A stretch of 64,000 bases of DNA from Desulfurella acetivorans A63 (GTDB lineage Bacteria > Campylobacterota_A > Desulfurellia > Desulfurellales > Desulfurellaceae). Positions 1 to 64,000 of the stretch are shown in pieces (position 1 is the stretch's first letter; each line of letters begins with the position of its first letter). Both the position numbers and the translations under genes were made by a program. Below the pieces are notes generated by a model, which saw only the letters and a list, made by a program, of their open reading frames with translations, had not been told where the DNA came from and did no database searches. The DNA lies in NCBI GenBank assembly GCA_000517565.1, contig CP007051.1, positions 1,077,039 to 1,141,038 on the forward strand, in the 5' to 3' direction.

Positions 1-2
1 AT

Positions 3-1259
3 GCCCAATGGTTGCTAGATAGAGTAAAAAAATCGTATGATATCTATTTTCAAAAAACAAAAGAATATTTAGAAATAGATATAAAGATAAAATTATACGA
101 AAAAATAATAAAGTCATTGGATTCAAAAATTAATGAATTAGAATCATTAATAAATGATTATAAAAATCAAATCAAAACTAAAGAAACAGAGCTTGAAAAA
201 TTAAGAGAGGAGATCCAACAAAAACTTAGAGAATTCAATATTGACTTTCGAAATCTTATCTCTACACCAGAATTGGTATCAGGTTTTTTAAAAGAAGAAA
301 TTGCCGAAAACTGCAATTTTTGTAATATCAATAACAAAATAGACAACATTGATTCATCCACCTTATCTAATATTTGTCGCAATAAAGTAATTAGTAAAAT
401 TAACATTGTTGATTTCATCAGAGATAATAAAGAAGTATTACAAACAAAATTTAACGAGAAGTCTCATTTAATGAGTATAGTTATTAACGGAGCAGTAAAT
501 AGAGATCCAAAAAAAGATGATATTCAATATCTTTTTGTACCTTCAAATAGTACACAAATTTTTGTTACAGGTTTTACTTTAGATAATAAAGCTTTGGGTG
601 AAAAAACCGATAGAATAATAAGCATAAAAGAAAGTAGCGGGTATCCTTTAGATGTTTTTACTGTTTTTAAAGATAACTTAGAAGATTTGTTGAATTTATC
701 AAACAACTTAGGATTACAAGAATTAAAAAATTCCTTTACTTACGATTTTGATAGATTTTTCCCAATTTTTAAAGAAGCAATATCTACCAATACAAGAATT
801 CAACCCGAAAAAATTGCTAACGAAAATGAGACAAAAAGTAAAATGGAGTCTCAACCTTATATTAAAACTGAAAAAAGCGAACCAAAAGAAATTTCTAACG
901 ACAATTCAACAAAAAGCGTGGTTGAATCTAAATCTTCTACCGAGGCAATATTAAACGAATACCAAATTGAACAGATTGGTAAAGCTATGGGTTTGATACA
1001 AACAGAAAACGGCAAAGATGCCTACTTTGACGAAGAAGGATTTGATTTGCCAACAAAAGATGAAGATGGATTTGATATACCTAAAAACATAATGCTTAAA
1101 AAAATAGAACAAATAATACTATCACTATTAGAGAAGGACAAAAATTCAATAAAAGAAAAAGTCAAAAACTACATTAAACAAGAAAAAGCTAAATTGTCAG
1201 AAGAAGATTATGCTAAACTATATAATCAAATCGTTGAAGATTTTATTAGGAGGTATTAA
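3..1259 (+). CDS. Unrecognised coiled-coil protein, 5' end outside window
   Basis: I do not recognise a defined family. The frame is open to the left edge (codons at 3-11 read A-Q-W before a TTG at 12), so the start is probably outside the window. Counting from that TTG, residues 20-75 are a K/E/L/I-rich coiled coil, C101 and C104 form a C-N-F-C pair, residues 110-250 look globular, 260-315 are a polar linker, and 340-357 hold a ten-residue tandem repeat (DEEGFDLP, then DEDGFDIP). The last 50 residues are again charged helix. The segment S-S-G-Y-P-L-D-V-F near 208-216 reminds me of the C-terminal part of bacterial tubulin-like (Tubulin_2) proteins, but this is a weak memory-based resemblance. 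The stop abuts the ATG of the next gene, so the two are probably co-transcribed. Confidence 0.6.
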   Translation, partial: AQWLLDRVKKSYDIYFQKTKEYLEIDIKIKLYEKIIKSLDSKINELESLINDYKNQIKTKETELEKLREEIQQKLREFNIDFRNLISTPELVSGFLKEEIAENCNFCNINNKIDNIDSSTLSNICRNKVISKINIVDFIRDNKEVLQTKFNEKSHLMSIVINGAVNRDPKKDDIQYLFVPSNSTQIFVTGFTLDNKALGEKTDRIISIKESSGYPLDVFTVFKDNLEDLLNLSNNLGLQELKNSFTYDFDRFFPIFKEAISTNTRIQPEKIANENETKSKMESQPYIKTEKSEPKEISNDNSTKSVVESKSSTEAILNEYQIEQIGKAMGLIQTENGKDAYFDEEGFDLPTKDEDGFDIPKNIMLKKIEQIILSLLEKDKNSIKEKVKNYIKQEKAKLSEEDYAKLYNQIVEDFIRRY

Positions 1260-2057
1260 ATGTCAGGAGAAAAAAATTTTTATCAAAAACCATCTTTTGT
1301 TGCGGGTTTATCTTTAGGGTTTGTTTTGGTAATTATTATACTATTTGTTATTATAATTAACTCAACAGACCCCAAAAAGAAATATGAAGAAGCCCTAACT
1401 AGAGCTCTTCAACAAAGCAACTGTACATTATCAAACGAGACAAAAACATATTTAAATCAACTTGCAAAAAGAATCCATTTGCAACAATCAGACAAAGAAT
1501 TTATAACCGCAAAAGTTGAAGCTTCGTTGTGCCAGCCACATCAAAAAATCCAAGCACAAAGTAAAACTCAAAATGTTGAAAATGCTACTCAAAATCAAAC
1601 TCAGTCAAAGCAAACTGTCAATGAACAAAATCAAATGGTAGCCGACCAACATATAAATCTTGGTGTGATGCTAGCATCACAAAAAAACTTTCAAAAGGCA
1701 GAACAGGAATTTTCAGCTGCAATTAGTGCTGCTCCAAATTATAGTCTTGGTTATGTAAATCTTGCAGCAACTTATATAAGCGAGGGTTTTTATGAAAAGG
1801 CAATTAATACAGCAAAAGATGGCATAACTAACGCTGGAAACAATGCGGATTTGTACTATGAATTAGCTTGTGCGCAATCACAAAAAGGAGACTTAGGTAA
1901 TGCGCTTGATAGCTTAAGCAGAGCTCTTAGTTTAGGTTTTTCGCATATTGACCAGCTTAGCAATGATCCTGATTTAAACAATCTAAGAACAAAACAGAAA
2001 TCCAATTTTTGCAATTTATTAGCAAAGAACCATATTGCAATTAAATATTGTATGTAG
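1260..2057 (+). CDS. Membrane-anchored TPR protein
   Basis: A 265-residue protein with a short cytoplasmic N-terminus, one transmembrane helix at about residues 13-34, a Q/N-rich linker (about 90-125) and two to three tetratricopeptide units at about 125-225, recognisable from the A-N-Y/L-G/A-L-A spacing. The final third is a shorter helical tail with two Cys. TPRs are protein-protein interaction scaffolds, so this is likely an exported but membrane-tethered adaptor. It starts at the base after the upstream stop with an AGGAGG site in the end of that gene, implying translational coupling. The partner is unknown; the upstream coiled-coil protein is the obvious candidate. Confidence 0.75.
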   Translation: MSGEKNFYQKPSFVAGLSLGFVLVIIILFVIIINSTDPKKKYEEALTRALQQSNCTLSNETKTYLNQLAKRIHLQQSDKEFITAKVEASLCQPHQKIQAQSKTQNVENATQNQTQSKQTVNEQNQMVADQHINLGVMLASQKNFQKAEQEFSAAISAAPNYSLGYVNLAATYISEGFYEKAINTAKDGITNAGNNADLYYELACAQSQKGDLGNALDSLSRALSLGFSHIDQLSNDPDLNNLRTKQKSNFCNLLAKNHIAIKYCM

Positions 2058-2105
2058 TTGCTTTGAAAATTGTTTTTTTTTAAGGGATTAGCAACGTAGA
2101 ATATA

Positions 2106-2139
2106 TTATGCCTAATTTGCTATAGCCAATTAGGCATAA
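2106..2139. repeat. 34-bp near-perfect palindrome downstream of the TPR gene
   Basis: TTATGCCTAATT at 2106-2117 pairs perfectly with AATTAGGCATAA at 2128-2139, and the ten-base centre (TGCTATAGCC) is itself palindromic with one mismatch. It lies about 50 bases after the TPR stop and is not directly followed by a T-run (six Ts start only at 2153), so it could be a weak terminator, a protein site, or the end of a mobile or repetitive element. The rest of the 2058-2546 gap is A+T-rich and shows no convincing gene. Confidence 0.55.
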
Positions 2140-2546
2140 GCCTTGCATAATGTTTTTTGATAATTAAAGTTGTTTAAATGAGGTTGCGCCATAAACATAA
2201 AACACAAAAAATTTTTACCCAGAGAGCAAATTTAATACTTTCCTTGTTTGAGTTAAATTGTTTAAGTAGTTGTTATATAAATGTTTTAATATGTTTTAGA
2301 AACTTATGAGGTTTATTATAATAGGGAAAACGAAATATATTTGCAACTTTTGTAAAGAAAAAAGTTTCAGTAGTGATAATATATATTTAAGGATATCTTT
2401 TTTACGACAAAAAATTAAAAAGTTTAGTAATAACAAATAGTAGTTTTAAAAAACGGAACAATTGATACTGTTTACAAAGACAAAGAAATATTATCCCATC
2501 TTTACCACTTTTCAACAAAAATCATCAAAAAACAGGCATTTTTGGT

Positions 2547-2576
2547 ACCTAAACCCTATTTAGACAGGGTTTAGGT
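2547..2576. terminator. Perfect 11-bp stem-loop with T-run, before the transposase
   Basis: ACCTAAACCCT (2547-2557) pairs with AGGGTTTAGGT (2566-2576) around an eight-base loop and is followed by TTTT. The form fits a Rho-independent terminator reading rightwards, shielding the transposase from upstream transcription. Equally it could be part of the left end of the insertion sequence, since it sits about 60 bases before the transposase start. I cannot tell the two apart without a second copy of the element. Confidence 0.5.
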
Positions 2577-2639
2577 TTTTAACCCCCTTTGTAGTCCCCT
2601 ATAATATATTATATGTCTTTTTTGTTAATAATATATTTT

Positions 2640-3472
2640 ATGTTTGTTAAGCCGATTAAGAAAAAGAACCCTGGTTCAGATAAAGTATACACTTACTACA
2701 GACTAATGGAAAGCTACAGAACACCAAGTGGCCCAAGACAAAGGAAAATAATAGATCTTGGTGCTTTAGAAGAAATTGATCCAAAAGATCATAAAAAACT
2801 TGCAGACTTAATAGAAGACAGATTAAAAGGAAAAGAAAGTCTATTTAGATTAGATCCAGTTTTGGAAAATATGGCCGATTATTTTGCCAGCCTTATAATA
2901 AACAAGGATTTATCTAAAAGTATAGAAAATGTAAAAGAGAAAGAAAACAAGGAAGAAAAGGAAAGCAAAGAGTCCAGCATAGAAGTGTATGAGTCTTCAA
3001 TATGTTCTTTATCTACAAAAACCATAGGGGCAGAATATGTTGGATACTCAATGCTAAAAGAGCTGGGCATTGATAGCTTTCTTTTAAGTCTTGGCTTTAG
3101 TAAATCCCACATTGACCTATCCATTCTATCAATCATATCAAGGCTCGTTTACCCTTCAAGCGAGCATGCTACAAAGTATTGGGCAAAAAGCATAACTGCT
3201 TTGGATAAACTTTTATCAACTTCATTTAATCATATAAGCCACAACAGCCTGTATAGAATATCAGATAAACTGTTTTCCTATAAAGAGCAGATAGAAAACT
3301 ATCTGGCCAAAAAGCAAGAAGACTTATTTTCTCTAAAAAACACTTTAATACTTTACGATCTAACAAACACCTACTTTGAAGGCTCAGGCAAAGCCCAAAA
3401 GCTATCCTATGGCTATTCCAAAGAAAAGCGCTATGACTGTCCTTTAATTAGCCTTGGGCTTGTAATAGACTA
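2640..3472 (+). mobile_element. Remnant of an IS1634-type insertion sequence
   Basis: Only the 5' half of the transposase is present and no right-hand terminal inverted repeat is visible, so the element is a fragment. Its right border lies between about 3470 and 3495, where transposase homology stops and the start of an unrelated minus-strand gene appears. The left border is uncertain (about 2530-2600, near the stem-loop). The element cannot move on its own. Confidence 0.65.
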
Positions 3473-3560
3473 TAAGTTTCCAAATGTTTTTGCCATCATG
3501 ATTTCTTCTTCGCTGCAAAATACTCTAGGATATTTAAATTCAGGCGTTAACATTTTGTAG
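2640..3560 (+). pseudogene. IS1634-family transposase, 3'-truncated
   Basis: The N-terminus (M-F-V-K-P-I-K-K-K), the 'YYRLMESYRT' segment and the central 'LILYDLTNTYFEG' with its acidic catalytic residue are typical of IS1634/IS4-type DDE transposases, normally about 500-560 residues. After 'LISLGLVID', ending at 3470, the sequence leaves the family and the last 30 or so residues are translated foreign DNA. The remaining DDE residues are missing, so it must be inactive. I prefer the ATG at 2640 to the one at 2613, because the extra residues are hydrophobic and atypical for the family. A lysine/glutamate-rich stretch at about residues 95-115 is unusual but tolerated in this family. Confidence 0.8.
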
Positions 3561-3580
3561 TATTCTTTTGCTTCTGGCAT
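3470..3580 (-). pseudogene. First 36 codons of an unknown gene, truncated at the IS junction
   Basis: A GGAG site with correct spacing precedes an ATG at 3580, and the frame reads M-P-E-A-K-E-Y-Y-K-M-L-T-P-E-F-K-Y-P-R-V and on to a TAG at 3472-3470, exactly where transposase homology ends. It begins 33 bases after the transhydrogenase stop on the same strand, so it was probably the next gene of that operon before the IS event removed its body. The fragment is too short to name. By analogy with gamma-butyrolactone operons a dehydrogenase or CoA-handling enzyme would be expected, but nothing in the residues shows it. Confidence 0.5.
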
Positions 3581-3612
3581 AATTTTCTCCTTTTAAAGTC
3601 AAACAGCGTAAG

Positions 3613-4875
3613 CTACCAATTCTTTAAGCTTTTTTTGTAAATCTCCCTTATATTTTCAATCTTTACCGGCCTTGGACTACATACAAGAAGCCTTTGAACC
3701 TGCATAGCAGCCTGGGATAGTTCTTCTATGTCTTTTTCACTAAAGCCAACTGCTTCTATACCTGATGGAAAATCAATATCTTTCATTAATTCCACAACAG
3801 CTTCTTTTGCCAGATAAGCACCTTCTATATCGCTTAAACCATCTGTATTTTTGCCCATTAGCTGCGCAACCTTTTTTAGTTTAGATGCACTTGTTGGTAT
3901 AATAAACTCAAGTGCAGCTTTAGCTGTAACGCATACCGATATACCATGCGGTAACTGATGGTTTCTTCCAGCTAAAGGATATGCAAGAGAATGTGGTATA
4001 TGAACACCTGCGTTTCCAAATGCGCCGCCTAAGTGAGCAGCCAAAAGCATATTGCTTCTTGCTTCTAAATCGTATGGGTTATGACAGGCTCTCCTTAGAT
4101 ATTTGCCAATAAGCTCAATGCTTTTTTCTACAAATAGATCAGAAACAGGGTTTGCACCAATATAGACTGGTCTTTTATCTGGAGAATCTGGTCTTATTCT
4201 TGCATAATATGGAAGAGCAGTATAAGCTTCTATTGAATGCAGCAATGCATCCATACCGGTAGAAGCAGTATAGTAGCTAGGAAGTGTTACAGTTAAAACC
4301 GGGTCAAGCAAAGCTAAACTTGGCAGTAAATACTGATGGGATATGCCTACTTTAAGTTTTTCCTTTTCTAAATCAACAATAGCAACAGGCGTATTTTCGC
4401 TACCTGTGCCTGCTGTTGTTGGAATTGCAATTAAAGGCTTAAGTGGTCCTGGTATGGTTTTGCCAAGACCTGTGGGTGGTGCTACATAATCTTTGAAGTC
4501 TTGCGTTGGGTATGTGGTGTAGAGGTTAAGCATTTTTGCTGTATCTATGGATGAGCCACCACCAACGCCGACAAAAGCATCATACGTATTGCCTTTTATA
4601 GATTCGAGGCCTTTCATAAAAGCAGTGTCTATTGGTTCAACCGGAGAAGAGTCAAACACATCAAAACCAATACCAGCTTTTTCCAGGCTATCTTTTATAG
4701 TATTTAGTATATCTGTATTTTTGCTAATATTTTCATCTGTAACTATAAGAACCTTTTTTGCACCCATTCTTTTTACTTCATAGCCTACTTCACTTGCAAC
4801 ACCTTTGCCAAACTTTACCTGAACATTTCTGACAGTAAAAACACTGTCATTAGGAGAAAAATAGGATAAATTCAT
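3613..4875 (-). CDS. Iron-containing alcohol dehydrogenase, hydroxyacid-oxoacid transhydrogenase type
   Basis: A 420-residue group III (Fe-dependent) alcohol dehydrogenase. The Rossmann-like half carries GGGSSIDTAK (105-114) and PTTAGTGSE (152-160). Metal ligands by alignment are D209, H213, H295 and H310 (in 'HQLPHG'). The segment around 218-245 ('YTALPYYARIRPD', then P-V-Y-I-G-A-N-P-V-S-D) and the tail motif 'CSPRPV' are characteristic of the ADHFE1/HOT subgroup. HOT oxidises 4-hydroxybutyrate to succinic semialdehyde while reducing 2-oxoglutarate, using tightly bound cofactor. The neighbouring lactonase-like and amidase-like genes fit a 4-hydroxybutyrate or related hydroxyacid route. Start: ATG after an AGGAGGTTAAA site. 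General NAD-linked alcohol dehydrogenase activity remains possible. Confidence 0.85.
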   Translation of the reverse strand: MNLSYFSPNDSVFTVRNVQVKFGKGVASEVGYEVKRMGAKKVLIVTDENISKNTDILNTIKDSLEKAGIGFDVFDSSPVEPIDTAFMKGLESIKGNTYDAFVGVGGGSSIDTAKMLNLYTTYPTQDFKDYVAPPTGLGKTIPGPLKPLIAIPTTAGTGSENTPVAIVDLEKEKLKVGISHQYLLPSLALLDPVLTVTLPSYYTASTGMDALLHSIEAYTALPYYARIRPDSPDKRPVYIGANPVSDLFVEKSIELIGKYLRRACHNPYDLEARSNMLLAAHLGGAFGNAGVHIPHSLAYPLAGRNHQLPHGISVCVTAKAALEFIIPTSASKLKKVAQLMGKNTDGLSDIEGAYLAKEAVVELMKDIDFPSGIEAVGFSEKDIEELSQAAMQVQRLLVCSPRPVKIENIREIYKKSLKNW

Positions 4876-4884
4876 TTTAACCTC

Positions 4885-6177
4885 CTAACTTTCGTATTTT
4901 TTACAAACGATATCATATAAACCAGCGTTTTTTAACAAACTTATTGGTGCTAAAAAAGTAGCTGACACAGTACCTGGTAATCTACCTATTTCAATAGCAC
5001 CTGTAATTGTGGCTCTATTTTTTACTTCAGGTATTGATATTCCTAAAACTTTAGACGCTCTTTGCAAAGCATTATCTGTTGCTTCATTTATGTTGGCACC
5101 ACTTCCAACAAAAGAAATAGGCAAAGATTCTTCAAGTTCGACCATACCCCATATAGAAGCTAGTTTTTTTGCAATATCTTTCTCCTGGCATGAAAATGGT
5201 TTTGCTAAATAAGGTAAATCTTCAATATTAGGTAAAATAATTGGTCCTTCAAGTTCGACATTTTTTAAAATCTCAACTTGAGTTACAATAATACCGGATA
5301 CATCTGTTGTATGACCTGCAATTTCACCATCACCCTGCATAGCGTGCATATCACCAAAGTAAACTCCAGCGCCATCGACTTTAACAGGCGCAATTACTAT
5401 AGCACCTTGCCTTACTTTATTAATATCCATATGACCGTCTGTGCGCAAAGATAATTGTTCTTTTTCTACAGCATATTCATGCGGTGCGCCTATTAAAAAT
5501 TGGCCAAAATCTCCAGCATTGTGAGAATCTGGCATAGCAATAGCAGGAAGCGTGCCAAGTTGACCCATAAACGGCCTTAAGCGAGCAGTTAATCTTGCTA
5601 TGTCGGATTGTGCAAAAACAACAATTGGATTTTGTATAGAATTATCAGGTATTTGCATATAATTTTTTGCATCTTTTGCAGCAATTTCTGCAGCATTTTT
5701 GTTAAGTGTTATACCTATTTTATAGTTTTCATCAAATGCTATTGTGTATCCATTTGTAAATTCAAAAGGAGCTATACTCTCGCCGCATACTTTACATTTT
5801 ATGGCATCTTTACCAATCCCATCTATATAGGTTTCTGGGTATAAAGTGTTGCATTTTGGACATTTAGCTGCAACAAAAGGATCACCTATAAATCTACCTT
5901 CCATAGCTTTTTCATTTCCAGATGAAGTCACAATTGAAGCAACTTTTATTGAATGAATTTTTATCGCAACACTGTCACCTACTTTTGCACCTTCTATAAA
6001 AACAGGCTTTGTTACTTCATGACCACCTCTTATGGCTGGAGTTATCATTGGACCCCAACATCCCGGTGCAGTGTTTGCAATAATGTAACCACCATTTTAT
6101 AATGGACCAAGCATAGAAGCTTTTGGATCTAATATTCCATTTGTAAACTCATTAACAAATACAATTCTACCTGACAT
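4885..6177 (-). pseudogene. Acetamidase/formamidase family gene with in-frame TAA at codon 27
   Basis: The natural start is the ATG at 6177, preceded by AAGGAAGGGT and 13 bases after the lactonase stop. The frame reads M-S-G-R-I-V-F-V-N-E-F and on to L26, then TAA (6099-6097), then continues N-G-G-Y-I-I-A-N-T-A-P-G-C-W-G-P without any shift into the 387 intact codons from the ATG at 6048. A family protein would be expected to have K, E or Q at the stop. The rest is well conserved for the FmdA/AmdA amidase fold, including the conserved 'GDMHAMQGDGEIAG' segment and an inserted CxxC...CxxC zinc-ribbon-like piece (about residues 83-110 of the full frame). Family members release ammonia from formamide, acetamide or related short amides. 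Restart at 6048 would lose 43 residues and has no good ribosome site. Confidence 0.8.
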
Positions 6178-6190
6178 ATAACCCTTCCTT

Positions 6191-6964
6191 TTACTCATAA
6201 TATTCTGGTGCTAATTTTATTGTTTTAAAGAATTCAGGATCATGACCAAACCAGATTTCAGCATTTTCTGCTTTTGCAAGCTCACCCAGGGATTGTACAG
6301 AGTATGCAGCATCTGCAAAGTTAAGTGCAAAGCCAGATGGTATGTTTTTTTCAAAGTTATCTTTTAAGTAAATAGAATCACCAGTAATAATTACGCTCTT
6401 GTGCTTTTTAAGTCTAACAAGAACACTTTGGTGTCCTGGAGTATGACCTGGAGTTGGAATAATAAATATTGCACCATTAAACATACTTCTGAAGCCTACA
6501 ATAGGTTCCCACTTGATATTTGGATCTTTAATATCATTTTTGATATAGGCTGCATCCATTAATTGGTCAGGAAAAAATGCATACCTTAATTCGTTTAGCT
6601 GGACAATTACTTTAGCGTTTGGGAAAAACCTTGTGCTTCCTGCATGATCTAGATGAAGGTGTGTTTGTATGATATAGGAAATATCTTCTGGTTTTATACC
6701 AAGTTTGGATAGTGCTACAACTGGCTGTTCTTCTTCTTTCATAACCGGGTAGTAAACATTGATAATATCACCCCATGTACCTTGCGGATCCTTTATGCAA
6801 CCTGGAGATATTCCGGTATCTATAAGTACTTTTGTGCCATCTATATCAACCATAAAATATGGCACAGGAATATCAAAAGGTTCACCAATACCCGTGTTGA
6901 ATAAAAACTTTTCTTTAGTGGATTTTAAAATTCCACTACTGAATGCATACAATTTAACACTCAT
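6191..6964 (-). CDS. Metallo-beta-lactamase-fold lactonase-like hydrolase
   Basis: A 257-residue protein of the metallo-beta-lactamase fold. The dinuclear zinc site is complete: H102, H104, D106 and H107 in 'THLHLDHAG', H178 in 'GHTPGH', D196 and H241. The short N-terminal strand region, 'DTGISPG' loop and overall length are those of the N-acyl-homoserine lactonase / AttM (BlcC) gamma-butyrolactone lactonase group. Given the transhydrogenase downstream, a lactone that opens to 4-hydroxybutyrate is a sensible substrate, but homoserine-lactone cleavage cannot be excluded. It is the first gene of the minus-strand group and starts at an ATG after an AGGAGG site. Confidence 0.8.
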   Translation of the reverse strand: MSVKLYAFSSGILKSTKEKFLFNTGIGEPFDIPVPYFMVDIDGTKVLIDTGISPGCIKDPQGTWGDIINVYYPVMKEEEQPVVALSKLGIKPEDISYIIQTHLHLDHAGSTRFFPNAKVIVQLNELRYAFFPDQLMDAAYIKNDIKDPNIKWEPIVGFRSMFNGAIFIIPTPGHTPGHQSVLVRLKKHKSVIITGDSIYLKDNFEKNIPSGFALNFADAAYSVQSLGELAKAENAEIWFGHDPEFFKTIKLAPEYYE

Positions 6965-6996
6965 CTAAACCTCCTTTTAAAAAATACTTTTAAATT

Positions 6997-7024
6997 AAAA
7001 TATACCATAATTAACTAATTTCAA
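6997..7024 (-). promoter_or_regulatory. Possible promoter of the lactonase operon
   Basis: On the minus strand TTGAAA (7024-7019) and TATTTT (7002-6997) are separated by 16 bases, about 30 bases before the lactonase ATG. The region is very A+T-rich, so chance matches are likely. Confidence 0.35.
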
Positions 7025-7063
7025 TAAAAGATACAAAATTAATAACTTTATAAACAAAAATAC

Positions 7064-7092
7064 TTGACCTTGTTATAATTTTAAAATATGAT
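7064..7092 (+). promoter_or_regulatory. Sigma-70-type promoter for gmhA
   Basis: TTGACC (7064-7069), a 17-base spacer and TATGAT (7087-7092) lie 21 bases before the gmhA ATG, with a GGGAG ribosome site between. A TATAAT at 7074-7079 within the spacer has no good -35 partner. Confidence 0.6.
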
Positions 7093-7113
7093 ACATTAAA
7101 AAAGGGAGTTGTT

Positions 7114-7674
7114 ATGGATTTTGTAGAACTATGTGAGCAAACCGCGCAGAAATTTTTACAATTACAAAGTAGACAAAAAGAACTAGAAAATATTTCCACA
7201 GTTATATTTAATGCCTTAAGTAATAACAATAAACTGTTGATTTTTGGCAATGGCGGATCTGCAGCAGATGCACAACATATGGCAGCAGAACTTGTTGGTC
7301 GTTTTTTAAAAGAAAGAAAAGCCATAAGTGCAATTGCACTAACAACAGACACATCCATAATCACAAGCATTGCAAACGATTATAGTTTTGATAAAGTTTT
7401 TGAGCGTCAAATAGATGCTCTTGGTAAAAGAGGTGATATAGCCTTTGGTATATCAACAAGTGGTAACTCAAAAAATGTTTATTTAGCCATTAAAAAAGCA
7501 AACGAAATAGGTCTTACAACAATTGCGCTTTTAGGTAAAGATGGCGGTATAATAAAAGATATTGCCAAAATTAGCTTTATAGTTGATTCAAATTATACAC
7601 CAACGATTCAGGAGTTGCATATCTTTATAATTCACAATATATGCAAAATCATAGAGGATTTATGGACAAAATAA
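7114..7674 (+). CDS. gmhA: Sedoheptulose 7-phosphate isomerase
   Basis: GmhA converts sedoheptulose 7-phosphate to D-glycero-D-manno-heptose 7-phosphate, the first step of LPS inner-core heptose synthesis, in the cytoplasm. The 186 residues form a single SIS domain; '[15 protein letters not shown]' (about residues 46-60) is the phosphosugar-binding signature, and 'STSGNSKNV' and the C-terminal 'QELHIFIIH' with a metal/catalytic His are also typical. Length is normal. It is followed by rfaE2 with a 13-base overlap, so both heptose genes are co-expressed. The kinase (rfaE1) and phosphatase (gmhB) of the pathway are not in this window. Confidence 0.93.
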
Positions 7675-8147
7675 AATCTTTCGAACAGATAAAAGAAATC
7701 ATTGACAAACTAAAAGCCTTCAATAAAAAAATTGTTTTTACAAATGGCTGTTTTGATATCATTCACGCAGGTCATGTAAATTACCTTCAAAAAGCAAAGC
7801 AGTTAGGCGATATACTTGTTGTAGGTTTGAATTCAGACAAATCCGTTAAATCCATTAAAGGCGAAAAAAGACCAATTAACAATCAAGACGATAGAGCTTG
7901 CGTTTTAAGCGCATTTTATTTTGTTGACTATGTTGTAATTTTTGATCAAGACACACCATACGAACTAATCAAGATTATCCAACCGGATATTCTGGCAAAA
8001 GGCGCAGACTGGGAAGGTAAAAACATAGTAGGAAAAGATATTGTAGAAAAATCGAATGGCAAAATAGTATTGATTGACTATTTAGAAGGCAAATCAACAA
8101 CATCGATTATAGATAAAATTCTTAAAGCATATGGATATACTGGATAA
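7662..8147 (+). CDS. rfaE2: D-glycero-beta-D-manno-heptose 1-phosphate adenylyltransferase
   Basis: Activates heptose 1-phosphate with ATP to ADP-heptose. The protein is the stand-alone adenylyltransferase half of HldE: '[14 protein letters not shown]' carries the nucleotidyltransferase HxGH-type motif (H-A-G-H), and 'VVGLNSD' and the tail 'GKSTTSII' are family hallmarks. I choose the ATG at 7662 (after GAGG at 7654-7657) over 7641, which would add seven atypical residues and lie deeper inside gmhA. With this start the protein is 161 residues, normal for RfaE2. It overlaps gmhA by 13 bases and the recombinase gene by 17. Confidence 0.92.
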
Positions 8148-8958
8148 ATTTTTAAATTTTTTGCAAAATAATTATCAATCTAAATACACAATAAATGCGT
8201 ACTATATAGATGTTTGCCAATTTATTGATTACAAAAAAACTTATGTTATAAACGAAAATGATATAAATGCTTACGTTTTATTTTTAAACAAAAACAAAAA
8301 AAGTCCATCAACAATAAAACGAAAATTATCTGCACTCAGTGTTTTTTACGATTTTTTGAAAAAAAGCGGCATTTATAACTTTGATCTAAAGGGTTTAGTA
8401 AGACCAAAATCACCAAAACCTCTACCAAAATTTTTAGATATAGACGAAACACTTTCATTTTTAGAAAATGTAAGTTCTCTGCGAGATAAAGCGATAATTT
8501 CTCTACTTTATTCAAGCGCACTTAGAGTTTCTGAACTTGTAAATCTAAACATTGAAGACATTAATTTTTCAAACAATACAATTTTAATAACTAGAAAAGG
8601 CAATAAACAAATGAGTGTCCCAGTCAGTCCAATAACCCTAAATATATTAAAAAAATATTTAGGTAACAGACAAAAAGGCAGCGTTTTTTTAAATAAATTT
8701 GGCAAAAGGTTAAGTCAACGCTCCATTGAAAACATAGTCAAAAAACACGCTAAAAAAACACTTTTAAAGGACATCTCGCCACACACCCTAAGGCATTCTC
8801 GCGCTACGCATCTTTTAAATAACGGTATGGATCTAAGGATCCTGCAACGTTTTTTAGGGCATTCATCTATACTTGCAACCCAAATCTATACGCATCTTTC
8901 GCTGCAGGATCTAATTAAAGCATACGATACATTCCACCCTTTAAACAAAAAAGATTAA
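8131..8958 (+). CDS. Tyrosine recombinase, XerC/XerD type
   Basis: A 275-residue site-specific recombinase with an N-terminal SAM-like core-binding domain (about 1-90) and a C-terminal catalytic domain. All catalytic residues are visible: R132 ('ALRVSEL'), K156, H218 and R221 ('[10 protein letters not shown]'), H244 ('LGHSS') and nucleophile Y253 ('IYTH'). Size and lack of extra domains fit a Xer-type recombinase that resolves chromosome dimers at dif rather than a phage integrase, but I see no dif site or attachment site nearby. It overlaps rfaE2 by 17 bases and converges tail to tail with the peroxiredoxin gene one base away. Confidence 0.88.
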
Positions 8959-8959
8959 A

Positions 8960-9619
8960 TTATTTCTTAAAGCATAAATACCAATCTATACATTGGTAAT
9001 TTTCATTAAGTCTTTGTTTTGCGCCTTCAACGGTAAGCGGTGCTCCAACAATAACTTTTTCTTCGCTAAATTCCCAGGTTTGTTTGGAACTTACCCAGTT
9101 TGCGGGTGTAGCAACTTTATCAGAATCGGTTTTTTGCAAAGCTTCAAGAAGTCTGATTATTTCTTTAATGTTTCGACCATTTGTTAAGGGATAATACAAA
9201 ATAGCCCTAATAATACCTTCTGGATCAATAAAAAATACAGCTCTAACAGTAGCTGATGCACTTGCTTTTGGATGTAGCATTCCATACAGTGAGGCTACTT
9301 TGCCCATTGGGTCTCCAACAACGGCAAACTGTATTTTTTCGTTCGCTTTTTCTTCGATGTTCATTATCCAAGAAATGTGGGAATAAATTGAGTCTACAGA
9401 AAGACCTAAAATTTCGCAGTTTCTCTTTTTAAACTCCTCGTACTCTTTATTGAAAGCAATAAATTCTGTCGTGCAAACAGGTGTATAATCAGCAGGATGA
9501 GAAAAAAACACAACCCATTTTCCTTTGAAATCATCAGGAAAATTGATAGAACCTTTTGTTGTTTGTGCTTGAAATTCAGGTGCTTTTTCACCTATTAACG
9601 GTAATCTTTGCTCGTCCAT
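8960..9619 (-). CDS. Peroxiredoxin, thermophile/archaeal Prx6-like type
   Basis: Reduces hydrogen peroxide and alkyl hydroperoxides in the cytoplasm. The thioredoxin-fold AhpC/TSA domain (about 8-140) contains the peroxidatic C49 in 'PADYTPVCT'; a 1-Cys-type C-terminal domain follows (about 150-219). Two further Cys, C210 and C216 in 'QCIDWYLC', match the pattern of Aeropyrum-type thioredoxin peroxidase (C50/C207/C213), where they form the disulfide with the active Cys. Start: ATG with AAGGAGG upstream. A promoter with an adjacent palindrome lies at 9659-9701, suggesting peroxide- or metal-dependent control. Confidence 0.92.
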   Translation of the reverse strand: MDEQRLPLIGEKAPEFQAQTTKGSINFPDDFKGKWVVFFSHPADYTPVCTTEFIAFNKEYEEFKKRNCEILGLSVDSIYSHISWIMNIEEKANEKIQFAVVGDPMGKVASLYGMLHPKASASATVRAVFFIDPEGIIRAILYYPLTNGRNIKEIIRLLEALQKTDSDKVATPANWVSSKQTWEFSEEKVIVGAPLTVEGAKQRLNENYQCIDWYLCFKK

Positions 9620-9658
9620 ATAAACCTCCTTAAAATAATTATCTTTTTTATTATTTTA

Positions 9659-9701
9659 TTTATATATCTGTTTTATTTATATGTCAAGTAAAATTTTACT
9701 T
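9659..9701 (-). promoter_or_regulatory. Peroxiredoxin promoter with a 16-bp palindrome
   Basis: Minus strand: TTGACA (9687-9682), 17-base spacer, TATAAA (9664-9659). The perfect palindrome AAGTAAAATTTTACTT (9686-9701) touches the -35 hexamer, the position expected for a regulator site. Its sequence is not a recognised consensus; Fur/PerR-family control is only a guess. Confidence 0.5.
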
Positions 9702-9713
9702 AATATTTTATAG

Positions 9714-9977
9714 AAATTAATTTTATTTAATAAAAAACTGACCAAAGCAACATCTCTTAATATATTTGGCGGTATAGCACAATGCGATAATTTGCAAAAA
9801 TATGGTTCGCTACCAGTTTTATAAAATAACAAGCTTGTTTACACTATATCAGATAGAGATATTTTTAAGTTAATTATAAGCATAACAGCTTCAAGCAAAT
9901 GGATTAGAATATACGCTCAAATATTAGAAAGCCAATTAACTAAAAAATTTGGATTTGTATTAATTCAAAAGTTTTAA
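9714..9977 (+). pseudogene. Possible decayed gene fragment
   Basis: Between the divergent peroxiredoxin and surE genes, one plus-strand frame runs from 9714 to a TAA at 9975-9977 (87 codons) interrupted by a single TAA after 'KYGSLPVL'. It has no start codon or ribosome site. In DNA this A+T-rich, a random frame should meet several stops over this length, and the translation ('YTISDRDIFKLI', 'ASSKWIRIYAQILESQ') looks protein-like. I do not recognise the family. It may be the relic of a gene. Confidence 0.3.
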
Positions 9978-9983
9978 TTTGTT

Positions 9984-10730
9984 TTAATCTGTTTTAATGA
10001 GTTTTTCTAAAAGCGCATAATTTGTTAAATCGGCTTTTATTGGTGTAATGGATACATAGTTGTTTTCCAGTGCCCAAAAATCAGTATTCTCAGAATTATT
10101 AGTTTTAATTAAATGACCGCCTATCCAAAAATAAGAGTTTTTTCTTGGATCCTGACGCTTAATAATATTTTCTTGATAGATACGAGAACCCTGTTTGGTA
10201 AATTTTATACCTTTTATTTGATCCAATGGTTTGTTTGGTACATTAACATTTAAAATTGTGTTTCCATTTAAATCTATGCTTTTAATTATTTCTATAACTT
10301 TTTGGGCATAGAAAAAAGCGCTGTCAAAATACTTTGGTTCATCATCAATCCATGCAAGACTTATAGCAAAAGATTTTATACCAAGCAATCTTGCCTCAAA
10401 TGCTGCTGCAACAGTACCAGAATATATTACATCTTCACCCAAATTTGCACCATCATTTACACCAGAAATTACCAGATCAGGCAAATTATCTTTGTATAAA
10501 TACCTGATTGCTATTAAAACACTATCTGCTGGGGTACCATCAATAACATGTACATTTTCCTGAACTTTCCTTAGTCTGAGAGGTCTGTGTAGAGTAAGAG
10601 AGTGACTTGAGCTGCTTCTATTTCTATCTGTAGTCACTATAAAAACTTCGTTATTTTTTGATAAATATTCCTTTAATTTACTTATACCTTCACTAAAAAA
10701 ACCATCATCGTTTGTTAATAGGATTTTCAT
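9984..10730 (-). CDS. surE: 5'/3'-nucleotidase SurE
   Basis: Metal-dependent phosphatase acting on nucleoside monophosphates and short polyphosphate, a stationary-phase survival protein in other bacteria. The N-terminus 'MKILLTNDDG' with the paired Asp metal ligands, 'SSSSHSLT' and 'VISGVNDGANLGEDVIYSGT' are the full SurE signature. I use the ATG at 10730, preceded by AAAGG at 8-base spacing; a TTG two codons upstream would leave no room for a ribosome site. Length (248 residues) is normal. It is transcribed divergently from the glycosyltransferase gene. Confidence 0.93.
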   Translation of the reverse strand: MKILLTNDDGFFSEGISKLKEYLSKNNEVFIVTTDRNRSSSSHSLTLHRPLRLRKVQENVHVIDGTPADSVLIAIRYLYKDNLPDLVISGVNDGANLGEDVIYSGTVAAAFEARLLGIKSFAISLAWIDDEPKYFDSAFFYAQKVIEIIKSIDLNGNTILNVNVPNKPLDQIKGIKFTKQGSRIYQENIIKRQDPRKNSYFWIGGHLIKTNNSENTDFWALENNYVSITPIKADLTNYALLEKLIKTD

Positions 10731-10752
10731 AAACAAAACCTTTGCCTAATTT

Positions 10753-10781
10753 CTTATAATAATAATCTGATTTAATGTCAA
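10753..10781 (-). promoter_or_regulatory. surE promoter
   Basis: On the minus strand TTGACA (10781-10776), 17 bases, TATAAG (10758-10753), ending 22 bases before the surE ATG. The divergent glycosyltransferase has a weaker candidate (TTGTAT at 10790-10795, 16 bases, TATAAT at 10812-10817) only 10 bases before its ATG. Confidence 0.6.
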
Positions 10782-10827
10782 GAAAAATCTTGTATGTACC
10801 TAAAAATCTGGTATAATAAAGGAGTAG

Positions 10828-11976
10828 ATGAAAAAAGTATTGCTCGTATATAAAAAATTATCAAACTATGGTGGTACAGAACGCTCCATTGTATATACAG
10901 CAAAAGAACTTATTGAAAAAGGCTACAGCGTAAAGATTTTAGCATCGCAGGTAGATAAAATAGATACATCAAATCTTGATATAAAAGTTATAAAAGTCCC
11001 CCACTGGCCAAGCTGGCTGAAACTTGCAAGCTTTGCTATTGTAAGCTATATTTACATAAAAAAAGCCCAAAAAGACAATTATATTTCATATTGCTTTGGA
11101 AACAGTATAGGTTGTGATATATTAAGAGTAAGCGGTGGAACTCATAAATGTTATGTCAAACAAGCCTATTTAAGACATACAAATAAATTGTCCTTAATGC
11201 TTGCCAAATTAAAACGAAACTTATCTGTTTATCATTGGTTGTTAATATATATTCAAAAAAAAGCTTTTACTTATAATAACACCAAGTATTTTGTTGTCCC
11301 TTCTGAATATGTTAAAAACCAATTAATACAAGGTTATAATGTTGATAGTTCAAAAATTGTTATTCAATATAATAAAATTGATTTAAAAAAATTTAATCCC
11401 GAAAACAAAAATAAAGTATTTTTAAAAACCCTAAACCTAAATCAAGACAAATTTTATTTCTTGTATGTCTCAACAAACTTCTGGCTTAAAGGTTTTTTTT
11501 ACTTACTTGATGCTTTTAAGATTGCATGCAAAGATAAAGAATTTTTTGCCAGAGCACACTTAATTGCTGTTGGACAAGATAGCGTTAATAAATTTAAAGC
11601 AAAAGCCAAAAAACTATCAATTGAAAACAAAATATCATTTTTTGGAAAAAGAAATGATTTAGAAAACTTTTATAAGTCTTCTGATTGTTTTGTTTATCCA
11701 AGTTTATACGATAGTGCAGGTTTTGTAATAGAAGAAGCGCTTGCCTGCGGTCTACCAGTTATTGCAAGCAAATTTGCAGGCTACAGTGAGCTTGTAGAAA
11801 AATCTAAAGCAGGCATTGTAATAGATCCTACAAATCTTAAAGAATTTTCAAAAGTGCTATTAGATTTTTTCTACAAGAAGACTGATGAGCTTAAATTAAT
11901 GTCTTGTAATGCATCTAACTTTATGGTACAATTAGACAAATTAGAAAATGAAGACATTTTTGATAGATTTGGATAA
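10828..11976 (+). CDS. Glycosyltransferase family 4 (GT-B fold), probably LPS core
   Basis: A 382-residue GT-B enzyme that transfers a sugar from a nucleotide-sugar donor. The N-terminal acceptor domain has 'NYGGTERSI', as in WaaG/RfaG-type core glycosyltransferases; the C-terminal Glycos_transf_1 domain has 'GFVIEEALACGLPVIAS', containing the E-x7-E donor-binding motif (about residues 295-312). No membrane segments are evident, so it probably acts at the cytoplasmic face of the inner membrane. Proximity to gmhA/rfaE2 supports a role in LPS core assembly, but acceptor and donor cannot be read from sequence. Its 3' end overlaps the next gene by 29 bases. Confidence 0.85.
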   Translation: MKKVLLVYKKLSNYGGTERSIVYTAKELIEKGYSVKILASQVDKIDTSNLDIKVIKVPHWPSWLKLASFAIVSYIYIKKAQKDNYISYCFGNSIGCDILRVSGGTHKCYVKQAYLRHTNKLSLMLAKLKRNLSVYHWLLIYIQKKAFTYNNTKYFVVPSEYVKNQLIQGYNVDSSKIVIQYNKIDLKKFNPENKNKVFLKTLNLNQDKFYFLYVSTNFWLKGFFYLLDAFKIACKDKEFFARAHLIAVGQDSVNKFKAKAKKLSIENKISFFGKRNDLENFYKSSDCFVYPSLYDSAGFVIEEALACGLPVIASKFAGYSELVEKSKAGIVIDPTNLKEFSKVLLDFFYKKTDELKLMSCNASNFMVQLDKLENEDIFDRFG

Positions 11977-12556
11977 AACGTTATACAAACCTCAAACTGG
12001 TATATTTGACCATATTAACAAAAATATTAAAAAATTTATGATGCAATATCTAAATATGGAAGAAAAGTTTATAGAAAATTTAAGATCTTTTTATGTAAAA
12101 ACATATGGTTCTACACTTATGGGATTAATTAAAAATTACAACATTGATCCTTATTTTTTTTTAGAATATGCACATAATGTAGATTTATCCTCTATTAAAC
12201 CAAATAATAATTTGAAAGAAAAACTTAAAAAAATAAATGGCAAAAAAATCATCTTTACAAGTGCACCCAAAAAACATGCTTTAAATGTTTTAGAACGCCT
12301 AGAAATCCTTAGTGAATTTAATGACATATTTGATATAATAGAAGCAGACTTTATAGCAAAACCAAATAAAGAACCTTACATTAAAATTATTAAAAAATTT
12401 CCTTCTTTGTTTTATACAATGATTGATGATATGGAACAAAATTTAATTACAGCAAAAATGTTTAAGTTTAAAACAGTACTGGTTAATACAAAAAAATCTG
12501 ATTGTGTAGATTTATGTGTTGAAAGCTTTGAAGAAATACCTATTGAGTTTTTATAA
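11948..12556 (+). CDS. HAD-superfamily phosphatase, pyrimidine 5'-nucleotidase-like
   Basis: A 202-residue haloacid-dehalogenase-fold hydrolase. Motif I 'IDLDKTLY' supplies the nucleophile and acid Asp; 'IIFTSAPKKHA' is motif II, K in 'IAKPNKEPY' is motif III and 'TMIDDMEQNL' is motif IV. The 'DKTLYKPQTGIF' start resembles the SDT1-like pyrimidine 5'-nucleotidase subgroup. The substrate is uncertain; a sugar phosphate linked to the upstream glycosyltransferase is possible. It overlaps that gene by 29 bases and converges with speB, their ends overlapping by six bases. Confidence 0.75.
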   Translation: MKTFLIDLDKTLYKPQTGIFDHINKNIKKFMMQYLNMEEKFIENLRSFYVKTYGSTLMGLIKNYNIDPYFFLEYAHNVDLSSIKPNNNLKEKLKKINGKKIIFTSAPKKHALNVLERLEILSEFNDIFDIIEADFIAKPNKEPYIKIIKKFPSLFYTMIDDMEQNLITAKMFKFKTVLVNTKKSDCVDLCVESFEEIPIEFL

Positions 12557-13378
12557 AAAACACAAGACTTCCCTTGCAACACTTGCTGCAACAATTGAAG
12601 AAACGCCGCTTGTGTCATATTGTGGTGATAATTCAACTATATCGCAGCCAACAATATTTAAAACGCTAAGTTTTTTGAGACAATCAATTAGTTCTTTGTA
12701 AGTAACACCACCAGGCTCTGGTGTACCTGTGCCTGGGAAAATTGAAGGGTCTAATACATCTAAATCTATTGTTAGATAAACTGGCCTATCACCAATCCTT
12801 TCAACAAAATCTTGAGCTTTATCAAAATTAAACAAACATAAGTTTTCTTTTCTATATGGGAGATTTAGATCTGTGCTATTTAAACTTCTAATCCCAAGTT
12901 GGTAAACATTTTCAAAACCTACTATTTCGCAAACACGCCTAATTACACTCGCATGAGACAATTTTTCTGAGCGATAAGAATCTATTAAATCACTATGAGC
13001 ATCTAAGTGTACTACTGAAATATTTTGGTATTTATTTGCAAATGTTTTGATTAAAGGAAAAGTTATTAAGTGTTCTCCCCCAATAGATAAAAGCTTTTTT
13101 CTGTTTTTAATAAGCTTGTAAGAAAACTTTTCTATTATATCAAGTACAAAAGCTTTATCACCAAATGGCAAAGGCATATCACCCATATCGCATATCTTTT
13201 TTTCTCTTAAATCTTTATCAAAATACACAGAGTAAGACTCTATACCGTAAGAATTTTCCCTTATAGCGTTTGGAGCAAACCTTGAACCAGGTCTAAAAGA
13301 GGATGTGCCATCATAAGGCACACCCACAATAACTATTTGAGCTTTTTCAAAACTTGAATTTGCACAATAATAATTCAT
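12551..13378 (-). CDS. speB: Agmatinase (arginase/ureohydrolase family)
   Basis: Hydrolyses agmatine to putrescine and urea with two Mn ions. The ureohydrolase signatures are all present: H103 in 'GGEHLITFP', 'HLDAHSD' (124-130) and 'DLDVLDPS' followed by 'GTGTPEPGG'. I start it at the ATG at 13378, which overlaps the stop of the arginine decarboxylase gene as ATGA; the longer frame upstream is Cys-rich and is the decarboxylase end in another frame. With this start it is 275 residues, normal for bacterial agmatinases. The context (arginine decarboxylase directly upstream) makes agmatine, not arginine, the substrate. Confidence 0.92.
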   Translation of the reverse strand: MNYYCANSSFEKAQIVIVGVPYDGTSSFRPGSRFAPNAIRENSYGIESYSVYFDKDLREKKICDMGDMPLPFGDKAFVLDIIEKFSYKLIKNRKKLLSIGGEHLITFPLIKTFANKYQNISVVHLDAHSDLIDSYRSEKLSHASVIRRVCEIVGFENVYQLGIRSLNSTDLNLPYRKENLCLFNFDKAQDFVERIGDRPVYLTIDLDVLDPSIFPGTGTPEPGGVTYKELIDCLKKLSVLNIVGCDIVELSPQYDTSGVSSIVAASVAREVLCFL

Positions 13379-13857
13379 TTCCACCACAACACAACACAGG
13401 CAAAAGCACAACCGCATTTTTCAACTGTGTGTTCGGCAGAAATACTAACAATTTTTTCTATTTCGTAACCTCTTCTATCCATTCCCCACTTTGCCATCTC
13501 AATAACTATTCTTTCTGCCTCATTTTTTGAGATATCGTAGTTTTCGTATTCCATAATAAGACCATTTTTTGTTTTGTCTTTAGGTATTGCTGCTGCAACA
13601 GCTGCAGCAATTTTTTGTCCTTTTTTATCTGACACTATCGATGCATAAGCAACGGGCACTAGTGCACCCAATGGAAGCTTGATTTCTTCTTGATACTCGC
13701 AGTTTGGTGGCAAAATTGAACTCATTTTTACAAGGTTAGTATTTCCTACACCGCTTTCAAGTAAAGCTACATCAAATGCATTTAACAAAGTCAAGCCTTC
13801 TGCGTTAGAAGAAGAAAGCTTATAAATATTTGGAACACTTGAAAAGATGTCTATCAT
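13375..13857 (-). CDS. pdaD: Pyruvoyl-dependent arginine decarboxylase proenzyme
   Basis: Decarboxylates arginine to agmatine using a pyruvoyl group made by self-cleavage. The cleavage site is visible as S46-S47 in 'NLVKMSSILPP', which would give a beta chain of 46 residues and an alpha chain starting with the pyruvoyl residue. 'GALVPVAYA' and the GMDRRGYE region are typical of the PvlArgDC family known from Methanocaldococcus and Chlamydia. Length, 160 residues, is normal. It overlaps both neighbours by four bases, which implies coupled translation of the three polyamine genes. Confidence 0.92.
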   Translation of the reverse strand: MIDIFSSVPNIYKLSSSNAEGLTLLNAFDVALLESGVGNTNLVKMSSILPPNCEYQEEIKLPLGALVPVAYASIVSDKKGQKIAAAVAAAIPKDKTKNGLIMEYENYDISKNEAERIVIEMAKWGMDRRGYEIEKIVSISAEHTVEKCGCAFACVVLWWK

Positions 13858-14252
13858 TGCTCTACCACCAAATTACATTGAGCTTTATAAGTAAAATGTT
13901 CTAAGTCGAGGACACCTCTTAAAACCTCTTGCTCTTTTGTGTAAAGTGGTTTGAGCAAATTCTTTAGATACTCATGCGCTTTCCATGGATCTGCAGAATC
14001 CCCGCATGTAAAAAAGTCTATTGCTGCATAACCATATTCTGGCCAAGTGTGGATCGCCAGATGAGATTCGGCAATTATAACTATACCGCTTACGCCAAAA
14101 GGCTGGAAAGTTCGAAAAGATGAAGAAATAACAGTAGCGTTTGCAGCTTTTGCTGCATCGTTCAAATACTTTTCCAAAGCAACCACATCATTTAAAATGT
14201 CTTTATCACAGCTAAAGTACTCCGCTAAAATATGCCTCCCGAGTGCCTTCAC
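13854..14252 (-). CDS. speH: S-adenosylmethionine decarboxylase proenzyme
   Basis: Makes decarboxylated SAM, the aminopropyl donor for spermidine. A pyruvoyl enzyme of the short prokaryotic class: self-cleavage between E62 and S63 in 'AESHLAIHTWPEYG', with H68 and C83 ('FFTCGDS') at the same positions as in the Thermotoga enzyme. The start is GTG at 14252, set by AAGGAGG eight bases upstream; an ATG at 14256 is in another frame. 132 residues, normal. The aminopropyltransferase (speE) that would use the product together with putrescine from speB is not in this window. Confidence 0.93.
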   Translation of the reverse strand: MKALGRHILAEYFSCDKDILNDVVALEKYLNDAAKAANATVISSSFRTFQPFGVSGIVIIAESHLAIHTWPEYGYAAIDFFTCGDSADPWKAHEYLKNLLKPLYTKEQEVLRGVLDLEHFTYKAQCNLVVEQ

Positions 14253-14310
14253 CCATGTGCCCTCCTTAAAACATAAAATTTTTTACTAGCTTTTAAAATG
14301 CTAGCAGCCT

Positions 14311-14339
14311 TTTTTAGCATTTATTTTAAAAATTGTCAA
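14311..14339 (-). promoter_or_regulatory. Probable promoter of the polyamine operon
   Basis: Minus strand: TTGACA (14339-14334), 17 bases, TAAAAA (14316-14311), about 60 bases before the speH GTG. A small dyad CTAGC-N9-GCTAG (14286-14304) lies in the would-be leader; no longer RNA structure is evident. Confidence 0.45.
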
Positions 14340-14363
14340 TACCTTTTTAAAAATTTTACAAAA

Positions 14364-14879
14364 TTACTGACCCAATGCATAAACAAAATCAAGACCTGAT
14401 TTGTCAAGCCTTGTAGAGTTTGTTGCATCAATTGAAACCGAATAGTAGTATTTTGCAGGGCTTGAAGATGCAGCACAAGGTGGCGCAATAGTCGTAGATG
14501 TTATAGTAACATTTACAGTGTAATAATCACTGCTTGAGTTAATCTTGCCAAAATTTATAACAAGATCTGGGTTAGAATTTAAACAATTTCCCCAATACTG
14601 TATTGGATTTTCTCTTTTTGTTCTAAAGCATGTTTGATCATTTATATTGTAAGAATTATCTGGCAAACTTGGGTTTTGCCCCCAATACAGAGTATCTATT
14701 ATAACCTCAGCACCACCAATTGCTGCATCGTGCGCACTTGCGTATTGCTTGTACATGCCACTCATTTTTGTCCCAGAAATGACAAGCCACATCAATGCAC
14801 TAATTAAAGTCAATGCCATAAAACTAAGCAGTATCGCTACAATTAATGCTATGCCTTTTTGGTTTTTTAAATCTTTCAT
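14364..14879 (-). CDS. PilX-like minor pilin / pilus assembly protein
   Basis: Last gene of the minor-pilin operon. A short basic leader ending in G9 ('NQKGIALIV') is followed by a long hydrophobic helix (about 10-38) and a Cys-containing globular domain of about 130 residues, the PilX/PilX_N pattern. Minor pilins of this kind prime type IV pilus assembly together with PilV, PilW, FimT and PilY1. The leader lacks the usual F+1 and E+5, which is normal for PilX-like proteins. It overlaps pilW by four bases. Confidence 0.75.
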   Translation of the reverse strand: MKDLKNQKGIALIVAILLSFMALTLISALMWLVISGTKMSGMYKQYASAHDAAIGGAEVIIDTLYWGQNPSLPDNSYNINDQTCFRTKRENPIQYWGNCLNSNPDLVINFGKINSSSDYYTVNVTITSTTIAPPCAASSSPAKYYYSVSIDATNSTRLDKSGLDFVYALGQ

Positions 14880-15946
14880 TGAACTAAATTCCTCGGTACT
14901 ATTGATAAATTAATTGTCTTCCATTGGTAATGCACTTGATTGCTAGACGGTGTAAAAGTGCTTAAAACACCCGTATCGCTATCGCCAAGATTGATTGTTT
15001 TGGAATTTGTATATTCTTGGTTAAACTTTCCAGATTGTTGGAGTATAAATATTCTTATTTCTTGAGTGTTTTGAGCATCAATTTGACTACCAAGAGGGTT
15101 TTTGCTTGTATACCAATTATTGCCGCTTTTAATTGCAACCTCAAAATCCTTAACACAATCCAAAAGCGGCTGTTTGTTTATTGCACCATTTGATTGGTTT
15201 ATGGTAGCTCTATATAATTCATAAGTTGAAGGCTCACAAAATTTTGGCAAATTAGTATTGTCCAAAAAATAATCTACTCTATTAAAAGGCATGCGAAGTG
15301 TAGTATCTGCATCAACACCATACACAACATATGTATAATCGGATGGTGGTATATTGGCATTTGATGGAAGTGTGCTAAGCTTAAAGTAATACAAACCGTT
15401 TGATTTAGCATACAGGTCTTTATTGTGTAAAATTATTACATAATCATTGTCATCTGTGCCTTTTGTAAAATGATTGTCAGCTTCATTTTTTGGCCAGCTT
15501 AAACTATCGCTGTAACCCTGAATTTGCCAATTTGTGCCATCATAATACATTACGCTCCACTTCCTTGAAGCAGAGTTTATATTGGCTATAGTTGAACGTA
15601 TAACTAAATACGAAGCATTGTTATATGTGCCAATTTGCACTGGCCAAGGCACACCTGGTGCATTATTGTAATTCTTAGCTGGACTTGAGGATGCTTCGGC
15701 ATAGTTGCTTGAGTCGACCCCTTTGGGTATGCTTTGCGTAAGACCATAACCTGCCATCTCGCAATCGTACCTTAGCAAATCAATACCCATTAATGTATTA
15801 ATCTGGGATTTTTGCGTGCTTGAATGATAAAAGGATAACTTTAAAACTTTGACAAAAGTATAATAACCTATTGCCAAAGCCACCATAACTATAAATAGCG
15901 TAACAATAATCTCTAAAAGCGTAAATCCTTTTTTATTGTGATTCAT
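14876..15946 (-). CDS. PilW-like minor pilin
   Basis: A 356-residue prepilin with a class III/IVa leader: six residues, G7, then 'FTLLEIIVTLF' with F+1 and E+5, so it is cut and methylated by the prepilin peptidase. The hydrophobic helix spans about 8-35. The large C-terminal domain is rich in S/N/Y with few Cys, as in PilW proteins. It sits between pilV and pilX with four-base overlaps on both sides, the standard order of the minor-pilin operon. Confidence 0.8.
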   Translation of the reverse strand: MNHNKKGFTLLEIIVTLFIVMVALAIGYYTFVKVLKLSFYHSSTQKSQINTLMGIDLLRYDCEMAGYGLTQSIPKGVDSSNYAEASSSPAKNYNNAPGVPWPVQIGTYNNASYLVIRSTIANINSASRKWSVMYYDGTNWQIQGYSDSLSWPKNEADNHFTKGTDDNDYVIILHNKDLYAKSNGLYYFKLSTLPSNANIPPSDYTYVVYGVDADTTLRMPFNRVDYFLDNTNLPKFCEPSTYELYRATINQSNGAINKQPLLDCVKDFEVAIKSGNNWYTSKNPLGSQIDAQNTQEIRIFILQQSGKFNQEYTNSKTINLGDSDTGVLSTFTPSSNQVHYQWKTINLSIVPRNLVQ

Positions 15947-16338
15947 TGTTTCCTCACTACAACAATCCTTGTTGTGTGCTCTAATTTACCTTTATAATTC
16001 CAACTAAAATTTGCAATACATATGGTATTTGAAGTCTGGTCTTGTTTTGTAGTTTGTATTGTATAGCTTGGGATATACTTTGATATGGTTGAGTTTGTAA
16101 TATTTATATTTGTTGAATTAGTGTAATCATCACAAAGCGCAATATTCGATTCAATCTCATTGCGCTTTTGATCAATGATTTTTAGCACAGCATTTCTTAC
16201 TTCATTTTGGCTTTCTACATTCATTGCCAGGTTTAGTGCACCTAAAAGCCCAATTAAAGCAATCAAAATTATAAATAGCGCAATTATGGCTTCTATCAAA
16301 GAAAAACCATTTTTATTGCGTGCAGCTTGCACCATCAT
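15943..16338 (-). CDS. PilV-like minor pilin
   Basis: A 131-residue prepilin: leader ending 'NKNG', then 'FSLIEAIIALFIILIALIG', with the F+1/E+5 residues needed for prepilin peptidase and pilus assembly. Start ATG at 16338 with GGAG upstream, inside the end of the fimT-like gene (26-base overlap). The C-terminal domain has a Cys pair that may form a disulfide. Length and position between FimT-like and PilW-like genes indicate PilV. Confidence 0.8.
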   Translation of the reverse strand: MMVQAARNKNGFSLIEAIIALFIILIALIGLLGALNLAMNVESQNEVRNAVLKIIDQKRNEIESNIALCDDYTNSTNINITNSTISKYIPSYTIQTTKQDQTSNTICIANFSWNYKGKLEHTTRIVVVRKQ

Positions 16339-16756
16339 AAACTCCTGATATTATTCTTGTAAAAGATACGCTTGTGCAGTTTGGGTTATTGCTTTCAACA
16401 GTATATACGCTTGCTGGTGTAGGATATCCAAGCGGGTAAAATATTATTGGTAAGTTGGCTGGGTTTGTAGAACAACTATACTTTAAATTTATTGGTCCTT
16501 TAATAATTTTGTTGTTTGTAGAATCCCTAATTGTGTAATTATTTGCAGTAAAATCTACCTCTACCTGGACTTTGCGTGTAAATGCGTATGTTTTTGACCA
16601 ATCTAAATCTGATTCAATCTGGTTAAACTGACTTGTAATCTCAAAGCTTTTCATGTATTTATTAAAATTTGGTATAGCAATAGCAAGTACTATAGCCAAA
16701 ATCGCTATAGTTACAATAACTTCAAGCAATGTAAAAGCTTTCACTTCTCCAACCAC
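16313..16756 (-). CDS. FimT/GspH-type pseudopilin
   Basis: A 147-residue pseudopilin. The helix 'FTLLEVIVTIAILAIVLAI' follows a leader whose -1 residue is A instead of the usual G ('EVKA'), which most prepilin peptidases process less well. The C-terminal region with three Cys fits the GspH/FimT fold. Two GTG starts are possible, 16756 and 16744; I keep the upstream one because 16744 leaves only two bases to the GGAG. It overlaps the end of pilY1, so its translation is likely coupled. Confidence 0.75.
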   Translation of the reverse strand: MVGEVKAFTLLEVIVTIAILAIVLAIAIPNFNKYMKSFEITSQFNQIESDLDWSKTYAFTRKVQVEVDFTANNYTIRDSTNNKIIKGPINLKYSCSTNPANLPIIFYPLGYPTPASVYTVESNNPNCTSVSFTRIISGVYDGASCTQ

Positions 16757-19700
16757 TGAATAATAATACCTTTATTTGTTCCAGCTGGGACTTGCGTTGG
16801 TTTTTTAACAGCTGGTATACCGGTATATGTGCCAATAATTCCTGTTGTATTAGAAGTATTTGCACTTGCTGAATACAAGCCTCCAGAAGATGTAGAAATA
16901 ATATAGCTTTGTCCGCTTGTATTTGGTGCACCCGTTCCGCAAGATAGAGACCACACTCTTGTTTGGCCGCCATAACCACTGATGCATAAAGATTTAGAAG
17001 CATTTCCCCCACCTGATGGTATTGCTGTTGTAAATGTAACAGAGTTTGAATCTGCTGCAGGATCACTAATATCTCTTTCTCCCAATTTTGCATCAAGTGG
17101 TACGTACCATGAAAAACCTGGTACGTAAGATTTTCCTATTTGATTAGATGGTGTAATTTTTGTTAAACTAACAGTACAACTTTCTGAATTTATACAGCTT
17201 GTCACATCTGCGCCAAAGATATTTTCGTTTGGACTTGTAATACCATCTGTAGCTTTAAAGTACCTGCCTGTCCCAAAATATATATATTGTCTGCTATTTT
17301 GGCACTTTGAAGTCGCAACCTGAGCGGTAACTGGCCCAATATCAATATTAAAAGTAACGGGCACGATTTTCCATTTTGTATAATCAGCATTTTCAAAAGT
17401 ATTAAGTAAAAAAACCTTCCCATGCCAATTACCACTACTGTCTTTATAGGATGTACCAAATGGTATTGCTGCTGTTAAGCTATTTGAATTATCCACTATG
17501 CCTCCAGTAAATAATCTTCCACCAAATGCATTCTTGTAAATTGAGCCGCCAAAATTTGTAATGGTTTGTTTAAGCTCTCCAGAAAACAAATCTAATATAT
17601 ATGCGCTCAAAGACTGATTTGATGTTCCATCATAATCGGTTGGGCCAGATAAAAACATTACAAAATACTTATTTTCTTTATCATATTCTTTTATTATAGC
17701 AGGTCCAGAATAGCTAAAACCTAAACTTGCGTCGCTAAACTCCCACAACAAACTTGGGTTTTTGGGGTCTGTAACATCAAGTGCATAGTATGAAGAATAA
17801 CCTGAACCGTTTGCATCACTTGGTGGATTTACACAACCACCAAGCCTCATACCTCCAATTAGGATTGTTTTCACACCGCTTGATGTAAAAACTCTAAATA
17901 CAAAAGGTTCTAAATCATTAAAATATATATGTTTGCTTGCATCATAGTTTGGATCTGCTAAGTATTTTAAATACGGCAAGGAATTTTTTGGTATAAATGC
18001 CCAAAGCTCACTGCCAACCTTATCGTTGTCATCAGTGCAGGTTATGTTTCCTTGACTATCTGTTGTAAATTTATCATCATTGCAAAGTTTTACTATCGTA
18101 TCTTTTTGGTAGGCATTTATGGGCTGCCCCATAAGAAACGCATGCAGCATACCATCGTTTGCACCAGCAAATATAACATTGTAGGTTTTTGAAGCGTCGT
18201 TATAGTTAACTGCCTGCATAACAGCTGGAGACGAATATACAATATCACCAAGCTTCCAGACGCCTTTAGTTGTACCACTTTGAGTAACGGTGCGATTTCT
18301 TGCGCCACTTATATCTGTGCCTTGTATATAGTTTATTAAAGTTGCTTGATTTGAGCTACCCAGATAGTCTGGCAAACTGCCAAAATAAGGACTTATTTTA
18401 TTAAGATTAACACTACTAAAGTCTATTAAAGTTTTGCCATCAACTGTAGTATAAATAGTCCTTTTGTCTGGGCTTGTACTAAGCAAAACCTCGCCTGATT
18501 CAAATATTGGCTTGTTGTTGTCAAATACACTTGATGGGTTTGTGCCAAAAGTTATTGTAGGGTCTGTCGTGTCAAGCTGTTTGTTGCCATTGTCTGCTTT
18601 CAGCAAAGGCGCAGAACCAGGGCTCTGGTATAGCCACCATGCATATAGCTTTCCTACCCAAGAAAGTGTATTACCATTATCAAATGTTTTTTGGGGCCAA
18701 AATACAGATTGCAAAACAATAGAACCCTGATTGCTTGAGCTTGCAATGGCTGCAGATGAGCCGGATGAAACATTTTTTGCTATATCTTCAAATATCGCAG
18801 CAAGGCTGTTTTTTAGCTCAAGTGCATTGTTTGCACTAAAGGCTGTTGGAGGGTTTGTTTGAGTTGGATCCGGGTTTGGCGTGTAGCAGTAGCTGCCGTA
18901 TCTGTTATTAGAATCTGTTTTTAAGCAATCATTATCACAACTTGGACAATTAGTAGGATATGTAGGAAAATTATTTGACCCATAAAGTGAAACATTCTTT
19001 AGTGCCTTAAAACCACAATAACCGCTTCCTGTGCTTAAAAACATACCCACACTGTAGACTCTGTTTATCTTAAAATCTGTGTTATTTAGCGTCCTTTTAA
19101 ATTTATTGTGCATATACCATGCAGGCTTTAGTGGATCACCACCTGTATTCCAATCACCATCAGACATCAAAATTACATAGTTATTGGCGCACTCTGCAGA
19201 GCAAAAATCACAGTTTTTTGTTATACAGTCTTGGTTGCAGGGCTGATACATAGGATCCTTCCATGTACCCTGGCCATAGCTGAAACCGTGGTCGTATGAG
19301 TAGCCTTGTCTTTCACAATCTTTACCTATATCTAGAGTGCCTTGATTAAAATAATCCAAAGCTGCTTTCATCGCTGGTCCTGTTGCCGTTGCACCATCTG
19401 GAGTTGCACCGTTTATCATTCTAATTAAAAATGTATAAGGATAATTTGGATCAGTCTCACCTGATGAAGTATAATCGCCAATATATACTTTTTTTGTATC
19501 TACGTTTGACGAAAACATTTCTAAACCAATGCGGGGCTTAACATTTTTGGAATCGTTAGCTAAAGATAAAAGCAAAGAATTATTTATTCTACTAATTGGA
19601 GAAAGGATTTGTATACCATTATAAGATGATAATAAAATACCACCGCTTATGTTATCATTTTGGTTAGTTCTTGGGTCGCAGTCTGAATCTGCAGATGAGC

Positions 19701-20115
19701 AATGCGCTGGTGAGCCTCCAGTTAATACCCACTTCAAAAGGTCAATGCGTGTCATATAGTGGTAATTTAGACACGATCCTTTATAGCTTCTATTAGAGTT
19801 AATATAATAACTGCTATCTGGACATCTAGCTACTTTATTAGCATTATTATTTATTATATACCAATAAGAACCATTGTTAGAATAAACGCTATTTGGGTCA
19901 AAATAGCCCTCTTCGTTTCCTTTATATCCGCCAGTATAAGCAAGCCAGCTCATAGAGCCACTTATATCCATAACAATTAATACATTTGGAGCTATAGCAG
20001 TCTGCTTACCAAGAAACGGTGGTATTGCAGCAGCACTTGGCGCACTGCAATCTGCAAAAGACACATTAGCAGAAAAAACCAAAAACGCTATTGCCAAAAA
20101 CAACTTCTTTATCAT
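16741..20115 (-). CDS. pilY1: PilY1-like type IV pilus tip adhesin
   Basis: A 1124-residue exported protein. A signal peptide (1-21, cut before D-C-S) is followed by a von Willebrand factor A domain whose MIDAS motif is D50-I-S-G-S ('VMDISGSMS') with later 'LMSDGDWN', interrupted by Cys-rich segments that probably form disulfides. The C-terminal half is the PilY1 beta-propeller with 'GANDGMLHAF' and 'LWAFIPKNSLPYL'. PilY1 sits at the pilus tip, acts in adhesion, calcium-dependent control of retraction and surface sensing, and needs the minor pilins encoded downstream. Length is in the usual range. The large number of Cys would require an oxidising periplasm. Confidence 0.92.
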   Translation of the reverse strand: MIKKLFLAIAFLVFSANVSFADCSAPSAAAIPPFLGKQTAIAPNVLIVMDISGSMSWLAYTGGYKGNEEGYFDPNSVYSNNGSYWYIINNNANKVARCPDSSYYINSNRSYKGSCLNYHYMTRIDLLKWVLTGGSPAHCSSADSDCDPRTNQNDNISGGILLSSYNGIQILSPISRINNSLLLSLANDSKNVKPRIGLEMFSSNVDTKKVYIGDYTSSGETDPNYPYTFLIRMINGATPDGATATGPAMKAALDYFNQGTLDIGKDCERQGYSYDHGFSYGQGTWKDPMYQPCNQDCITKNCDFCSAECANNYVILMSDGDWNTGGDPLKPAWYMHNKFKRTLNNTDFKINRVYSVGMFLSTGSGYCGFKALKNVSLYGSNNFPTYPTNCPSCDNDCLKTDSNNRYGSYCYTPNPDPTQTNPPTAFSANNALELKNSLAAIFEDIAKNVSSGSSAAIASSSNQGSIVLQSVFWPQKTFDNGNTLSWVGKLYAWWLYQSPGSAPLLKADNGNKQLDTTDPTITFGTNPSSVFDNNKPIFESGEVLLSTSPDKRTIYTTVDGKTLIDFSSVNLNKISPYFGSLPDYLGSSNQATLINYIQGTDISGARNRTVTQSGTTKGVWKLGDIVYSSPAVMQAVNYNDASKTYNVIFAGANDGMLHAFLMGQPINAYQKDTIVKLCNDDKFTTDSQGNITCTDDNDKVGSELWAFIPKNSLPYLKYLADPNYDASKHIYFNDLEPFVFRVFTSSGVKTILIGGMRLGGCVNPPSDANGSGYSSYYALDVTDPKNPSLLWEFSDASLGFSYSGPAIIKEYDKENKYFVMFLSGPTDYDGTSNQSLSAYILDLFSGELKQTITNFGGSIYKNAFGGRLFTGGIVDNSNSLTAAIPFGTSYKDSSGNWHGKVFLLNTFENADYTKWKIVPVTFNIDIGPVTAQVATSKCQNSRQYIYFGTGRYFKATDGITSPNENIFGADVTSCINSESCTVSLTKITPSNQIGKSYVPGFSWYVPLDAKLGERDISDPAADSNSVTFTTAIPSGGGNASKSLCISGYGGQTRVWSLSCGTGAPNTSGQSYIISTSSGGLYSASANTSNTTGIIGTYTGIPAVKKPTQVPAGTNKGIIIQWLEK

Positions 20116-20118
20116 CTT

Positions 20119-20394
20119 TTACTCTCCTGTAATTACAATAGCTTCTTCACAATCTTTTACCAAATACAAGGCAATGTTTGAGTGCTCTTTTAATTTTTTC
20201 AAAACTTCATCATTTTGTATTGAAAAAGTATGAATGCCTGTGCATCTTTTAGAGTATACATCCACTTTGATCGAGGAATCCTTCAAATTAATGCTAATTA
20301 CTTTACCAATAACCATTGTATATTCTGCCGCAAACGATACATTGATATACACTAACAAAGTTATGCTTATTACCAAAACAAATACTTTTTTCAT
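20119..20394 (-). CDS. Small exported protein heading the pilus operon
   Basis: Not recognised. 91 residues with a clear signal peptide (about 1-22, cut after 'VSFA'), then about 65 residues predicted to be mostly beta-strand with two Cys (in 'SKRCTG' and 'VKDCEEA'), suggesting a small disulfide-bonded OB- or SH3-like periplasmic protein. It begins the operon and ends three bases before pilY1, so it may be an accessory or chaperone for PilY1, but no residue-level evidence supports a specific role. Confidence 0.65.
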   Translation of the reverse strand: MKKVFVLVISITLLVYINVSFAAEYTMVIGKVISINLKDSSIKVDVYSKRCTGIHTFSIQNDEVLKKLKEHSNIALYLVKDCEEAIVITGE

Positions 20395-20428
20395 ACTGCA
20401 ACTCCAAATTTCTTTAATTTTAAATTAT

Positions 20429-20457
20429 ATTTTATATTGGATAATTTATAAATGCAA
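20429..20457 (-). promoter_or_regulatory. Possible promoter of the pilus operon
   Basis: Minus strand: TTGCAT (20457-20452), 17 bases, TAAAAT (20434-20429), about 35 bases before the ATG of the small exported protein. The A+T-rich background limits confidence. Confidence 0.4.
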
Positions 20458-20494
20458 GCAAAAAATTAAAAAATGCAATAAAAAATACATAATA

Positions 20495-20522
20495 TTGACA
20501 AAATATTTTAGTCAAGTAAAAT
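20495..20522 (+). promoter_or_regulatory. nikR promoter overlapped by a palindrome
   Basis: TTGACA (20495-20500), 16 bases, TAAAAT (20517-20522). The same segment is a dyad: TTGAC (20495-20499) and GTCAA (20511-20515) flank AAAATATTTT plus one base. A palindrome covering the -35 and spacer is the usual place for an autoregulator such as NikR, but it does not match the E. coli GTATGA-N16-TCATAC site. Confidence 0.5.
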
Positions 20523-20565
20523 AAGTTTGATTGTTTTGGTAAACAAAAACTTTGGGAGTATACTT

Positions 20566-20979
20566 ATGGATGAAACAATTAGATTCAGCATATCTTTACC
20601 AAAATCCCTTTTGAAAGAATTGGACGAAAAAATGATTAAAAAAGGTTACGCTTCAAGGTCTGAGTTTGTTAGAGATTTAATAAGAAAAGAGCTTGTAGAA
20701 GAAAAATGGTCAAGTACGAGTGAAGAAGTCTACGGCGTATTGACTATAATTTATGACCATCATAAAAAAGAATTAGCAGAAAGACTCATTGACATTCAAC
20801 ATGATTGGCCACTTAATATTGTATGCACGACACATATCCACATGGATCATCATAATTGCCTGGAAAATACTATTTTAAGAGGCATACCAGAATCAATTGA
20901 AGAAATTGCAATAAAAATAGGCGGATTAAACGGCGTGAAGTTTTCCAAACTCACGCGCGCAGCAAGTATTGAAAAATGA
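20566..20979 (+). CDS. nikR: Nickel-responsive transcriptional regulator NikR
   Basis: A ribbon-helix-helix repressor with a C-terminal ACT-like nickel-binding domain. The N-terminal 45 residues ('[17 protein letters not shown]', '[11 protein letters not shown]') are the RHH DNA-binding domain. The four square-planar nickel ligands are conserved: H79, H90, H92 and C98, matching H76/H87/H89/C95 of the E. coli protein. I start at the ATG at 20566, after GGGAG, rather than the upstream ATG at 20527, which overlaps the promoter. It converges on the metal-uptake operon with a one-base gap, so that operon is a plausible target alongside nikR itself. Confidence 0.93.
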
Positions 20980-20980
20980 T

Positions 20981-21733
20981 TTAAAAGTAAGGAATGCATA
21001 TCTTTTTTCCTTTTTGGTTTAATATATCCATTTTAACACCGTATGTTTTGTCTATGACACAGTTATCTAATTGTTCTAAGCTGCAAAAATCAATAACATA
21101 ACCATCCCTTAGAAACAGTAATTTATCAGCATAATTAAAAGCGATATTGAGGTCGTGCATAGCTACTATAACTATAAGGTTTTTTTGTACAATCAAACTT
21201 TTTAATAAACGCATGACTTCAATCTGATTCTTTAAATCAAGGTTATTTAAAGGCTCATCTATTAGTAAAATTTTTGATTCCTGCGCTAAAAGTTGTGCAA
21301 TGCGAACTTTTTGTGCTTCTCCCCCGCTTATATGGTCTAGTTTTTTTAGTGATAAGTGGGCTATATTTAGCATTTTTATAATCGATTGAACAATTGCATA
21401 ATCTTTTGCGCTAAATGAATTTTTAATGTGTGGTTTTCTTGACAATAAAATACTTTCAAATACACTTAAACCACTATTTCCAGAACTTTGGGCAAAATAA
21501 GAAACTATTTTTGAAATTTCTTTAAAAGACATTTTGTTTAATAATCTACCGTCAAATATTACTTCTCCAAAAGGTTTTAAAAGCCCAGATATACATTTTA
21601 GCAATGTTGTTTTTCCTGCACCATTTGGCCCTAAAAGTGCCAAAAGTTCACCTTTTTTTGCAACAAATGATACATCTTTTAAAATTTTATTGTATTTGTA
21701 AGAAAAACTCATATTTTTAACTTCTAAACTCAT
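20981..21733 (-). CDS. ABC transporter ATPase, FecE/BtuD type
   Basis: Energises uptake of a metal chelate, heme or cobalamin across the inner membrane. Walker A 'GPNGAGKTT', signature 'ISGGEAQKV', Walker B 'ILLIDEP' and the switch His in 'VAMHDLN' are all present in the 250 residues. It overlaps the permease gene by four bases and is the last gene of a TonB receptor, FmdE, binding protein, permease, ATPase operon. The neighbouring nikR makes a nickel or cobalt complex plausible; iron-siderophore and cobalamin remain possible. Confidence 0.88.
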   Translation of the reverse strand: MSLEVKNMSFSYKYNKILKDVSFVAKKGELLALLGPNGAGKTTLLKCISGLLKPFGEVIFDGRLLNKMSFKEISKIVSYFAQSSGNSGLSVFESILLSRKPHIKNSFSAKDYAIVQSIIKMLNIAHLSLKKLDHISGGEAQKVRIAQLLAQESKILLIDEPLNNLDLKNQIEVMRLLKSLIVQKNLIVIVAMHDLNIAFNYADKLLFLRDGYVIDFCSLEQLDNCVIDKTYGVKMDILNQKGKKICIPYF

Positions 21734-22737
21734 TTTTTACCTCTTATTATAAGATAAAAAAATGCTGGAGCACCAATAAATGAAGTTACTATACCAACAG
21801 GCAAAACAACGTTTTGTAAAACATTTTTAGCAAGTAAATCTGCCCCAACTAAAAAAATCGATCCAGTAATTGAACTTGATATTAAAAAATAATCAAGACC
21901 CATTATCCTTTTTGCAACTTGAGGCGCAATTAAACCAACAAAACCAATAATGCCGACAAATGCAACAATACTTGCACTAAGCAAAGATGCAATTACCATA
22001 CTGGTAAGCCTTAAATTTTCTACGTTTACACCCAAAGACTTTGCTTGATCATCACCAAAAAGCAATAACTTATAGTCTATCGAGTTTTTTAAAAAAAACA
22101 AAAAACTTAAAATATACAAAACAAAAATTACAAATATTTCATGATAACTAGCCCTTGAACAATCACCAAACATCCAAAAAATAATAGCGCTAATCTGCGT
22201 ATCACTTGAAAAATACTGTAAAATTGCAAGTAACGCGCTAAAGAGCGATCCGATTGCAACACCAGATAAAATAAGTGTTTCATTTGATGCATTTTTTAAT
22301 TTTGAGATAAATACTATTATAAATGTTGCAATCAAAGAACTTAAAAAAGCACTAAAACTTACAGCGTACGGATTTTTTAAAAAAGCTGAACCAAAAAAAA
22401 TTGCCAAAGCTGCACCAAAGGCACTTGAAGATGAAATTCCAAGTGTAAATGGTGAAGCTAATGGATTTTTAAGAACAACTTGTAACACAGCCCCGCATAG
22501 CGCAAGTCCACCTCCTGCTAAGCTAGCAGTAAGCGCTTGGGGCAGTCTCATTTGCCAAATCACAAGCTCTGAATTTGAATTAGCCTTAAAAACAAGCGCT
22601 TTTAGACATTCGTAAACTGAAATATTGTAAGAGCCAATCATTACAGAAGCAAAAATTAATACAAAAAGAATAATTACTAAAGCCAAAAGATAAAACAATT
22701 TTATTCTTTTTTGCTTAAGGTATGTTTTTGCTATCAT
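21730..22737 (-). CDS. ABC transporter permease, FecCD/BtuC family
   Basis: 335 residues with about ten transmembrane helices and the family hallmarks 'LPQALTASLAGGGLALCGAVLQ' split over the second helix region, 'NPLASPFTLGISSSSAFGAA' and 'GFVGLIAPQVAKRIMG', the cytoplasmic loop that contacts the ATPase. As a single permease gene it should form a homodimer with two ATPase copies. It overlaps the binding-protein stop by one base and the ATPase by four. Confidence 0.88.
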   Translation of the reverse strand: MIAKTYLKQKRIKLFYLLALVIILFVLIFASVMIGSYNISVYECLKALVFKANSNSELVIWQMRLPQALTASLAGGGLALCGAVLQVVLKNPLASPFTLGISSSSAFGAALAIFFGSAFLKNPYAVSFSAFLSSLIATFIIVFISKLKNASNETLILSGVAIGSLFSALLAILQYFSSDTQISAIIFWMFGDCSRASYHEIFVIFVLYILSFLFFLKNSIDYKLLLFGDDQAKSLGVNVENLRLTSMVIASLLSASIVAFVGIIGFVGLIAPQVAKRIMGLDYFLISSSITGSIFLVGADLLAKNVLQNVVLPVGIVTSFIGAPAFFYLIIRGKK

Positions 22738-23777
22738 TAAAAATTTAACTTGCCTAAATTCCTTTTGTAAACTTTAAGCATTTTATCGTACAAAGGTTTA
22801 TTAAGCAAAAATTTGTATATTTCATCAGCTATTTGCTTTATATTATAATTTTGTTTATAAACAACATTGGCTATAAAGTATGTATCAATTAAAGCATTAT
22901 CTATATTTGTAGCGTAGTAATTGTATGGCCACTCAATATACACATTGCCATTTTTAAAAGCACTTAAACTTTTATAAAATTGTTGATTTTTTTTATAATC
23001 TTTTTCAACCAAGGCTAAGCCGCCCAAATCAATAAATATATACTGGGGATTTAATTTTAGAATTTCTTCTTTACTAACCATAACTGCACCTTGAGATTTT
23101 ACGCTTTTGATAACATTGTCTATACCAAGTAATTCAAAAGGTAAAAAATTGCCTTGAGTGCTTTCTATGCCATGTGCGCCCTTCATGCCCAGTGCTCCAA
23201 TATATGCACTGACTTTTGGTTTATTTAAAGAAATTTCTTTAATATAGTTAAATTGCTTATCCAAAAAAGATATGATCTGTTTTGCTCTGTCTTGTTTGTC
23301 GCAAGTTTGCCCTATTAACATTAATGATTTTTTAAAATCATCATTATTGAAGGTTGCAATCTGACCATAGCTTAAAACAACAACTGGTATGTGTGTTTTA
23401 TCCTGTATTAATTGTGCACCATTTTTGTCTAGCAAGTATGTTACAAAAATAACATCAGGTTTTAAGCTTAATATCTTTTCTGTATTTATACTAGAATTTG
23501 GACCACCCTGGCCTATAACAGGCAATTTTAACAAATGTGGGTTTGCAATCATATATGGTGCAGTAGATTTTTTTTCTATATTTTCTATACCAACTACTTT
23601 ATTAGCTAAATCCATATAACAAATAAGCCTCAATGTGCCAGGACCAATAGCCACTATTCGCGAGACTTTGTGATTAATAGAAACGTGCCTTCCCAATAAA
23701 TCCACGACTTCCATCGCGTTAGCTTTATTTGCAATAATAACGAAAAAAACTACAAGAAGTATAATAAATCTTTTCAT
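22737..23777 (-). CDS. Periplasmic metal-chelate binding protein, FecB/BtuF type
   Basis: 346 residues: signal peptide (1-21, 'ANKANA' then M-E-V), then the class III binding-protein fold with two lobes and a long connecting helix. 'IVAIGPGTLRLICYMDL' and 'KPDVIFVTYLLDK' are typical of the periplasmic binding protein 2 (Peripla_BP_2) family that delivers siderophores, heme, cobalamin or metals to FecCD-type permeases. No lipobox is present, so it is soluble. It immediately follows the FmdE-like gene with no gap. Confidence 0.85.
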   Translation of the reverse strand: MKRFIILLVVFFVIIANKANAMEVVDLLGRHVSINHKVSRIVAIGPGTLRLICYMDLANKVVGIENIEKKSTAPYMIANPHLLKLPVIGQGGPNSSINTEKILSLKPDVIFVTYLLDKNGAQLIQDKTHIPVVVLSYGQIATFNNDDFKKSLMLIGQTCDKQDRAKQIISFLDKQFNYIKEISLNKPKVSAYIGALGMKGAHGIESTQGNFLPFELLGIDNVIKSVKSQGAVMVSKEEILKLNPQYIFIDLGGLALVEKDYKKNQQFYKSLSAFKNGNVYIEWPYNYYATNIDNALIDTYFIANVVYKQNYNIKQIADEIYKFLLNKPLYDKMLKVYKRNLGKLNF

Positions 23778-24452
23778 TTAAACCTCCAAAAATAAAGATT
23801 GTGTCATTTGGATACCTCTTCCAATTAAAGCTGGCATTGAAATATTTGCACACGTAGCACAATAATGCTTACCGTTTTGTTCTATGATTTTTGTTGACAT
23901 AACAAGCTCAGAACAGTTATCACACTTAAGACTGTCAAAAATTGGTGCTCTTTCAATAGGTTTTATTTTTACAGGCTTTATATCAAATATACTATTATCA
24001 ATCTCTAACATTTTATAGCCTGTTTCTTCCCATAAAGCAGACATTTCTTTGATTTCCTCTTGGTTAGCGTTTCTTTGCTTAACAACTTTGTCAAAAAGCT
24101 CAAGTCCTCTTTTTGGAAAGTAACCTTTAACTTTATCGGAATCCATGTATAACCTTAAGCCTTCAAAATTATTTCTTCTAACTATTGATAGAGAATTTTT
24201 ACCAGTATCTAAGTAAATGAGGCTATTGTTTCCTATTGTGCATCCTGTTGCAATCTGAACACCATCGAGAAAACAGTTATTACACTCAACAATTGCAAGC
24301 AAATTTTCATTAATTGTATCTTCCGTGCTTGCACGTTTTATATTTAACTTTGATAAAAGCAACAGAGATGCTTTGACACCAAGCGCTACATAAGGGCAAA
24401 TATGGCCGTGAAATTTTTTTGCATAATCCAGCCATTCTTTTTTGTAATTCAT
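23778..24452 (-). CDS. FmdE-family protein with C-terminal zinc ribbon
   Basis: 224 residues. The N-terminal FmdE domain is marked by 'HGHICPYVALG' and 'ECNNCFLDGVQIATGCTIGNN', with His and Cys side chains likely to bind a metal; the C-terminal ribbon has 'CDNC' and 'CATC'. FmdE was named from molybdenum formylmethanofuran dehydrogenase operons, but stand-alone members occur widely near metal transporters, and their biochemical role is not settled. Lying between a TonB receptor and an uptake ABC transporter, it may store, sense or traffic the imported metal in the cytoplasm. No signal peptide is seen. Confidence 0.8.
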   Translation of the reverse strand: MNYKKEWLDYAKKFHGHICPYVALGVKASLLLLSKLNIKRASTEDTINENLLAIVECNNCFLDGVQIATGCTIGNNSLIYLDTGKNSLSIVRRNNFEGLRLYMDSDKVKGYFPKRGLELFDKVVKQRNANQEEIKEMSALWEETGYKMLEIDNSIFDIKPVKIKPIERAPIFDSLKCDNCSELVMSTKIIEQNGKHYCATCANISMPALIGRGIQMTQSLFLEV

Positions 24453-24461
24453 TAAAGCCCC

Positions 24462-26645
24462 CTAAAATGTTAAGCTTGCAGTTAAACTCGCATTAAACGG
24501 CTCGCCTGGATAAAAACTTGTATTTCCAGCAAGCGCATCATCCATTGAGTTTATAACAGCAATGTATTTTTTATTTAATATGTTGTTTAATTGGAGTGAT
24601 AGTTTGAGTTCGTGCATTTTGTAGATATTTTTAAGTGTATAATTTATTTGTGCATTAAGTGTAGCATAAGATGCCACTTCTTGTGTGTGACCTGCGTCTG
24701 CATACCTTGATCCTACATAAATAACAGAAGGTATAAACTGCCACTTATCATAATTTACAATAAATCCGCTTTTTATAAGCCATTTTGGCACATCAACAAT
24801 TTGCTTATCCTTGCAACCAATCAAGCTACCTTGGTAGCTAATATCATTATCGTAGGTTAATCTAGTAAATGAAGGATTAAAAAAGAATGTGAGGTAATCA
24901 TTAACATAAGCATTAAATGCAAGCTCAAAACCATAACCTGTAGCTTTGCCGATATTTTGTTGATAGTTTAACTTAACACGGGGGTCATAAACTGTTGTTA
25001 GTAAATCTTTTTGTTTTGAGTAAAAAAATGTTGGCAAAATATCAAACCATGAACCTCTAATGCGTGCACCTAAATCAATATTATCTGAACGCTCAATATT
25101 GTACCCATCAAAAAGATCATTTAGCGTTATGTGCGCTTGTTGAAATTTTGCTCTATTTGAATTATATATATTTACAAGTGGCATGTAAGCATATGGTCTA
25201 ATAAAGTTTCTGCCATAGTTTATATAAAGTTCAAACTCATCACTAAATTTATAAGATAGGCCTACGTTCGGCAACCATATATCGTAAAGTCTTTTCTTTC
25301 TGTCTAAGTCTGGCGCTCTAACCAAACTATATGGGGCAGTTTTGCTTGTTACATAGCCTTGTGAAGCAGAATCGTTAAATCTAAAATACTTTATACCTGC
25401 CTGGGCTTTAAATTTTTGGTCTTCAAAAGCAACCTGTAAAAATGGTGATTTTATATATGAATCACCAGTTGTTGCAAATACACCATAGCCTCTATAAGAT
25501 AAATTATCACCTAAAATTGCATAATTTTGTGAATATATATCCATATTGGAAACTTCGTATTGCATACCACTTGAAACTTTAAAATGATTAACATTTAGAT
25601 CAAACTGTGCAATAATACCTTTTTTATCTATATCTCTTGTTCTTTTTTGAACAATATTTTGTGGAGAAATACCTTGCCAGATATGTGTATTTTCCTTAGA
25701 ATAATACGGTTTTAGCACTACATCAAAAATATTGGTTGGTTTTATTGTTAAAATGCTAAAAAAATCAGTATTTTGAAAATCACCATGATTATACCCAAAA
25801 TAGTTTATATCTTTTGAAGCAACAGATGTTTTTGAACTATTATAATCAAGGTTTGTATCGTCAATTTGAGCATAACTCAAAGCTCTATAAAGATTTTGTT
25901 TTACAAAATTATAATTGAAAAAAACTTTAGCATCAAACACATCGCCAACTGGTTGATCAAGCATAAAATTTACATTGTTCCTTGGGCCGATCTCACCAGG
26001 ACCTCTCCATTTATTTGCAATGCCGTATGAGTATGACACACTAAATCTTGTATTGGTTTTATCGATATTTCCAGAATCAAACCTGAAAAAATTTTCGTAC
26101 AATTCATAAGAGCCATAAGTTTGCTGCATTTTAAACTGTGTTGTTTTAAGTGGCCATAATGGTACAAGCTCAATTGCTCCACCTCTATTTCCAACGCCTA
26201 CGCCTAAGCTTGCTGGCATTGCAGATTCGTAAACTTTTATTGCCTTAAAATTTTGCATATTGTAAATATAATCTCTGGGTCCCATAGGGTTTCCGCCATA
26301 ATTTGGTATGCCTTCTACTGTCATTGCCCCCAAATAACCACGCACACCTCTAATTCTAACATTTGTGCCTTCTGCATAAAGTCCACTTGAATCTGCATTT
26401 TCAATGCTAACATCAGGCAATATATTAATCGCATTATAAACGCTTGTTTGTGCTTGTGTTCCCCCTAAATCCATACCTTGTTTTGTTACCTCTAAACCGG
26501 AAAAAACAGTTTGTTCTGTTTGTTTGGTGGGTTCAATAATTGGTGTTGCGCTTATATTTACAGCTTCTAATTTTTTTGAATCATCGGCAAAAGCGTAGTT
26601 CGAAAGGATTGTTAAAAAAAGACACACTAACCACACTCGCTTCAT
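24462..26645 (-). CDS. TonB-dependent outer-membrane receptor
   Basis: 727 residues: signal peptide (1-20, 'NYAFA' then D-D), plug domain (about 40-165) with 'NVRIRGVRGYLGAMTVEGIPNYGG' split across the conserved plug core, and a C-terminal 22-strand barrel ending in F ('NASLTASLTF'). It takes a metal complex or cofactor across the outer membrane using TonB energy. It heads the uptake operon, nine bases before the FmdE-like gene. The ligand is unknown; nikR nearby favours a nickel complex, and Fe-siderophore, heme or cobalamin are alternatives. Confidence 0.9.
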   Translation of the reverse strand: MKRVWLVCLFLTILSNYAFADDSKKLEAVNISATPIIEPTKQTEQTVFSGLEVTKQGMDLGGTQAQTSVYNAINILPDVSIENADSSGLYAEGTNVRIRGVRGYLGAMTVEGIPNYGGNPMGPRDYIYNMQNFKAIKVYESAMPASLGVGVGNRGGAIELVPLWPLKTTQFKMQQTYGSYELYENFFRFDSGNIDKTNTRFSVSYSYGIANKWRGPGEIGPRNNVNFMLDQPVGDVFDAKVFFNYNFVKQNLYRALSYAQIDDTNLDYNSSKTSVASKDINYFGYNHGDFQNTDFFSILTIKPTNIFDVVLKPYYSKENTHIWQGISPQNIVQKRTRDIDKKGIIAQFDLNVNHFKVSSGMQYEVSNMDIYSQNYAILGDNLSYRGYGVFATTGDSYIKSPFLQVAFEDQKFKAQAGIKYFRFNDSASQGYVTSKTAPYSLVRAPDLDRKKRLYDIWLPNVGLSYKFSDEFELYINYGRNFIRPYAYMPLVNIYNSNRAKFQQAHITLNDLFDGYNIERSDNIDLGARIRGSWFDILPTFFYSKQKDLLTTVYDPRVKLNYQQNIGKATGYGFELAFNAYVNDYLTFFFNPSFTRLTYDNDISYQGSLIGCKDKQIVDVPKWLIKSGFIVNYDKWQFIPSVIYVGSRYADAGHTQEVASYATLNAQINYTLKNIYKMHELKLSLQLNNILNKKYIAVINSMDDALAGNTSFYPGEPFNASLTASLTF

Positions 26646-26656
26646 CTTCCCCCTCC

Positions 26657-26714
26657 TAATATTATAAATTATAGTTCCGTAATATTATTTATCACAGTGG
26701 TAATTGTTTGTCAA
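26657..26714 (-). promoter_or_regulatory. Promoter and possible operator of the metal-uptake operon
   Basis: Minus strand: TTGACA (26714-26709), 17 bases, TAAATA (26691-26686). Two copies of the palindrome TAATATTA lie at 26680-26687 (over the -10) and 26657-26664, giving an inverted repeat AATATTA-N15-TAATATT just before the ribosome site AGGAGG. The nikR promoter also contains TAATATT. This is a candidate repressor site, not a known consensus. Confidence 0.45.
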
Positions 26715-26722
26715 TAAAAAAA

Positions 26723-27304
26723 TTAGTTTTTGAGGTTTTTTTCTAAAGAATAAGAAATTAAAACAACAAACATTGATATAGAGTAACTCACAAGCACATT
26801 GCTCAAATAATGCTTACATAAAAACATTCTTGATAGGCCAACAAGTATTGCCCACAAAATAAGTAAAATTCCAATTTTTTTGTTTTTTGCAAAAATGCTA
26901 AATGCTAAAGTTGCATTTAAAACAGTATGACCAGAAGGCATACTGTCGAAATCATGCCTAAATGTAAACGGATAAAAACCATAAATATTATCTTTTATAT
27001 ACATAATTGGCCTTGCCTGTCCAAGCATATATTTTAGTACTATAACCAAGGTATCTGCAAGAATTATTGATACACACATTATAAATACAAACTGTCTTAA
27101 AGGCTTAATCCAAAAAGATAAAAAAACGATCAAAGAAACAGTTAAAAAAACCCACTCAAAAGACCCAATTTCGCTGATTTTGTCAAAAAAAGGTAAAAAT
27201 ATTTTTTTATTGCATAAAAACACGCAAATATATCTATCAAATGCAAATATTGATACTACACCAAAAATAAGCAAAATAAAGGCTGTTATGTAGTATTTTT
27301 TCAC
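26723..27304 (-). CDS. PAP2-family membrane phosphatase
   Basis: 193 residues, about five to six transmembrane helices. Phosphatase motifs: 'KYMLGQARP' (K-x6-R-P), 'PSGH', and 'SRMFLCKHYLSN' for S-R-x5-H-x3-D. The last motif has N where the family has a catalytic-relay Asp, which may lower activity. Relatives dephosphorylate phosphatidic acid, undecaprenyl diphosphate or lipid A on the outer face of the inner membrane. It overlaps the DUF4337 gene upstream by four bases. Confidence 0.8.
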   Translation of the reverse strand: MKKYYITAFILLIFGVVSIFAFDRYICVFLCNKKIFLPFFDKISEIGSFEWVFLTVSLIVFLSFWIKPLRQFVFIMCVSIILADTLVIVLKYMLGQARPIMYIKDNIYGFYPFTFRHDFDSMPSGHTVLNATLAFSIFAKNKKIGILLILWAILVGLSRMFLCKHYLSNVLVSYSISMFVVLISYSLEKNLKN

Positions 27305-27858
27305 AAAACCTCAACCAAAAAAATTAACAAACCTGCTGTAAATGATAAAAGAGAAACATACCAAAAAATTTTTCGTCTTGTAATAGCTGAAATAGATGCA
27401 ACGGCTATGCTAAGCTGTATTATGATTTGTGCTATTAAAAACTTATGGTGTTTTTCAAAGTTATGATTACTTTTTTCCTGAAATTCTTTAACTTTTTCCT
27501 CAAGCTTTTGTGCATCTTGTTTTATTTGTTTCTTTTCTTGACTGTAACGCTGGGCTTGCAATTTAAACTTTTCCTTTTTTGTAAGGTCATAGGCAATTGA
27601 ATACATATTTTCCCTTATTACCTTAGCTTGATAGTAACCCCAAGTATCAGAAGCCTTATTTTGCATTAAAACAGCATCGTTTTTATTTAAAATAGTTTGA
27701 GTAATATAAAGTTCAGAGTTTAATCCAACCAAAGCCGCCAAGATTGCCATAAAGGTAGTTGTAAGAGATACCCAAAATAACCATTTGTTTTTTTGACTAG
27801 CTTCTTTTAAAGCTTCTTCTATTAGTTCTTTTGATTTTTCTTCAACCGGCGATTCCAT
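27301..27858 (-). CDS. DUF4337-like membrane protein
   Basis: 185 residues: a short cytoplasmic N-terminus, a transmembrane helix at about 27-46, a long charged coiled-coil section (about 90-135, 'KQDAQKLEEKVKEFQEK') and two C-terminal transmembrane helices. 'ASDTWGYYQAK' is the recognisable family motif. Function is unknown. No ribosome site precedes the ATG, and a -10 (TAATAT) ends seven bases before it, so it may be translated from a leaderless mRNA. The stop overlaps the PAP2 gene start. Confidence 0.7.
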   Translation of the reverse strand: MESPVEEKSKELIEEALKEASQKNKWLFWVSLTTTFMAILAALVGLNSELYITQTILNKNDAVLMQNKASDTWGYYQAKVIRENMYSIAYDLTKKEKFKLQAQRYSQEKKQIKQDAQKLEEKVKEFQEKSNHNFEKHHKFLIAQIIIQLSIAVASISAITRRKIFWYVSLLSFTAGLLIFLVEVL

Positions 27859-27865
27859 AACTTAA

Positions 27866-27917
27866 ATATTACAAATTTTTAAAAAAGAAGTCAACCAAGA
27901 CTTAAAGCAGTCTTGGT
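27866..27917 (-). promoter_or_regulatory. Terminator of the upstream gene merging into a promoter
   Basis: On the minus strand an 8-bp stem (27894-27901 with 27910-27917, loop of eight) directly follows the COG4705 stop and is followed by a T-run, a Rho-independent terminator. The next bases form TTGACT (27894-27889), 17-base spacer, TAATAT (27871-27866), a promoter for the DUF4337 gene whose start point would coincide with the ATG at 27858. Confidence 0.55.
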
Positions 27918-28705
27918 CAATTCTTTTTTACTTTTTCACAGGAAAGCATATTTTGTCTATTCAATCTCAAATGTGCTATAAAAATTAAAAAACTGATAAT
28001 TAAAAACTCTACAATTGAAGCATTTAGCGTTCCAAGCTCCAAGCCGTGCATATTAACAGGTTTTGTTAACAAGTCGCCAAAAGTTGCCCCAAATGGCCTT
28101 GTAAAAACAAAAGCAACCCAAAACAGTACAACCGGGCTTACCTTGCTAAAATAATGCAAACTCAAAACAATCAAAATAACAGCACTTGTTACTAATGTGC
28201 CGCCTAAATAGCTCAAACGTAAACTATCTGATAGAAAATCTCCGAATGCTGTCCCCAAGCTATTTGAAAAAAGCACTGCTACCCAAAAAAATACTTCTTT
28301 TCTAAAGTCAGTCATTGGGTAAATACTTAAGTCTCTGTATTTTTTATACCACAAAAATAATGTTGCAAACAATGCGCTTGACAAAATTAAACTACCCAAA
28401 GGATAACCTAAATGAAGTGTCCTATCTAAAAGATCGGATATTTCTGTACCTACAGTGGTTGTGCCAATAATTGCTAGCCAAAAATACAATGGTACATACT
28501 TTTTAGAGCTTAGCTGCGCAAAAAGTGTAATTGCCAAAAAACTCATTGTAATAACAAGCGTTAAGCTATAGCCCAAACTGAGCGTCATTGACAAAAAATC
28601 CCCAAACGTTTCACCAAGCGTTGTTGCAACAATTTTTGTAAGCCAAAAAATCACACCTACTTGAGCTACTTTGTTTAAAAGTTCAGGTTCTTTTAGATCT
28701 TGCAT
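27917..28705 (-). CDS. COG4705-type repeat membrane protein
   Basis: 262 residues from the ATG at 28705, which has an AAGGAGG site; an upstream in-frame ATG-like start at 28729 lacks one. It is built of four repeats of about 60 residues, each with two helices and a T-x-G-x-x-x-x-D core ('TLGETFGDFL', 'TVGTEISDLL', 'SLGTAFGDFL', 'PFGATFGDLL'), giving about eight transmembrane segments. This matches uncharacterised membrane-anchored proteins of COG4705. Function unknown; the four conserved intramembrane Asp suggest a pore or carrier for a cation. Confidence 0.75.
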   Translation of the reverse strand: MQDLKEPELLNKVAQVGVIFWLTKIVATTLGETFGDFLSMTLSLGYSLTLVITMSFLAITLFAQLSSKKYVPLYFWLAIIGTTTVGTEISDLLDRTLHLGYPLGSLILSSALFATLFLWYKKYRDLSIYPMTDFRKEVFFWVAVLFSNSLGTAFGDFLSDSLRLSYLGGTLVTSAVILIVLSLHYFSKVSPVVLFWVAFVFTRPFGATFGDLLTKPVNMHGLELGTLNASIVEFLIISFLIFIAHLRLNRQNMLSCEKVKKN

Positions 28706-28762
28706 ATACACCTCCTTAATTTTTTTCAAAGAGGATTTTATTTATTAAACATTAATGTATGA

Positions 28763-29062
28763 TTAACGTTTTGGCTCAATAGAGTCTTTTAATTCTTTTA
28801 ATGCATTTTTTAGAGAACAAATACCACAAGAATGGCACAAAAAAACCGGTTTATTTGTTTTTTTTGAAAACTTAGCCACTTGATTTTTTGCTGGATGAGA
28901 AACTTTGTTTGTAAACACAATAAGCGCATCAACTTCACCAATTTTTGATGAAAAATCTGTAACGCGCTTTGTAAAAACTTTGAGCTTTATACCCATTTTG
29001 TTTGCAACTTTAATATAATCATCTTCTAACCTATCCATGCCTCCGACAACTAACACACACAT
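28763..29062 (-). CDS. DUF2325 domain protein
   Basis: 99-100 residues, Rossmann-like: 'VLVVGGMDRLEDDYI' at the N-terminus, a central 'DALIVFTNKVSHPAKN', and a C-terminal Cys pair ('CHSCGIC'), all typical of the small DUF2325 family of unknown function. Two ATGs are adjacent; the second (29062) is better spaced from GGAGG. The next gene on the strand (COG4705-type) follows 57 bases later. Confidence 0.75.
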   Translation of the reverse strand: MCVLVVGGMDRLEDDYIKVANKMGIKLKVFTKRVTDFSSKIGEVDALIVFTNKVSHPAKNQVAKFSKKTNKPVFLCHSCGICSLKNALKELKDSIEPKR

Positions 29063-29143
29063 CATACACCTCCAGAAATTATATTATTCTAATTTTATTA
29101 TATTTATCTAACATTGTCAATAAAAATTTTCAAACTAAAATAC

Positions 29144-29171
29144 TTGAAAATTGGCTCATATTTGTTATACT
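29144..29171 (+). promoter_or_regulatory. Promoter of the tRNA-Ser pair
   Basis: TTGAAA (29144-29149), 16 bases, TATACT (29166-29171), ending 11 bases before the first tRNA, which is the expected distance for a tRNA operon with a short leader. Confidence 0.65.
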
Positions 29172-29182
29172 AACAAAAGATC

Positions 29183-29272
29183 GGAGGAGTGGCCGAGTGG
29201 TTTAAGGCGGCGGTCTTGAAAACCGTTGAAGGTGCAAGCCTTCCGTGGGTTCGAATCCTACCTCCTCCGCCA
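29183..29272 (+). tRNA. tRNA-Ser (anticodon UGA)
   Basis: Ninety bases including encoded CCA. The acceptor stem GGAGGAG (29183-29189) pairs with CTCCTCC (29262-29268), discriminator G. Anticodon loop C-T-TGA-A-A gives UGA at 29217-29219, reading UCA and UCG codons. A long variable arm and T-loop GGTTCGAATCC are present, as required for a type II tRNA. Confidence 0.95.
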
Positions 29273-29283
29273 TTTTTTTATTT

Positions 29284-29377
<94 letters not shown>

Positions 29378-29383
29378 GTTTTT

Positions 29384-30052
29384 ATGCAAATTCAAATTGT
29401 TTATTCCAAACGAAAAACTATAAGCCTTATTATTTCAAATGATGGTAACTTGCAAATAAGAGCTCCTTTTGGCACAAAAAGAAGTACCATAGACAATATT
29501 GTACAAGACAAAAAATGCTGGATTGAAAGAAAAATAAGCGAAATTAAACAAATTGCTTTACCAGCAAAAAAAACTTATAATAACGGCGAAAAATTTTACT
29601 ATCTGGGTAAAATTTATGAACTTAAAATAGTAAAAGCCGATAAAAACAGTGCTTCTTTGCTGGATGGAATACTTTTATTATCTATAAAAAAACAATCAAG
29701 CACAAAAACAGTTTTAATTAATTGGTACAAAGAACAAGCTCTAAATTTTATAAAAACTCGTTTAAATTACTACTCAAACCTGCTTAATTGTACATTTAAA
29801 AGCGTAAATATTACAAGCGCAAAAAAAAGACTGGGCTCTTGCGATTTTAACGGTAATTTAAGGTTTAGCTTTTATAATATTTTGCTTGATCAAGCTTATA
29901 TTGATTATGTCGTTATTCATGAGCTTTGCCACTTGTTTTACCTAAATCACTCAAAAAATTTCTGGCAAAAAGTAGAAAGTATCATGCCTGATTTTAAACA
30001 AAAAAGATTGTGGATTAGAAAAAACTTTTATATAATAGCAAACAGCTTATGA
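29384..30052 (+). CDS. YgjP-type (DUF45) zinc metallopeptidase
   Basis: 222 residues. The C-terminal half has the gluzincin-like active site 'VIHELCHLFYLNHSKNFW': HExxH supplies two zinc ligands and Glu the base, with the N-H-S-x-x-F-W block specific to the YgjP/DUF45 family. The N-terminal half is the beta-rich DUF45 domain with 'RAPFGTKRS'. Substrates are not known; relatives are often near restriction or tRNA genes. The ATG lies six bases after a tRNA gene and no ribosome site other than tRNA sequence is seen. It overlaps the next gene as ATGA. Confidence 0.8.
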   Translation: MQIQIVYSKRKTISLIISNDGNLQIRAPFGTKRSTIDNIVQDKKCWIERKISEIKQIALPAKKTYNNGEKFYYLGKIYELKIVKADKNSASLLDGILLLSIKKQSSTKTVLINWYKEQALNFIKTRLNYYSNLLNCTFKSVNITSAKKRLGSCDFNGNLRFSFYNILLDQAYIDYVVIHELCHLFYLNHSKNFWQKVESIMPDFKQKRLWIRKNFYIIANSL

Positions 30053-30999
30053 TAACAAAAACAATAGTAAATGAAAATCCTGTAATTTATAGTTCTTTTC
30101 CTACTATGACAACCTATAAAGATTATTTAGTAATTTTTTTTAGGCAGGGTTTGGTTGATAAAAGTAATCCACACGGCTTTCATGGTAAGGTAAAATGTGT
30201 CAAAATTAAACTAACTGACTTGAAAAAACTTTTTGATCAAAACTGTTCACTTAATATCCAAGAAGAAATCGTTTTTGAAAGCCAAAACGAGTTAGATGCA
30301 ATCGTATCAAAATTAAGCGATAATCTGTATACGCTTGCCACAAGAATATTTGTTAAAGACAAGATAAACGATGTATTTTTATCCGTATCAAACGATTGCA
30401 ATTTTAAAGAAAGAATTAAAATAAACATTAAAGGTGTTACTTTAGCTGCAATGTATGGCAAAGCAATAAGTTTTGGTTCATATTATATATTTAGTGCGTA
30501 TGGTAGCTTAAAAAATGAAAACTTTACAAGACCTTTATTTATTGCAACAAGTGATTTTTATCATTTTGAATTGTTTAGTTATTTACAAAGCTCAAAAGAT
30601 TTAATGCTAAATGAAACTTCTGTGGTTAAAATTGACAGTAACTACATTGCATTTTCTCGCAAAGATACATATCCAGACTACGCGATATATTATAGTAGTA
30701 GCAAAAATTTATTAAATTGGGATTCACCAAAAAAATTAATTGATTTTGCCCTAGCCCCTATGGCAATCAATATAGATGGCAAAATTTTTGTAAGTTTTAG
30801 GGATAATCAAAATAATACAAACAAAATCAGCATCATTAATACAAAAACCTTAGAAAAAAAAGTAATTGATACATACAAAGGTAGTCTTTTTGATGGGGGT
30901 TACACAGATTTAGTTTTTATTGATGAGAATATATACATAATATACTATACAAATAACATAGCACCATTTATAAAAATGGTTAAACTCGAACCCTTTTAG
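30049..30999 (+). CDS. Propeller-like protein, sialidase/glycosidase-like repeats
   Basis: Not firmly recognised. 316 residues, no signal peptide, and repeated beta-strand blocks consistent with a five- or six-bladed propeller. Segments such as 'IAFSRKDTYPDYAIYYSSS' followed by 'LLNWDSPKKL' resemble the Asp-box regions of sialidase-like and GH43/GH32-like propellers, where an Arg contacts the ligand carboxylate. Catalytic residues cannot be assigned. It begins in the stop codon of the metallopeptidase gene and its end overlaps the convergent response-regulator gene by four bases. Confidence 0.5.
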   Translation: MITKTIVNENPVIYSSFPTMTTYKDYLVIFFRQGLVDKSNPHGFHGKVKCVKIKLTDLKKLFDQNCSLNIQEEIVFESQNELDAIVSKLSDNLYTLATRIFVKDKINDVFLSVSNDCNFKERIKINIKGVTLAAMYGKAISFGSYYIFSAYGSLKNENFTRPLFIATSDFYHFELFSYLQSSKDLMLNETSVVKIDSNYIAFSRKDTYPDYAIYYSSSKNLLNWDSPKKLIDFALAPMAINIDGKIFVSFRDNQNNTNKISIINTKTLEKKVIDTYKGSLFDGGYTDLVFIDENIYIIYYTNNIAPFIKMVKLEPF

Positions 31000-32288
31000 A
31001 TGCTTTTTTTGGTCACGCTTTCCAAAATAGGATAAACACGGTTTCGACCGTTTTCTTTCGCTAAATAAAGGTTTTTATCAGCTATTTTTACAAGTGTATC
31101 TATCTCCATCCCTTTAGTAAATTCAGCTACTCCTGCAGAAATTGTTATACTAAAAGATATTGTTTTGTATTTATTAAAAGTCATTATTGTTTGTGAAATT
31201 GTGGAACGTATTTTATTTGCAAGCAAACATGCACCATAAAGGTCAGTATTTGGCAGAGCAAGGCAAAATTCCTCGCCACCATATCGGCCAAATACATCTG
31301 CTCTTCTTGTCATTTTTAAAACAATTTCTGCAAGCTTTTTTAAAACAAAATCACCTATATCATGACCATAAGTATCATTAATCTTTTTAAAATAATCAAT
31401 ATCTAAGATTACAAAAGAAAGCGGTTTGTTTTCTCTAACACTTAGTGCTGTCAAATTTTCCAAAAAGTGAAAAAATGTGCGTCTGTTATATATACCCGTT
31501 AAATAATCCTTTTCAGATGTTTCTTTTAATTTTTTTATTAATTTGGAAATTCTTATATTTGCCCTAACTCTAGAAAAAAATTCATTAATATTGTATGGTT
31601 TATATATAAAATCATCGGCACCTAAATTTAAAATCTCAGATAGAATATCTTTTTCTTTAAATGCAGTAAGTCCAACTATTGGAATAAAGCTAAAACGCTC
31701 ATCAGACTTTAAAATACTAATAAGATCATAACCCGTGTATTGAGGTAAAAAAATATCCATCAATATAACATCTATATCTATACCACTAAGTAAATACCTC
31801 ATAGCTTCAACGGCATTATTTGCGCTTATTGGTTGCATGTTTTTAAGCCTAAGCTGCTGGCAAATTGTTTCATTTTGTATTGTGGAGTCTTCAATTACAA
31901 GTACATTACCTTCAGTCAATTCTTCATTGAAATAATCTAAAAGATAACGTAATAGTTGACCTTGCTTAAAAGGCTTTTTAAGAAAATCAAAAGCACCTAA
32001 ATTAAAAGCTTTTTTTTCGAAGTAATCGCCTTCATTTGCCGTTAAAATCACAACAGGTAAAAAAATTAAATTTAGTTCTTCCTTTATCCTTCGAAGCAAT
32101 TCAAAACCGCCCATTTGCGGCATTTCACCATCAATTATGGCAAAATCGAACCTTTGGTCTTTTAGCAAAAAATCATAAGCATATATACCGTCATCAAAAA
32201 TTTCCAAATCATAGTAATCTTGCAATTCTTTCTTTATAATTGCTCTAATAGTTGAGCTATCATCGCAAATTAAAATTCTTTTTTTCAC
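30996..32288 (-). CDS. PleD-type response regulator diguanylate cyclase
   Basis: 430 residues: REC1 (about 3-118, phospho-acceptor Asp in 'FAIIDGEMPQ'), REC2 (about 130-250, Asp in 'VILMDIFLPQ') and GGDEF (about 265-430) with the active 'RYGGEEF' and the inhibitory I-site R-x-x-D five residues before it ('RRADVFG'). It makes cyclic di-GMP when phosphorylated, and high product levels should feed back through the I-site. The cognate kinase is not adjacent. It ends a long minus-strand gene run, one base after pheA. Cyclic di-GMP output may act on the type IV pili also encoded in this window. Confidence 0.9.
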   Translation of the reverse strand: MKKRILICDDSSTIRAIIKKELQDYYDLEIFDDGIYAYDFLLKDQRFDFAIIDGEMPQMGGFELLRRIKEELNLIFLPVVILTANEGDYFEKKAFNLGAFDFLKKPFKQGQLLRYLLDYFNEELTEGNVLVIEDSTIQNETICQQLRLKNMQPISANNAVEAMRYLLSGIDIDVILMDIFLPQYTGYDLISILKSDERFSFIPIVGLTAFKEKDILSEILNLGADDFIYKPYNINEFFSRVRANIRISKLIKKLKETSEKDYLTGIYNRRTFFHFLENLTALSVRENKPLSFVILDIDYFKKINDTYGHDIGDFVLKKLAEIVLKMTRRADVFGRYGGEEFCLALPNTDLYGACLLANKIRSTISQTIMTFNKYKTISFSITISAGVAEFTKGMEIDTLVKIADKNLYLAKENGRNRVYPILESVTKKSI

Positions 32289-33368
32289 TTACTTTATGTA
32301 TTTTGGGTATGAACCTAAAAATTTAACAAAAGGTACTACTTCACTTAAGTTATCAAAAGCCCTTTTTACGCTTTCAGATTCTATATGTCCATCTATATCC
32401 ACATAAAATATGTAAGACCAATTTTCTTGTTTTGAAGGCCTGGATTCTATTCTTGTCAAATTTATCTGATTATCGTAGAATATTTTTAAAATAGAATAAA
32501 GCGCTCCGACTTTGTCATGTATTGAAAACATTAAAGAGGTTTTATCTTCACCGCTGGGTGATGGAATGTGTTTTCCAATAACCAAAAAACGGGTAACGTT
32601 GTTAATTTTATCTTCTATACCTTTTGCAAGTACATTTAAATCATATAAAGCACTTGCAGCCAAAGACGAAATGGCAGCAGCGGTTTTATCTTTTGCAGCA
32701 ATCTTTGCAGCTTTTGCTGTAGATGTTGTTTCAAGCAACATTGCATTTGGTAAGTGTTTTTTAAGCCAACTTTTACATTGTCCAAGTGCATTTGGGTGAG
32801 AATAAACCGTTTTTATCTCACTTAAGCTATTGGCTTTGGAAAGTAAATTATGCTTAATGTCAACCATAATCTCTGAGACTATCTTGACATTTGAGTTTAC
32901 AAACATATCCAGTGTATAGTTAACAACACCTTCAATAGAATTTTCTATTGGTACCACCCCAAAATCAGCTCTATCCTGCTCTACATCAAAAAATACATCT
33001 TCAATAGATTCTTCACTTTGATAGTATAAACTCGTGCCAAATTTTTCGATTGCAGCCTGATGTGTAAATGTAGCTTCCGGGCCTAAATAGCTAATTGTAA
33101 GAGGTTCTTCCATTTTAATCGAAGCACTCATAATTTCCCTAAAAATTGCTTTTAGGGAATTTTTATTCATATAGGTAAGTTTTAAGCTATCAAGCGTTTT
33201 GTATATCTGGTTTTCCCTTTCTGGAGCATAAAAAGACAAACCTTTTTCGCGTTTAATCTTACCTATTTCTTTTACAATTTCTGAACGCTTTTCTAAAAGC
33301 TCAATTATATTGTTGTCTATATTGTTAATCTGAGCTCTTAAAGTTTCTAAATCTTTATTATTCATCAT
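32289..33368 (-). CDS. pheA: Bifunctional chorismate mutase / prephenate dehydratase
   Basis: 359 residues in the usual P-protein order: AroQ-type chorismate mutase (about 1-85, 'LRAQINNIDNNIIELLEKR'), prephenate dehydratase (about 92-270, 'YLGPEATFTHQAA', 'GVVPIENSIEGVV', 'TRFLVIG') and an ACT domain (about 280-355, 'ESRPSKQENWSYIFYVDIDG') that binds phenylalanine for feedback inhibition. It converts chorismate via prephenate to phenylpyruvate. Six bases separate it from accA upstream. Confidence 0.95.
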   Translation of the reverse strand: MMNNKDLETLRAQINNIDNNIIELLEKRSEIVKEIGKIKREKGLSFYAPERENQIYKTLDSLKLTYMNKNSLKAIFREIMSASIKMEEPLTISYLGPEATFTHQAAIEKFGTSLYYQSEESIEDVFFDVEQDRADFGVVPIENSIEGVVNYTLDMFVNSNVKIVSEIMVDIKHNLLSKANSLSEIKTVYSHPNALGQCKSWLKKHLPNAMLLETTSTAKAAKIAAKDKTAAAISSLAASALYDLNVLAKGIEDKINNVTRFLVIGKHIPSPSGEDKTSLMFSIHDKVGALYSILKIFYDNQINLTRIESRPSKQENWSYIFYVDIDGHIESESVKRAFDNLSEVVPFVKFLGSYPKYIK

Positions 33369-33374
33369 TGCCTC

Positions 33375-34325
33375 TTACAAGAAATTTGTTGTCATAGTGC
33401 GCCACTTTTCCCATCTTTTATCAAGTAATTTCTTTGCGTTATTTCGTGTTAATTCTTTTAAATTGTCTATTATATAATTCTTTATTGAATAGGCTGCTTG
33501 CTGAGGATTTCTATGTGCACCGCCAAGAGGTTCTTGTATGATATCATCTATAACTTTTAAATTGTATAAATCTTTTGCCGTTACATGCATAGCTTTTGCA
33601 GCTTCAACTACATGGTTGCCATCTCTCCAAAGTATTGATGAGCAGCCTTCAGGTGAAATCACACCATATATTGCAAATTCAAGCATAGCTATTTTATCTC
33701 CAACGGACAATGCAAGTGCACCGCCACTTCCACCTTCACCTGTTATTATGCAGATTATAGGCACTTTTAAACCAGACATAATATACAGATTCCTTGCAAT
33801 GGCTTCAGACTGGCCTCTTTCTTCTGCACCTACACCAGGGTATGCACCAGGTGTATCTACAAATGTTACAATTGGCAAGTTAAATTTTTCTGCCAGTTTC
33901 ATAACTCTTTGGGATTTGCGGTAACCTTCTGGGTTTGCCATGCCAAAATTTCTGTATAAATTTTCTTTAGTATTGCGACCTTTTTGATGACCAATTATAG
34001 CTACTTTGTACTTATCTATATAGCCAAAACCAGCTACAATAGCCTTATCATCTGCAAACAATCTATCGCCATGAACTTCGACAAAGTCTTTAACAATATA
34101 ATTTACAAAATCAAGCGTATAAGGTCTATTTGGATGTCTTGCAATTTTTATTACTTTGTCAATAGATAAATTTTCAAATTCTTTCTTAATTATTTCATTT
34201 TTTTTGCGTTCGAGTGCTTCAATTTCTTCATGTACGTCAATCGAGCTATTTTGTGCCATTTGCCTTAAATTTTCAATTTCTTCTTCTATTTCATAAATTG
34301 GTCTTTCAAAATCATATATGAACAT
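33375..34325 (-). CDS. accA: Acetyl-CoA carboxylase carboxyltransferase subunit alpha
   Basis: 316 residues, the normal AccA length. N-terminal coiled-coil, then the crotonase-like carboxyltransferase domain with 'KVAIIGHQKG', 'FNLPIVTFVDTPGAYPG' and 'GEGGSGGALAL' that form the biotin and CoA sites. It transfers CO2 from carboxybiotin to acetyl-CoA to make malonyl-CoA together with AccD, which is not in this window. Three bases separate it from cimA. Confidence 0.95.
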   Translation of the reverse strand: MFIYDFERPIYEIEEEIENLRQMAQNSSIDVHEEIEALERKKNEIIKKEFENLSIDKVIKIARHPNRPYTLDFVNYIVKDFVEVHGDRLFADDKAIVAGFGYIDKYKVAIIGHQKGRNTKENLYRNFGMANPEGYRKSQRVMKLAEKFNLPIVTFVDTPGAYPGVGAEERGQSEAIARNLYIMSGLKVPIICIITGEGGSGGALALSVGDKIAMLEFAIYGVISPEGCSSILWRDGNHVVEAAKAMHVTAKDLYNLKVIDDIIQEPLGGAHRNPQQAAYSIKNYIIDNLKELTRNNAKKLLDKRWEKWRTMTTNFL

Positions 34326-34328
34326 ATT

Positions 34329-35921
34329 TCACCTCTTGCTAACTAAACCATCATCTTTCATCAATTTATATATAATTGAATCAAATAATGCTTTCTTTGA
34401 CGCTTCAATAACATCTTCTCCTACGCCAACTGTTTCCCACCTATCTTTTTTATCCGTCGATTGTATAAGAACCCTTACACTTGCACCCGTACCTTTTTCA
34501 CTCTTTAAAATTCTAACTTTATAATCAATAAGCGCTAATTCTGCAAGATTTGGGTAAAATACAATTAAAGCTTTTCTTATAGCATTGTCAAGTGCATTAA
34601 CCGGACCATTGCCTAAACTTGCAGTGTGTTCTACTTTATCTTTGACTTTTACAATGACTGTAGCTTCAACAGGACTGCGCTCGCTATTGTCGCAACGCTC
34701 CCTATCAATTACGGTATAAGATAACACCTCAAAATAATCCCTAATCTCACCTCTATGTTTTCTTAATAGCAATTCAAAAGATGCGTCTGCAGTTTCAAAA
34801 TAATAACCTTCATTTTCAAGTTTTTTAATCTCAGCCAATGCGCTTTTACCTGCTTTTGAGTCTTTATCTATTGGTATACCCATATTCTGGGCTTTGTACA
34901 TAATATTACTAATACCTGATAAATCCGACACCAAAACTCTCTGTGAGTTACCCACAAGCTCTGGCACAATATGCTCATAGGTTTTGGAGTTTTTAAGTAT
35001 TGCGCTTACATGAACACCACCTTTGTGGGCAAATGCACTTTCACCGACAAATGGCAAATGTTTATTGTGTGGCAAATTAAGTATTTCATCAATCTTTTTA
35101 GATACGCTTGTAAGTTTTTTCAAATTTTCGTCGCTTATGCAATCGATACCCATCTTTAGTTTTAAATTAGGAATAATGGAACATAAATTAGCGTTTCCAC
35201 AACGTTCACCATAACCATTAATTGTACCTTGAACGTGAACTATGCCATGCTTTACAGCTAAAATACTATTTGCAACACCAAGCTCGGAATCATTGTGCTG
35301 ATGTATGCCAAGCGGGACATTCGGAAATCTGGCTTTAACATTCTCTATGATATCTTCAAGTTCCCATGGCAATGTACCACCATTAGTATCTGCTAGCACA
35401 ATTACATCAGCTCCGCCTTCAATAGCTGATTGAAGCGTTTTTAGGGCGTACTCTGGATTGTGTTTAAAACCATCAAAAAAATGCTCTGCATCGTAAATAA
35501 ACTCATCACAATGTTTTTTTAAATACTGAACAGAATCGTAGATTATTTCTAAGTTTTCATCCAATGTTATTTTTAAGGCTTCTTTAACATGCAAATCCCA
35601 GCTTTTGCCAAAAATTGTTATAACCGGTGTTTGACTTTCTACTAACTGTATAATATTTGGATCTTCTTCTACTTTAAGTTTGGCTCTTCTTGTAGAGCCA
35701 AACGATGAAATTTTAGCATGTTTTAAACGTAAGCTTTTTACCTGCCTAAAGTAATCTTCGTCTTTTGGGTTAGAACCAGGCCATCCACCTTCAATATAGT
35801 GCACACCCAAATCATCCAGTATCTCTGTTATTGTAAGCTTATCTTCTACAAGCAAACTTACATCTTCTGACTGTGTCCCATCCCTTAACGTTGTATCAAA
35901 TATTTTAACTTGATCGTGCAT
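34329..35921 (-). CDS. cimA: (R)-citramalate synthase
   Basis: Condenses pyruvate and acetyl-CoA to citramalate, the entry to threonine-independent isoleucine synthesis. From the ATG at 35921 (after a GGAGGGGGG run; the longer frame would start on a TTG inside that site) the protein has 530 residues: DRE-TIM barrel with '[11 protein letters not shown]', the metal-binding '[11 protein letters not shown]' and '[11 protein letters not shown]', and a C-terminal LeuA-dimer allosteric domain. The sequence is of the CimA/long citramalate-synthase subgroup rather than 2-isopropylmalate synthase. It lies between lysC and accA in the run. Confidence 0.93.
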
Positions 35922-35944
35922 ACCCCCCTCCAAATCTTATTTGA

Positions 35945-37165
35945 TTATTCTTTGTCTAACCCAAAAGCGCTATGTAAAGCCCTTACTGCTAACTCTAAAT
36001 ACTTTTCTTCTATTATACATGAAACCTTTATTTCAGATGTTGTAATCATTAAGATATTTATACCTTCTTTTGCCAATGTATCAAACATTTTGGCAGCAAC
36101 ACCAGGATGAGATCTCATACCTACACCTACTATAGATACTTTAGAGATATCTTTTCTAATCTCAATATCGCTTGCGCCAATCTCTTTAATGACAGGCTTT
36201 AAAACATCAACGGCTTTGTCTGCTTCATTTCTTGCAACTGTAAATGAAATATCGGTAAAACCAGCTTCACTTGCGTTTTGTACAATTACATCAACATTGA
36301 TATTTTTTTCTGCAATAGCTCCAAATATTCTTGCAGATATACCTGGTTTATCTGGTACCTTGGTAATAGTAATTCTTGCTTGATTTTTGTCATGAGCAAT
36401 GCCTGATACTAATACTTTTTCCATATTTTCATCCTCCCATGTTACTAATGTGCCTGGATTATATGTATAACTTGATATAACCATAATTGGTACATTGTAC
36501 TTCATCCCAAATTCAACTGACCTAATCTGCAAAACCTTAGCACCTAAACTCGCAAGCTCCATCATTTCTTCGTATGTTATCCTGTCTAATTTTCTTGCTT
36601 TTTCTACAATCCTTGGGTCTGCAGTATATACACCATCAACATCCGTATAAATTTCACAAACATCAGCTTTTATTGCAGCAGCTATAGCAACAGCTGTTGT
36701 ATCAGAACCACCTCTGCCAAGCGTTGTAACATCATCTGTATCTTCTGATATACCCTGAAAACCAGCCACTATAACAACATAATCATCATCAAGCATCTTT
36801 AAAATTTTTTTTGCATCAATGCTTTTTATACGCGCTTTTGTATGAGCTGAGTCTGTTATTATCCCACACTGTCTTCCAGTTAACGCAACAGCTTTTACAC
36901 CAATTTCATTTAAATGTATGGCTACAAGTGCGCTTGATATACGCTCACCACTTGAAAGTAATAAATCCATTTCACGCTCTTTTGGATTTTTTGCTAAAGC
37001 ATATGCCATTTCAATAAGTTTATCTGTTTCTCCAGCCATTGCAGAAATGGTAACAACAAGCTTATGGCCTTTTTCTTTCGTCTCTTTGATGTGCTTACAA
37101 ACGTTTTTAATTTTTTCTAATGTTCCAACAGAAGTACCACCGTATTTTTGAACTATAAGGCCCAT
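35945..37165 (-). CDS. lysC: Aspartate kinase
   Basis: 406 residues: amino-acid kinase domain with '[10 protein letters not shown]' (6-15) and '[12 protein letters not shown]', then two C-terminal ACT domains (about 265-400) that bind lysine and/or threonine. It phosphorylates aspartate to begin lysine, methionine and threonine synthesis. Length is normal for the monofunctional type. Start ATG with AAAGGGGG upstream. Confidence 0.95.
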
Positions 37166-37177
37166 TTAAACCCCCTT

Positions 37178-39295
37178 TTATATTAATAATTCCCTTTTGC
37201 CTTTGTCGTCTGGTTTTGACAATATTCCCATTTTCTCCATTTGTTCTACGATACGAGCAGATCTATTATAGCCAATTTTTAGCCTTCTTTGAATGTAAGA
37301 AATTGTAGGCGAACCACCCTCTTTTATGATTTTTAATGCTTCATCAAAAAGCTCGTCTTTTTCTTCATCAATCGCTTCTTCTATGCCACTTTCTTCTTTA
37401 GCTTCGTTTATCAATTCTTCATTATAAATTGGTGTGCCTTGAGATTTTACATAATCAATAATAGACTTTAGTTCATCATCTGCGATATATGCACCATGGA
37501 CACGCACAAAATGTGATGTACCAGGTTGCAAAAATAGCATATCTCCTCTTCCAAGTAACATTTCAGCACCTTGCGAGTCTAAAATAGTTCTAGAGTCTAT
37601 CTTTGAGGATACTTTAAAGGATATGCGCGCACTGAAATTTGCCTTAATTAAACCGGTCAATACATCAACGCTTGGTCTTTGCGTTGCAACAATTAAGTGT
37701 ATGCCAGCAGCGCGTGCCATTTGAGCTAATCTTGCAATAGATAATTCAACCTTTTTGGATGATACCATCATTAAATCTGATAACTCATCTATCACCACTA
37801 CTATGTAAGGAAATGGTGAATAATCGATTTGACCATTTCTTGCTTTTTCGTTAAAACCATCAATATTTCTAACGCCTGACTCACTCATAATTTTATACCT
37901 TGTTTCCATTTCTTTAACCAAAGCAGCCAATGCGCCACTTGCCTGTTTTGGATCTACAACAGGTGGCATTAATAAATGAGGTATACCATCATACATTGAA
38001 AGCTCAATCATCTTTGGATCAATAAGAACAAATTTTACCTCATCTGGCGTTGACTTGTAAAGTATACTAATTATCATTGTATTTAAGCCAACACTCTTAC
38101 CTGCTCCTGTTGCCCCAGCAATCAATAAATGGGGCATCTTAGCTAAATCCGCTACAAAAGGATTACCCATTATATCTTTACCTAATGCTAATGTCAATGG
38201 AGATTTTGAGTTAATAAATAATTTAGATGACAAAATCTCTTTCATATAGACTGTTTGAATTTGTCTATTTGGTATTTCTATGCCTACAACATTTTTGCCA
38301 GGAATAGGTGCGATTATTCTAACAGCAATAGCTTTCATAGCCATTGCTAAATCATTAGAAAGATTTGCTATTTTGCTTATTTTAATCCCAGATGACGGTT
38401 TAAACTCGTATAAAGTAACAACTGGCCCTGGCCTTACTTCAACAGTTTTACCAGTGACACCAAAATTTCTTAATTTTTCTTCAAGTATTTTTACATTTTC
38501 TAAAATTTCGTTTTCTTCAACTTCTTTGTTTATGTGCACAGGATCATTTAAGAGATCAAGACTTGGCAACACATAACCATTTTTTTCTTTAGAGTCAATT
38601 TTTTCCACAGGATCATCTCTTACAATATTACGCTTTATACTAATGCTAGATTTTTTTTCTTTTAAATCAATAATCTTTTCGTCTGTGTTTTTTTCAGATG
38701 ATGTTTGAGATTTTAAAGTTACATTTTCTTCTATTGCTGTCTCGTTTTTTTCCTTAATCTTTGGTTTTATATCAATTTTTTTTTTGAATTTAATCTTTTT
38801 TAGCTGACTAATAATAAAAATAAACATTTCTTTCGTGGAAAACAATAAACACAATGCAGCAATTGGTGAAAATATTACCATTATGCCTACCCTACCAAGG
38901 TAAAATTCTAAATACTTTCCTATATAATACCCACTTAAACCATATATAAAATAACCATTTTGAGTTAAGAATACCCTGTTTTGATCACCAAATAACACAA
39001 ACATCATGATATTTATTGATATGATAAACAAAAATACAAAAATTATGCTTCTTATAAACTTTATTGGTTTAATTAAATACGCAAAAACGCTTCCAAACAG
39101 TAAAACAGGTATTGCATATGAAAGTATCCCAAAATTTGTAAACAAAAAATTAGAAACATCAGCGCCCACATATCCAATTAAATTATGTATCTGCGTATGA
39201 GGATAAAACATATCGTGAAAATCATAAGAAATTACTGCTAAAAAAATTACAAGCAAAATAAATATATATATAGCCAAAAAAGTTTGTTTATTCAA
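37178..39295 (-). CDS. ftsK: DNA translocase FtsK
   Basis: Moves chromosome DNA at the division septum and activates Xer recombination at dif. The N-terminal about 160 residues have four transmembrane helices; a K/E/S-rich linker follows (about 170-250); the motor domain carries Walker A 'GATGAGKSVGLN', Walker B 'IVVVIDELSDL' and the C-terminal winged-helix gamma domain ('GGSPTISYIQRRLKIGYNRSARIVEQ' region). I place the start at the TTG at 39295, seven bases after GGAGG; a TTG at 39301 is only one base from it. The linker is short compared with E. coli FtsK. The Xer-type gene at 8131 is a likely partner. Confidence 0.92.
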   Translation of the reverse strand: MNKQTFLAIYIFILLVIFLAVISYDFHDMFYPHTQIHNLIGYVGADVSNFLFTNFGILSYAIPVLLFGSVFAYLIKPIKFIRSIIFVFLFIISINIMMFVLFGDQNRVFLTQNGYFIYGLSGYYIGKYLEFYLGRVGIMVIFSPIAALCLLFSTKEMFIFIISQLKKIKFKKKIDIKPKIKEKNETAIEENVTLKSQTSSEKNTDEKIIDLKEKKSSISIKRNIVRDDPVEKIDSKEKNGYVLPSLDLLNDPVHINKEVEENEILENVKILEEKLRNFGVTGKTVEVRPGPVVTLYEFKPSSGIKISKIANLSNDLAMAMKAIAVRIIAPIPGKNVVGIEIPNRQIQTVYMKEILSSKLFINSKSPLTLALGKDIMGNPFVADLAKMPHLLIAGATGAGKSVGLNTMIISILYKSTPDEVKFVLIDPKMIELSMYDGIPHLLMPPVVDPKQASGALAALVKEMETRYKIMSESGVRNIDGFNEKARNGQIDYSPFPYIVVVIDELSDLMMVSSKKVELSIARLAQMARAAGIHLIVATQRPSVDVLTGLIKANFSARISFKVSSKIDSRTILDSQGAEMLLGRGDMLFLQPGTSHFVRVHGAYIADDELKSIIDYVKSQGTPIYNEELINEAKEESGIEEAIDEEKDELFDEALKIIKEGGSPTISYIQRRLKIGYNRSARIVEQMEKMGILSKPDDKGKRELLI

Positions 39296-39297
39296 AA

Positions 39298-40944
39298 TCA
39301 AACCTCCATTATAATAGGCAATACCATAGGATTTCTCATAAGCTTTTTATATAAAAATTTGTTTAGAGCTTTTCTTATTTTTTTCTTTAATTCCAAAGAA
39401 TCCATTCTAACATTTAAGTCACATTGATTTACTAAATTTTTAACCATGCTTGTTGCTTCATTAATGAGCTTTTTAGAACGTTCTTCATAAGTTAAACCTT
39501 TTGTTATAATATCTGGACCACTAATAAGCTCACCGCTTGAGCTATCAAAAGCCAAAATAACTATAACAAAACCATCAGTTGATAGCTGCATCCTATCTCT
39601 TATTACTACATCTTCTACATCGCCAACACCTTTTCCATCAACAAAGACTCTGCCTGCCGGTACTTTTTTTGTAGCCTTCACATTATTGTTTAACTCAAAT
39701 ACATCACCATTGTCAAGCATAAATATATTTTCTTTATTAATTCCAACATCTATTGCAATGTCTCTGTGAGCCATGCGCATCATATATTCACCATGTATTG
39801 GTATAAAATATTTAGGCTTTACGACACCCAGTAGAATTTTTAACTCATCTTTTGAAGCATGACCTGAAACATGCACTTGACTGTTTCTATCATGATAAAT
39901 TATTGCACCTTCTTTTAATAGTGTGTTTATAATTCTATATACTGCCTTTTCATTGCCAGGGATTGGTTTTGCTGAAATAATAAACGTATCCGTTGGTTTG
40001 ACTTTGATTTTTTGATGCTCTTTTGAAGCAATTCTTGATAATCCACTCATAGGTTCACCTTGAGAACCTGTTGTAACAATAATAAGTCTGTCATCCGGGT
40101 AATCTGATAATTGCGATTCTTCAATAATACAGTTTTTAGGATCTTTTAAAAAACCTAATTCTTTAGATATGCTTGTGTTTCTGACCATACTTTTGCCCAT
40201 TATACATACTTTTTTATCAGTTAAAGAAGCAACATCAATTATCTGTTGTACCCTGTGTATATTTGATGCAAATGTAACGACTATAACTCTGCCTTTTACT
40301 TCTTTAAATATATTATAAAATGCTTCGCCAACTTTTTTTTCAGACTTTGTAAAACCTTCATTTAAAGCATTGGTGCTATCGCTTAACAGCAACTTTACGC
40401 CTTTTTCTCCATAATATGCAAGGCGAGCTAGATCAATAGGCTTACCATCCACTGGCGTTTGATCAATTTTAAAATCGCCAGTATGCAAAATTATACCTGC
40501 TGAAGTTTCAATAGCAAAACCTACACCACCTATTATCGAATGCGTCATAAGAATAGGCTCAATTTTAAAATTTCCAATTTTATAAATTTTTTTTGTTTCA
40601 ATCTCAACTAGATCAACATCATTAATTTTAAACTCGTCAAGTTTTTTTTGTAAAATACCCAGTGTAAATTTTGTACCATATACAGGAAGTTTTATCTTTT
40701 CAAGTAAATACGGCACAGCACCTACATGGTCTTCGTGCGCATGTGTTAAAAATAAACCTCTAAATTTACTAGCGTTTTCATAAACATATGTAAAATCAGG
40801 TATAACCAAATCTACACCAAGCATATCCTCTTCTGGAAACATTAGTCCCGCATCAATTAAAATAGCATTTGACTTGTCTTCTATTACAGTACAGTTTAGT
40901 CCAATCTCAGATAAACCTCCAAGAGGTATAACATTTATACCCAT
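39298..40944 (-). CDS. rnj: Ribonuclease J
   Basis: 548 residues; 5'-3' exonuclease and endonuclease for mRNA decay and rRNA maturation. The metallo-beta-lactamase motif 'LTHAHEDHVGAVPYL' (H68, H70, D72, H73), the beta-CASP domain ('TGSQGEPMSGLSRIA') and the C-terminal 'HVSGHASKDEL' block identify it. RNase J in place of a dominant RNase E fits Campylobacterota-like bacteria. It overlaps rsmA by ten bases. Confidence 0.94.
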   Translation of the reverse strand: MGINVIPLGGLSEIGLNCTVIEDKSNAILIDAGLMFPEEDMLGVDLVIPDFTYVYENASKFRGLFLTHAHEDHVGAVPYLLEKIKLPVYGTKFTLGILQKKLDEFKINDVDLVEIETKKIYKIGNFKIEPILMTHSIIGGVGFAIETSAGIILHTGDFKIDQTPVDGKPIDLARLAYYGEKGVKLLLSDSTNALNEGFTKSEKKVGEAFYNIFKEVKGRVIVVTFASNIHRVQQIIDVASLTDKKVCIMGKSMVRNTSISKELGFLKDPKNCIIEESQLSDYPDDRLIIVTTGSQGEPMSGLSRIASKEHQKIKVKPTDTFIISAKPIPGNEKAVYRIINTLLKEGAIIYHDRNSQVHVSGHASKDELKILLGVVKPKYFIPIHGEYMMRMAHRDIAIDVGINKENIFMLDNGDVFELNNNVKATKKVPAGRVFVDGKGVGDVEDVVIRDRMQLSTDGFVIVILAFDSSSGELISGPDIITKGLTYEERSKKLINEATSMVKNLVNQCDLNVRMDSLELKKKIRKALNKFLYKKLMRNPMVLPIIMEV

Positions 40945-41693
40945 CTTTTCTCCTTTAAATATTTAAAAAAATTATATATTTCATGAATGTCAAGCTGTCT
41001 TGGTCTTGCATTCAAGATTAAATTTTCATTTGTATTTAATTTAATAAATTTTCTTATGTTATTTCTTACGGTTTTGTTTGGCTGAGCAAAAAGTATTTTT
41101 AAAAATTCAAAAAAATCCTCTTCTATTGGAGTATTAAATAAACTAACATTATAAGGTACAAGCTCCACTACGCTTGATACAACCTTTGGTGGCGGTTTGA
41201 ATGCACTAGGCTCAACATCAAAAACCTTTCTAACTTTGCAAAAAAGCTGAACAAAAATGCTAAACTTTGAATATTCTTTTGTATTTGGCTTTGCAATCAT
41301 TGTTTGAGCAACTTCTTTTTGTACCATAAAAACCATTTTTTTTATAAGGTCTTTTTGTTTAATCATATTGGATATAATTTTTTTGGATACATTATAGGGT
41401 AGATTACCTACAACACAATATACTTTATTTAATTTAAACGAAGTTGCATCAGATTTTATAACATTTACATTTCTATAATTGCTAAATTTTTCTTTTAGAT
41501 ACTCTATCATATCGTTATCTAGTTCAATTGCATCTATATTAAATCCTTTTTTTATAAGACCTTCTGTTAAAGCACCCTTTCCTGGTCCGATTTCTAAAAC
41601 CTCACACGATTCATCAATTATTAAAGATACAATACGCCAAACAACACTTTTTTCATACAAAAAATGTTGCCCTAACGATTTTTTAGCGTGCAT
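40935..41693 (-). CDS. rsmA: 16S rRNA dimethyladenosine transferase
   Basis: 252 residues. Dimethylates two adjacent adenosines near the 3' end of 16S rRNA during small-subunit maturation. SAM-binding 'EIGPGKGALTEGL', catalytic 'NLPYNVSKKI' (N-L-P-Y) and the C-terminal helical domain are present; the N-terminus 'KKSLGQHFL' is the usual KsgA start. It overlaps pdxA by 22 bases and rnj by ten. Confidence 0.94.
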   Translation of the reverse strand: MHAKKSLGQHFLYEKSVVWRIVSLIIDESCEVLEIGPGKGALTEGLIKKGFNIDAIELDNDMIEYLKEKFSNYRNVNVIKSDATSFKLNKVYCVVGNLPYNVSKKIISNMIKQKDLIKKMVFMVQKEVAQTMIAKPNTKEYSKFSIFVQLFCKVRKVFDVEPSAFKPPPKVVSSVVELVPYNVSLFNTPIEEDFFEFLKILFAQPNKTVRNNIRKFIKLNTNENLILNARPRQLDIHEIYNFFKYLKEKRWV

Positions 41694-42673
41694 TTAATCA
41701 TACTATAGGCTTGAAGTATTGCTTCTTGCATACTTTGAAAGCTTGCTATAAATTTACCTGCTATATCAAATGCACTACCATGGTCTGGAGAGGTTCTAAT
41801 AATTGGCAAGCCCAATGTTATATTCACGCTTTTATCAAAATAAAGCGCTTTCAATACGCTCAAGCCCTGATCATGATACATACTAACAAATAAATCATAA
41901 ATTTTTCTATTTTGAGGTATAAATGCAGTATCCGCAGCAACAGAACCTACCACATCTATGCCTGATTCTTTTGCCTGCTGAACTGCTGGTATAATTTCTA
42001 ATTCCTCCTGACTACCAAACATACCATTTTCTGAATTATGAGGGTTTAGAGAGCAAACAAGTATTTTAGGTTTTTTAACACCAAACTTTTCGATCAAATC
42101 TTTGTGGCTTATTAAAATTGTATCAAATACGCGTTCTTTTGTTACAAGATCGCTTACCTGCCTTAAACTCACATGCGTTGTAACAAGACTAACTCTAAAA
42201 TTTCTATAGCCAAGCATCATTACATATTTTTTTGTATTTGTTTTTTGCGCCAAGATTTCAGTGTGTCCTGGATAATTAAAACCTGCTAAATTCATAGCTT
42301 TTTTGTTTATTGGAGCGCTTACATAGGCATCAATTTTTTGGCTTATTGCCATATCTATAGCATAATTAATAGACTCAAAAGCTAACTTACCAGACTGTTT
42401 ATCAATTTGGCCAATAGCTACTTCTTTTGGATTAGAACTCGTGCAATTAAATACATTTAACGCTTCTTCTTTTATATTATCCAAACGGTCAATTGCATTG
42501 ATTTTAAAATCCAGCTTAAACAACCTTTTATAAAATTCAAATACATTGCTTGCACCAAAGACAACAATATTAAAATCACCTTTTTTACCATATAAAAAAT
42601 ATTTTATTATAATTTCAGGTGAAATACCTGAAGCATCGCCCATACTTATACCAATTAGCGGCTTATTTCTCAT
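41672..42673 (-). CDS. pdxA: 4-hydroxythreonine-4-phosphate dehydrogenase PdxA
   Basis: 333 residues. Oxidises 4-phosphohydroxy-L-threonine in the DXP-dependent pyridoxal phosphate pathway. 'GISMGDASGISPEI' at the N-terminus (usually G-D-P-A-G-I), 'NYPGHTEILA', 'THVSLRQVSD' and 'SMYHDQGL' with metal-binding His are the PdxA set. The D-A-S-G variant of the first motif is a small departure. PdxB-independent PdxJ partner is not in the window. Confidence 0.92.
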   Translation of the reverse strand: MRNKPLIGISMGDASGISPEIIIKYFLYGKKGDFNIVVFGASNVFEFYKRLFKLDFKINAIDRLDNIKEEALNVFNCTSSNPKEVAIGQIDKQSGKLAFESINYAIDMAISQKIDAYVSAPINKKAMNLAGFNYPGHTEILAQKTNTKKYVMMLGYRNFRVSLVTTHVSLRQVSDLVTKERVFDTILISHKDLIEKFGVKKPKILVCSLNPHNSENGMFGSQEELEIIPAVQQAKESGIDVVGSVAADTAFIPQNRKIYDLFVSMYHDQGLSVLKALYFDKSVNITLGLPIIRTSPDHGSAFDIAGKFIASFQSMQEAILQAYSMIKCTLKNR

Positions 42674-42926
42674 AGAATTCCTCGCTTAAAATATCGTATA
42701 ATAAAGGAGATTGGGATTTATTTATAACTTTTTCTGGCAAACCTAAAACTTTGTAAACTACCTTTTTAGAAGGAAAGTATATAGTAATAATATCATTTAC
42801 CTTTACATTGCTTTGGGCTTTTGCCTTTGAATCATTTAAAAAAACAAAACCACCATCACACATCTGCTTTGCAAGCGTACGTCTTTTAACAATACGCGAT
42901 TGTTTTAAAAAAAGATCAATTCTCAT
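42663..42926 (-). CDS. S4-domain RNA-binding protein, Hsp15/RqcP-like
   Basis: 87 residues from the ATG at 42926 (a TTG one codon earlier is less likely). A single S4 domain: 'MRIDLFLKQSRIVKRRTLAK' start and 'GGFVFLNDSKAKAQSNVKVND' split across its loop. Such small proteins bind stalled 50S-peptidyl-tRNA complexes (RqcP, Hsp15). It overlaps both surA-like (11 bases) and pdxA (11 bases). Confidence 0.85.
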   Translation of the reverse strand: MRIDLFLKQSRIVKRRTLAKQMCDGGFVFLNDSKAKAQSNVKVNDIITIYFPSKKVVYKVLGLPEKVINKSQSPLLYDILSEEFYEK

Positions 42927-43776
42927 CAAAAGTGCTAATATCCATAGAGCTTTTTATCCCGCTTAACCAGCTCGAAAATCTCTCATTTAATTTTTCTTCA
43001 AATAATAAATTTCTAATTTTATCTTTTACGTCGTCAAATGACAAATTAACATTTTTTTTATCTAAAACTTTAATGATAAAGTAACCATTGGTAGATTCTA
43101 TTATTGGACTAATTTGGCCAACCTGCATTTTTTCTATGATACCTTGTAATTGTTTATTAATATCTGCTACATCGAGTTGTTTTGGTTCACTTTTGTTTAT
43201 TGAATATTTTCCTTTTACGCTATCAAAACTAGACCCAAGCTGTAATTGTCTCATTGCTTCTTCAATATCAGATTTGCTTTTTGTCTCTATTATATCTAAT
43301 GTAACAGTGCTTTGATTAAATAAGTTTGGATGATTGTCGTAAAAATTTTTAATTTCTTGCTCATCAATCTGGATTGTTGGAGCAAAAATTTTTTGCATAA
43401 CTTTTAGTTTATATGCATTGAATTTTGCAAATTCTTTGTAATAATCGTAACTTAAACCTTCCTGTTTTATTTTTTGCTCTAATTCATCTTTTGTTAATTT
43501 ATTATTTTTTGCAACGTTTTCTATAAATTCATTTATATCCTGGTCCGTTAATACAATACCATCTTTTTTTGCAATATCTTCTATTACATAATCGTTAATA
43601 ACTTCATTTAGCAGTTGTTTTTCATCTTTTGCATGGTAAAATGGCGCAAGCTCTTTTAAGTCATAAGTTGTAATGGGCCTATCGTTTACTGTGGCAACAA
43701 TTTTGTCAATCACTTCGGCTCTAGCAATATTAGCCAAAAAAAACAAACCTGTAATAAAAACTAAAATTTTTTTCAT
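42916..43776 (-). CDS. SurA-like periplasmic peptidyl-prolyl isomerase/chaperone
   Basis: 286 residues: signal peptide (1-20, 'IARA' then E-V), a SurA N-terminal helical domain (about 22-150, 'VIDKIVATVNDRPITTYDL'), and one parvulin domain (about 150-255, 'NGYFIIKVLDK'). Only one parvulin domain is present and typical catalytic His/Cys residues are weak, so chaperone function may dominate. It should help outer-membrane proteins such as the TonB receptor and TolC fold. It follows mfd by 27 bases. Confidence 0.87.
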   Translation of the reverse strand: MKKILVFITGLFFLANIARAEVIDKIVATVNDRPITTYDLKELAPFYHAKDEKQLLNEVINDYVIEDIAKKDGIVLTDQDINEFIENVAKNNKLTKDELEQKIKQEGLSYDYYKEFAKFNAYKLKVMQKIFAPTIQIDEQEIKNFYDNHPNLFNQSTVTLDIIETKSKSDIEEAMRQLQLGSSFDSVKGKYSINKSEPKQLDVADINKQLQGIIEKMQVGQISPIIESTNGYFIIKVLDKKNVNLSFDDVKDKIRNLLFEEKLNERFSSWLSGIKSSMDISTFDEN

Positions 43777-43803
43777 AGTCTCTCCTTTTCATAGAATATC
43801 AAT

Positions 43804-46800
43804 TTATACAATATTAATCAAGAAGTTTTTTAACACATTTAAGTTATCTTTGTCAATATTTAAAAAAACCATTGTTTCGCTCAAAAATTTTCCTTTCAAA
43901 ATATTTACCTGTTTTATAAGTTTATCAGTATCAATCTTAGCATCAATATAAAATTGCACTGAAACACCTTTTTTACCAAATATTAAGCTTTTTACAAAAG
44001 CCTTTTTTGCATATAGCTTTATAATACTAATTTCTATAAGTCTTAAAACTATTTTCGGTATTTTGCCATACCTATCTTCAATGTAGGTTTTTATGTCATT
44101 TAACTCTTCTTCGCTTTTAGCTTTAGAAATAAGCGTATAAATAGCTGTTTTTTCGTTATCAATATACCAATCTGGTATATACATATTATCTATAAATTTT
44201 ATCTCTACTTCGCGCTCCAGATTTTCATTGGAAATTTGAGATAATGCTTCTTGCATTAATTCAACATATAAATCATGCCCAATAGCTTTTAAGTTGCCGC
44301 TTTGATCTTTACCAAAGACGTTACCTGCACCTCTGATTTCTAAATCTTTTAACGCTATATTGAAGCCAACCCCTCTTTCCATATATTCTTTTAGTGTAAT
44401 AAGCCTCATAGAAGCCTGCTCACTTAGTGGTCCATCGTATAACAAATAAGCAAAAGCTTCTATATCAGAGCGCCCTACTCTACCTCTTAACTGATATAAA
44501 TCACTTAAGCCAAAATTTTGCGCCTGCGATATAATAATTGTATTTACATGCTTTAGATCCAAACCGGATTCAATAATCGAAGTAGATATTAAAATAGGGA
44601 ATTTTCTATTTACAAAATCTGTTATTATCTTTTTTATCTCATTTTTAGGCAATTTTGAGTGAATAATATGTTTTTCATACTCAGGCACCAATTTATCTAA
44701 AGAATCCTTAACTTCATAAATAGTTTCAATTCTATTGTGAACAAAAAACACACTTCCGTCTCTTGAAAGCTCCCGTTCTATTGCCTCTTTAATTATTTTA
44801 TCAGTTTGTTTTATTACGTATGTTTGAATACGTTTTCTCGATAAAGGTGGAGTTTTTATAACGCTTATGCCAAAAATAGAGTTTATTGCCATATTTAATG
44901 TGCGCGGAATTGGTGTTGCAGATAGGTAGAGCATATCTACAGTCTCATACTTTTGCTTGAAGTGTTCTTTTATTTTAACACCAAAATGTTGCTCTTCGTC
45001 TATAATTACAAGACCTAAATTTCTAAAATTAATATCGGCAAAATACACTGAATGTGTTGAAATCAGAATATCAATACTGCCGTCTTCAAGACCACTTTTT
45101 ATTTTTTCTCTATCCGATTTTTTAGTAAAACTATTTAGAAGTGCAATTTTTACAGGAAAATTTGCAAACCTATCTGTAAATGTACTATAATGTTGCATTG
45201 ATAGAATTGTTGTAGGTGATATTACAATGCATTGTCTTGAATTAAAACATGCAATAGCGCAAGCTCTCATTGCTACTTCTGTTTTACCAAATGATACATC
45301 GCCGCAAATTAGTCTTTCCATAGGTGTATTAGAGCGCATGTCATTTTTTACATCTTCAATTGCTTGCAATTGGTCTTGTGTTTCTTGATATTCAAATTCT
45401 GCTTCAAATTCTTTTATTTCAATTAAATCTGTATCGTAGGGAGCGCGTGTGAGTATTTTTCTTTTTGCATAGACATTTACAAGTTCTGTAAGTATTTTCT
45501 TTATGGCTTTTTGTGCATTTTCTTTTTTTATATGCCATGATTTTGAGTTTAAAGAATCAATTTGGGCTGTTCCACTGTATTCAAATAAACAATCAGCGTT
45601 TGTTACAGGCACATAAACTTTATCTTGATTTGCATATTCAATTTCAAAAAAATCCATTAAAGCATCTTCTACTTTTAATGTTTTAATACCTCTATATATT
45701 CCTATACCATAATTTTTATGAGCAATAAGCTTATCCTTTTGAAATTGAACTAGATGCATCTTTGGAGAAAGCTCCTGGTCTTTTTGAACTGCTACGCCAA
45801 ATATCTCTTCGAAACTAACAAAGGCTATTTTGCTTGTTCTAAAACCTTTTTTCAGATATCCATTGCTTAAGTAAATACCATACTCATCGTCTGTAACAAT
45901 TCTGGCACCTTTTGATTGAAGTATGTTTTTTAACTTATCAACACGAAAATCACTTGCGCATGCAATTACAACCTTCATTGATCTTGAAAGTTCTATAAGA
46001 AAATCTAATTTTTGAGGGGTTGGGATATTTGATGCAAAAATGGTTTCAAACTCATTTATAAAATTCATATAATCTATTGTTTTTTCTTTGAGTATCCTCA
46101 AATCATAAATACTATCATCGGATTTTGTACGTTTGAAAGAAAGCTCGCTTGTACGCTCATCAAAGTAGCAGTATTTAGTAAGTTCTTTAACCTTTTTATA
46201 ATCCAAAAGATAACCTCTTATATTTTCTCCAATAAGCGAAAAACCGTATTCATCTTCAGCAAAGTTGTATTCTTTTGCATATGTAATACAGGCTTTGTCT
46301 ATTTTTGAGTGAGTTCTTTGGTTATAACAATAAAACATTCTTATATCATCAATTGTATCACCAAAAAAATCTATTCTTAAAGGTTTCTCATAAATTGGTA
46401 CAAAACAATCCACCAAACTACCACGTATACAATATTGACCTATATCTTCAACGTTTGATGTAGGATCGTAATATAAATTTACCAAAAGCTCAATAAATTC
46501 TTTTCTGTTTAGGCTTTGATTTCTCTTAATTGAATTTAACAGAAAACTTTCTTCTTTTATAGTTGGCTGCATTAATGCTTCTTGGCTTGCAACTAAAAAA
46601 TGATTTCTATCTATGCTTTTAAGCTCAGCCAATGTTTTTAAACGCATTCTTATAGTTTGACTTGATGGAGCAATACTGGAGTGTGCACCAATACTGTAAG
46701 CTTCAAAAAAATTTATATATACATCTTTTTTGTAATATTCTTTAAAAAAAATTAACGATTCATAAAAAGTTTTTGCTTCAAAATTGTCATTTAACACAAT

Positions 46801-46866
46801 TAAAATATTTTTTTGAGAAATGGTTTGATAAGCAAGATAAGACAGTAATGCAAAATTATAATACAT
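43804..46866 (-). CDS. mfd: Transcription-repair coupling factor Mfd
   Basis: 1020 residues, slightly shorter than the E. coli protein (about 1150). UvrB-like N-terminal modules, RNA-polymerase-interaction (CarD-like) domain around 365-450, then a superfamily 2 helicase with Walker A 'CGDVSFGKTEVA', 'IIDEEQHFG' and motif VI 'QLRGRVGRS', and a C-terminal TRCF domain. It removes stalled RNA polymerase at DNA lesions and recruits UvrA. The ATG has no ribosome site and a promoter-like -10 ends six bases upstream, suggesting a leaderless mRNA. It starts the 16-kb minus-strand gene run. Confidence 0.95.
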   Translation of the reverse strand: MYYNFALLSYLAYQTISQKNILIVLNDNFEAKTFYESLIFFKEYYKKDVYINFFEAYSIGAHSSIAPSSQTIRMRLKTLAELKSIDRNHFLVASQEALMQPTIKEESFLLNSIKRNQSLNRKEFIELLVNLYYDPTSNVEDIGQYCIRGSLVDCFVPIYEKPLRIDFFGDTIDDIRMFYCYNQRTHSKIDKACITYAKEYNFAEDEYGFSLIGENIRGYLLDYKKVKELTKYCYFDERTSELSFKRTKSDDSIYDLRILKEKTIDYMNFINEFETIFASNIPTPQKLDFLIELSRSMKVVIACASDFRVDKLKNILQSKGARIVTDDEYGIYLSNGYLKKGFRTSKIAFVSFEEIFGVAVQKDQELSPKMHLVQFQKDKLIAHKNYGIGIYRGIKTLKVEDALMDFFEIEYANQDKVYVPVTNADCLFEYSGTAQIDSLNSKSWHIKKENAQKAIKKILTELVNVYAKRKILTRAPYDTDLIEIKEFEAEFEYQETQDQLQAIEDVKNDMRSNTPMERLICGDVSFGKTEVAMRACAIACFNSRQCIVISPTTILSMQHYSTFTDRFANFPVKIALLNSFTKKSDREKIKSGLEDGSIDILISTHSVYFADINFRNLGLVIIDEEQHFGVKIKEHFKQKYETVDMLYLSATPIPRTLNMAINSIFGISVIKTPPLSRKRIQTYVIKQTDKIIKEAIERELSRDGSVFFVHNRIETIYEVKDSLDKLVPEYEKHIIHSKLPKNEIKKIITDFVNRKFPILISTSIIESGLDLKHVNTIIISQAQNFGLSDLYQLRGRVGRSDIEAFAYLLYDGPLSEQASMRLITLKEYMERGVGFNIALKDLEIRGAGNVFGKDQSGNLKAIGHDLYVELMQEALSQISNENLEREVEIKFIDNMYIPDWYIDNEKTAIYTLISKAKSEEELNDIKTYIEDRYGKIPKIVLRLIEISIIKLYAKKAFVKSLIFGKKGVSVQFYIDAKIDTDKLIKQVNILKGKFLSETMVFLNIDKDNLNVLKNFLINIV

Positions 46867-46872
46867 ATGATT

Positions 46873-46901
46873 TTTTTAGCATTTTTATTGATAAAATTCA
46901 A
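46873..46901 (-). promoter_or_regulatory. Promoter directly before mfd
   Basis: Minus strand: TTGAAT (46901-46896), 17 bases, TAAAAA (46878-46873), then six bases to the ATG. If real, the transcript would begin at or next to the start codon. The hexamers are weak matches in A+T-rich DNA. Confidence 0.4.
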
Positions 46902-46907
46902 TTAAAC

Positions 46908-46932
46908 TTTAGAGGCCAAAAAGGCCTCTAAA
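46908..46932 (-). terminator. Terminator-like hairpin after the TraT-like gene
   Basis: TTTAGAGGCC (46908-46917) pairs with GGCCTCTAAA (46923-46932) around a five-base A/T loop, four bases beyond the stop of the minus-strand TraT-like gene. There is no long T-run after it on that strand, so termination may be partial. Confidence 0.6.
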
Positions 46933-46935
46933 TAT

Positions 46936-47793
46936 TTAGAATATACCTGCAATTTCGCTTGAAATGAGATTCTCAAGTTCTGGCGTAACTTTTTGCAAAT
47001 CCATGTTGGTTTGCTTTGCTTCTACAACAATCCTTGTTCTATAGGCTTGATAATTTGATTCTTTCTGGTACTGACTTGAGACTGTTGTACCTTCTTTATT
47101 TTCCTGGATTTGTGTTGTGGAATTATTTGAATATGAGCCTTTAGTATAGTTTGAGTTGCTATTGTAAGTGCCGCTTGATTTATGAGTTATGGTTGCGCCA
47201 ACAACCGGACCAGATTCACCCTGGGAATAATTTGAAGTTACAGTTTGCTTAATAACACCATTTACCCTTTCTGAAACTTGAATATCAACAACACCTAAAT
47301 AAGTATCTACATGTATTGCACTGCCAATAGCCGCGCCAAGCAATGATCCAACCGCAGCACCACCAAGCGCTGCTGCACCCTGACCATAGCCTTGTCCAAT
47401 ACTTGCACCAGCTAAAGCTCCGCCAAAACCACCTGCCAAAGCTCCATCAAATGTAGCAAATTGGGTTTCTTTTCCCATATATAACACATTTGCTTGTAAC
47501 CAGTAGTGAGCTTTTTGTGGATCAGCGATTACCTTATACCCGTTTGCTTCAAGTTTCTGAACTATCATGTTTTTTAAATCGGGCATAGGTACCTGTGATG
47601 TATTTCTGATTTGAACATATATAGTTTTTTGAGCTGGACCCACAGGTGTCAAAAAAATCGTGTTGCTCATCTTGGCTTGAGTTTGCAATTTTGCATTCTC
47701 AATACCACTCATTACGGTTGCACACGATGATAGATAAAAAACCAATCCTAAAGCAAATAATACACTAAAAAAGTGTTTGTAAAAACGTTTCAT
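46936..47793 (-). CDS. TraT-like outer-membrane lipoprotein
   Basis: 285 residues from the ATG at 47793 (GGAGG upstream; the longer frame adds nine unlikely residues). A lipoprotein signal ends at C24 in 'LSSC'. 'QTQAKMSNTIFL', 'YVQIRNTSQVPMPDL', 'HYWLQANVL', a Gly/Ala-rich hydrophobic hairpin (about 125-165) and 'TRIVVEAKQTNMDL' align with TraT, the F-plasmid surface-exclusion and serum-resistance lipoprotein. An additional S/N/T/Q-rich insertion at about 200-250 is not in TraT. No conjugation genes surround it, so it is a chromosomal relative with an unknown role at the cell surface. Confidence 0.85.
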   Translation of the reverse strand: MKRFYKHFFSVLFALGLVFYLSSCATVMSGIENAKLQTQAKMSNTIFLTPVGPAQKTIYVQIRNTSQVPMPDLKNMIVQKLEANGYKVIADPQKAHYWLQANVLYMGKETQFATFDGALAGGFGGALAGASIGQGYGQGAAALGGAAVGSLLGAAIGSAIHVDTYLGVVDIQVSERVNGVIKQTVTSNYSQGESGPVVGATITHKSSGTYNSNSNYTKGSYSNNSTTQIQENKEGTTVSSQYQKESNYQAYRTRIVVEAKQTNMDLQKVTPELENLISSEIAGIF

Positions 47794-47857
47794 AAAACCT
47801 CCAAAAAAATTTCTACCCAACTAAATAACGATAATTTCTAAGGATATTTGACAAAAT

Positions 47858-48706
47858 TTATTGCTTGATAAACACTTTATTTCTCCCGGAATTTTTGGCA
47901 ATATACAGTGCTTCGTCCGCTTCTTTTATTAAAGACTCAATTGTTAATAAATCACTAGGTTGACTTTTTGATATGCCGATAGAAACTGTTGCTTTTATTT
48001 CAAAGTCATTAAATAAGAAAGTAAGTTTTTCTATTTCTTTTCTTATAGTTTCTGCCTTTTCGATAACATTTTCAAATTTGCAAATAAGACCCGCTACAAA
48101 TTCTTCTCCACCGTATCGCAAAAAAACATCTTCTATTCTCAATAAGCTTTTTATAGTTTTAGCTATCTGATACAAAACATAATCACCCGCTTGATGTCCA
48201 AAAGTATCGTTAATTTTTTTGAAGTGATCAATATCAAACATTATTACATAAAAAGCATTACCAGAGCGCTTAGCCCTTGAATAATCTTCGGCTAATCTTT
48301 GCATACCAAACCTTCTGTTGTATATACCGGTAAGTTCATCTAATGCAGCAATTTTTTGCATATGCTCATACGCACTTGACCTGTCAAGTGCCAAATTATA
48401 TTGATAAATTAATCTTTTGAAAAAGTTTATATCATCTTGTTTCAAATATGAGTTAAAATACAGTGCTATTAGATATTTTTCGCTTTTTTTTGTTTCAATG
48501 GGTAAAAATACAACTTCTTTTGGCTTAACAGATAATGTAGCAATACTTATTTCTATGTTTGAATCTCTAAAGCTTAACAATTGACCTTTATCCAATATAT
48601 TTTTAATGGACTCTTTTTGCTTATCATTAAGTTGCTCTCTAGATAAATAACTGAATATTACATTTAAATTTCCCATTCTATCAAGGTTAAAAATCTCAAT
48701 ACCCAA
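47858..48706 (-). pseudogene. Frameshifted diguanylate cyclase, GAF-like and GGDEF part
   Basis: 282 codons. Residues 1-110 look like a GAF-type sensor; the rest is a GGDEF domain with 'RYGGEEF' and an I-site ('RIEDVF'), so the catalytic part is intact. Its apparent start is a TTG in mid-domain without a ribosome site. Upstream in the same frame the codons read F-V-T-D-N-F-N-C-L-G-I-E, which joins seamlessly to the gene at 48664-49206 if one base is added near 48728-48730. So this and the next entry are two halves of one membrane cyclase broken by a one-base loss, or by a sequencing error. Confidence 0.75.
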
Positions 48707-49206
48707 ACAATTAAAATTATCAGTAACAAATTTGCAAAATTCCTATTTAGCTCTTTTATTTCTAAAGATTCGTTGAGTTTTAAATAAAATTCATCACTTT
48801 TTTGATACTGCCAAAAAAATTGTCTAATAATGCTGATAAATAAATTGTATTTTGTACCTAAATCATATACATCCCTGTTGTTTTCAACAAAACAATCCGT
48901 ACAAGATTCAACGTATTTTATCTTTCCTTCAATGTAATTTTGTATATTTGTTGAAATCGTATCAATTTTATTTTTAAGATTTGCCAATCGTTTTATGATT
49001 GTTATTTTTATTATTAAAAAACCTATTAAACCAACAATTATACCAGAAATTATGCATACTGTAAAAAATATTGTTGTATAGACTTTTTCCTTTGGCAAAG
49101 CCAAAACAAAATCACTGAAAAAAGGAAACAAAACACCAATTAAAACACCAAAACCAAGCATCAATATAGCAGATTGAATTATTGCATTATCTTTAATAGT
49201 ACGCAC
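48664..49206 (-). pseudogene. Frameshifted diguanylate cyclase, membrane sensor part
   Basis: The first 150 or so codons encode the N-terminal part of the cyclase: two transmembrane helices (about 10-30 and 43-66), a HAMP-like linker and a conserved stretch with 'CTDCF' and 'RQFFWQYQKSDEFYLKL'. After 'ELNRNFAN' the frame slips and the last 20 residues ('VWVLRFLTLIEWEI') are out-of-frame translation ending at a TAA. Start ATG at 49206 lacks a strong ribosome site. See the preceding entry. Confidence 0.7.
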
Positions 49207-49303
49207 TAAACCACCAAATAAATATTTGTGTTAGCGAATTAAACCACAATTTAATGAAAATTGCAAGAAAATTTAAAATGTAAAAAATAAAGACTGGTAA
49301 TAA

Positions 49304-49332
49304 TTTACAAATTCTATTATTTATGGTAATAT
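49304..49332 (+). promoter_or_regulatory. Promoter of the pyrophosphatase-like/hppA run
   Basis: TTTACA (49304-49309), 17 bases, TAATAT (49327-49332), 30 bases before the ATG at 49363, which has AAAAGGAG upstream. The gap 49207-49303 shows nothing else. Confidence 0.5.
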
Positions 49333-49362
49333 CAGCTTTGAGTTGCAAAAAGGAGAAAACTT

Positions 49363-50661
49363 ATGAGGAGTGCAAAACATATTTTTGTAATCGGAAGAAA
49401 AAATCCAGATTTAGATAGTATAGCTTCGTGCATTGGATATGCTTATCTAAAAAACAAAATATCAAACAGCAACGAATATATTGCATGTGCAAGCGGAAGT
49501 ATAAATGTAGAAACACAAAAAGTTTTAAGTTACCTAGGCGCACCTCTGCCTAATTTCATAACAAATTTAAATCTAAAAGTATGTGATATAATGACGCAAA
49601 ATATTATAACAGTAGAAAAAAATGCACCAATAACAGATGTATTTAAATTAATGCTAAAAAAAGATTTAAGAATAGTACCTATTGTTGATGAAGAAAATAA
49701 ATTTTGTGGATCTATAGATATGCTTGATATAGCAAGAAAAAGCATATCTGCCATAATACCTGATATATTTAGAAAAATTAAGACTAAAGTTAGTTTAATA
49801 GCAAAATCGCTTGATGGTAAAATTTTAAATGATCCATTTAGTGATGAAGAATTTGTAGCAAATGTTATTTTAGGTACAATGGACGCAGATAGTTTTTTAG
49901 AAGAAATACAAAACTTTGATCCACAAAATGTTATTTTAATTGTAGCAAACAGGCATGATATTCAAAAAAAAGCTGTAGAAATAGGTGTTAAATGCCTTAT
50001 TATTTCAAACAATGCGAAGCCTTCCAAGGATATTATTGATCTTGCAAAAAAAAATCAGGTAGCAATTATTCTGTCTTCTTATGGTTCATTTGCGACAGCT
50101 GGTCTTGTCGAATGGAGCGCTCCAATATTTACTATAGCAGATAAAAACCCATCTACAGTACAAGAAGGTGAATTTGTAAAAGACATCAAAGAAAAGGTTT
50201 ATAGCTCTAAAAATCGTGCAATCATTGTTTTAAATCCTTTTGGCAATATACTTGGCATTATAACAAGAACTGATATTATAAAATATTCAAAAAGACAGGT
50301 AATACTTATTGATCATTCTGATTCGGTCAATGCCCCAGAAGGGATATTTGAAAGTGAAGTATTAGAAATAATTGATCATCACAGGTTAGGAGATATAAAA
50401 ACTCCAAATCTTACACGCTACAGAATAGAACCATTTGGCGCAACAGCAACCATAATCGCAGATGAGTTTTTTAAAAATAATGTAATACCAGAAAAAAAGA
50501 TTGCGTTACTTCTTGCAAGCGGTATAATTGTTAATACTTTATTCTTGCAACCAGATAAAACATGTGATTATGATCTAAAAATGCTTCAGTGGCTTTGTGA
50601 GAAAGCAAGTATTGATTACCAAACTTTTTCTTTGCAAATAAGAAATATTATTAATACTTAA
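49363..50661 (+). CDS. Degenerate CBS/DRTGG family II pyrophosphatase homologue
   Basis: 432 residues in the order DHH part 1 (1-65), CBS1 (70-125), DRTGG-like (about 135-240), CBS2 (about 245-308), DHH part 2 (310-425), the layout of nucleotide-regulated Mn-dependent pyrophosphatases. Compared with the Bacillus subtilis enzyme, D13, D15, D75 and H97/H98 survive as D16, D18, D317 and H339/H340, but ligand H9 is R12 ('[12 protein letters not shown]') and ligand D149 is N391 ('GIIVNTLF'). The entire C-terminal DHHA2 domain with the substrate-binding S-R-K-K-Q motif is absent; the family usually has about 545 residues. I infer it cannot hydrolyse pyrophosphate and may be a nucleotide-sensing regulator. 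hppA follows 13 bases later. Confidence 0.85.
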
Positions 50662-50674
50662 GGGAGGTTTTTGG

Positions 50675-52744
50675 ATGGATGTGGCAAAGGTAATATTGCT
50701 AATTGCTTTTGGTAGCTCTTTGGTCTCTATTATTTATGCTGTTATAAGTGCTTATTTAGTTATGTCAAAAGAAGAAGGCACGCAACGCATGAAGGATATA
50801 GCAAGAGCTATCCAAGAAGGTGCCTATGCATTTTTAGCAAGAGAGTATAAATACATAGCAATAGTTGCTATTGTGATTTTTGCTATTCTATGGGCTTTGG
50901 GTTCTGTATCAAGCCATTTTGGTCTACTCACAGCAATGGGATATTTGCTTGGAGCTTTTTTATCTGGGCTTGCAGGGTTTATCGGTATGGTGGTTTCCGT
51001 AAAAAGCAATGTTCGAACAGCAAATATTGCAAAAGAAGGGTTAAAAAAAGCTTTAAGATTATCATTTACAGGTGCTTCTGTTACAGGTTTTCTAGTTACA
51101 GGTTTTGGACTTTTGGCAATTGCAGGTTTTTATTATATATCCGTTTATTTACTTGGAAACTCTGTAGATCATACAATAAAAGCACTAATTGGACTTGCTT
51201 TTGGTACAAGCTTAATTAGCGTGTTTGCAAGACTTGGAGGTGGCATTTACACAAAAGCGGCAGATGTTGGAGCTGACCTTGTAGGTAAAGTTGAAGCAGG
51301 GATACCAGAAGACGATCCAAGAAACCCAGCAGTTATAGCTGATAATGTGGGCGACAATGTAGGTGACTGTGCTGGAATGGCAGCAGACGTGTTTGAAACA
51401 TTTACAGTTACTACTGTTGCTGCGATGATTTTAGGTCACTCTTTATTTGATCCAAAAAATTTAATGGGTATAGCTGGAATGCTTCCTTTGTTAATTGTTT
51501 CTATTGCTTCTGTTTCTGGAATAATTGGTACTTTCTTTGTAAAAGTTGGAAAATCAGGAAATATTATGGGAGCATTTTATAAAGGTTTGGTTGCAACAGC
51601 CATTATTTCACTGATTGTTATATGGTTTGCTATGAATAATCTTATACCTGGCTCAATTGGACAATATCCAACAATAAATATATTTATTGCAAGTGTGCTT
51701 GGAATGATCCTAACGGGTCTTATAATGTTAATTACAGAGTATTATACATCATATAGCTTTAATCCGGTAAAATCTATAGCAAAATCATCAGTAACAGGTC
51801 ATGCAACTAACATTATTCAGGGTATGTCTGTAATGTACAAAGCACCTGCACTTCCTGCAATAGTTATTGCACTTACAACTTATTTTTCATACCAGCTTGC
51901 TGGTTTATACGGTATTGGAATCGCAGCTGCTTCGATGCTTTCTCTAACAGGTATAATAATCTCCATTGACTCATACGGACCCATAACGGATAACGCTGGT
52001 GGTATAGCTGAAATGGCAGAACTGGATGAATCTGTAAGAAAAGTAACAGATCCATTAGATGCAGTTGGAAATACTACAAAAGCAGTAACCAAAGGATTTG
52101 CAATAGGTTCTGCTGCTTTGGCAGCACTTGTTTTATTTGCCGAATATACAAGGGTTTTAGCTTCATCAAATATAGGTGCTCAATTAACAAGCTTTGATTT
52201 AAGCAACCCATACGTAATAGTAGGCTTACTACTTGGTGGTTTACTACCATTTTATTTTGGCGCTATGTCAATGGAAGCTGTTGGACAAGCAGGCGGTTTG
52301 ATGGTCGAAGAGGTAAGAAGGCAGTTTAGAGAAATCAAAGGTATTTTAGAAGGTAAAGCAAAACCTGATTATGCTGCATGTGTTGATATCGTAACAAAAG
52401 CATCTATTAAAAAAATGGTTGCTCCAGGACTTATACCTGTTCTTGCACCGATTATTGTCTACTTTTTATTTGGACCTGTTGCTTTAGGTGCACTCTCAAT
52501 AGGGTCAATTGTAACTGGTTTCTTTTTAGCAGTATCAATGACAAGTGGTGGTGGTGCATGGGATAATGCAAAAAAATATATAGAAGACGGACAATTTGGC
52601 GGAAAAGGAAGTGAGGCACATAAAGCAGCAGTAACAGGCGATACGGTTGGAGATCCTCTTAAAGACACTGCAGGGCCTGCTATAAACCCAATGATAAAAA
52701 TTATAAATATAGTTGCAATACTTATAGTGTTGGTTTTTGCTTAA
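50675..52744 (+). CDS. hppA: K+-insensitive pyrophosphate-energised proton pump
   Basis: 689 residues, about 16 transmembrane helices. The pyrophosphate site is '[20 protein letters not shown]' and '[19 protein letters not shown]' (with flanking acidic motifs near the C-terminus, '[14 protein letters not shown]' and '[15 protein letters not shown]'). The signature '[10 protein letters not shown]' with K and T at the K460/T463 positions marks the K+-independent class, which pumps H+. It conserves energy from biosynthetic pyrophosphate as a proton gradient in the inner membrane. GGGAGG precedes the start. Confidence 0.95.
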
Positions 52745-52758
52745 AAAGGTATAAAATT

Positions 52759-53001
52759 ATGAAAGCGACAATTATAGTTAAACCTAAAAAAGGCGTGCTT
52801 GATCCTCAAGGAAATGCAATAAAAAAAGTTGCCGAGAATTATTTTGGGGTGATTTTTGGTGAGATTAGATCTGGGAAATATTTTGAAGTAGAAATTGAAC
52901 ATGAAAATGCAAAAAACATAATTGAACAGCTTGCATCTAAAATACTATCAAACGAAATTATTGAGGATTATGAGATTATTTATGAAAGTAGGAATAGTTA
53001 G
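52759..53001 (+). CDS. purS: Phosphoribosylformylglycinamidine synthase subunit PurS
   Basis: 80 residues, the small structural subunit of the three-part FGAR amidotransferase. 'IVKPKKGVLDPQGNAI' and 'EVEIEH' are typical. It bridges PurQ and PurL in the complex. It overlaps purQ by 20 bases; purL is not in this window. Confidence 0.92.
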   Translation: MKATIIVKPKKGVLDPQGNAIKKVAENYFGVIFGEIRSGKYFEVEIEHENAKNIIEQLASKILSNEIIEDYEIIYESRNS

Positions 53002-53647
53002 GTTTTTAGGGACAAATTGTGATTATGATTGCGAATTTGCAGCAAACTACATGGGTGCACAAACAAAATTTGTATGGCACGAACAAACAAATCTTAAAGA
53101 ATTTGATTGTATCATACTTCCTGGCGGTTTCTCTTATGGTGATTATTTAAGGGCAGGAGCGCTAGCAAAATTTACTAAACTTGCCAGCGCACTAATTGAA
53201 TTTGATAAATACGGAGGCTATATTTTGGGTATTTGCAATGGTTTTCAGATTTTATGTGAGCTGCATTTGTTAGATGGTGCCCTCATTACAAATGTTAATT
53301 TACGCTTTATACACAAGCAAGTGCATATAAAATTGATACCATCTATCTGCAAATTAACTCAAAACATAGAAAAAAAAATCTTGCAAATGCCTATCGCTCA
53401 CAAAGAAGGCAATTTTTATTGCGATGAAACAACACTTAAAAAATTAAATGATGAAAATAGAATCGTATTTAAATACTGCGACAAAGACGGCAATGTGGAT
53501 ATAGGTTCAAACCCAAATGGAAGTCTTGAAAACATAGCTGGCATTTGTAACAAAAAAGGCAATGTTTTGGGTTTGATGCCTCACCCTGAAAGAGCTGTAA
53601 GCTTTTTAGGGCAAGATGGCGAGCACTTTTTTAATTTTTTGAGGTAG
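52982..53647 (+). CDS. purQ: Phosphoribosylformylglycinamidine synthase subunit PurQ
   Basis: 221 residues; class I glutaminase that feeds ammonia to PurL for purine synthesis. The nucleophile Cys lies in 'ILGICNGFQIL', the catalytic His-Glu pair in 'GLMPHPERAV', and the oxyanion region in 'LPGGFSYGDYLRAG'. The start is the ATG at 52982 inside purS, from which 'MKVGIVRFLGTNCDYD' is the normal PurQ N-terminus; upstream ATGs lie deep in purS. Confidence 0.94.
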   Translation: MKVGIVRFLGTNCDYDCEFAANYMGAQTKFVWHEQTNLKEFDCIILPGGFSYGDYLRAGALAKFTKLASALIEFDKYGGYILGICNGFQILCELHLLDGALITNVNLRFIHKQVHIKLIPSICKLTQNIEKKILQMPIAHKEGNFYCDETTLKKLNDENRIVFKYCDKDGNVDIGSNPNGSLENIAGICNKKGNVLGLMPHPERAVSFLGQDGEHFFNFLR

Positions 53648-53649
53648 AG

Positions 53650-54951
53650 ATGTTTGAAGAAAGCAAAAGACTTTTTTTAGAAGCAAAAAAATACATCGTA
53701 GGCGGCGTTAACAGTCCGGTTAGAGCTTTCAAAAGTATTGGAATTGACCCCATATTTATAAAAAAGGCAAAAGGTGCATATCTATACAGTGAGGATTCAA
53801 ATACTTTTATTGATTATGTTTCAAGTTTTGGACCAAATATTCTTGGAAATGCAAACAATACAATTATAAATAAAGTAAAGGCCGCACTTGAAAACGGCTT
53901 TACATATGGCGCTTGCACGAAAGCAGAAATAGAACTTGCAAAAAGAATTGTTGAAGCTTTTGATTCAATTGAATTAACTCGTTTTGTTAACTCTGGCACA
54001 GAAGCTGTCATGAGTTCTATTAGACTTGCAAGGGGTTTTACACAAAGAGAAAATTGTCTTAAATTTATTGGATGCTATCATGGGCATTATGATGGCATGC
54101 TTGTTGGTGCTGGATCTGGTGCTGCTACATTTGGTGTACCAACAAGTAAAGGTGTTATAGAAGATATAGCAAAACACACGCTACTTTGCGAATATAATGA
54201 TTTTGACGCTGTTAAAAAGATATTTCAAGATTATGGGCATACCATAGCATGCGTAATAGTTGAGCCAATTGCAGCAAATATGGGTGTGGTGTTGCCAAAA
54301 CCTAACTTTTTAAAATTTTTAAGAGAAATCACACAACAATACGAAAGCTTGCTTATATTTGACGAAGTTATAACAGGATTTAGAGCATGTTATGGCGGTG
54401 TACAGACTTTAGAAAATATTAAGCCCGATTTAACAATTTTAGGTAAAATTATAGGAGGAGGCTTTCCCCTTGCTATGTATGGGGGAAATAGAGAAATCAT
54501 GAGTTTAATAAGTCCGGAAGGACCAGTTTACCAAGCCGGTACACTATCTGGCAATCCCATCGCTGTCCAGGCAGGTATAGCTACACTTGATATGCTAAAA
54601 AACACAAACCCTTATGAACAATTAAAACTAAATACACAAATTTTAGTTTCAAGAATAATGGGACTTGCAAGAACTTACGATATACCTATGAGCGAAAACT
54701 CTTTTGCTTCCTGTTTTACATTTTTCTTTACAGAAGAAAAACCTACAAATTATACTGAAGTTGTAAAATCTAACGACCGTTTATTTAAAAACTTCTTTTT
54801 AGGAATGTTAAAACGTGGTATATATTTTGCGCCATCTCAATTTGAAGCAAATTTTCTATCAACTGCACACACCAAAAACGACATAGAGTACACAATAAAT
54901 GCTGCGGAAGAAATATTTAAAGAATTACAAAATGCAAAATTTATAGTATGA
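53650..54951 (+). CDS. hemL: Glutamate-1-semialdehyde 2,1-aminomutase
   Basis: 433 residues. Converts glutamate 1-semialdehyde to 5-aminolevulinate in the C5 route to heme and cobalamin. PLP-dependent class III aminotransferase fold; catalytic Lys in 'ILGKIIGGGFPLAMYGG', 'VNSPVRAFK' at the N-terminus and 'FDEVITGFR' are HemL-specific. Two bases after purQ; overlaps the next gene as ATGA. Confidence 0.95.
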   Translation: MFEESKRLFLEAKKYIVGGVNSPVRAFKSIGIDPIFIKKAKGAYLYSEDSNTFIDYVSSFGPNILGNANNTIINKVKAALENGFTYGACTKAEIELAKRIVEAFDSIELTRFVNSGTEAVMSSIRLARGFTQRENCLKFIGCYHGHYDGMLVGAGSGAATFGVPTSKGVIEDIAKHTLLCEYNDFDAVKKIFQDYGHTIACVIVEPIAANMGVVLPKPNFLKFLREITQQYESLLIFDEVITGFRACYGGVQTLENIKPDLTILGKIIGGGFPLAMYGGNREIMSLISPEGPVYQAGTLSGNPIAVQAGIATLDMLKNTNPYEQLKLNTQILVSRIMGLARTYDIPMSENSFASCFTFFFTEEKPTNYTEVVKSNDRLFKNFFLGMLKRGIYFAPSQFEANFLSTAHTKNDIEYTINAAEEIFKELQNAKFIV

Positions 54952-55208
54952 AGAAAAATAAAAATAATAAAGATTTTTATAAAGGTTTATATGATGCTTC
55001 AACGATTGGTATGAGTTTTGTTTTTTCTATAATAATTGGGGGTCTTATTGGCTATTTTCTTGACAAACAATTTCCTTCCACACACCCATGGCTTTTATTG
55101 CTCTTTATTTTTTTTGGTATTGTTGCAGCTTTTAGAAATTTATATATTGGAACAAAAAAAATAAATAAAGAAAGTATAGATAAAAATGACTCAAATAAAA
55201 AAACTTGA
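54948..55208 (+). CDS. AtpZ-like F0 accessory membrane protein
   Basis: 86 residues with two transmembrane helices (about 17-40, 46-64) and a conserved 'GGLIGYFLDKQF' loop, as in the AtpZ/AtpI family of small proteins encoded before F0 genes. AtpZ is thought to help ion (Mg/Ca) supply or c-ring assembly. Overlaps hemL by four bases and the next gene by 23. Confidence 0.8.
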   Translation: MKKNKNNKDFYKGLYDASTIGMSFVFSIIIGGLIGYFLDKQFPSTHPWLLLLFIFFGIVAAFRNLYIGTKKINKESIDKNDSNKKT

Positions 55209-55536
55209 AATTATTTTAGTAATGTTGTATTTTATATTCGCAATAATTGCATTTTTTGCAATTAATTTTTTATTTGTAGGTGTTTTGGTGGGTTCGAGTA
55301 TAGCTTTGATTGATTGGTTTTTGTTAAAAAAAATGTCTTTTAGATTGGTAAAAAAAGGTAGATTTTCTTTTTTTGGGTACATTGTAAGATTATTAGTAGT
55401 TGCTTTTTTAATAATTGTAAGCTACAAGCTATTAGTATATAGTTTTATAGGTTTAATAATAGGCTTTTCTATTTTGCCTATTTCCGTTTTAGTTTATTTT
55501 ATCCTGTTTAGAAAAAATTTTAATAAGGAGGCCTAA
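55186..55536 (+). CDS. ATP synthase subunit I-like protein
   Basis: 116 residues with four transmembrane helices, the layout and position (directly before atpB) of AtpI, the c-ring assembly chaperone. Sequence identity in this family is low, so the call rests on topology and context. Its last base is the first base of the atpB ATG (TAATG). Confidence 0.65.
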   Translation: MTQIKKLEIILVMLYFIFAIIAFFAINFLFVGVLVGSSIALIDWFLLKKMSFRLVKKGRFSFFGYIVRLLVVAFLIIVSYKLLVYSFIGLIIGFSILPISVLVYFILFRKNFNKEA

Positions 55537-56210
55537 TGGAAGCACCTAACTTTTTGGAATTCATAGCACATGCACTTCATCTTCCAAATTTTATGGTTTT
55601 TACTTGGTTTATAATGCTTGTTATAATAGTGTTGGCTATAAGCGTTCGTTTTTCTCTAAAATTCATGCCATCAAATTTCCAAAATGTGGTTGAAGCATTT
55701 ATATCTGGTATGTATAATTTTGTAGAAGATATACTTGGTCCAAAAGAAACCAAAAAACATTTTAAGCTAATAGCATCGCTTGGTATATTTATATTTTTTT
55801 CAAATATAGTAGAACTTATACCCTGGTTTGTCCCACCAACATCAAGCTGGAATACAACAATTGCACTTGCTATTTTAGTGTTTGTTTACTACCAATACTT
55901 AGGCATAAAACACAACGGTCTAAAATATATAAAGCATTTTATGGGTCCTGTGTGGTGGCTTACACCTTTAATGATACCTGTTGAGATAATCGGTCATTTT
56001 GCAAGGATTTTATCGCTATCTGTCAGGCTTTTTGGAAATATAGGTGGTGATGATTTACTTTTAGCTGTATTGTTCTTTTTGGTTCCAGCACTTGTACCAA
56101 TTCCAGTTATGTTTTTAATACTATTTGCTGCTGTGTTGCAATCTTTTATATTCCCACTACTTACAACACTATACATTGCAGATGCTGTTGCAACACACCA
56201 TGAATCATGA
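55536..56210 (+). CDS. atpB: ATP synthase F0 subunit a
   Basis: 224 residues, five to six transmembrane helices. The essential Arg is in 'LSLSVRLFGNIGGDDLL', which faces the c-ring carboxylate and separates the two half-channels. GGAGG precedes the start. Together with the c subunit gene it forms an F0-only cluster; F1 and b subunit genes are not adjacent, as in Campylobacterota where atpB and atpE are apart from the F1 operon. Confidence 0.94.
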   Translation: MEAPNFLEFIAHALHLPNFMVFTWFIMLVIIVLAISVRFSLKFMPSNFQNVVEAFISGMYNFVEDILGPKETKKHFKLIASLGIFIFFSNIVELIPWFVPPTSSWNTTIALAILVFVYYQYLGIKHNGLKYIKHFMGPVWWLTPLMIPVEIIGHFARILSLSVRLFGNIGGDDLLLAVLFFLVPALVPIPVMFLILFAAVLQSFIFPLLTTLYIADAVATHHES

Positions 56211-56241
56211 GTAAACAATTTTTTTATTGTGAGGAGGTTTT

Positions 56242-56583
56242 ATGAAGGGTAAGGTCTTATTACTAACGGCGCTTTTACTACTTGCTGCAGTTCCAGCATT
56301 TGCAGCAGGCGCTCCACAAGCGGCAAGCTCACTTAAAGAGTATTACATGCTTGTAGCTATGGGTGGCGCAATCGGTCTTGGACTAGCTGCTGGGGGTGGT
56401 GGTATTGGTCAGGGCCATGCTGTTAACGGTACAGTCTTGGGTACTGCAAGAAACCCAAGTCTTTCTGGAAAGTTACTTACCGTTATGATGATTGGTCTTG
56501 CTATGATCGAGTCGCTAGTTATCTATATGCTTGTTATTGTTTTGATTATTTTCTATGCAAATCCATTTCATATTGTGTTTTAA
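56242..56583 (+). CDS. atpE: ATP synthase F0 subunit c with signal peptide
   Basis: 113 residues, longer than a typical c subunit (about 80) because of an N-terminal signal-like peptide (1-22, 'VPAFA' then A-G). The two-helix hairpin has the loop 'TARNPSLSGKL'. The ion-binding carboxylate is E90; Q57 in helix 1 is 33 residues before it, S91 follows it and Y95 is five after, exactly the spacing of Q32/E65/S66/Y70 in the Na+-binding Ilyobacter ring. The threonine after the serine is replaced by L92. Na+ specificity is therefore possible but not certain. A terminator hairpin follows. Confidence 0.93.
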   Translation: MKGKVLLLTALLLLAAVPAFAAGAPQAASSLKEYYMLVAMGGAIGLGLAAGGGGIGQGHAVNGTVLGTARNPSLSGKLLTVMMIGLAMIESLVIYMLVIVLIIFYANPFHIVF

Positions 56584-56597
56584 ATTTTGAAACTATT

Positions 56598-56629
56598 TTT
56601 AAAAGAGGGTCTATTGGCCCTCTTTTAAA
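56598..56629. terminator. Bidirectional terminator between atpE and the HD gene
   Basis: A perfect 12-bp stem (TTTAAAAGAGGG 56598-56609 with CCCTCTTTTAAA 56618-56629), loop of eight, T/A-runs on both flanks. It ends the plus-strand F0 transcript and overlaps the stop codon of the convergent HD gene, so it can serve both. Confidence 0.85.
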
Positions 56630-57437
56630 CCTCATTTCTACCTAGCTTAAGCTTTTTATCAACATAATTTTCAACTAATTGAAAAATTATTTGCGTTTGT
56701 TTATTTTGTGCCATTGTGGAAAATATCTTTTCTAAGTATGATTCTCTAGTTATCCTTTCAAATGTGTAAATAAAATTAATATCAAAAACCCAGCTTAGAT
56801 GTAAAACTTTTAAATCCATTATGGTTTTTAAATCTTCATATTTGACAGGTTTTTTATTTAAAATACTTTTATAAACATTATCTGAAATAAATGCTCTATC
56901 TTCTAATTCAAGATTTACAATACTATTAGGTTTTTTGGAGACATAGTTTTGAGTAACAATACGATATATATCAATTTTATCAGCATCTCTAATAACCTTT
57001 GATAAAAAGTTTAGTTTGTAATCACTACATTTAGGTAATTGAGCTTTATTATGATTTTCTATAGCTTTTATTATTATGTTTTTTGTATAATCATTTATAT
57101 TTTTAAGCAAATTGTTTTCTAATATAACTTTAATAGAAAGCTCAGCATGGTCTTTAGATATTCTATCGTTAAATGTATTAAAAAACGCATATTGCTCAAA
57201 TCTTCCAATGTCATGAAACAAAGCTATTATATAAGCACTGAGCCTGCATTCATTGTTTTTTCTATAATATTGCATAATTTTTAAGGATTCTTTGCAAACA
57301 TTATGCGTATGTATGCGCTTTAGTTCAAGGTTTTCTTTTTTTTCTGGATAATTTTTTATAAAATCATCAACATAATTTTCAAACCAGAGTTTGAACTTTA
57401 TAATCTTCCCTATACTTAATTTTTCAAGTTCGCTCAT
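56625..57437 (-). CDS. HD-domain hydrolase
   Basis: 270 residues. HD phosphohydrolase fold with first His in 'RIHTHNVCKESL', the doublet in 'ALFHDIGRFEQY' (F-H-D-I-G-R) and 'RDADKIDIYRI' supplying the last Asp. Members cleave phosphate esters such as nucleotides; this one's substrate is unknown. It lies 36 bases after the RND pump gene on the same strand and may belong to that transcript. Confidence 0.8.
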   Translation of the reverse strand: MSELEKLSIGKIIKFKLWFENYVDDFIKNYPEKKENLELKRIHTHNVCKESLKIMQYYRKNNECRLSAYIIALFHDIGRFEQYAFFNTFNDRISKDHAELSIKVILENNLLKNINDYTKNIIIKAIENHNKAQLPKCSDYKLNFLSKVIRDADKIDIYRIVTQNYVSKKPNSIVNLELEDRAFISDNVYKSILNKKPVKYEDLKTIMDLKVLHLSWVFDINFIYTFERITRESYLEKIFSTMAQNKQTQIIFQLVENYVDKKLKLGRNEV

Positions 57438-57473
57438 CGAATAGGAATTATATCACAAATGTTAAATTTTAAG

Positions 57474-60400
57474 CTATTTATTTTTTAGCTTTTCCAAACC
57501 CAGTAAAGCTGTTGGCAACACAAATAAAACCATAAATAGTTGAGCAAATAAGCCAGAAATAATTGCAATTGCAAGTGGTTTTAGCATATCAGAACCATGT
57601 CCTAAATTAATTGCGATAGGCATTAATGATAAAATTGCAATTAAGGTAGACATAACTATTGGCCTCATTCTATTTTTTCCAGCATTTATAATAGCTCCAA
57701 CATTATTTTTTGTTTCTATAAATTCTTTGTATTCGCTAATATAAAAAATTGCAGTTTCAGTGTTTATACCCACACTCATTATAAGGCCCATTATAGATGC
57801 TATATTTAATTGAGTTTTTGTTATATATAAACCTATAAAGTCCGCTGCTAAAGCCAAAAGCGACATCAACAAAATTAAAATAGCCATAGAAAATTCTTCA
57901 TACATAAACAATAACACAACAAACACCAAAACAACAGCGCTTACAAGTACGATAAAAAGACCAGCAAATGCTTTCTTTTGCTGCGCGTAAAGACCACCAA
58001 ACTCATAATATACACCTTTTACATTTAGTATTTGAGATTTGTTTAAATCCTGCTTAACCTGACTTACTGCCTGACCTAAGCTTGTATTGCTAATTCTTGC
58101 TGTTACTGCAATCATATTTTTTAAATTATCGTGTACAATTTCTGGTTGTCCAGACACTATCTGTAGATTTGCTATGCGCTTTAGAGGTATAAGCTTACCA
58201 TCCTGAGTTCTTATAGGAAAATTTTCTATATCTGTAATGTTTTTCCTAAAATTTTGGGGTGTCCAGACCCTTACACCAATTATTCTTGGGCTTTCCAATA
58301 TATTTGTAGCATCAATTCCATTTAAGTATTGATTTAGTTGTTGTGTAATGTAGTTTGGATCAACACCTTCTATTGCAGCCTTTGATCGGTTAATTTCGAT
58401 ATTTAAAGCGTCTCCAGCCAATACAACACCACTTTTTACATCTACTACACCTGGCACTTTTGATATTATATTAGCAACTTTGGGTGCAATGGAAAGTAAC
58501 TGAGAATAATTATCTGAGTAAATTTTGATTTCGATTGGAGAAGGAGTACCAACTAAATCGCCTATCATATCTTCCATAAGTTGTGCCATATCAATATTCA
58601 CACCAGGCACTGTTGTTTCGATTTTATTTCGTATTTCATCCATTATTTTTTGGACAGATGGTCTTGGAAAAGGTTTTAATTTTATGAAAAAATCCCCTGT
58701 GTTTGGCTCAGTTAAACCACCCCCAAGCTGCAATCCAGTTCTTGCAGTGTAGTTTTGAACATACTTATTTGATTGTATAATATTTTCAATTTTGCTCAAT
58801 GTATACTGCGTTTCATTTAAAGATGTACCAGGTTTTGTAACGTAGTCAAGTACAAATCCACCTTCATCCATAGAAGGCATAAAACCACTTCCAATATTTT
58901 TAAAACTATAAATACCACATATAACTAAAATCAAAACAAGTAAATATATAATAATAGGCTTTCTAAAAGAAAAATTTATTGCATTCTTGTATAATTTTGC
59001 CAAAAAATCAACAATTATGTTTTTCTTTTCTTTGCCTATACCACGGTTTAATAGTTTTCTTGCTATTATTGGCACCAAAATAACCGTAACTAAAAAAGAA
59101 ATTATAAGGCTCATTGCCATAGTAATAGAAAGTGTCTTAAAAAATGCGCCTGTTACACCTGATAAAAATGCAAATGGTATAAATATTACAGTTGTAGAAA
59201 GTGATGAACCTAAAAGTGGTTTTAAGAAATCCTTAACAGCTAAAGGTATAACTTTTGATATATCTTCATTTTTGTGTTCTTCAACAAAACGCATAATATA
59301 CTCAATCATAACTATTACATCATCAATAATTAAACCTACAGCGGCTGCAATACCACCCAATGTCATTAAATTAAAACTCATTTTAAAAACATATATCAAA
59401 AGTATAGTGGTAAATAAGATCGTAGGCAAGCTGATTAAAAGTGTAACCGTGATTTTAAAGTTATTTAAAAAAACAAGAACGACAATAATAGAAAGAATAA
59501 TACCTATAATAATAGCATCCCTTAAGCTATGCGTAGAAGAAACTATCAACTTGCTTTGATCATACCACTTGGCAATTTTTATACCGCTTGGCAATTTGCT
59601 TTTAAACTCATGTAATTTTTTATCTACATCATGCGCAATCTGAACTGTATTTCCTTGGGGCGATTGGATAATTTGTACAATAACAGCATTTTTACCATTG
59701 GCAACAACTTTAGTCCAATTAGGAACTATGGATTTTTTAATGGTTGCTATGTCGCTTAAACGCACAATACCATTTGAGCTAGTTTTTAAAACTGTATCTT
59801 CAATTGATTGCATATTGTGCAATTGAGATTTAGAAACCACTAAATAAAGCTTATAATAATCTTCAAGCCTGCCAACAGCACTAATAACATTTGAATTCGA
59901 CAAAGATTTTATCACATCGCTCATTGTTAAATTGTAAGTGTAGAGTTTCATTGGATTAACTAACACATGGTATTCTTCTTTTTCGCCACCTTGAACCTGG
60001 ACATTTGCGACACCTTTAATATTTAAAAGCAAAGGTTTAATCTCGTATAAAGCTATATCCCTTAACTCTACAAGTGAATGATTATCTGAAGTCAAACTAT
60101 AAGCAATAGCTGGATAAACGGTTGGATACATCCTGATTGCATGAAATGTTGTGCCTTTTGGTAATGTTGGCAAAATTCCATTTAGAGCAGATTCAACATT
60201 TAATAGATTAACATTCATGTTTTGTCCCCAACCAAAATCCAGTATAAATTCTGCAGAACCTCTGCTGGTTGTTGATCTTATATGCACTACATCTGGCACA
60301 GCTCTAAGCGTCTGCTCAACTTTCTTTGTAACCTCAATTGCCATTGTACTTGCAGGAATATCGCCACTATCAACAGTTACTCTTATGCGAGGAAATTCAA

Positions 60401-60518
60401 CATTTGGAAACAAAGCAACTGGTGTTTTAAAAGTTGCAAAAATGCCGCCAAAAACAATTACTATGATTAAAAATATAATCGCTTTTTTCTTTCTCCACAA
60501 AAGTTCCTGAAATTTCAT
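57474..60518 (-). CDS. RND efflux pump, HAE1/AcrB-like transporter
   Basis: 1014 residues, twelve transmembrane helices with two large periplasmic loops. The TM4 proton-relay pair is visible in 'AVGLIIDDVIVMIEY' (D-D), which separates it from heavy-metal CzcA/CusA pumps. 'FGWGQNMNVNLLNVESALN' and the porter-domain repeats are normal. With the fusion protein and TolC-like genes upstream it forms a complete tripartite exporter; the substrate is unknown. It overlaps the fusion-protein gene by four bases. Confidence 0.92.
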   Translation of the reverse strand: MKFQELLWRKKKAIIFLIIVIVFGGIFATFKTPVALFPNVEFPRIRVTVDSGDIPASTMAIEVTKKVEQTLRAVPDVVHIRSTTSRGSAEFILDFGWGQNMNVNLLNVESALNGILPTLPKGTTFHAIRMYPTVYPAIAYSLTSDNHSLVELRDIALYEIKPLLLNIKGVANVQVQGGEKEEYHVLVNPMKLYTYNLTMSDVIKSLSNSNVISAVGRLEDYYKLYLVVSKSQLHNMQSIEDTVLKTSSNGIVRLSDIATIKKSIVPNWTKVVANGKNAVIVQIIQSPQGNTVQIAHDVDKKLHEFKSKLPSGIKIAKWYDQSKLIVSSTHSLRDAIIIGIILSIIVVLVFLNNFKITVTLLISLPTILFTTILLIYVFKMSFNLMTLGGIAAAVGLIIDDVIVMIEYIMRFVEEHKNEDISKVIPLAVKDFLKPLLGSSLSTTVIFIPFAFLSGVTGAFFKTLSITMAMSLIISFLVTVILVPIIARKLLNRGIGKEKKNIIVDFLAKLYKNAINFSFRKPIIIYLLVLILVICGIYSFKNIGSGFMPSMDEGGFVLDYVTKPGTSLNETQYTLSKIENIIQSNKYVQNYTARTGLQLGGGLTEPNTGDFFIKLKPFPRPSVQKIMDEIRNKIETTVPGVNIDMAQLMEDMIGDLVGTPSPIEIKIYSDNYSQLLSIAPKVANIISKVPGVVDVKSGVVLAGDALNIEINRSKAAIEGVDPNYITQQLNQYLNGIDATNILESPRIIGVRVWTPQNFRKNITDIENFPIRTQDGKLIPLKRIANLQIVSGQPEIVHDNLKNMIAVTARISNTSLGQAVSQVKQDLNKSQILNVKGVYYEFGGLYAQQKKAFAGLFIVLVSAVVLVFVVLLFMYEEFSMAILILLMSLLALAADFIGLYITKTQLNIASIMGLIMSVGINTETAIFYISEYKEFIETKNNVGAIINAGKNRMRPIVMSTLIAILSLMPIAINLGHGSDMLKPLAIAIISGLFAQLFMVLFVLPTALLGLEKLKNK

Positions 60519-61564
60519 TTTTGAACCTTTACATTCATATTATTTTTTAATTCATATGCTCCTTGTGTTACAACCATGTCTTTATCTGTAAGATCGGCTG
60601 ATGAAACAAGTGCGTAGTTTTCATTCTTTAAAATTACATTTACAACATGCTTTTTAGCTACACCGTTTTTTACTGTATATATCACATAATGGCCATTTTC
60701 GTACAACAAAGCAGATTTTGGCACACCAAGGCCTGTCTTTGTAAGAATCGGAATATTGACTTCTACATAACTATTCAAGATTAAATCTTTTTTCGTATCG
60801 GGCAAAATGTAAATATTTATCAGGTGGGTTGCAGGATCAATAATATTTAATATTGAAATGATTTTACCTGTAATTTTTCTATTATAATCAATTAATGAAA
60901 TTGTAGCTGGCAAATCTGGCTTTAAAAAATTAACATCTTCTGGCTCAACACCGCATTTTATTGCAATATTCTTAACATCTGCTATCGATAAAATTGGACT
61001 GCCAGATACCACACTAGAGCCCTGCGTATAATTGATTTTGGTAACAACACCATCTATACTGGAGTAAACTTTATCTGTATAAGTTTTTTTTAAATTATCA
61101 TAAATTATCCTAGCCTGATTTAATGCATTTTGGGCATTTAAAATATCCTGCTTGCTTACAAGATGGAGCTTAAATTTTTCCTGTACAATTTTTAAATTTT
61201 CTCTTGCCGAATTTAGTGAGTTTTCTGCCTGCATTAATTGAGACTGCACAGTTGGAGACGGTATTACACTAAAAAGCAATTGACCTTTTACAACATTTTG
61301 ACCATCAATCACATATAGCTTGTTAATGGTAGCATCAAAATTTAAAGAAACGGTGTTGGCAGTGCCAGGTTTTGATTCAACAATTCCATAAGCTACTATA
61401 TATTTTGACATTGTTTTAACTTTAATGGGTGCCACATTTACTGTAGCAATGAGAGTTCTATTGGACAGGTTATCTGGGGTTGATTTATTTTTATTGAATA
61501 AATATGCTACAATAAAAATAATTATAATTGCAAAACCTACAATTGCCAATACAACTCTTTTCAT
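60515..61564 (-). CDS. Membrane fusion protein of the RND exporter
   Basis: 349 residues: N-terminal membrane anchor (about 5-23), a lipoyl-like domain split around a coiled-coil hairpin (about 105-165, 'ENLKIVQEKFKLHLVSKQDI'), a beta-barrel domain and a membrane-proximal domain. It links the pump to the TolC-like channel. It lies eleven bases after the channel gene and overlaps the pump gene. Confidence 0.9.
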   Translation of the reverse strand: MKRVVLAIVGFAIIIIFIVAYLFNKNKSTPDNLSNRTLIATVNVAPIKVKTMSKYIVAYGIVESKPGTANTVSLNFDATINKLYVIDGQNVVKGQLLFSVIPSPTVQSQLMQAENSLNSARENLKIVQEKFKLHLVSKQDILNAQNALNQARIIYDNLKKTYTDKVYSSIDGVVTKINYTQGSSVVSGSPILSIADVKNIAIKCGVEPEDVNFLKPDLPATISLIDYNRKITGKIISILNIIDPATHLINIYILPDTKKDLILNSYVEVNIPILTKTGLGVPKSALLYENGHYVIYTVKNGVAKKHVVNVILKNENYALVSSADLTDKDMVVTQGAYELKNNMNVKVQK

Positions 61565-61575
61565 TCCTCACCTAC

Positions 61576-62910
61576 CTAAATTTTTTTTCCTGATGCAATT
61601 TCCAAAGCTATACGCATACTGTATAAAGATTTTTCTAAATTTAATATGTTAATCTTTTTATCAATTACATCATTTGAATTTTTATAAAATTCGATTATGC
61701 TTATATAGCCATTTTTATACGCTTGTTCATAATTAGTTAAAAGTTTTGAGCTCTCTTTGTAATCTGCATTTAAAATTGCAAGTTGGCTTTGAATATTTTT
61801 TATATCAGATACGAGCCTTTTTATATCAAACCTTGCTGATATAATCCTAAATACATATTCATCATATATCTTTTTTCTTGTTGCTTCCTGTAAATTTATC
61901 TGTGCTTTGTTAGTATTAAATATTGGAAAATCTATGGAAATACCAAAACCCAATGTTTGTACATTCGACGTATCACGACTAAAAGGAAAATTTATAGAAA
62001 TTTTTGGAAATTGCTGGGCAAAAGCAAGGCGTGTTTTTTCTTCCTGGGACTGATATGCTAGCTTATATGCAACTATATCTACCCGATTTGTTACATTACT
62101 ATATAAATCTTCAAGATCCGGTAAATCAAAATTATTGTTAGGCACAAAATTAATTTTTAATTTTGCACTTAAAGGAATGCCCAGTATATTATTTAAACTA
62201 TCATTTTCTTTTTCTAACATGGTTTTAGTATCCAGATATTGAATTTTTGATTTTTCGTACTCATTTTTTGCTAATTGCAAATCACTTAATAAAACAAGAT
62301 GTTTATTGTAGGCTACCTTTACAGTATCGTAAATTTTCTTATAAAGGTTTAATTTATCTGATAGCTCTTTCAATACTTGTTCTAAATAATATATGTTTGC
62401 TACCTTTATTTTTGAATCCTGCATAATTTGGTATGCATTAAAATTATAGCTTAATTTTTTTGACTCGTATTCAAACAAAGCACTTTTTACTTTTAAATTA
62501 TGTGAAAATATCCAATCAATTGGATAAGAAAGTCCAACTGAATATCCATTGTATGTATTGACAATATTTCCAGCTACAGGAAAACTCGTATCAAATGAAA
62601 TGCTCGGATTTGGTATTGTTTTTGAAATACCAATTTGAGCTTCTGCAATTCTTAAATTATCTCTTTCAATTTTTAAAGTTGGGTTAAGAATTAAAGCCAG
62701 ACTTGCAATATCATTTTCATCCAAAGGTTCATTATTTTCAAGTTTTGTTAAAATAATTTTACCTCTGGGATACTTCATGAGTTCTTTTTTATCAATATGA
62801 CTTATTTTTTTGTTAATCTGGGAATTATTTATTTCTAGTGGTTTATATACAGCACAAGCTGATACAAAAAAAATTACAGCAAAAAAACCAAAAAAAACAC
62901 GTTTTAACAT
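61576..62910 (-). CDS. TolC-family outer-membrane efflux lipoprotein
   Basis: 444 residues. A lipoprotein signal ends in 'VSAC'; two tandem outer-membrane efflux (OEP) repeats of long alpha-helices follow (about 60-245 and 260-435), with the 'GLSYPIDWIF' and 'FGISIDFPIF' strand segments of the barrel. It is the exit duct of the tripartite exporter. Gene order is channel, fusion protein, pump. Confidence 0.9.
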   Translation of the reverse strand: MLKRVFFGFFAVIFFVSACAVYKPLEINNSQINKKISHIDKKELMKYPRGKIILTKLENNEPLDENDIASLALILNPTLKIERDNLRIAEAQIGISKTIPNPSISFDTSFPVAGNIVNTYNGYSVGLSYPIDWIFSHNLKVKSALFEYESKKLSYNFNAYQIMQDSKIKVANIYYLEQVLKELSDKLNLYKKIYDTVKVAYNKHLVLLSDLQLAKNEYEKSKIQYLDTKTMLEKENDSLNNILGIPLSAKLKINFVPNNNFDLPDLEDLYSNVTNRVDIVAYKLAYQSQEEKTRLAFAQQFPKISINFPFSRDTSNVQTLGFGISIDFPIFNTNKAQINLQEATRKKIYDEYVFRIISARFDIKRLVSDIKNIQSQLAILNADYKESSKLLTNYEQAYKNGYISIIEFYKNSNDVIDKKINILNLEKSLYSMRIALEIASGKKI

Positions 62911-62968
62911 ACCTACACCACCCTAGTTGATTTTACTTTCTAATTTATTTCACGAATCTTACAAGATT

Positions 62969-64000
62969 TTAATGTTGGAAAATTATACAAAAAATAGTTC
63001 CGCAATTCAACTTGCTTTTTACCTTTATTTTTGCTTCATGTGCTTTAATGATTGCTTTTACCAAAGAAAGTCCAAGGCCTAAGCCTTGTTTAGATCTACT
63101 TTTATCTGCTCTATATAGTCTTTCAAAGATATATGGTAAATCTTTAGCATCTATACCTATGCCTGTATCACGTATAAAAAGGCATATTTTATCATTAATT
63201 TCCAATGCTTTAATTGAGATTTTGCCGTTTGGTTTGTTGTATTTTATTGCATTATCCATTAAATTAGATAATGCTTGTCGCAATCTATTAAAATCACCAT
63301 ATATGTATATATTTTCATTACATTTTACGCTTAAGTTCATATTATGTTCTTCAATAACGTAATCGTACAAATCAATAACATCGTCTATAAGCTTTTTAAG
63401 CTGTATCTTTTCTATATTTAATCTTAGTGAACCTGTTTCAATTTGTGATATATCTACAATCGCATTTAATAATGTTAATATTTTGTCAGATTCATCAAGA
63501 CAACTAAGTAATGCATCTTTTGGGTTTAGTTTAGATTGTTCGCTTAATGCAAGCTCACTGGTAATTTTAATTCTTGTTAGAGGCGTTCTTAGATCGTGGG
63601 CTACATTGTCAATTGTTTCTTTTAAAGACTTTACAAGTACTTCAATTTTATCAAGCATCTTATTTATGATAACGCTTAAGTCGTAAAGCTCATCCTGAGT
63701 GTTTTCTACTTTTATGCGTTCATTTAATTTACCTGTATTTATAATGTATTGAGCGGTTTGTGTAATACTTTTTATTGGTAAAAGTATTTTTCTTAAAGCA
63801 ATAAGACCGCCAATTATACCCAAAAGCATTGTAAATAAAATCATACCGAAGAAAATTTCTCTAAATTTTTCAAGCAACTCTTCTGTACTTGCTACATTTT
63901 TACCAACAACTATCGTATAGCTTGTAGCTTGGTAAATTTGAAATTTAAATGTTTTATCATCCAAATTAATGGTAAAAAACTTTTTTTTGGATTTAATGTT
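62969..64000 (-). CDS. Sensor histidine kinase, 5' end outside window
   Basis: The frame stays open to the right edge (codons above 63964 read ...K-F-F-T-I-N before L-D-D-K), so the true start lies beyond 64000. Present: the end of a periplasmic sensor, a transmembrane helix, HAMP (about 55-110 from the TTG at 63964), the dimerisation/phospho-acceptor H-box 'VAHDLRTPLTRIKI', and the ATPase with N-box 'LMDNAIKYN', 'DTGIGI' and 'LGLGLSLVKAI'. It precedes the efflux genes by 58 bases on the same strand, so with a response regulator (expected upstream) it probably controls them, as in CusRS-type systems. Confidence 0.9.
   Translation of the reverse strand, partial: NIKSKKKFFTINLDDKTFKFQIYQATSYTIVVGKNVASTEELLEKFREIFFGMILFTMLLGIIGGLIALRKILLPIKSITQTAQYIINTGKLNERIKVENTQDELYDLSVIINKMLDKIEVLVKSLKETIDNVAHDLRTPLTRIKITSELALSEQSKLNPKDALLSCLDESDKILTLLNAIVDISQIETGSLRLNIEKIQLKKLIDDVIDLYDYVIEEHNMNLSVKCNENIYIYGDFNRLRQALSNLMDNAIKYNKPNGKISIKALEINDKICLFIRDTGIGIDAKDLPYIFERLYRADKSRSKQGLGLGLSLVKAIIKAHEAKIKVKSKLNCGTIFCIIFQH

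Follow-up and report, generated by a model that had tools for sequence, protein, structure and literature searches.

The locus analysed here raises the question of which function could preserve a protein that resembles a soluble pyrophosphatase and has very probably lost its catalytic activity. Within the window, i.e. the whole stretch of 64,000 nucleotides of Desulfurella acetivorans A63 that was analysed, a paralogue of the CBS-type family II pyrophosphatases (CBS-PPases) is encoded at 49363..50661 (+) and is closely followed by hppA, the gene of a membrane pyrophosphatase. The 432-aa product, delineated from the ORF, Pfam searches and alignments, consists of the N-terminal part of a DHH domain, CBS1, DRTGG, CBS2 and the C-terminal part of DHH, without a DHHA2 domain, and is referred to below as the pseudoenzyme. 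The answer that we favour, on balance, is that this gene specifies a catalytically dead, adenine-nucleotide-responsive regulator residing in a PPi/purine operon, the target being left open.

Genomes and reference sets

The phylum sample consisted of 25 genomes distributed among four families: three from the window's genus (f1), 16 from f2, three from f3 and three from f4. The order corresponds to the 19 genomes of f1 and f2. A reference set of 90 active CBS-PPases was assembled from 13 proteins of the same phylum, retrieved by whole-genome search, and 77 proteins of the genome collection, of which very few belong to this phylum.

Loss of the catalytic apparatus

Pfam analysis returns a split DHH domain (6-388), two CBS domains and DRTGG; the open reading frame and the DRTGG domain reported in the first-pass annotation are thus both found. 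Upon alignment with the B. subtilis family II PPase (PDB), R12 (codon 49396..49398, +) is paired with the His in GHQNPDTD and N391 (codon 50533..50535, +) with the Asp in IISDSL. The metal ligands of that enzyme are H9, D13, D15, D75, H97 and D149; H9 and D149 are the ones replaced, and one ligand is missing from each metal site. Both replacements had been proposed from the window alone and are borne out on a larger scale: all 22 orthologues display R and N at these positions, whereas the 90 active CBS-PPases have H and D without exception. With one ligand gone per site and a positive or neutral residue in its place, the pocket would be metal-free or hold a single metal and may serve folding or ligand binding; the charge of R12 probably substitutes for one metal and keeps the old pocket folded.

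Several other active-site elements are altered. The DHNExxQ motif reads DHS(S/D)xxN in the pseudoenzyme clade (N319S, E320 changed, Q323N), S390 is changed and no SPT loop is left at 397-399. The DHH core had initially been described as intact, which applies to D16, D18, D317, H339 and H340 and not to the elements just listed. Position 319, a Ser in 22 of 22 orthologues, corresponds to Asn312 of dhPPase, and the invariant R302 to Arg295; both equivalences were mapped by counting, with the numbering published for the R276-N279 loop transferred through the 3l2b alignment. Replacement of Asn312 by Ala in dhPPase reverses the effect of ATP (PMC11172384, PMC10742508).

The protein stops where DHHA2 would begin, as first noticed in the window: this C-terminal domain with its SRKKQ motif is absent from the 22 orthologues, SRKKQ being present in 85 of the 90 active homologues. 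A missed DHHA2 exon or second copy, a source of error considered from the outset, was searched for and rejected. The only DHHA2 domain of the genome belongs to a separate and intact 551-aa CBS-PPase (C1:678.6-680.2 kb, with HKNPDTDS and SRKKQ) and no DHHA2 fragment is located nearby.

The split-DHH architecture with its CBS-DRTGG-CBS insert is that of the CBS-PPases, according to Pfam and to fold matches (3l2b/3l31, 1wpm). Four of the six ligands are kept in the orthologues, and neither of the two defining features looked for, the full set of six ligands and DHHA2 with SRKKQ, is found; judged by its sequence, the pseudoenzyme is not a functional CBS-PPase. There are strong grounds to expect that it should not hydrolyze PPi. 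The earlier proposal that PPi might be bound without being cleaved is also unlikely, the protein having lost the residues with which DHHA2 binds the substrate. D16, D18, D317, H318, D338, H339 and H340 are nevertheless invariant among the orthologues, beyond what a plain scaffold needs, which could mean that the protein is still an enzyme, acting on another substrate through a single-metal or Arg/Asn-modified DHH site. We consider this improbable: each metal site is short of one ligand, the DHNExxQ and SPT motifs are changed, no second domain is left for substrate binding and, in dhPPase, removing DHHA2 was by itself enough to abolish PPi hydrolysis (PMC10742508).

The pseudoenzyme matches the NCBIfam model NF011443 (putative manganese-dependent inorganic diphosphatase) with 337.8 bits for a cut-off of 335, over profile positions 3-421 of 546 only. 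The name is misleading in this case, the uncovered part of the profile being the DHHA2 domain. Recognition of the pseudoenzyme would correct the 'manganese-dependent inorganic diphosphatase' annotation originating from curated models.

Distribution, ancestry and selection

Orthologues were retrieved from 22 of the 25 phylum genomes (three in f1, window included, 16 in f2 and three in f3), and the gene was not found in the three f4 genomes. It is present in three of the four families of the lineage, and every orthologue is open, with 428-434 aa. Among the matches listed from the genome collection, the best 80 relatives are truncated at contig ends only and none lacks a ligand; one of them has hppA within the fetched flank. 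In two further phyla, represented by 30 and 136 genomes, no similar protein was detected at E 1e-40 with a query which finds 22 of 25 in its own phylum. The absence of the pseudoenzyme from other lineages applies to the genomes and listed matches covered by these searches. The relatives listed in a plasmid search are all below 60% identity, the best at 28%, and two of them carry an ordinary Mn-dependent diphosphatase annotation.

In a tree computed by a quick method and containing long branches, the 22 orthologues form a single clade with full support and a stem of 1.12 changes per column, outside the active paralogues of the phylum. The rooted Mfd tree places f4 outermost, followed by f3 and then by f1 and f2 together, and the same f3, f1 and f2 groups are recovered in the pseudoenzyme tree. 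This agreement indicates that the gene predates the separation of f3 and was most simply inherited vertically. An ancient CBS-PPase paralogue would accordingly have become a pseudoenzyme before f3 separated from the order.

The dN/dS ratio of the pseudoenzyme is 0.024-0.055 in pairs with dS > 0.4, the active paralogue being higher in matching genome pairs (0.078-0.087). Two very close pairs, with few changes, give 0.09 and 0.18. A missing domain and missing catalytic residues are what decay would produce, and a decaying pseudogene or an assembly error has to be weighed; the probability of either is nevertheless negligible, since the substitutions and the length are the same in 22 independent assemblies and dN/dS is low in diverged pairs. 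The pseudogene was rejected on the basis of these ratios and of the 22 conserved copies. The protein is therefore very probably both catalytically dead and selected for as a protein.

Genomic context

The hppA gene (50675..52744, +) begins 13 nt after the pseudoenzyme stop codon (50661 to 50675), exactly as first annotated, and is preceded by the ribosome-binding sequence GGGAGG. Its catalytic motifs are intact and its GNTTKAVT motif denotes the K+-independent type, according to the K460/T463 signature. No terminator was found at the junction of the two genes. No riboswitch or other RNA element was found at the pseudoenzyme locus, two tRNAs located elsewhere being the only RNA matches within the window. 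A promoter-like site (49304..49332, +) lies 30 nt 5' of the pseudoenzyme start; it is a consensus match whose score does not exceed the shuffle expectation. Downstream, the same gene row contains the purine biosynthesis genes purS (52759..53001, +; Pfam and row conservation) and purQ (52982..53647, +; start inferred from orthologues). We infer from this arrangement that the pseudoenzyme, hppA and pur genes are co-transcribed. The row as a whole, hppA-(purC)-purS-purQ-hemL-atpI-atpB-atpE, extends over 52744-56583 of the window and is conserved throughout the order.

On the other side of the locus, a membrane GGDEF (diguanylate cyclase) gene at 47858-49206 (-) is represented by two overlapping ORFs of 282 and 180 aa. 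It is a single 447-aa ORF in G001 and is split as well, at another position, in G002. The split may be due to two frameshifts or to programmed or assembly effects.

The first-pass annotation had proposed a search for DHH-CBS-DRTGG proteins without DHHA2 next to hppA. All 19 genomes of the order contain this arrangement, hppA being located 13-21 nt 3' of the pseudoenzyme on the same strand, and the R12 and N391 substitutions are common to the 22 orthologues. When the contig permits, purC, purS, purQ, hemL and ATP synthase genes usually come after hppA; the row of the window's genus has no purC. The HppA proteins of the order display GNTTKAVT, the G013 copy ending at a contig end before the motif.

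A different context is observed in f3, where 7-8 nt separate the pseudoenzyme gene from a downstream purC-purS-purQ row that continues with hemL and atp genes, the operon being devoid of hppA. The HppA of these three genomes is only ~48% identical and is encoded on another contig. In the one f3 genome that was studied closely, G019 (L055, G019:C82), it is of the K+-dependent type (GNTTAAIG), unlinked and has other neighbours. Conversely, f4 possesses a K+-independent hppA-purC-purS-purQ operon without pseudoenzyme, which indicates either that hppA and the pur genes were neighbours before the pseudoenzyme arose or that the latter was lost in f4. For f3, the simplest explanation is that the operon copy of hppA was lost and the pseudoenzyme kept.

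Other pyrophosphatases

No family I soluble PPase was found in the 25 genomes, the controls being positive, and neither this family nor a DHHA2-bearing family II enzyme was found in G003, G004, G007, G009, G013, G015 and G019-G024. With families I and II covered by the search, HppA may be the only pyrophosphatase of these 12 genomes. HppA is likewise the only pyrophosphatase found, among family I and DHHA2-bearing family II, in nine genomes that carry the pseudoenzyme.

The active CBS-PPase and the pseudoenzyme co-occur in 13 genomes, and both retain the DHH and CBS/DRTGG parts used by CBS-PPases to form tetramers, from which one could imagine the pseudoenzyme as a regulatory subunit of the active full-length enzyme in mixed tetramers. 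This is very unlikely, since nine of the 22 pseudoenzyme genomes, seven of them at least 94% complete, lack any DHHA2-bearing enzyme; a conserved role cannot depend on a paralogue that is absent from them.

Regulatory domains and predicted structure

Both CBS domains had been described as intact, which is correct for the fold and incorrect for the ligand residues of CBS1. The ribose-phosphate motif of CBS2, GIITRTD (G-h-h-T-x-x-D; residues 298-304, 50254..50274, +), is canonical according to the definition of PMC11172384, and G298 as well as T301-D304 are invariant in 22 of 22 orthologues. That of CBS1 is degraded, a D or G occupying the phosphate-binding S/T position in all of them. The equivalent of Lys100 is R, M or L in the orthologues, many of those from f2 having M or L. 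Given the lost S/T and the variable Lys100, the ligand or its site must differ from those of known CBS-PPases. Nucleotide sensing by the pseudoenzyme is plausible from its sequence, with CBS2 alone bearing a canonical motif.

The segment 126-141, between CBS1 and DRTGG (49738..49785, +), is specific to the pseudoenzyme clade and contains nine invariant positions (K126, S127, I128, P133, D134, F136, R137, K140 and T141). In the AF2 model, which is matched best in the PDB by the regulatory region of the C. perfringens CBS-PPase (3l2b/3l31) and the B. subtilis PPase, the mean pLDDT is 90.2, with values below 50 at 130-135. Low confidence of this sort is common in binding segments. Such strict conservation within a loop modelled with low confidence suggests a contact site, and the segment is a candidate for partner binding.

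Proposed function

The pseudoenzyme is probably a nucleotide-responsive regulator. Having kept the CBS-DRTGG-CBS module and the DHH core, it would form a tetramer binding AMP and Ap4A, by analogy with a DHHA2-deleted dhPPase. It would act as a non-catalytic adaptor responding to adenine nucleotides, in which a ligand at the CBS2 side alters the conformation of the oligomer, the latter docking on a co-expressed partner, perhaps via the conserved loop 126-141. Within the order, no single partner is more probable than HppA, other partners being possible.

A regulator specific to HppA, binding it directly or at the membrane and tuning PPi-driven proton pumping to AMP/ATP or Ap4A, is a tentative reading. 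It agrees with the same-strand coupling in all genomes of the order and with the six of its 19 genomes where HppA is the only PPase found (family I and DHHA2-bearing family II searched) and the pseudoenzyme is still kept. A metabolic rationale can also be put forward. In Desulfurella, acetate can be activated via acetyl-CoA synthetase (PMC5317093; this analysis of Desulfurellaceae genomes does not mention pyrophosphatase), and the enzyme yields AMP and PPi. As both products arise in the same reaction, a coupling between AMP sensing and PPi use would have a purpose. The main evidence against a role restricted to HppA comes from f3, where the gene persists in an operon lacking hppA and HppA is divergent (K+-dependent and unlinked in G019), and from f4, whose HppA works without the pseudoenzyme. 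HppA as the direct target is thus possible and doubtful. The initial view of a sensor kept in order to tune HppA stands as regards lost catalysis, strong purifying selection, a regulatory role and coupling throughout the order; its HppA specificity is not supported by f3 and f4.

The neighbourhood common to f1/f2 and f3 is limited to purS-purQ-hemL-atp and, together with the position of the f3 gene directly upstream of purC, points to another target: the sensor would act on PurC, PurS or PurQ, hppA being a co-transcribed bystander which removes PPi. This is rather unlikely. The row lacks purC in the window's genus, hemL and ATP synthase genes belong to it as well, the sharing may merely mirror an old gene order, and the pur genes of f4 do without the sensor.

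Coming back to the regulator with an open target, control in trans of a proton-pumping membrane PPase by a dead soluble PPase reporting adenine nucleotides or Ap4A is slightly less probable still than direct targeting of HppA. If true, one PPase family would have lent its regulatory half to the control of another, unrelated one. A natural and selected CBS-PPase without DHHA2 would show the CBS-DRTGG module working apart from its own catalytic site. The pseudoenzyme would also offer a stable object for structural work, in a family for which full-length structures are difficult to determine.

Comparison with known systems

The first-pass annotation knew of no description of such a pair, and the literature searched, which covers few subscription journals, yielded none; nor did it contain a natural CBS-PPase without DHHA2, a trans-acting or CBS regulator of bacterial HppA, or a pseudoenzyme of such kind with known function. 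The closest counterpart is a laboratory construct, dhPPase with residues 425-544 (DHHA2) deleted, which is inactive and tetrameric, binds an AMP analogue like the whole enzyme and binds Ap4A more tightly (PMC10742508). The boundary is nearly identical to the natural end at residue 432 and the domain content is alike. The construct, however, has intact metal ligands, whereas the pseudoenzyme is natural, has two of them replaced and has been kept during evolution.

The CBS-PPases themselves (dhPPase, cpPPase; 3l2b/3l31) share with it the split DHH, the CBS-DRTGG-CBS insert, the domain order and the fold, four of six metal ligands and the CBS2 motif. They differ by H9 and D149, changed to R and N in the pseudoenzyme, by the DHNExxQ and SPT motifs, by the DHHA2 domain and by the S/T of CBS1.

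Regulation by a separate CBS protein is exemplified by AcuB of Bacillus/Geobacillus, which binds Ap4A and holds its partner enzyme AcuC inhibited (PMC13039410). The likeness is confined to the way of working, that of a stand-alone CBS protein operating through protein contact; AcuB has an ACT domain, neither DHH nor DRTGG, and another target. Cdc45, a DHH-family protein related to the RecJ nuclease, plays a non-catalytic role in a complex and illustrates the recruitment of a DHH fold for such a purpose, although it belongs to the RecJ branch and to the eukaryotic replisome and has no CBS or DRTGG domain. Among these systems, it is the regulatory half of a CBS-PPase that the pseudoenzyme likely works like.
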